A stretch of 23,779 nucleotides of DNA, from IMG/VR virus record IMGVR_UViG_3300031702_000048, positions 1 to 23,779 of that record. The stretch is one strand, 5' to 3'. Both the position numbers and the translations under genes were made by a program. The notes below the pieces were generated by a model that worked only from the letters and a program-made list of their open reading frames with translations, did no database searches and was not told where the DNA came from. This document shows positions 1-23,779 of this stretch, piece by piece (positions within the stretch are counted from its first letter, which is position 1; each line of letters begins with the position of its first letter). The DNA is from a virus.

Positions 1-53
1 TCTCCGCTGTACTTGCTTGGATTTTTAACCTTGTATTTTCCTGAATAAGCCAT
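1..53 (-). CDS. gp4: Head completion protein gp4 (N-terminal fragment, runs off window start)
   Basis: Read on the minus strand from an ATG at 53-51, the frame stays open to the window edge and gives 17 complete codons, MAYSGKYKVKNPSKYSG. This closely resembles the start of T4-type gp4 proteins (SGKYxPKNPxKYxGDP pattern), a small head-completion protein with an endonuclease-like fold that acts after DNA packaging. A purine-rich GGAAAA sits five to ten bases upstream on the minus strand and can serve as ribosome binding site. In T4 gene 4 lies directly next to gene 53, so the neighbourhood agrees, but here the gene is divergent from the baseplate genes. Only the first residues are visible, so the call rests on a short motif plus position. 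Confidence 0.6.
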   Translation of the reverse strand, partial: MAYSGKYKVKNPSKYSG

Positions 54-62
54 AATTTTCCA

Positions 63-70
63 TATAAATA
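63..70 (+). promoter_or_regulatory. T4-type late promoter box TATAAATA
   Basis: An exact TATAAATA, the known -10 element of T4 late promoters recognised by the phage sigma factor gp55, lies 33 bases upstream of the first baseplate gene. Transcription would start about six to seven bases downstream, leaving a leader of roughly 27 bases. A TAAGG ribosome binding site (93-97) is six bases before the ATG at 104. It probably drives the run 104-8208. Confidence 0.8.
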
Positions 71-103
71 ACAATAAGAATCCTAATATCTATAAGGTTT
101 ACA

Positions 104-1030
104 ATGAAATATCCATTAAGCGACACAGAACAATATCAAGGCAAGATTATGTTCAGGCCAATTGAGGAAAACTATGTCGATATTCCGCGAACTGCAAACC
201 AAACAATTCGCGAAGCAGGGGGCGTTTTAAGTCAATTCACCACGGATGGCATAAGCACAAGCAGTGTTGATGATGTGTTTGGTTCAGGAAATAAATTCAC
301 TAGCAAAAAACAAATCAATGGCCCTTCGCGTGCTGCTGCGGGTGGAATTGTTACATTGTATTTACCACAAGCAATCAATGTATCAGATCAAGTGAGTTAT
401 GAAAGAATTGATTTGGGAACAATTGGCGCAATTGGCGCAGAAGCATTTAAATCTGGCAATAGTTTATTAGGAAGCGTTTTCAAAGCTGGGTCTGCATCTG
501 CTAATAGTATGTTAGATTTTATCACTAATCCATCAGGAATGCGTAAAGATTTGGCAAGTTTGGCTGCGGTGCGTCTTGCCCCAGGCGGAGTTGGAACAGG
601 CGCAGCAAAGTCTGTATTGGGTGTGACAGTGAATCCAAACACAAAGTCACTCTTTCGTGGAGTTGAACTAAGAACTTTTGGGTTTACATTTAAAATGATT
701 GCAACATCTGCGGCTGAAGCACAATCTATTGAACAAATTGTCAAAACATTTAGAACCGAATTGTATCCAGAAGCAATCAACGCGAACCCTGAGTTTTTTA
801 ATATTCCTGTCGGCTATCACATGCCCAACAAATATAGAATCACTATGATGTATAATGGTGTGGAATTACCTATTAAGTTTCTTGATGCAAATCTCATTTC
901 TGTTCAGACAACATATAACCCGTCTAGTATGGGTTGGCACGCTGACGGAAAACCATCCGAAGTTGATTTGACATTAGCATTCGGCGAACCAAGAACACTA
1001 TCGAAAAAAGATATTGGGGATGGATACTAA
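104..1030 (+). CDS. gp48: Baseplate tail-tube cap/initiator protein (gp48/gp54 type)
   Basis: The 308-residue product looks like the gp48/gp54 family, which sits on the hub at the baseplate centre and starts polymerisation of the inner tail tube. The clearest part is the C-terminal half: the RGVELRTFGFTFKMIA stretch, a helix-rich segment to about residue 235, a YRITMMYNGVELPIKF strand region, and a tail with VDLTLAFGEPRTLSKKDI. Closing strands of this sort (xxLTLxFxExRTLxRxDI) are typical of gp48-like proteins in marine T4-like phages. T4 gp48 is 364 and gp54 320 residues, so length fits either; gp48 is preferred because of the C-terminal pattern. The ATG has a good TAAGG site and follows a late promoter. 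The stop overlaps the next start by one base. Confidence 0.68.
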   Translation: MKYPLSDTEQYQGKIMFRPIEENYVDIPRTANQTIREAGGVLSQFTTDGISTSSVDDVFGSGNKFTSKKQINGPSRAAAGGIVTLYLPQAINVSDQVSYERIDLGTIGAIGAEAFKSGNSLLGSVFKAGSASANSMLDFITNPSGMRKDLASLAAVRLAPGGVGTGAAKSVLGVTVNPNTKSLFRGVELRTFGFTFKMIATSAAEAQSIEQIVKTFRTELYPEAINANPEFFNIPVGYHMPNKYRITMMYNGVELPIKFLDANLISVQTTYNPSSMGWHADGKPSEVDLTLAFGEPRTLSKKDIGDGY

Positions 1031-1740
1031 TGTATTTCAACAACTTCAAAAAAACTGGATACAAATTCGGGAACGAAACGCATCTCACTGGTTTTCAAAA
1101 TATTCTCACATATGTTGACATTATTGATGACATTAAAGACAATTTGGATTTCTATGAATTGTATCATGTTCAGAACGAAAGACCAGATCAACTATCATAT
1201 AAATTGTATAATACCACAGATTTTTATTGGACATTCTTTTTGATGAATGATCATATTAGACGACAGGGTTGGCCATTGAATGATGCAACACTTGATGCAA
1301 GAGCAAAGAAAGTCTTTGGCAATACAACAGTGACCACTAAGGAAAACTTCAGTGCGTCGTTTGCATTGGGCGATACGATTAGTGGGGGTTCGAGTGCAAC
1401 GACGGGTACGGTCACACGAAGAAATTCCGATCTAGGCCAAATCATCATCGGCGGCACCAAAACATTCATAGCAGGAGAATTGATTGAAGATCAAAACGGA
1501 AATCGCGTATTGATTGATTCCTTTTCAGAAGAATATAATTCTGCAAAGTCATATAGCGATGGCGATGGACTATATTCGGATATTGATCCTACAGTTGGCC
1601 CTGGTGCGCTTCTTACCGAAACAACATACTTAGATTTCCATAAGGTGGAAAATGATAAGTTAAAAGTGATTCGAGTAGTGAAACCGACTGCAATCAACTC
1701 TGTTGTTTCTGCATTCAAAGAAGCGGTGCGTGGCACATAA
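1030..1740 (+). CDS. gp53: Baseplate wedge subunit gp53, with an inserted beta module
   Basis: The N-terminal 95 residues carry the gp53 signature, including NERPDQLSYKLYNTTDFYWT (residues 49-68), FFLMND and GWPLND; gp53 is a wedge protein that clamps neighbouring wedges together around the hub. The C-terminus, KLKVIRVVKPTAINSVVSAF, also fits the family, whose end contacts neighbouring subunits. At 236 residues it is about 40 longer than T4 gp53. The extra length is an insertion at about residues 105-190 that begins with a small beta module (DTISGGSSATTGTV ... FIAGELI) also seen in gp8 and the 1709-residue protein of this window. Start and stop codons overlap those of the neighbours by one base each, suggesting translational coupling. 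Confidence 0.88.
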   Translation: MYFNNFKKTGYKFGNETHLTGFQNILTYVDIIDDIKDNLDFYELYHVQNERPDQLSYKLYNTTDFYWTFFLMNDHIRRQGWPLNDATLDARAKKVFGNTTVTTKENFSASFALGDTISGGSSATTGTVTRRNSDLGQIIIGGTKTFIAGELIEDQNGNRVLIDSFSEEYNSAKSYSDGDGLYSDIDPTVGPGALLTETTYLDFHKVENDKLKVIRVVKPTAINSVVSAFKEAVRGT

Positions 1741-3023
1741 TGTCTGAAGATAGATTAATCATAGAAAAAGCGATTATCAGTGATCCAGAAGGTTTTCTAG
1801 TTTTTGAAATTGAAAACATCATTACTGATATTGAGATTTTTGAACACATAGACAAACCATACTTGACAGGTCTTGTTAGTTTCCTTGACACTGCTGGCAT
1901 ATATGATAAAATTAAGTTTAAAGGAGTCGAATCCTTTCATCTTACTTTGAGATACCCCGAAGACGACGGACCAACGGTCAACAGAAGTTTCATCATTAAT
2001 GGCATTGTTGATACCACAAAGAATAATGACAAAAGCGAACTCATCACATTTAAGATGATCGAAAAAAGTGGATTTATATCAACTTTTTTAAATGTCAACA
2101 AGGCATATGAAGGAACATGTAGGGAAATTATTGAAAAGATTTTTCTTGATCATTTCGATGAATACGCATTAAGCGATCCAGACGAAACCGAAGTAGCGGG
2201 TACTATGAAAGTAGTTGTCCCTAATATGACTCCTATGCAAGCTTGTAATTGGATTAAAGACAGAACAACAGACTTCTATGGAACACCTTTCTATTTATTT
2301 TCGACATTGGGTAATCACAATACGGTGCATTTTCTTTCTCTAAAACGAATGCTTGAAAATGATGGTGGTCAAAATGAATATGTCTATAGTCAAACGGCGA
2401 CTGGCACTCAAAATAGAGAAGCTAAGAACTACATTATCCAAAGTTATCAAACCAAAGCCGCTCCGAATATCAGTAGCATTATTTCTAAAGGTTTAGTTGG
2501 CGCTGAATATAGTTTTTGGGACACCATAAATGCAAATGCCAACCCAATGAAATATGATGTCATCAAGCAATTCGAAGTGGGTCTTTCGAATATGGACGCA
2601 GATTCTTTTGTTTTCAATACAAATTATTCTCATAACGATAAAAAACTAAACACGATCAAGTCTAAAAAAATATATAGTATTGCGACTTCGCTTGCGTATC
2701 CAGATCACCAGACGATTCGCGAACCTAGGTCGTGGAGCAAGAATGTGCAAGCAAGAGCATTAAGACACATTGTCACAAGCAATGCTATAGATATATCCGT
2801 ATCTGGCAGGAACTTTCTTATCGCAAATTCCAATAGAACATTGGGGAATATCATCAAGTTGAAATTTCTAAACAATGATGTAGCTGAAGATGGAAATAGC
2901 CTATATGAATCGACGGACCAAATGAAATCAGGGAAACATTTGATTTATGCCGCAAGACATATTATTAGAAAAGAACGATATGATGTTACATTCAGTTGTG
3001 TTAAGTTAGCGAACATCAAATGA
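1740..3023 (+). CDS. gp27: Baseplate hub subunit, gp27-like
   Basis: At 427 residues it is close to T4 gp27 (391), the trimeric hub ring that links tail tube and spike. Primary-sequence similarity to T4 gp27 is not obvious to me. The call rests on the hub-type layout: an N-terminal beta domain (FEIENIITDIEIFEHIDKPY and following), a middle segment NMTPMQACNWIKDRTTDFYG (about residues 161-180) followed by FYLFSTLG and VHFLSLKRML, the pattern of gp27/gpD/VgrG hubs in which a helix precedes strands describing an N-terminally bound partner, and then a second beta domain to the end. It directly precedes, and overlaps by four bases (ATGA), the OB-fold gp5 gene, the usual partner of gp27. No signal peptide or membrane segment is seen. 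Confidence 0.72.
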   Translation: MSEDRLIIEKAIISDPEGFLVFEIENIITDIEIFEHIDKPYLTGLVSFLDTAGIYDKIKFKGVESFHLTLRYPEDDGPTVNRSFIINGIVDTTKNNDKSELITFKMIEKSGFISTFLNVNKAYEGTCREIIEKIFLDHFDEYALSDPDETEVAGTMKVVVPNMTPMQACNWIKDRTTDFYGTPFYLFSTLGNHNTVHFLSLKRMLENDGGQNEYVYSQTATGTQNREAKNYIIQSYQTKAAPNISSIISKGLVGAEYSFWDTINANANPMKYDVIKQFEVGLSNMDADSFVFNTNYSHNDKKLNTIKSKKIYSIATSLAYPDHQTIREPRSWSKNVQARALRHIVTSNAIDISVSGRNFLIANSNRTLGNIIKLKFLNNDVAEDGNSLYESTDQMKSGKHLIYAARHIIRKERYDVTFSCVKLANIK

Positions 3024-4033
3024 CTTTAAAAACAATAGACGCGCAATATTATGGCGATGAAACAAGATGGTTTGTTGGCGTAGTAGAAAGCGTTAATGAT
3101 CCCCTTAAACAAGGCAGGGTTAGGGTAAGAATCTTTGGTGTTCATTCAGCAAACATATCCGATATTCCTGCTAGTGCATTGCCTTGGGCGCAAGTTGTCG
3201 CACCAATAACACAAGCAGGAACATCTGGAGTTAATGGAACTCCAGTTGGCTTGAAAGCATCTGCGCAAGTGTTTGGCATGTTTCTTGATGGAAAGCATTC
3301 TCAAATTCCTCTTGTAATTGGTTCTATTCCCAAAGTTGATGGCCCCGCGCCAAATCCCCATCACACGGGGTGGTCTGGTGTCGCACGACCTGGTCAACCA
3401 CCTATTTTAACAGGCGACGCTTTGCATAATAGTGGCGGCAGATCAGTAGCCGCTATGACATTTAAAGGCGGGTCCAATCCAGAAAAAGTATATAATGTCT
3501 TAGAAGAAGGATTTCGAATTGATATGGGGTTGAAAAACTCAAGAGAACTCGCGGCTGGCTTTGTTGGAAACTTTATGTCGGAATCTGGTTCCAACTTAAA
3601 CTATCTTGTTCACAACACGAGTGGCAAAGCCCCGGGGGCGTTGGGGATAGCACAATGGCGTGGGAATAGATATCACAATCTTATGAAGTACGCCGCTGGG
3701 GAAGGGGCGGCATTAGAAGATGCAACCACTCTTGGTGGAACAAAGACGGGAACAAAAATCCCATCGTTGAAAATTCAAGCGGCGTTTGTGTTGCACGAAA
3801 TTAGCGGGGGTGATGGATACGAAACTAGCAACTTCAACAGAGAAATTAGAACGCAACCTACTGCAAAACTTGCTGGCAGTGCCGTTGAAGCTTGGTACGA
3901 AAGACACCAAACAGCTTTGCGAAACAAACCCTTTGAAACTAGATATAGAAATTTTGATATTAAAAAGAGGGTCGATGACGCGCAACGCATATATTCATCA
4001 TTTGCCCATAGAAATAGACAGGAAGCACAATAA
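3020..4033 (+). CDS. gp5: Baseplate hub gp5: OB-fold plus tail lysozyme, without the beta-helix
   Basis: Residues about 14-103 form a gp5-type OB-fold: RWFVGVVESVNDPLKQGRVR followed by VRIFGVHS, LPWAQVVAPIT, and FLDGKHSQIPLVIGSIP. In T4 this domain binds the gp27 ring. After a Gly/Pro linker, residues about 155-330 resemble the phage tail lysozyme family (Phage_lysozyme2): AAGFVGNFMSESG with E188 as likely catalytic acid, then GALGIAQWRGNR (207-218). This is not the GH24 lysozyme found in T4 gp5. The protein would cut host peptidoglycan as the tail tip crosses the envelope. It stops at 337 residues whereas T4 gp5 has 575 and continues into a beta-helix; here the helix is encoded separately at 6121. 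The gene overlaps both neighbours (ATGA upstream, TAATG downstream). Confidence 0.85.
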   Translation: MTLKTIDAQYYGDETRWFVGVVESVNDPLKQGRVRVRIFGVHSANISDIPASALPWAQVVAPITQAGTSGVNGTPVGLKASAQVFGMFLDGKHSQIPLVIGSIPKVDGPAPNPHHTGWSGVARPGQPPILTGDALHNSGGRSVAAMTFKGGSNPEKVYNVLEEGFRIDMGLKNSRELAAGFVGNFMSESGSNLNYLVHNTSGKAPGALGIAQWRGNRYHNLMKYAAGEGAALEDATTLGGTKTGTKIPSLKIQAAFVLHEISGGDGYETSNFNREIRTQPTAKLAGSAVEAWYERHQTALRNKPFETRYRNFDIKKRVDDAQRIYSSFAHRNRQEAQ

Positions 4034-6096
4034 TGGCATTTAGTTTAGATGTGTTAGAAAGCACACTTGATCAGGTAAAGTCAACACTTGGTTCCATCAG
4101 CGCACAGAAGGCTTTAACAGAAGCAAAAGTTGAATTCGAGGCTCTTAATACGCCTCTTGTTGGCGCACTTGCGGGTCTACAGAATAATGGAATCAAAGCA
4201 TTGGATTCTGTTTTAGGTGATTTTGGTGCTGCGGATAAGTCTGGAAAGAATAATGTTGCGCTAAAGAATAGTACAACAAAATTACAAAATATTCAATTTC
4301 AGTTAGATGACCTACAATCACCTATTGCAATGATGACTGAACAGTTACCGAATATTTCTGTCAAGATTAAACCTATTTTGGCTGATGCGCAAAAAACCTT
4401 GGCATCTGCTATCACTGGTTCGGGTGTTCAAGAAGCTTTCAATTCAGTTGCTATCGCTTTGCCAACTGCTGCGGGCCTTGGCCCTGCCATCAAAGGCATG
4501 GGTGCTGATATTCTACCAACAGAATTGGGCGATATTATATCAAAGGCCGTTGGATCAGTAGACATAAACTTACAGGCTGGTTTGCCAAAAGATTTAACGA
4601 GTTTGCTTTCGTTTCCAAAAATAGATTTGAACCTTGGTGCGATCACTTCAAAGCTAGATTTGTTTGGCGATGGCCTAACAAAAGCAATGGGTGACATCTT
4701 ACCAAAGATAACAGACTTGCCCATACTTGACAACCTTCATAAATTAAATAATTCTGTAAATATTATTGGCGCTGGATTCGACTTTCCTACGAACATATCA
4801 GGCATTGCTAAGAAAGCCGTTTCTACTGCGGTTCTTAAAAAGTTGTCAGACGGAAAGCTTGGTGATGTTTTAGATTTGGTTACAAAAGCTGGGGCTATCG
4901 GTGATACAACTAGCATCATAGCCAAGATCAATGTATTTGGCATCGACCTTGGTTCGGTATCAGGCATGTTGCAATCGCCTTTGGGTGGGTTGGACATAAC
5001 ACAAACCAATACAGTCAACACCATTTCGGGCATATCCAAAGGTTATAGTGTGCTAAATTCTGTTGAAGAAATTCAAATGGAAATCAACGCAAGTAACAGA
5101 AGCTTTGAAACAGTAGTTTGGCATTGGTCTGCTTCATATGCAAACCAAATAGTGACAGCGCGAGACATTGAAAGAACATCTGGAACGGTTCCATATCACT
5201 ACATCATTCGCAAAAATGGATCAGTACAGCGTGGGACGCCATTGAATGAAGTTGCATCACACGGAAATGCAGATATCGATCCCAAGTCAATTTCTGTTTT
5301 GGTCATTGGTGGATACAAAGGGTTGTTGGGTGAAAATTCGCAACTGTCTGGTGAATCGGTTAATGGTGCGCAAAAGATTAGAATTAACGAAATCATGGGC
5401 GCTATTTATAATGTACGACCCGGCATTCAAATGTATGGTCATGGCGAATTGGACGGAAACTATTCAACCCTTGAACCGGGCGTGAATATCGGTTCCTTGT
5501 CAAAATCGAAATTTAATAAAGTCAATGAAAAAATACCACAAATTACTAGAAGCCATACGGGCAACCAAGAAGGCGTGTATCAACACCAAGGCGTAACCCG
5601 CGCCTATTCGGGTTCAATTAGAAATCGTGCGCCCACGCAAAGCTTGATGACCACACTATCGTCGTGTAATATAATAAGCGATTTAACATTTGTGATATTT
5701 TCTGCTGGCCAAATGTCGTTTGGCGAATGGGATAGTTATCCAAAGTCAAGAACAAGACAAGCAGGAAAGACCTATTTCTTGGATGGCGTAAAGGTACGCC
5801 AAGGATCAAGGCGTCATGATAATGGCTGGGCTGTTGATTGCAAAGTGTATCGCGGCAATAAGAAATTGGATTTTGGTGCAAGTGTCGTATCCGATGATGT
5901 GATGGAATGTGTCGATAATCTATTTGCATTAGGTGCAACTGCTATTGGCGCTGGCCCAAACTACATGGGCGGGAATATACATATAGACATGGCTTTTGGC
6001 AATAACGATGTTGCTGATATTTCAAGGTGGGGTGCTGGCGGTAAATCTAAGAATACCCCGCGCTGGCTTGCGAATATTCACGGACCATATACATAA
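4033..6096 (+). CDS. Baseplate-encoded double peptidoglycan hydrolase: Amidase_2 plus M15-type peptidase
   Basis: A 687-residue protein with three parts. Residues 1-340 are Ala/Leu/Ile-rich and probably helical, with no recognised domain; this may be the part that anchors it in the baseplate. Residues about 357-490 look like an N-acetylmuramoyl-L-alanine amidase of the Amidase_2/T7-lysozyme family: WHWSAS (H364, first zinc ligand), PYHYIIRKNGSVQRG (387-401), ASHGN (H410), and MYGHGELDGN (H470). The usual Cys/Asp ligand before the PG motif is E481 here. Residues about 540-687 carry an M15 D,D-peptidase signature: H595 and D602 in RHDNGWAVD, and H650 in NIHIDM, the expected zinc triad. It would cleave the stem peptide and its link to the glycan. 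It sits between the gp5 lysozyme and spike genes, so it is most likely part of the virion hub rather than an endolysin. Confidence 0.78.
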   Translation: MAFSLDVLESTLDQVKSTLGSISAQKALTEAKVEFEALNTPLVGALAGLQNNGIKALDSVLGDFGAADKSGKNNVALKNSTTKLQNIQFQLDDLQSPIAMMTEQLPNISVKIKPILADAQKTLASAITGSGVQEAFNSVAIALPTAAGLGPAIKGMGADILPTELGDIISKAVGSVDINLQAGLPKDLTSLLSFPKIDLNLGAITSKLDLFGDGLTKAMGDILPKITDLPILDNLHKLNNSVNIIGAGFDFPTNISGIAKKAVSTAVLKKLSDGKLGDVLDLVTKAGAIGDTTSIIAKINVFGIDLGSVSGMLQSPLGGLDITQTNTVNTISGISKGYSVLNSVEEIQMEINASNRSFETVVWHWSASYANQIVTARDIERTSGTVPYHYIIRKNGSVQRGTPLNEVASHGNADIDPKSISVLVIGGYKGLLGENSQLSGESVNGAQKIRINEIMGAIYNVRPGIQMYGHGELDGNYSTLEPGVNIGSLSKSKFNKVNEKIPQITRSHTGNQEGVYQHQGVTRAYSGSIRNRAPTQSLMTTLSSCNIISDLTFVIFSAGQMSFGEWDSYPKSRTRQAGKTYFLDGVKVRQGSRRHDNGWAVDCKVYRGNKKLDFGASVVSDDVMECVDNLFALGATAIGAGPNYMGGNIHIDMAFGNNDVADISRWGAGGKSKNTPRWLANIHGPYT

Positions 6097-6120
6097 CTAC
6101 CAGAATGAAAGAATTGATTG

Positions 6121-8208
6121 ATGACAACGACAACAGATAATCCCAAAAGTAGAGCAAATCTAGGTAAAGATTTTTCAACAACAGACTTGACATTCGGTGA
6201 TATTGATGGTCAATATCCAACAAGTAACTATGAAAACGCTTCATCTGTAAACGCATCCGCAAGAGCGGGTTCGTCGTCTAATGAATTGGACATTGCTGGT
6301 TCTGTTTCTGGTATCGACTTATCGCAGTATTTAGGTGGTATTGAATCTCAATATCCTTTGAACCAAGTTATCCAAACAGAATCAGGCCACATCATTGAAT
6401 ATAATGATTCGCCAACATCACCAAGAATCTTGATAATGCACGCTGAAGGAACTGGTATTGACATGCGACCCGATGGAAGCATTATTGTAAATGCTGCTGG
6501 TGGTGGACTTGTTCAAGTTTCGTCTGGTGGTCATAAGCTGATCGTCAAGGGCGACGGTCAAATGAGCTATAGTGGCAATTTGACATTGGATGTTGCTGGC
6601 GATTTCAATGTCAATGTTGGGGGTTCTTATAATGTCCAAGCCAAAGACGAAACAAAATCTATCATGGGTGCGTCAAGAGACATTTACTTCGGAAACAAAT
6701 ATTCTACGGTGAAAGGCAACAGGCGTGACACATACACTGGCGACTATAATGGAATAACCTTTGGCGATTCTGGTTATTTTGTTAAAGGTAATAATCAGGT
6801 TGCAGTCCAAGGGTCATTTTCGCAATCATCCAAGGGCGTCATGTCGTCGTCGTCTGAAGAACAGATGACTTCATCTAGTCCAGATATCAACATCGGTGCC
6901 GAAAACATTTCTGTTTTTGGGGCAAATGGTAATATTGGTGGCGAAAATGTGACTATGCATAGTTTCAATAGTTTTATTGGTCATAGCTTATGGGCTGGCG
7001 AAACAGTAAACACTAAAACTGTAACAGCCACGGCAACAGTAAATGCAATATCGCATCATGGCGATTTGTATGGCACAGCCACATCTGCGTTGGAATCCAA
7101 TGTCGCAGCGGGTTCTGCTTCGCAAGTACAAGGTTCTGATGCTTCATTCGATACGACAGGATCAAGCGATAAAGCCACAACAGAAACAATTGACGCATAT
7201 TCTAAATCAAATTATGGCACAAAGAAAGTTTCAATTGATGAAGGCGATGTGTACAAATCTAATTTAGACAAGCTTGTGTCAACTGAAAATGTAACAGATA
7301 GACCTTTGGTTTTGTCGCAGGTTCGTGCAAAGAAACGGGATGCGGGCCACAGCGCGTCAAAAGCATTTAATAATTATGCGGTCACATCTAAGCAGATGAA
7401 CCCAAATTATATCGACACCATTCCACCTGCCGTGTCAGAAATTCGTGACCCCAAGCAATTGACACAAACAGGACAGGCGACATTGCCAGATGGCGATCCA
7501 ACTGCAAGAACTATACCAGCCACAAATAGAACTGGCACCATTTCGGTCGATCCACAATACAATCCTAACCTATTGCAAATCATCACGACAGCAACAAAGA
7601 TCACACCTAGCGTTTCGCTTTCAGAATTTGCTTATGGTAAAGGTGATCCACATGGGTTGGACAAGACACTTAGGCTTGAGCAAAAGATTCCAATTTTAAG
7701 GAACCTGTATCCCCACGCACAAGCATTGACGCGTATTCGTGACAACAAAGATGAATATCGTGGATACAATCTAGAAGTCACAGAAGGCTTGTACATTCCA
7801 CATGCCGATGAAACTATCGAAACTGATGGCATCCTTGACCTAAGAAAGCAAGGACGCGCAGTTGTATATGAACTTGTTGGTATCAATGGGGTTATCGATA
7901 AGGCAAAGACCTTTGAATTGGCGTCTTGGATGGCAAAGAATTTGCAATACGATAAGATCATTCTTGATTATGATATGTATGACCCGTTTGGGGATTTGAA
8001 TTGCCAAATCGTTCTTATCATGCCGCAAGTGCCTGCTGATTACAAAGTTTCGTATAAATTGGAAACTGAAACATTATACAATGGCAAAAAGCAAGATAAT
8101 GGGTTCATGGAAATTGTCACAGAAAAGATTGAACCATTGGACCCTGCTGATTCTACCGCACCTGCACCTGAATCGATTCCTGATGATAGCGAATATGAGC
8201 CACAATAA
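6121..8208 (+). CDS. gp5-type beta-helical tail spike with a C-terminal M15-like domain
   Basis: A 696-residue protein (ATG at 6121; a TTG at 6118 directly before it is less likely). Residues about 80-125 match the start of the gp5/VgrG needle: TESGHIIEYND, then RILIMHAEGTGIDMRPDGS. Residues about 125-340 are short repeating strands rich in G, V, N and S (GGHKLIVKGDG, LTLDVAGDFNVNVGGSYNV, GNNQVAVQGSF), as in the trimeric beta-helix of T4 gp5 that pierces the outer membrane. Residues 340-490 are Ser/Thr-rich linker. Residues about 500-665 look globular, with VTEGLYIPHA and LRKQGRAVVYEL (574-585) recalling the M15/hedgehog fold but lacking its zinc ligands. An acidic Pro-rich tail ends the protein. 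It terminates the hub unit, 43 bases before gp25. Confidence 0.75.
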   Translation: MTTTTDNPKSRANLGKDFSTTDLTFGDIDGQYPTSNYENASSVNASARAGSSSNELDIAGSVSGIDLSQYLGGIESQYPLNQVIQTESGHIIEYNDSPTSPRILIMHAEGTGIDMRPDGSIIVNAAGGGLVQVSSGGHKLIVKGDGQMSYSGNLTLDVAGDFNVNVGGSYNVQAKDETKSIMGASRDIYFGNKYSTVKGNRRDTYTGDYNGITFGDSGYFVKGNNQVAVQGSFSQSSKGVMSSSSEEQMTSSSPDINIGAENISVFGANGNIGGENVTMHSFNSFIGHSLWAGETVNTKTVTATATVNAISHHGDLYGTATSALESNVAAGSASQVQGSDASFDTTGSSDKATTETIDAYSKSNYGTKKVSIDEGDVYKSNLDKLVSTENVTDRPLVLSQVRAKKRDAGHSASKAFNNYAVTSKQMNPNYIDTIPPAVSEIRDPKQLTQTGQATLPDGDPTARTIPATNRTGTISVDPQYNPNLLQIITTATKITPSVSLSEFAYGKGDPHGLDKTLRLEQKIPILRNLYPHAQALTRIRDNKDEYRGYNLEVTEGLYIPHADETIETDGILDLRKQGRAVVYELVGINGVIDKAKTFELASWMAKNLQYDKIILDYDMYDPFGDLNCQIVLIMPQVPADYKVSYKLETETLYNGKKQDNGFMEIVTEKIEPLDPADSTAPAPESIPDDSEYEPQ

Positions 8209-8221
8209 TTGAAAAAAATTG

Positions 8222-8229
8222 TATAAATA
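8222..8229 (+). promoter_or_regulatory. T4-type late promoter box TATAAATA before gp25
   Basis: An exact TATAAATA lies 22 bases upstream of the gp25 ATG in one of the few intergenic gaps. The predicted start near 8235-8237 would leave a leader of only about 15 bases. The AGGA ribosome binding site is at 8241-8244, seven bases before the ATG at 8251. It likely drives gp25, gp6 and gp7. Confidence 0.8.
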
Positions 8230-8250
8230 ACCTAAAGATTAGGAATACAA

Positions 8251-8694
8251 ATGTCAAGAAAATACTTTTCAATAGAAGATGGCGACCTACAAACTAGAAG
8301 TCTCGTTACTTCTAGGAACAGGCTCTATTCTGATGTTGACTTGACATTTGCCAAAAGACCTTCAGGTGATGTATATAAGAAAACCGACGCAGCGGCAGTA
8401 AAGCAAGCTATCAAAAACTTGCTTTTAACTGATTTGGGAGAAAAGCCATTTAGTCCATACTTCGGCGGAGGACTAAATGCTCTTTTATTTGAACTCGCTG
8501 ATGATGAAAGTAATGTACTAATTTTCGATCAAATCGTATTTGCATTACAAAACTTTGAACCTAGAGCCAAACTGATTTCAGTCGTGCCTAATGTTCAACC
8601 AGATAGAAACACTGCAAGAGTCAAGGTCATATTTCAGATCATAAATACTTCAGAAGAAGTGACTTTTGAATCAACAATTACAAGGCTAAGATAA
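8251..8694 (+). CDS. gp25: Baseplate wedge subunit gp25
   Basis: At 147 residues it fits the gpW/gp25 family (T4 gp25 is 132). Family hallmarks are visible: a KxxDAAAVKQAIKNLLLT helix (about 44-60), GEKPFSPYFGGGLNALLFEL (63-82), and the conserved EPR triad at 103-105 (FEPRAKL), followed by the beta strands VKVIFQI. gp25 forms the inner wedge core with gp6 and gp53 and is homologous to TssE of type VI secretion; it helps start sheath assembly. It is first in its transcription unit, right behind a late promoter, and is separated from gp6 by one base. Despite the lysozyme-like name sometimes given to this family, no hydrolase active site is expected. Confidence 0.93.
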   Translation: MSRKYFSIEDGDLQTRSLVTSRNRLYSDVDLTFAKRPSGDVYKKTDAAAVKQAIKNLLLTDLGEKPFSPYFGGGLNALLFELADDESNVLIFDQIVFALQNFEPRAKLISVVPNVQPDRNTARVKVIFQIINTSEEVTFESTITRLR

Positions 8695-8695
8695 T

Positions 8696-10528
8696 ATGGC
8701 AGTTAGTATTAAGTCAACCGATCTTGATTTCAATAGAATCAAAGAGCAACTGAAGACACATTTTCTTGCCAGTACAGAATTTGCTGACTATGACTTTGAA
8801 GCATCTGGATTGTCGAGTATCCTTGATGTTCTTGCATACAATACACATTACAATGGATTGATCGCAAACTTTGCTTTGAACGAATCTTTTCTCACGACGG
8901 CACAACTTAGAAGTTCTGTTCTTGCCGTTTCAGAATCACTTGGATATGCACCTAGATCAAAAACCGCGTCAAGGGCTACGGTAAGTTTATCTGTTACTAT
9001 CACAGCCGCCAGCCGCCCCGCAACGATAACATTGCCATCAGGTACTCAATTTACTACGACAGTTGAAGATGTTTCATATGTATTCCAAACGCTTGAAGAT
9101 TATATCGCGACAGACAACGGTTCTGGATTCTATCAATTCTTGACAGCCGCTGGTTCAACTTCCATCATTATTTTCGAAGGAACGAGTAGAACAAAAACAT
9201 TCATTGCGGATTCAACATCAACTCCTACTTATGTGATTCCCGACGAATCTATGGATACTGCAACATCTACAGTAAGAGTTTATGAAACGAGAAATTCAAC
9301 ATCCTTTAGCACATTTTTACCATTATCTCAAGCGCAAAGTGTCACGGCCACAACACGATATTATTCTCTAAGAGAAGCGCCAAATGGCTACTATGAAATC
9401 ACATTTGGTGATGGTATTACCACAGGTATTGCCCCAAAAGCTGGCGAAGTGATTAAAGTGACATACCTCACAACTTCAGATGGAGCCGCTAATACAGCAA
9501 CAGTCTTTATTCCGCAAGCAGAAATCAGTGTGAATGATGTGGATTATGTAGTCGCAACATCTACTGTCGCGCGATCAGCGGGTGGGGCAGATAAAGAAAC
9601 GATAGAATCTATTAAAGCCAACGCCCCGATTTCATATGCTGCACAAAATAGACTTGTGACTGCACAAGACTATGTTGCCCTTATCACTAGAAACTTTGGC
9701 AGTTTCCTAGATGATGTTACTGCTTGGGGCGGAGAAGATAATATTCCAGCCAACTTTGGCAATGTATATGTTTCTCTCAAGTTTCTTGAAGGTGCCACCG
9801 ACGCAATTAAGCAAACTGTTCAAGATGGAATCATAACAAACTTGTCTGATAATTTGAGCATTATGTCTATCGACACCAAGTTTGCTGATGCAGTCACAAC
9901 CTATATTGAAACTGAAACATTTTTCAATTTCGATCCAACACTCACTAATATTACAGCAAATACAACAGCGGCAACGGTGCAAAGCACAATTTCGGCATAT
10001 TTTGCAACGAATTTGAATAAGTTCGCTAAGACATTCAGGCGTTCACAAGTGTTGGCAAGTGTTGATGATATTACAGACGCGATCCTCAATTCCAAAATGA
10101 ATGTAAAGGTTCAACAAAGAATAACGCCAGTATTAACTCAAAACGCATCATACGACATTCAATATCCTGTCGCTATCGCTGCGGTGTCTGCAACAACTTA
10201 TGTCATATCATCAACAGCCTTTGTGGTTATCGGAAAAACTTGCACAATCAGGAATAGATTGGGTTCAAATGTTCTAGAAGTTGTCACAACACTAAACGAA
10301 GTTGTAGTCACAAATGCTGGTACATATAATGCGGAAACAGGAAGTGTCAATATCGTAGGATTGAAAATAGAAACGATTGTTGGTTCGGCAACATATGTCA
10401 AAATTTCTGCGGTTCCAGCAAACCAAAGCACTATAAGACCTTTGCGTAATCATATTCTCACCCTTGACACGGAAAATTCGTTTGCAGCAGCGCAAATCGA
10501 CTATCAAGATATTAAAGTGACCCTATAA
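8696..10528 (+). CDS. gp6: Baseplate wedge subunit gp6
   Basis: A 610-residue protein, similar in size to T4 gp6 (660). The N-terminus shows the family pattern: DLDFNRIKEQLKTHF, then the helix LSSILDVLAYNTHYNGLIAN (about 41-60) and ALNESFLTTAQLRSSV, typical of J-like baseplate proteins. A beta-rich middle follows (YYEITFGDGITTGI ... GEVIKVTYLTT at about 225-262), then the helical segment ISYAAQNRLVTAQDYVALI (about 313-331), which is another strong gp6-type signature. Two gp6 chains per wedge form the inner iris that changes diameter on contraction. The C-terminal 120 residues are beta-rich and probably contact neighbouring wedge proteins. Stop and the next start share one base. Confidence 0.92.
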   Translation: MAVSIKSTDLDFNRIKEQLKTHFLASTEFADYDFEASGLSSILDVLAYNTHYNGLIANFALNESFLTTAQLRSSVLAVSESLGYAPRSKTASRATVSLSVTITAASRPATITLPSGTQFTTTVEDVSYVFQTLEDYIATDNGSGFYQFLTAAGSTSIIIFEGTSRTKTFIADSTSTPTYVIPDESMDTATSTVRVYETRNSTSFSTFLPLSQAQSVTATTRYYSLREAPNGYYEITFGDGITTGIAPKAGEVIKVTYLTTSDGAANTATVFIPQAEISVNDVDYVVATSTVARSAGGADKETIESIKANAPISYAAQNRLVTAQDYVALITRNFGSFLDDVTAWGGEDNIPANFGNVYVSLKFLEGATDAIKQTVQDGIITNLSDNLSIMSIDTKFADAVTTYIETETFFNFDPTLTNITANTTAATVQSTISAYFATNLNKFAKTFRRSQVLASVDDITDAILNSKMNVKVQQRITPVLTQNASYDIQYPVAIAAVSATTYVISSTAFVVIGKTCTIRNRLGSNVLEVVTTLNEVVVTNAGTYNAETGSVNIVGLKIETIVGSATYVKISAVPANQSTIRPLRNHILTLDTENSFAAAQIDYQDIKVTL

Positions 10529-11508
10529 TGTCAAACAGATTCGATCATCAAGGAAGACTGCCACTCAATCTTATCATTGATAAGACCAAAGAAGCTTTGC
10601 CAGAACACTTTGCCACAGAATATCCAGACTTAGTGAAGTTTCTCGATATATACTACGATTATATGGAAAAGGATGATGGGGGGTTTTCTTATTCGATTCA
10701 AGGGCTATATCAAATAAGGGACTTGGCCACAACACAATTGTCTTCGCTAGATAGTATTTTTAAAGAAATTGGTAACAACACACAATCTGCTGACTTTTTT
10801 GCCGATCCTAGATTTGTTGCTAAAATTTTGTCGTCTTTCTATAAAGCAAAAGGCAGTAGAATATCAGCGGAAGGTTTCTTTAGGGCGTTCTATGGAGAAG
10901 AATCTCAAATTACTTATCCTAAGAACAATATGTTTATCGTTAATGAATCCACATTGGGAGTTGATTCATTAAGATTTATTCAAGACGATAAGAGATTTCA
11001 AGTTCATTCTATTTTGATTCAATCCGGGATACCTATTGCAAAATGGGAACAACTTTTCAAGGTATTCGTACATCCCGCTGGCTGGTATCTTTCTGGCGAT
11101 CTTGTAATTGAAAGCCAATTCAATCTCGGCTTGGGCATCATGCCATCAGCCATACAAGATTCTAGTGCTGGCGTTATCATTTCGGAAAATATGGCAAGTG
11201 TGTCTTTCGCACCATTCACATCTGCAACAGGAATTATCCAAGATGATGTCGATAGCGATTCTTTCTCCGAGCGTGTTTCTTTCAGAAGAAATCTAAGTGC
11301 CTTGGCGTCGCTCACTATTTCGGAGCTTGCTGATCAATATAACAGTGTTATTGCCATTATAGACGAAAACTCACCAACACTAGATGAAGATTCAGACGGA
11401 ACTATAAAAGCTGTTGACTTCTCTAACTCACTAGAAACGATGGATCAAAGCATTTTTGATTATTGGGATTCAGACGCAAATGTTTTCCAATATCAAGATT
11501 CTGCTTGA
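10528..11508 (+). CDS. gp7: Short baseplate wedge protein resembling the C-terminal part of gp7
   Basis: The 326-residue product contains ILSSFYKAKGSRISAEGFFR (about 106-125) with AFYGEESQITYPKN after it, and IAKWEQLFKVFVHPAGWYL (about 170-188). As I recall T4 gp7, its C-terminal region has the same order of motifs: FYSTKGIEASYKFLFKVLYN with EE shortly after, then a W-K-x-x-x-x-FVHPVGFG segment. T4 gp7 is about 1030 residues, so this phage has a reduced version with only that part. gp7 holds gp6, gp25, gp53, gp8 and gp10 together in the wedge, and its place directly after gp6 and two genes before gp8 matches T4 order. The acidic C-terminal third (from about 210; DSDSF, DENSPTLDEDSDGT) is not recognised. 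Confidence 0.7.
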   Translation: MSNRFDHQGRLPLNLIIDKTKEALPEHFATEYPDLVKFLDIYYDYMEKDDGGFSYSIQGLYQIRDLATTQLSSLDSIFKEIGNNTQSADFFADPRFVAKILSSFYKAKGSRISAEGFFRAFYGEESQITYPKNNMFIVNESTLGVDSLRFIQDDKRFQVHSILIQSGIPIAKWEQLFKVFVHPAGWYLSGDLVIESQFNLGLGIMPSAIQDSSAGVIISENMASVSFAPFTSATGIIQDDVDSDSFSERVSFRRNLSALASLTISELADQYNSVIAIIDENSPTLDEDSDGTIKAVDFSNSLETMDQSIFDYWDSDANVFQYQDSA

Positions 11509-11515
11509 TTTTCAT
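11492..11515 (+). terminator. Weak hairpin at the end of the gp7-like gene, possible terminator
   Basis: ATCAAG (11492-11497) and CTTGAT (11504-11509) can pair around a six-base loop, followed by TTTCATT. The stem is short and AT-rich and the T run is only four bases, so this could be weak or coincidental. It overlaps the stop codon at 11506-11508 and precedes the next late promoter. Confidence 0.25.
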
Positions 11516-11523
11516 TATAAATA
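11516..11523 (+). promoter_or_regulatory. T4-type late promoter box TATAAATA before the gp10-like gene
   Basis: A third exact TATAAATA, 25 bases upstream of the ATG at 11549. It follows the gp7-like stop by seven bases, and a GGGAA sequence (11538-11542) provides the ribosome binding site. It likely drives the peripheral baseplate and fibre genes from 11549 onward. Confidence 0.8.
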
Positions 11524-11548
11524 GAATAAAGGCTATCGGGAATTAATA

Positions 11549-12550
11549 ATGACACGACAAAACATTCATACTGGTTCTGCCGCAAATGACGGTAGTGGTG
11601 ACACACTTCGTGACGCTGGCCAGAAAATTAATCAGAATTTTGTAGAAATCTATCAAAAACTTGGTGGTGATAGTGATACTGTTTCTAGTGGTGTTACAAT
11701 CACATCAACTGGTATCGTTTTTGAAGGTGTTTCAGCAGACGCGCATGAAACGACTATCTTAGTAACAGACCCAACATCCGATAACACAATCACATTTCCA
11801 GATTCTACTGGTGAAGTCATCATTACTACAGCGGTTCAAAATCTTTATGATAAGCATCTATTTAGAACAAAATTCGACGGTGATGTAAGATTGCACGGCA
11901 CAGACGGGACTGGATATTATAAAATTGAGTATGATGGAACTGTCGATTCTGGCACTGATCTATTCATTAATATTCCGAATCTTGCGGATAGCGACACATT
12001 CCTATTTACAAACCACGCCGCAACTTTGACGAACAAAACACTTACTCATCCAGTTATAGTATTGCCTAAGATTACAACTGGAATTAATGATGCAAATGGC
12101 GCTGAATTAATCAAAATTACAGCCACAGCTTCCGCTGTTAATGAATTCACATTTGCCAATGCTGCAACTGGCACAACGCCAACTCTTACCGCGTCTGGGA
12201 CAGATACGAATGTCACGATCAAAATGGCGGGTAAAGGAACAGGTTCTATTGAAGTCGCGAAGGCCGCTTATTCTTCATCGACAATAACAATTAATGGGAC
12301 AGTTCCAGCTACCACTACATACACTATATGCAACAAAGGAACAGCGCTTGCTATTTCACTTCCTGATGGAACAACTGTTGGCGAATATAAAATTTTTACA
12401 AACAAAGGTGTGGGTGTTGCGACAGTAACTCCAGCCAATTTTGCTCAAGGCACAACATTCGCGTTAGCCCAATACGATGGGTGCCAAGTCATCTGGGATG
12501 GTACTAATTGGTATCTGGTTGGCAACCAAGGCGAAATAACGATAGCGTAA
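11549..12550 (+). CDS. gp10: gp10-like baseplate/short fibre protein
   Basis: The first 40 residues (QNIHTGSAANDGSGDTLRDA followed by GQKINQNFVEIYQKLG) match the N-terminus of T4 gp10 as I recall it (QNINIGNVVDDGTGDYLRKG, then KINENFDELYYELG). That domain attaches gp10 to gp7 in the wedge. The C-terminal 80 residues (LAISLPDGTTVGEYKIFTNK and later QVIWDGTNWYLVGNQG) also resemble the beta module following it in T4 gp10 (INLPxGTxxxYxKxI ... WEYV). Between them lies a Thr/Gly-rich beta region (about 50-250) with NKTLTHPVIVLP and GKGTGSIEV, typical of fibre-like proteins in marine phages. At 333 residues it is about half of T4 gp10 (602). It could equally be a short tail fibre that uses the same attachment domain. 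Confidence 0.65.
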   Translation: MTRQNIHTGSAANDGSGDTLRDAGQKINQNFVEIYQKLGGDSDTVSSGVTITSTGIVFEGVSADAHETTILVTDPTSDNTITFPDSTGEVIITTAVQNLYDKHLFRTKFDGDVRLHGTDGTGYYKIEYDGTVDSGTDLFINIPNLADSDTFLFTNHAATLTNKTLTHPVIVLPKITTGINDANGAELIKITATASAVNEFTFANAATGTTPTLTASGTDTNVTIKMAGKGTGSIEVAKAAYSSSTITINGTVPATTTYTICNKGTALAISLPDGTTVGEYKIFTNKGVGVATVTPANFAQGTTFALAQYDGCQVIWDGTNWYLVGNQGEITIA

Positions 12551-12561
12551 TAGGATAAACA

Positions 12562-13905
12562 ATGACCGCAATTATCACAGATCATTTTAAGCAAGAGTTT
12601 GTTCAGCAAATTCTTGATGATGTAGTTGACTCAGCTACTAACTACTATATCGGCATCGGTAGATCGCAAGATTGGGATTCCTCAGATACGGCCCCTTCGC
12701 CTCTGAATAATGTAGAAAACGAAAGAAATTTTCGTTTGAATATGCAATCAGTGAAAAAGGTTGAAGATGTTTCCTTTGTAGCAGGTCGATTTAATTGGTC
12801 AAGTGGTGCCATATATAACGGATATGATAACTCACAAGTTGGATATAATGCTAATCCCCATTATGTTTTGACTAACAACACATCCATTTATATTTGTTTG
12901 CAACAAGGCAAAAGCGCAACTGGGGCTGCACAAGCGTCAACTGTTGAACCAACTGGTGCTGCCACAACATCATTCAAAACCGCTGATGGTTATGTATGGA
13001 AATTTCTATACACTCTATCTGGTGCGGATTCAACCAAATTTCTATCCGCTAACTATTTGCCTGTAAAACTCCAAGGTGCTACAAATGTAGGCGATCCTGC
13101 AAATCAAATCGAACAACTTGCTATCCAAAATGCAGCAATCGCTGGTCAAATTTCGAACATTGCAGTAACGGCTGGTGGCACAGGATATACATCAGCACCC
13201 ACTGTCACTATTATTGGCAATGGCGATAGCGCACAAGCCACAGCAACCATTAACGGTGGTGCTGTCGTTAAAATTGATATGAATGATTCAGCAGCAACAA
13301 TATTCCACGGGTCGGGATATGACTACGCACATATCGCATTTTCTGGCGGCGGCGGTGCAAACGCGGCTGCGCAACCAAACCTTTCACCAAGACTTGGTTT
13401 CGGAAAAGACCCGCGTGTTGATTTGAAATCAACCGCCATTGTGCTTAATATTAAGCCTGTCGGTGCGGAAAACAACGACTTCATTATTGGGCAAGACTTT
13501 AGGCAAGTTGGCCTTATGAAAAATCCAATCAAAGGCGCGAATGATTCAGACTTCAGTAGCGCTACAGGCAATGCCCTCACAACGATGACATTATCAGCGG
13601 TATCTGTTGCGTTTACGGTTGATAAGACGATATCAGGCGCTACATCAGGCGCTAAAGCATATGTAGATAGATTTGATTCAGATACAATTTACTATCATCA
13701 AACGCCAGATACTGGGTTCGCAGCATTCGTAACAACTGAAGCTGTTAGCGAAGACGATGGTTCTGGAGCAGGAACTATAGCATCGCCGCTGCTTGTTGGC
13801 GATATAGATAAGTACAAAGGTGAGGTATTCTATATTGATAACCGCGCATCTATCGAAAGGTCAGCGGCACAAACCGAAGACCTCAAGATTATCATCCAAT
13901 TATAA
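12562..13905 (+). CDS. gp8: Baseplate wedge subunit gp8, enlarged by extra beta modules
   Basis: The N-terminus (ITDHFKQEFVQQILDDV ... YYIGIGRSQDW) and DGYVWKFLYTL (142-152) match gp8, as does the C-terminus YKGEVFYIDNRASIERSAAQ followed by TEDLKIIIQL, which parallels T4 gp8 (GEMIYMENRPPI ... DQTEEINILF). gp8 is a dimer on the outer wedge, bound by gp7 and gp10. At 447 residues it exceeds T4 gp8 (334). The extra length includes GGTGYTSAPTVTIIGNG (205-221), a small beta motif common in marine phage baseplate proteins, and a module with TISGATSGAKAYVDR (356-370) related to the one inserted in gp53. An AGGA site six bases before the ATG supports the start. Confidence 0.88.
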   Translation: MTAIITDHFKQEFVQQILDDVVDSATNYYIGIGRSQDWDSSDTAPSPLNNVENERNFRLNMQSVKKVEDVSFVAGRFNWSSGAIYNGYDNSQVGYNANPHYVLTNNTSIYICLQQGKSATGAAQASTVEPTGAATTSFKTADGYVWKFLYTLSGADSTKFLSANYLPVKLQGATNVGDPANQIEQLAIQNAAIAGQISNIAVTAGGTGYTSAPTVTIIGNGDSAQATATINGGAVVKIDMNDSAATIFHGSGYDYAHIAFSGGGGANAAAQPNLSPRLGFGKDPRVDLKSTAIVLNIKPVGAENNDFIIGQDFRQVGLMKNPIKGANDSDFSSATGNALTTMTLSAVSVAFTVDKTISGATSGAKAYVDRFDSDTIYYHQTPDTGFAAFVTTEAVSEDDGSGAGTIASPLLVGDIDKYKGEVFYIDNRASIERSAAQTEDLKIIIQL

Positions 13906-13920
13906 GACAGGTTCCACAAT

Positions 13921-16900
13921 ATGGTCGATCAAGTAATCAAGAGTACATTCGAAAACACATATCAAGACGATTACAGTGATAGCGCAGGCTTTCATCGTGT
14001 TCTCTTTAATAATGGTCGCGCTGTTCAAGCCCGTGAGTTGACGCAACTCCAAACAATTATTCAGTCAGAAATCACTCGTTTTGGGAACAACATTTTCAAA
14101 GAAGGTGCTGCGGTTAATCCCGGCGGCATTAGTGTTAATCCAGTTGAATTTGTAAAACTTAACACAACATCAAATGTACTTCCAACCGACACATCAACAA
14201 TCGTCGATACCGAATTTACTGGTGGAACATCTGGCATTAAGGCAAGTGTTGTTATTGTTAAGGCGGCTAGTGGTTCTGACCCTGCAACAATTTATATCAG
14301 GTATGAAGACGGAACAGCGTCAGGTGCAGTCATTAAGTTTGCCGCTGGTGAGGATATTACAAACGGTTCCGTGACCCTTACCATTCAGACAACGAACACG
14401 GCAGCAAATCCCGCAATTGGTCGTGGATTGTCTGCAAACATCTCGGGTGGCGATTTCTATACCGCTGGCCGATTTGTTTTCGCCCCAAAACAAACCGAAG
14501 TGATTTCAAAATACACAACACTTCTTACAGACGATCTTGGGTTCAAGATTATCGAAGATATTGTCACGGCCAACGATGATTCAACACTTTATGACAACTC
14601 TGGTGCTTTGCCAAATACATCTGCTCCTGGTGCTGACCGATATAGAATTCGTCTCGAACTAGATATCAGAAGCAACATTTTGTCAACCGAAAACTTTGTG
14701 TATATCGCTAAAATCAGAAATGGCGTTATTATTTCTGATGTTAAGGCTGAATCAGAAGACAATTACAATGTACTAAGAGACGCTTTAGCAATAAGAACAA
14801 AAGAAGAATCTGGCGATTATATCGTCAAACCATACACACTTGCTTTTGATAACGATTCTGACGCAACAAAACTTGATGTTCATGTTTCTCCTGGGACGGT
14901 CTATGTTGATGGATATAGAGCAAATAAAGATTTCAACACAACTATCGTTGTAACAAAACCAAGAACAACACAAACGAAAAATAACGAAGTAAGTGCCTTC
15001 GATTTGGGCAACTATGTAATTATTAGTGCAAGCAAAGGGCTTCCAAATGTGGATACCTTTGAATTAATGAACTTGCGTTCTGCTGTTACACATGGCGGTT
15101 CTACTATCGGTACAGCAAGAGTTCGCGCCATTGAAGAAAATGGCGATGGTAATTATAAAGTATTTTTGTTCCAATTGACAATGAATTCTGGACAAAACTT
15201 CAGAAGCGTTAGAAGTATCGGCACATCAACAACAAACTTTTCCAATTTGGCTCTTGAAAATTCACAAGCAGTTTTGAAAGATGCTAGTAACAACTCACTA
15301 TTGCTAAGTCTTCCAACCTCTAGACCATCAGCCCTTTCAGATATTTCTCTTGCCACGCAACGAAGATTTACAACATCAACGAACGGTTCAGGCGAAGCGA
15401 CTCTTACGCTATCGGCATCGGGCGAAACTTTCTCGAATACCAATGATTGGATTGTGGCACTAGACGATAGCGATGTTATTTCTGGAGCGGGTATCACGGG
15501 CGCGGGTACAACATCTAGTACACTTTCAGGATTACCTGCATCTCAATCAAACCTCGAAGTTATCACATATGTCAATAAGGCATCTGCCACGGTAAGATCA
15601 AAAGACCTTAAAACGGGTGCGGATACCATTTCATCTTTTGATTCGGACGGCGGCGGTCTTGTCTTTGCAAATCTAACCAAAGCAGATATCTTTTCATTCG
15701 ATGGCATCACCCTTGCTGATTCGTCTGGTAGATCACTTGTAAGCAAATTCGATATTGATAATGGCCAAAGGGATAATTTTTATGATCTTGGTCGTATCGT
15801 ATTAAAACCGGGTCAATCTGTTCCCACAGGTGGCGTTGTCGTCCAATATCAATATTTCGGGCATGGCGTTTCTGGCGATTTCTTTGGCGTGAATTCATAC
15901 ACGGGCGAAGTTGATTATGAAGACATTCCATCACACACACAAGCCGATGGATCGGTCGTTTCTCTAAGAGATGTTATCGACTTTAGATCAGTTGTAAATT
16001 CATCCCAAACATTTGGATCAGGTGCAATTGTCCACGAATTGCCACAGACAAACGACTTGGTTCAAGCCGATGTAACATATTATCTTGGCACACGAAACAA
16101 AGTGGTCATAACGACAAATAATGAAATTAAGTTTATTTCTGGACTACCTGCGATTGATCCGAAATATCCAGAAACGCCTTCAAGTTCTCTTGAATTGTAT
16201 AGAGTTACATTGAACCCATATGGTTTGTCAGCGTCCGATTTGAGCGTTGAAAAGATTGATCATAGACACTACACTATGGGCGATGTTGGTAGACTTGAAG
16301 ATCGTATTGATAAACTAGAAGAATTGACTTCACTCAGCTTGCTTGAACTTGACACAAGTGCATTGAGTGTGCTGGATTCCGCTGGCTTGGATAGAACAAA
16401 ATCTGGTTTCTTTGTTGACAATTTCGCTGATCACACATTCACTGATGTTGCATCATCTGAACACCGTGCTTCAATTGATCCTGTTAATAAGGCGCTTAGA
16501 CCAACATCAAATGAAGACGCAATTAGTCTCCAATATGACTCTGCTACATCAACGAACACCATTCTTCGAGGCGATAATGTATATTTGAATTATACACACA
16601 GATCACATATTGATCAAGCGTCCGTTACTGGAACAGAAAATGTCAATCCTTTCATTCAAATGGATTGGTTGGGCAATATCACAATGTCTCCAACAAGCGA
16701 CAGTTGGGTAGAACAAGAATATCAAGCCGATAGAGTAATCAATGGCGGCACTAGACTTAATACTAATGCGGGTAATTTGTGGAATTCAGCGTCGTGGAAT
16801 TGGGCAGGGACACCTCTTGATCAACTACAAGTTGGATCACAAACAAATTCTATTGTTCTTGCTTCAAGTAGTAATGCTAGACTTACTACAACAAATGAAC

Positions 16901-19050
16901 TAATGCAAAACGGGGGCGGCGCAAATATTAGTACGACAACTCGCACATCTACCACCACTACAACATCAGCTTCAAATAGAGTTGTTGCTGCGGAAACGGT
17001 GCGTAGAGTCATTGGCGATAGGGTTGTTGATATTCTTGTCATACCATTTATGCGATCCATTAAAGTTTATTTCAAAGGCGAAGGATTTAGACCAAATACA
17101 AGATTGTTCCCATTCTTTGATGATGTTGCTGTTGATTCTTGGGTCAAGGCCGAAACATTCGCAAATGTTGCCACAAATCAAGTGGATTATGGTAACACCT
17201 TGAATGGTGCGGTAGGACATCCAGACGGATCATCAAATCTTGTTGCGTCGGCCTCTGGTACAATTGAAGGATCATTTTTCATTCCTTCAACAGCAGGACT
17301 TAAATTTAGAACAGGCACGCGTCCATTCACTTTATCTGATATTTCTTCTGGTATTAGAGCAGACGGAACATCATTTGGGAATACGACATTTACTTCAACG
17401 GGGGCTATAGAAGTCAGACAACGCGATGTTATATCTACTCGTGTTTTGACTGTACAAAGTTTCACTAACACTTCTAGATCATCAAACCGCCGAGTTGTTT
17501 CGATAAGAATTAATGAAGAAGCCGATCCATTGGCACAATCATTCGTTATTAGTGAACCAACGGGCGTCTTCGCCACCAAGTTTGATTTCTACTTTAAAAC
17601 AAAAGCAGACAAAGAAGCAAATCCCGTTTGGATTCAACTCAGAACTATGGAAAATGGTATTCCATCGAGCAATATCATACCAGGATCAACCAAATTTGTT
17701 TATCCTGCACAAATTACAACTTCAACTGATGCTAGTGTGGCAACATCATTTGAATTTGATGAACCAATCTATCTCGCGCCATATAAAGAATATGCGGTTG
17801 TATTGTTGTCAAACACGACTGAATATCTCACATATATTTCAAGAGTTGGTGACTTCGTTTTGGGGACTACTGATAAGAAAGTGACCAAACAACCATTCTT
17901 GGGATCGTTATTCAAATCACAAAACGCATCAACTTGGACACCATCGCAGTGGGAAGACCTTACATTCAAAATGCATGTTGCTGAATTTACCGCAACAACA
18001 GGTGTTGCTAAATTGAATAATGTTGCGGTTCCATTACATCTATTACCAACTGATCCATTCACAGTTGATTCTGCGGATGCGACAATCACTGTAAATCAAA
18101 AATCACATGGATTCACAGTCGGCGATACAGTAACGGTTGCGGGTGCCACAACATTCGGCGGAATAAATGCTACAAGCATCAACGGCGCTAGAACAATTAC
18201 TGCTATTGATATTACGGGCTATAGGTTCGAAGCGGATTCTGCATCAACATCCGCTGATATTGGTGGCGGCAACGCAGTCCTTTCCAATAAAAACATCTTA
18301 ATGGATGTTGCGATTCCAAATATCCAAACACTATTGCTTGATGATACTGGAATAACATCTACTGGTCAATTCACAACGGCGGAAAGTCTTGCTGGTACAG
18401 AAACAGCATATCAAAAAGAATCTGCAATCAATATTCCTGTTGGACGCGAATTTGTTTTCTCGGCACCAAAAATGATTGCCAGTGCCGCTAATGAAACTGC
18501 TAATATGTCAGGCGTGAAAAGTCTAACTATTGATATGGCAATGTCAACTACCAATGATTACATTTCGCCAGTAATTGACATGCAACGCGCAACAGTCATT
18601 GCAATTTCGAATAGTATTGACAAGCAGGCGGCGTCGGCTACAAGTGGATTTAATGTTCCACTTAACTATGTTTCCGAAACCAAGTCAACAGGTGGCACCC
18701 ACGCTTCTAAGCACATCACAAGCCCAATTACCCTAGCAGACAACGCAGTTGGCCTAAAGGCGCTTATATCGGCTAATAGGCCATCGGTAGCAAGCTTCGA
18801 TTTGTACTACAGAGTTTCAAATGGCACTACGCTTTTGACTGATACGGACTGGACATTATCTACCATAGATAACGCTATGCCATCTGATGAAAATCCAGAA
18901 GTCTTTAGATCATATGAATATCTTATTGGTGGGTTAGGTGGCGATATTGCAGCGTTCAATCAATTCCAATTGAAAATCGTATTTAAATCAACGAATAGTA
19001 GTAAAGTTCCTATCATTCGCGACCTAAGAGCAATCGCGCTAGGTGTGTGA
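13921..19050 (+). CDS. Giant virion structural protein, DUF4815-type, probably baseplate periphery or fibre attachment
   Basis: A 1709-residue protein whose N-terminus, FHRVLFNNGRAVQARELTQL (24-43) and ITRFGNNIFKEGA, is the hallmark of large DUF4815-type tail proteins that follow gp8 in marine T4-like phages. Residues about 93-148 hold the TSG beta module shared with gp53 and gp8. A Thr/Ser-rich stretch (1004-1018) separates the first kilobase-scale half from IPFMRSIKVYFKGEGFRPNT (about 1038-1057), a recurring phage tail motif. ADPLAQSF (1201-1208) opens a beta-sandwich region with FEFDEPIYLAPYKEYAVVLL. Residues about 1383-1458 contain a SHGFTVGDTVTVAGA repeat-type domain. The end, PIIRDLRAIALGV, is also family-typical. 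Exact role is unknown; position argues for linking wedges to fibres. No enzyme motif was seen. Confidence 0.72.
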   Translation: MVDQVIKSTFENTYQDDYSDSAGFHRVLFNNGRAVQARELTQLQTIIQSEITRFGNNIFKEGAAVNPGGISVNPVEFVKLNTTSNVLPTDTSTIVDTEFTGGTSGIKASVVIVKAASGSDPATIYIRYEDGTASGAVIKFAAGEDITNGSVTLTIQTTNTAANPAIGRGLSANISGGDFYTAGRFVFAPKQTEVISKYTTLLTDDLGFKIIEDIVTANDDSTLYDNSGALPNTSAPGADRYRIRLELDIRSNILSTENFVYIAKIRNGVIISDVKAESEDNYNVLRDALAIRTKEESGDYIVKPYTLAFDNDSDATKLDVHVSPGTVYVDGYRANKDFNTTIVVTKPRTTQTKNNEVSAFDLGNYVIISASKGLPNVDTFELMNLRSAVTHGGSTIGTARVRAIEENGDGNYKVFLFQLTMNSGQNFRSVRSIGTSTTNFSNLALENSQAVLKDASNNSLLLSLPTSRPSALSDISLATQRRFTTSTNGSGEATLTLSASGETFSNTNDWIVALDDSDVISGAGITGAGTTSSTLSGLPASQSNLEVITYVNKASATVRSKDLKTGADTISSFDSDGGGLVFANLTKADIFSFDGITLADSSGRSLVSKFDIDNGQRDNFYDLGRIVLKPGQSVPTGGVVVQYQYFGHGVSGDFFGVNSYTGEVDYEDIPSHTQADGSVVSLRDVIDFRSVVNSSQTFGSGAIVHELPQTNDLVQADVTYYLGTRNKVVITTNNEIKFISGLPAIDPKYPETPSSSLELYRVTLNPYGLSASDLSVEKIDHRHYTMGDVGRLEDRIDKLEELTSLSLLELDTSALSVLDSAGLDRTKSGFFVDNFADHTFTDVASSEHRASIDPVNKALRPTSNEDAISLQYDSATSTNTILRGDNVYLNYTHRSHIDQASVTGTENVNPFIQMDWLGNITMSPTSDSWVEQEYQADRVINGGTRLNTNAGNLWNSASWNWAGTPLDQLQVGSQTNSIVLASSSNARLTTTNELMQNGGGANISTTTRTSTTTTTSASNRVVAAETVRRVIGDRVVDILVIPFMRSIKVYFKGEGFRPNTRLFPFFDDVAVDSWVKAETFANVATNQVDYGNTLNGAVGHPDGSSNLVASASGTIEGSFFIPSTAGLKFRTGTRPFTLSDISSGIRADGTSFGNTTFTSTGAIEVRQRDVISTRVLTVQSFTNTSRSSNRRVVSIRINEEADPLAQSFVISEPTGVFATKFDFYFKTKADKEANPVWIQLRTMENGIPSSNIIPGSTKFVYPAQITTSTDASVATSFEFDEPIYLAPYKEYAVVLLSNTTEYLTYISRVGDFVLGTTDKKVTKQPFLGSLFKSQNASTWTPSQWEDLTFKMHVAEFTATTGVAKLNNVAVPLHLLPTDPFTVDSADATITVNQKSHGFTVGDTVTVAGATTFGGINATSINGARTITAIDITGYRFEADSASTSADIGGGNAVLSNKNILMDVAIPNIQTLLLDDTGITSTGQFTTAESLAGTETAYQKESAINIPVGREFVFSAPKMIASAANETANMSGVKSLTIDMAMSTTNDYISPVIDMQRATVIAISNSIDKQAASATSGFNVPLNYVSETKSTGGTHASKHITSPITLADNAVGLKALISANRPSVASFDLYYRVSNGTTLLTDTDWTLSTIDNAMPSDENPEVFRSYEYLIGGLGGDIAAFNQFQLKIVFKSTNSSKVPIIRDLRAIALGV

Positions 19051-19051
19051 T

Positions 19052-19255
19052 ATGAACTTAGTTAAAGCCGATAATGGCCCTGGTATGGCAAGAGATTTAA
19101 AAACCGGGGCCATTATCAATATAAATAGAAGTGAATTGCAACAAGCGCGTAAGGCCAAAGCCGTTCGTAAGGCAAAGGAAAATGAGTTTATGCAAATGAA
19201 AACCGATATTGATGATATTAAGAAAATATTAACTCAGATTGTAGAGAAACTATAA
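19052..19255 (+). CDS. Small conserved phage protein of unknown function
   Basis: A 67-residue protein if started at ATG 19052; a GTG at 19043 would add three residues and overlap the DUF4815 gene by eight bases, but the ATG with AGG at 19041-19043 is preferred. The N-terminal half has GMARDLKTGAIININRSELQ, a pattern (D-x-x-TGAIxNxN) I associate with small proteins encoded among structural genes in many marine myophages. The C-terminal half (ARKAKAVRKAKENEFMQMKT and on to KKILTQIVEKL) is charged with heptad-like hydrophobics and probably a coiled coil, which would suit an oligomeric or chaperone-like part. Its function is not known to me. The stop overlaps the next start by one base. Confidence 0.72.
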   Translation: MNLVKADNGPGMARDLKTGAIININRSELQQARKAKAVRKAKENEFMQMKTDIDDIKKILTQIVEKL

Positions 19256-19944
19256 TGGCAAAAGTAATTGTAAACATATCAGATTCGATGACTGCTTTTG
19301 TCAACAAGACAAATCTACTTTCGACAACCGTTGGCGATCTTGTCACGCTAAACACAACACAAGATTCTGACTTAGTTGGGGCTATTAACGAAGTGTTTGC
19401 TTTGATTGATAGTGATACCGATTTCAGAAGCAAGATCAGCGTGACAGATGCTGGCGGTGATGGTTCTTTATCGTACAATTCATCAACAGGTGTTGTTACA
19501 TATACTGGACCAAATGTCACTGAAGTAAGAGCGCATTTTTCAGCGGGAACAAACACAACATACGCCACTGGATCATTTAGCATTAGTGATACTGTCATTC
19601 GAAGTAAGATTAGTGTTACTGATGCTGGCGGCGATGGTTCTTTATCATACAATTCATCAACAGGTGTTATCACATACACTGGACCAAACGCGACTGAAGT
19701 AAGAGCGCATATCAGTGCTGGTGAAGGTATAGATATAGCATCGGGAGTGATTTCTGGTGAAGACGCAAGCACATCGAATAAGGGTATTGCATCATTTAGT
19801 AGTACAAATTTCGCAGCAGCATCGGGCGCGATTTCAATTAAAGCGGATGGTGTTTCATCTACCGAATTAAAAGACCTATCAACTCTATTGATCAAAAACG
19901 CAGCAGGGTCTACATTAAAGACTTTATATGGTGCGGGAAGTTAA
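19255..19944 (+). CDS. Repeat-containing tail fibre-like protein
   Basis: The 229-residue product begins with a short helical segment (AINEVFALIDSDTDF) that may attach or trimerise it, then carries two nearly identical 41-residue repeats at 58-98 and 116-156, each with ISVTDAGGDGSLSYNSSTGV and TYTGPN-x-TEVRAH. This repeat type is common in fibre and fibre-tip proteins of marine T4-like phages. The C-terminal region (GIDIASGVISGEDASTSNKG and beyond) is Gly/Ser/Ala-rich and resembles the fibre stalk motif xxKGIASFxSxxFxxxxG. A role in host recognition or baseplate decoration is inferred, not shown. It follows the small protein by one-base overlap and precedes another structural gene by two bases. 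Confidence 0.68.
   Translation: MAKVIVNISDSMTAFVNKTNLLSTTVGDLVTLNTTQDSDLVGAINEVFALIDSDTDFRSKISVTDAGGDGSLSYNSSTGVVTYTGPNVTEVRAHFSAGTNTTYATGSFSISDTVIRSKISVTDAGGDGSLSYNSSTGVITYTGPNATEVRAHISAGEGIDIASGVISGEDASTSNKGIASFSSTNFAAASGAISIKADGVSSTELKDLSTLLIKNAAGSTLKTLYGAGS
19426..19722 (+). repeat. Two direct copies of a 123-base coding repeat, spaced 174 bases apart
   Basis: Copies at 19426-19548 and 19600-19722 encode 41-residue units that differ only at a few positions (V/I, V/A, F/I). The DNA copies differ mainly at third codon positions (for example agcaagatcagc versus agtaagattagt), so the protein is conserved more than the DNA. A 51-base segment separates them. Confidence 0.9.
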
Positions 19945-19946
19945 TT

Positions 19947-20873
19947 ATGACAGTTAGAACTCCACTAAAATTAGATGGTTCAGACTTGCGAGAAATGACT
20001 TCGACAGAAATTACCGCAATCAAAACTGAAGCGATTAGACTATATGGTGCAAGTCCATCGGTCACATTATCTTATGTTTCTTCTGGAGGTAATCTTGGTA
20101 CACTTAATGATACAAGACTTCAAGCTGGTGCTGGTGTTACCAATGTAACAAACTTTCACACAGTGGGAGAACTGGGCGATGTGTCGACAGTAACAGTTGG
20201 TCACGCAAAGATTAGTTCTTCTTCTGCAACTGTGGCTGAGTGGACTGATGCTGCATATTCATTCCCTATGTACTATGATGGTTCGGACTTGAGGGAAATG
20301 TCTGTTACGGATTTCTATGACACTTTCATTTATCCAGCTATAGATACTTTAACAAGTGGTAGCACAGGCACAGCGCAAGCTGGGACATATCAAGTGTCTA
20401 CTTCAAACTCTGTTGCTGGCAACACTCTAATGTCAGCGTCGCCTATTTTCACTGACACAAGAGCAAACGCTGGGGCGTACACTGCCGCAGGTTTGATTGA
20501 AACGCAAGATCAACCAACAACAATTACGAACTTCTATCTACATAGAATTAATTCCGCGTCTACTGCAAGTTTTGAATTGCCGATCATATACACAAAGTCT
20601 GGCACAAATTTACAACAGATGCCATCAGCAACATTTGCAACAGCATTTCAACAATCCATGAGGCGTGTGGCTGTGTCGGTTGTCGGATCAAAAATTTCAT
20701 ACAACTTCAACGGCGCGGGCAACAATAGAGGTTCTGGTATTACTGATACCAAATTGAATAGTTCTGTATATCTCACGAATTTAGTCAGCACTGATGATTA
20801 TAGAGCGCAGGAAGTTCCGGGAGGAACAGCAACCACCATATCAACAAACTATTTGAAAATTACACAAGTATAA
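19947..20873 (+). CDS. Virion structural protein built of three related units of about 100 residues
   Basis: A 308-residue protein of a type I associate with virion proteins of marine T4-like phages near the fibre genes; no precise function is known to me. Three units can be traced. Each begins with P-x-x-x-DGSDLREM or a relative (KLDGSDLREM at 8-17, YYDGSDLREM at 109-118, YTKSGTNLQQM at 215-225), has a DTR/DTK motif in the middle (55, 170, 267), and ends with a TNF/TNY segment (68, 194, 300). The third unit is the most diverged. It is beta-rich, Ser/Thr-rich and has no membrane segment or signal. With the preceding gene it probably forms a fibre or whisker-like part. The ATG follows GGAAG at a suitable distance. 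Confidence 0.62.
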   Translation: MTVRTPLKLDGSDLREMTSTEITAIKTEAIRLYGASPSVTLSYVSSGGNLGTLNDTRLQAGAGVTNVTNFHTVGELGDVSTVTVGHAKISSSSATVAEWTDAAYSFPMYYDGSDLREMSVTDFYDTFIYPAIDTLTSGSTGTAQAGTYQVSTSNSVAGNTLMSASPIFTDTRANAGAYTAAGLIETQDQPTTITNFYLHRINSASTASFELPIIYTKSGTNLQQMPSATFATAFQQSMRRVAVSVVGSKISYNFNGAGNNRGSGITDTKLNSSVYLTNLVSTDDYRAQEVPGGTATTISTNYLKITQV

Positions 20874-20891
20874 TAAGAACTGGACTTTATA

Positions 20892-21380
20892 ATGGCTATA
20901 TTTACTAACAAGATCGTTTCTGCGGCGTTCCACGATAAAGAGAAAACAACAGTCGAAATTGTATATGAAGAAAACGATCAAATGGTGTCGTATATCCTTG
21001 AAGTGGATTTTACTCAGGACGCCTTTAATGATCTTTTAAAAGAAGTCACTTTAGATGAAATTGAAGAAGCGACTATAAAGCAAAATAAGGCGCAAAGTAA
21101 GTTCTTTAATGATATTATCAATAAAGAAATTGATAGTCGTTGGGCAGCAGAAAAAGAAAATCTTAAAACAAAAGCTGAAAATAAAAAGTTGACTGGAAAG
21201 AAAGTCATAGATGCGTTATTGAGTCAAGATGAAGATAATGATTTTGTTTTCAATATGAAAATTTCAATTCTTGAAGACCCTATTGTTGCCAATTCAAAAG
21301 ATAAAGAACTCAAAATGAGCATCAGAAAAGCCAAAACGGCACTAGAACTTCTGCGGATTTACACCACACATAAGGCATAA
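20892..21380 (+). CDS. Unrecognised small acidic/lysine-rich protein
   Basis: I do not recognise this 162-residue protein. It starts with a short beta-like segment (FTNKIVSAAFHDKEKTTVEI) followed by charged, probably helical sequence with many E and K residues (DEIEEATIKQNKAQSKFFND and KENLKTKAENKK), so a coiled coil is possible. The end, MSIRKAKTALELLRIYTTH, also looks helical. No cysteine pairs, membrane segment, signal peptide or enzyme motif is visible. It lies between the structural genes and the transferase cassette, 18 bases after the former and one base before the latter, so it could belong to either. A small structural protein or assembly factor is possible but not supported by anything specific. 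Confidence 0.75.
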   Translation: MAIFTNKIVSAAFHDKEKTTVEIVYEENDQMVSYILEVDFTQDAFNDLLKEVTLDEIEEATIKQNKAQSKFFNDIINKEIDSRWAAEKENLKTKAENKKLTGKKVIDALLSQDEDNDFVFNMKISILEDPIVANSKDKELKMSIRKAKTALELLRIYTTHKA

Positions 21381-21381
21381 A

Positions 21382-22014
21382 ATGTATAAAGTGATATGTG
21401 TCAAATTTGGAAACAAATATGGCCCCGAATTCGTCAACAAGTTATATGATGATCTAAACAAATACACAAAGTCCGAATTCAAATTCTATTGTTATACAGA
21501 TGATGCTTCTGGAATACAAGACGGTGTTAATGTGATTATGCCGCTTGGTCGTCCCACCCTAAAGGGAGTGTGGAACAAACTACGATTATTCGATTCACAA
21601 ATGAATTTGAGTGGCAAAACATATTTCTTTGACCTTGACATTAGAATACAAAAAGACCCCTTGGTCGATTTGGACGATTGGTCACGACTCACTCTTGTCG
21701 AATCTCATTGGAAGGTTGGCAAATTGTATAATAGACTATCAAATTATGATGTAAAGATCAATAGTTCTGTTATGGCTTGGGACGCGTCTGATGGAAAAAT
21801 GATGGAATATTGGTCGCATTTCAATACAGGCTTGCGTGACTATTATCTTAGAAAATATGTTGGTATAGATAGATTTATAGTACACGAAAACTTTGAATAT
21901 AATACATTTGATCATAAATATATTCAATCAAAAAAATATCAAGAACAAATAGAATATGAAGCTAGTATATTAACATTTGAGGAAATTGAAGTTGAATTCG
22001 GAGATATTATATAG
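21382..22014 (+). CDS. Glycosyltransferase-like protein (GT-A fold)
   Basis: A 210-residue protein with a short glycosyltransferase layout. The N-terminus VICVKFGNKYGPEFVNKLYD fits the first strand and helix of a nucleotide-sugar-binding domain, YCYTDD (36-41) the second strand, GVWNKLRLF (62-70) the usual W-x-K helix, and YFFDLDIRI (81-89) gives the D84-x-D86 metal site. INSSVMAWD (126-134) is equivalent to the FNSGVMxW motif in GT8-like enzymes. It would transfer a sugar from a nucleotide donor in the cytoplasm; acceptor and sugar cannot be told. Its opening residues are nearly the same as those of the third transferase at 23475, so the two are probably paralogues. It is the first gene of a four-gene cassette. 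Confidence 0.72.
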   Translation: MYKVICVKFGNKYGPEFVNKLYDDLNKYTKSEFKFYCYTDDASGIQDGVNVIMPLGRPTLKGVWNKLRLFDSQMNLSGKTYFFDLDIRIQKDPLVDLDDWSRLTLVESHWKVGKLYNRLSNYDVKINSSVMAWDASDGKMMEYWSHFNTGLRDYYLRKYVGIDRFIVHENFEYNTFDHKYIQSKKYQEQIEYEASILTFEEIEVEFGDII

Positions 22015-22612
22015 AGCCTTAAAGCTTAGTGAAGAAGTATATGATGAGTCGATGTATGGCATTGATGATCTTTATCGAATTAAGGACATTATCCACTCAG
22101 TAGACAGAAATCACTGGGAAGGTAAGAAATGGCTAGTCGAACACTTTCGAAACATTTATAAATACGAATCTGGCCATTTCTATGTTACTGGCGGATGGTA
22201 CGGTATGATGGCATATCAACTTAGACAAATGTGGCTTGATAATGCGATGAATATAACATCTGCTGATATGGACCCAATGTGTGAATACTACGCTTGGAAA
22301 CTATTTCCAGAATCTGACATTTCTTTCGAAACTACAAACATTAATGAAGATATTGATTTTTCTAAATTTTCAGCTATCATAAATACAAGCTGTGAACATA
22401 TGGAACAAGAAGACCTCGTATCAATCATTGAAAGAAAGAATCCAAATACTTGGATTTGTTTTCAAACGAACGACTTTGACGATTTGAATTCCCATATCAA
22501 TTGCTTTGACACATCAGGGGAATTCGAACGATCATTAAATCTAGATACGGTAAAATATAGCGGCACCATCGCTTTGGGTGGGTTCAATAGGCATATGGTT
22601 ATAGGTAGATGA
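21992..22612 (+). CDS. Class I SAM-dependent methyltransferase-like protein
   Basis: A 206-residue protein. The start is uncertain: the frame opens with TTG codons at 21977, 21986 and 21992, and the first ATG is only at 22052. TTG 21992 is chosen because GAGG (21979-21982) lies nine bases upstream; it overlaps the previous gene by 23 bases. HFYVTGGWYGMMAYQLRQMW (about 62-81) fits a glycine-containing SAM-binding motif after the first strand, ITSADMDP (88-95) the acidic end of the second strand, and FSAIINTSCEHM the fourth. A leading helical part with HSVDRNHWEGKKWLVEHF precedes this. This family occurs near fibre genes in marine T4-like phages. The substrate is unknown; between glycosyltransferases, a sugar or glycan is plausible. 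Confidence 0.65.
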   Translation: MNSEILYRALKLSEEVYDESMYGIDDLYRIKDIIHSVDRNHWEGKKWLVEHFRNIYKYESGHFYVTGGWYGMMAYQLRQMWLDNAMNITSADMDPMCEYYAWKLFPESDISFETTNINEDIDFSKFSAIINTSCEHMEQEDLVSIIERKNPNTWICFQTNDFDDLNSHINCFDTSGEFERSLNLDTVKYSGTIALGGFNRHMVIGR

Positions 22613-23478
22613 AAAAACTGGTCTATAGCATATTCATTGATATTCCAGAAGATAAATTAGACAATCCTGGATGGTTTAAAGACGGCGTTCAAGTCAAAAC
22701 TGATAAAAGCTTAGTCACAAAGAACGCACTTAAAGAACACTATAATGCTATTGTAAAGCGTCAAAGCAATTACGCAAATTCTATTGGTGCAGATTACATC
22801 ATATTCAATAACGACAAACATTATGATGAATTTATGTTGATGTTTGAAAAGGAATATCCAGAAGTATCTGAATATGATATTATAAACTTTTACAAGCATT
22901 GGAAAATGAAAAGCTGCGTGGACGATTATGATGTGGTTTGCTATCTAGACTTTGATGTTATTCCAAACACAAAAGAAGATATTTTCGAAACACACGATTT
23001 AACCAAGTTTTGTTGCGCCCATTCAAACAAATTGGCTCATTGGGGAAAGACTGTCGATCCAATAAAATATGATACATGTATTAGGAATCCTGCAACAAAA
23101 TACTGGAATGCCCACGCAATGTTATTAGAGTCTGGTTATAATCCAGATAACGATGCGTTTAACACAGGCATCATGGTCGCATCATCTGATATTATCAACC
23201 AACTTGGATATTTTGACGATTTCAAAGAAAACTTGGACATGATGACACAACTCAAAAATGATGAAGAATCAATGTATCCAACAAATATCCAAAGGGTTTT
23301 TGGATATGATAACGAAACGCTATTTTCGTATTTGGTTCATTCTAAGAATATCGAAATTGAATACCTAAATGGTCCTTGGCACTATATTGTTGACGACAAA
23401 TTTGATGATGCGAAAAGAGTGAACCCGTCCGCCAAGATGTATCATTGCATCAATAAGAAAATGGACTGGTTTTTATGA
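22609..23478 (+). CDS. Second glycosyltransferase-like protein (GT-A fold)
   Basis: A 289-residue protein with VVCYLDFDVIPN (109-120), where D114-x-D116 is the likely metal and nucleotide-sugar site at the end of a hydrophobic strand, FYKHWKMKSC (94-103) as the helix before it, and AFNTGIMVAS (183-192), the acceptor-side motif common to GT8-like enzymes. The start KKLVYSIFIDIP differs from that of the two flanking transferases, so it belongs to a different subfamily. The end, PSAKMYHCINKKMDWFL, includes a His that is often found near the end of such enzymes. It overlaps the methyltransferase by four bases (ATGA) and the next gene likewise, pointing to coupled translation of the whole cassette. 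Confidence 0.7.
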   Translation: MKKLVYSIFIDIPEDKLDNPGWFKDGVQVKTDKSLVTKNALKEHYNAIVKRQSNYANSIGADYIIFNNDKHYDEFMLMFEKEYPEVSEYDIINFYKHWKMKSCVDDYDVVCYLDFDVIPNTKEDIFETHDLTKFCCAHSNKLAHWGKTVDPIKYDTCIRNPATKYWNAHAMLLESGYNPDNDAFNTGIMVASSDIINQLGYFDDFKENLDMMTQLKNDEESMYPTNIQRVFGYDNETLFSYLVHSKNIEIEYLNGPWHYIVDDKFDDAKRVNPSAKMYHCINKKMDWFL

Positions 23479-23779
23479 AGATATTTTGCGTTCGAATTGG
23501 AAACAAGTACGGGCCAGAATATGAAGATTATATCAATTCAAAGTTAGTGAATCACGAAGTTCATTGGATTAGAGAGCAATTTCATCCCCATGTTCCGTTG
23601 CAATGGAATAAAATGCAAGTATTCAATATGGATATTGATGAACCTGTTATTGTTATGGATATTGACAAGTTACTAATTAACGACTTTGAAGATGTTATCA
23701 ACTACCCCTGCCCACGCGGAGATTTTGTTTCGATCCCATACTGGTGGAACTTCAATGGAACTCGATTCAAAATGAGTGG
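23475..23779 (+). CDS. Third glycosyltransferase-like protein (3' end beyond window)
   Basis: An ATG at 23475 overlaps the previous stop (ATGA), and the frame stays open to the window end, giving 101 complete codons. MKIFCVRIGNKYGPEYEDYI is nearly the same opening as in the gene at 21382 (VICVKFGNKYGPEF). LQWNKMQVF (42-50) matches the W-x-K helix, and PVIVMDIDKLLI (57-68) provides a D62-x-D64 site. It is therefore most likely a paralogue of the first glycosyltransferase. The acceptor half, needed to judge activity, is outside the window. Confidence 0.68.
   Translation, partial: MKIFCVRIGNKYGPEYEDYINSKLVNHEVHWIREQFHPHVPLQWNKMQVFNMDIDEPVIVMDIDKLLINDFEDVINYPCPRGDFVSIPYWWNFNGTRFKMS

Follow-up and report, generated by a model that had tools for sequence, protein, structure and literature searches.

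The two functional halves of the piercing protein gp5 are apparently encoded by separate genes in a group of uncultured T4-like phages

The analysed stretch of DNA (the window; 23,779 bases) is an IMG/VR virus contig which, on the basis of ORF calls, Pfam and PHROG, carries a T4-type baseplate operon with the gene order gp48, gp53, gp27, OB-lysozyme, amidase-like, spike, gp25, gp6 and further wedge genes (Table 1). The OB-lysozyme, amidase-like and spike genes are three open reading frames in direct succession and closely spaced. The hub operon and gp25 are each preceded by the octanucleotide TATAAATA, which corresponds to the T4 late-promoter consensus (PMC3184105). As no further copy is present on the plus strand between the cores at 63 and 8222, the sequence suggests that the genes from gp48 to spike (104–8208) probably form a single late transcription unit. 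A read-through product of the middle gene and the spike gene, which share a reading frame, was considered and excluded because of extra in-frame stop codons between 6096 and 6121. The window contains no further gp5-like gene, and no Rfam element was detected in it.

Table 1. Position of the features discussed in the text within the window.
Feature	Position	Strand	Basis
T4-type late promoter core, preceding the hub operon	63..70	+	motif match
gp27-like hub protein	1740..3023	+	PHROG 350, 1.8e-38; precedes the OB gene in relatives too
Gene for OB domain and tail lysozyme, N-terminal half of gp5	3020..4033	+	Pfam, PHROG, phmmer
gp5 OB domain, residues 12-113	3053..3358	+	phmmer to T4 gp5
PF18013 tail lysozyme domain	3452..4009	+	Pfam 2.9e-15
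Likely catalytic Glu188 of the PF18013 domain	3581-3583	+	Glu conserved in relatives
Middle gene, amidase/M15-like, 687 residues, flanked by the two gp5 parts	4033..6096	+	Pfam, PHROG, Foldseek
First ~345 residues of the middle-gene product	4033..5067	+	no match to a known family; helical model of low confidence
Amidase_2-like domain, putative zinc ligands H364, H470, E481	5068..5532	+	PHROG, Foldseek, alignment
M15-type peptidase-like region, H595, D602, H650	5545..6093	+	motif alone
Separate β-helix spike gene, gp5C-like	6121..8208	+	PHROG, phmmer, Foldseek, glycine spacing
Post-OB linker motif FGDIDGQYP...VNASARAG at spike start	6193..6273	+	alignment to relatives
TESGH motif (6376-6390) and predicted triple β-helix region	6343..7020	+	phmmer, octad glycines, Foldseek
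C-terminal domain of the spike, probably a decayed M15A peptidase	7558..8124	+	hhalign, Foldseek BFVD
Late promoter core, preceding gp25	8222..8229	+	motif match

In T4, gp5 is the piercing device, which is produced as one chain and cut in assembly. The product of the first gene of the window is related to the N-terminal half of this chain. Its residues 14–113 align with residues 7–110 of T4 gp5 (phmmer against the PDB, E 1.7e-16), and Pfam assigns Gp5_OB (1.9e-9) followed by Phage_lysozyme2 (PF18013), the latter with 57.1 bits against a curated cut-off of 28.2. The presumed catalytic glutamate of the lysozyme is conserved in 65 of 71 relatives. As in the gp5 family, the OB domain occupies the N-terminus and the gp27 gene lies directly upstream. 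The GH24 lysozyme, placed in that family between linker and helix, is however replaced by a PF18013 domain ahead of the linker; as a small correction to the earlier note, the lysozyme is not of T4's type. The enzyme attached to the OB domain varies, being a Hydrolase_2-like domain in L008, an SLT domain in Nitratidesulfovibrio phage SRB7757 and a VanY-like domain in Methylophilales phage Melnitz.

The third gene encodes the helical part. Residues 61–250 of its product align with residues 370–559 of T4 gp5 (phmmer against the PDB, E 2.3e-10), and the T4 gp5 chains are the top PDB matches of its AlphaFold model (Foldseek probability 1.00, E 1.7e-6). Pairs of glycines spaced by eight residues occur 14 times, compared with 4.6 in shuffled sequences, none of 2000 shuffles reaching this value. 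Sequence and model thus both predict an octad-based triple β-helix opening with TESGH, as found at the C-terminus of gp5. PHROG 430 is accordingly covered in two portions, at 15–182 by product 1 and at 331–590 by product 3. The end of the first gene is devoid of a β-helix while the third carries the gp5 helix signature, and phmmer, Pfam, PHROG and Foldseek agree with the earlier note in ending the OB-lysozyme part at 4033 and starting the β-helix as a gene of its own at 6121. A single primary chain of OB domain, lysozyme and helix is found neither in the window nor in the complete loci of the clade, and the arrangement also differs from that of VgrG and P2 gpV, in which the OB domain is fused straight to the helix in one chain.

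The spike gene bears in addition a C-terminal domain of about 190 residues, which is absent from the earlier note and which in many relatives forms a further gene of its own. Over 144 columns this domain aligns with M15A peptidases with an hhalign E of 7.6e-5 (controls, 0.07–0.4) when four sequences are used, namely the ends of the Caulobacter phage Cr30, Melnitz and Rhizobium phage RHph_I1_18 proteins and one PAAR-M15 protein; with only two M15 sequences the alignment had been weak (prob 18). An M15A protein is also the top viral match of the spike model in a Foldseek search of BFVD. The likeness is limited to the fold, the zinc-binding aspartate being replaced by tyrosine in nearly all members and the last histidine by glutamine in the window. 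The isolated domain gave no tblastn match in named phages and no match in a PDB profile search. The domain thus probably descends from an M15 peptidase that has decayed and is retained as the tip of the spike.

The gene between the two gp5 parts was described in the earlier note as an amidase/peptidase gene lying exactly at the break, and this assignment is borne out, as far as resemblance is concerned, by PHROG, Foldseek and motif data. PHROG yields an amidase match (7.7e-11), the Pfam Amidase_2 score of 25.1 bits remains slightly below the 26-bit cut-off, and Foldseek retrieves T7 lysozyme (probability 1.00) from a poor AlphaFold model (pLDDT 51), whose quality is insufficient to place the N-terminal half. 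The putative zinc ligands of the window (Table 1) compare with His, His and Cys/Asp in the family; among the complete amidase genes of the relatives the ligands are intact in 30 of 62 and lost in the other 32. The end of the protein fits the M15 zinc motif HxxGxAxD..H and has no Pfam match; this motif is missing in most relatives. Neither tblastn against named phages nor a peptide-pattern scan of IMG/VR uncovered relatives of the middle gene, which were collected by synteny. Because fold and position persist where catalysis has gone, a role of the middle protein as structural hub subunit appears likely from these comparisons.

Related IMG/VR loci were gathered by scans with the window proteins and the spike C-terminal domain, the latter being encoded on 393 contigs. 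HMMs built here identified 61 loci, including the window and with at least one contig counted twice, in which OB domain and helix reside in different ORFs with an amidase-like gene between them. No fusion of OB domain and helix in one ORF was found among the complete loci having the spike C-terminal domain. The order gp27, OB-lysozyme, amidase-like and spike is conserved in the relatives, and adjoining genes abut or overlap by 1–4 nt in most loci. Dereplication of the OB-only genes, a set that includes those of RHph_I1_18, SRB7757 and Melnitz, left 44 at 90% and 27 at 70% identity. An unrooted gp6 tree with 50 rows places the split group by itself on one side of a single branch (SH-aLRT 76), adjoining a marine group in which the OB-helix chain is short and lacks a lysozyme.

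The position of the break relative to T4 gp5 can be deduced from the linker segment. In fused T4-like chains a linker of the pattern GFxDPxGxYP..TNxLARG directly follows the OB barrel; in T4 gp5 it comprises residues 113–133 between the OB domain and the lysozyme, which begins at about residue 174. In the split clade the linker is located at the start of the spike gene. A linker HMM built from 10 fused T4-like chains and searched against 4297 other ORFs matches 77 spike-only genes, and 36 ORFs score at E<0.01 (best 3e-8), consisting of spike starts in the split clade and Melnitz together with the OB gene of SRB7757, which is also the sole match among 70 OB-only genes. Reversed and shuffled sets yielded none at E<0.01. 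In the window itself the linker has diverged (E 5.1), and its homology is based on the alignment to relatives scoring down to 3e-8. A reciprocal HMM recovers residues 113–124 of T4 gp5 (2e-4) and residues 498–526 of the Ochrobactrum phage vB_OspM_OC (OC) chain (3e-7), the latter segment being located downstream of the lysozyme and upstream of the helix. Moreover, residues 24–76 of the Melnitz spike match the C-terminal part of Pfam Gp5_OB (PF06714; model positions 71–121, E 1.8e-4). The linker on the spike side and the unsplit order in OC together indicate that the gene break falls between the lysozyme and the linker of an OC-type chain, as judged from the sequences, and not at T4's cut between lysozyme and helix.

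Comparison with characterized and sequenced phages places the window among several variants of the same device. T4 gp5 (PDB 1k28, 1pdl, 1wth) has the OB domain, a hydrolase, TESGH and the octad β-helix in common with the window, and the mature T4 particle likewise contains two chains, OB domain plus lysozyme and helix. It differs by its single gene, the GH24 lysozyme, the linker between OB domain and lysozyme, the PAAR protein gp5.4 encoded downstream and the lack of both an amidase gene and an M15-like tip. In Melnitz, a phage of an OM43 host, OB domain and helix are encoded by the separate, adjacent genes 154/155 (MZ577097), annotated as ‘OB domain protein’ and ‘baseplate hub subunit/tail lysozyme’. 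As in the window, the linker starts the Melnitz spike gene and an M15A-type domain ends it; unlike the window, a VanY/M15-type domain replaces the lysozyme on the OB gene, an intervening gene is missing and the M15 motif of the spike is intact. The Melnitz paper is silent on the split (PMC9004378). RHph_I1_18 (EVB91_042/041/040; MN988519) encodes an OB-PF18013 protein, a 116-residue protein and a helix-M15 protein, and is distinguished from the window by this hypothetical protein in between, an intact M15 motif and a linker that is not recognised.

The single 808-residue chain of OC (phiOC_p064; MT028491) has the order OB-M15-lysozyme-linker-helix and represents the unsplit counterpart, in which OB domain, PF18013 lysozyme, linker and helix succeed one another as in the window but an M15_3 domain is included in the chain. 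Cr30 gp5 (KF301602) shares the OB domain, the PF18013 lysozyme, the helix and the M15 end with the window but forms a single chain of 701 residues; its PF18013 domain stands between OB domain and helix without a recognisable linker, which counts against the explanation favoured below. SRB7757 (PV062637, an unverified record) is split at gene level into OB-linker-SLT and helix. It differs from the window in its SLT domain and in having the linker on the OB gene, and is the only case with the break at the T4 cut position. Campylobacter phages, for which the IBB_35 paper reports two tail-lysozyme genes, were dropped as candidates for sharing the split because the related F375 has OB domain and helix in one ORF. 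Exchange of gp5 modules as such is already known from the CHAP domain of CBA120 (PMC3184105), and diverse gp5 clusters of pelagimyophages have been ascribed to the host wall (PMC7029224).

Taking these data together, we consider it probable that the window encodes the piercing device of a T4-like myovirus with gp5 made as two chains, an OB-PF18013 lysozyme and a linker-triple β-helix spike. Three copies of each would assemble under the gp27 trimer, similarly to gp5* and gp5C in T4, with the OB-lysozyme and spike trimers joined non-covalently from the outset. The linker at the spike N-terminus might serve as a docking strap, and a maturation protease would not be needed. Upon contraction the spike would pierce the outer membrane and then detach, whereupon the lysozyme and any active amidase or M15 domain would open the wall; in T4, the lysozyme is restrained by linkers and helix to about 10% activity as long as the helix stays in place (PMC3004832). 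In evolutionary terms, the lysozyme might first have been placed between the OB domain and the linker, as in the single chain of OC, and the gene might then have broken between lysozyme and linker, with an amidase-like gene settling there.

A further-reaching interpretation, which we regard as possible but rather doubtful, is that of a cleavage-free device that works without a maturation step or the covalent tether between lysozyme and helix, by which the T4 lysozyme is kept at about 10% activity, and is controlled instead by the middle protein, the decayed M15 tip replacing PAAR. As a structural hub subunit, the middle protein might in that case separate OB-lysozyme from spike as a cap, lid or plug, for which its zinc site would be dispensable.

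The earlier note had proposed that the genome in effect fixes the maturation cut of T4 at gene level. On this view the former cleavage site would be the point at which an ancestral OB-linker-lysozyme-helix chain came apart. The domain partition indeed equals that of gp5* and gp5C, the first gene product (337 residues) is about equal in length to gp5* (351), and SRB7757 has exactly such a break. The T4 cut at 351/352 separates the lysozyme from the helix (PMC3004832). Both the split clade and Melnitz nevertheless carry the linker on the spike gene, the lysozyme belongs to a family unlike T4's and the single chain of OC carries its lysozyme ahead of the linker. The equation of the gene break with the 351/352 cut therefore has to be abandoned and this origin is unlikely; T4 and the split clade share the partition, yet the junction is different and appears to have been reached by a different route.

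It is likewise rather improbable that a mobile or moron gene of amidase type was inserted into an intact gp5 and produced the split as a by-product. Such an event would agree with the finding that in 61 loci the amidase-like gene occupies precisely the point of the break, but Melnitz and SRB7757 are split with nothing in between, RHph_I1_18 contains an unrelated 116-residue gene at this place, and the genes are packed and free of insertion traces. We consider it very improbable that OB-lysozyme and spike do not belong to one device, the spike acting elsewhere or the OB protein being a mere adaptor, since the genes are adjacent in one probable late operon, their products are homologous to two parts of one T4 protein and the window offers no alternative gp5-like gene. 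The source being a metagenomic contig, an assembly or sequencing artefact might be suspected, but neither this nor chance accounts for an arrangement repeated in dozens of independent contigs from different samples, gp5 also being split in isolates, and we practically dismiss it.

A clade-wide split at gene level with a displaced linker and decayed modules was not found described in the open-access literature, although split gp5 genes have been present in the databases, unremarked, with Melnitz, RHph_I1_18 and SRB7757. A large environmental group of uncultured T4-like phages encodes the functional halves of gp5 separately, which points to cutting being dispensable for the piercing device and to the linker segment as the likely joint between the halves. 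With OC as unsplit counterpart and SRB7757 as an example of a break at the T4 position, the purpose of the maturation cut becomes testable by comparison. Because annotators expect a single chain, many gp5 parts of phages from marine and fresh waters carry wrong labels or are overlooked. Across these phages, wall-hydrolase modules have been swapped, moved and decayed around a constant OB-helix core.

The gene break in the Nitratidesulfovibrio phage SRB7757, which is an unverified record, coincides with the T4 maturation position, i.e. the cut between lysozyme and helix of gp5. Another arrangement, possibly a different type of split, is found in Rhizobium phages RHph_I1_9 and P10VF and Agrobacterium phage OLIVR5 (L087, L088 and L177, respectively), where a lysozyme-like stretch and the helix share a chain of about 850 residues. 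An OB domain was not detected within this helix-bearing ORF and is therefore either located elsewhere or unrecognised. In a marine group (L037–L083), the OB domain and a short β-helix are combined in one chain of ca. 190–240 residues without any lysozyme; the gene usually following next encodes ca. 400–460 residues, for which domain searches gave no match. The enzyme attached to the OB domain is exchanged in some loci, such as L008.

The PAAR-like protein of Pseudomonas phage Astolliot is apparently a further case of an M15A peptidase located at the needle tip.

Features of the window and of compared loci (coordinates of each locus are its own)
Feature	Locus	Position	Strand	Remark
OB-linker-SLT gene and helix gene	L092 (SRB7757, unverified record)	4533-6483		14 nt overlap
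OB gene with cell wall hydrolase domain in place of lysozyme	L008	5169-6047		Hydrolase_2, weak match
PAAR-like tip protein, apparent M15A peptidase fusion	L178 (Astolliot)	3622-4626
TATAAATA late-promoter core	window	63	+	directly 5' of gp48
TATAAATA late-promoter core	window	8222	+	directly 5' of gp25
TATAAATA late-promoter core	window	11516	+	directly 5' of gp9/10-like gene
TATAAATA late-promoter core	window	19120	+	directly 5' of gene at 19255
DUF4815 protein, 1709 residues	window	13921-19050		phrog_358 match, 1270 bits

The late-promoter core occurs six times in the window compared to 1.7 expected occurrences, and four of these are the gene-preceding plus-strand cores tabulated. In pelagimyophages and cyanomyophages, a VrlC-type protein is reported to take the place of gp7 of T4 (PMC7029224), and the DUF4815 product of the window is plausibly such a protein.
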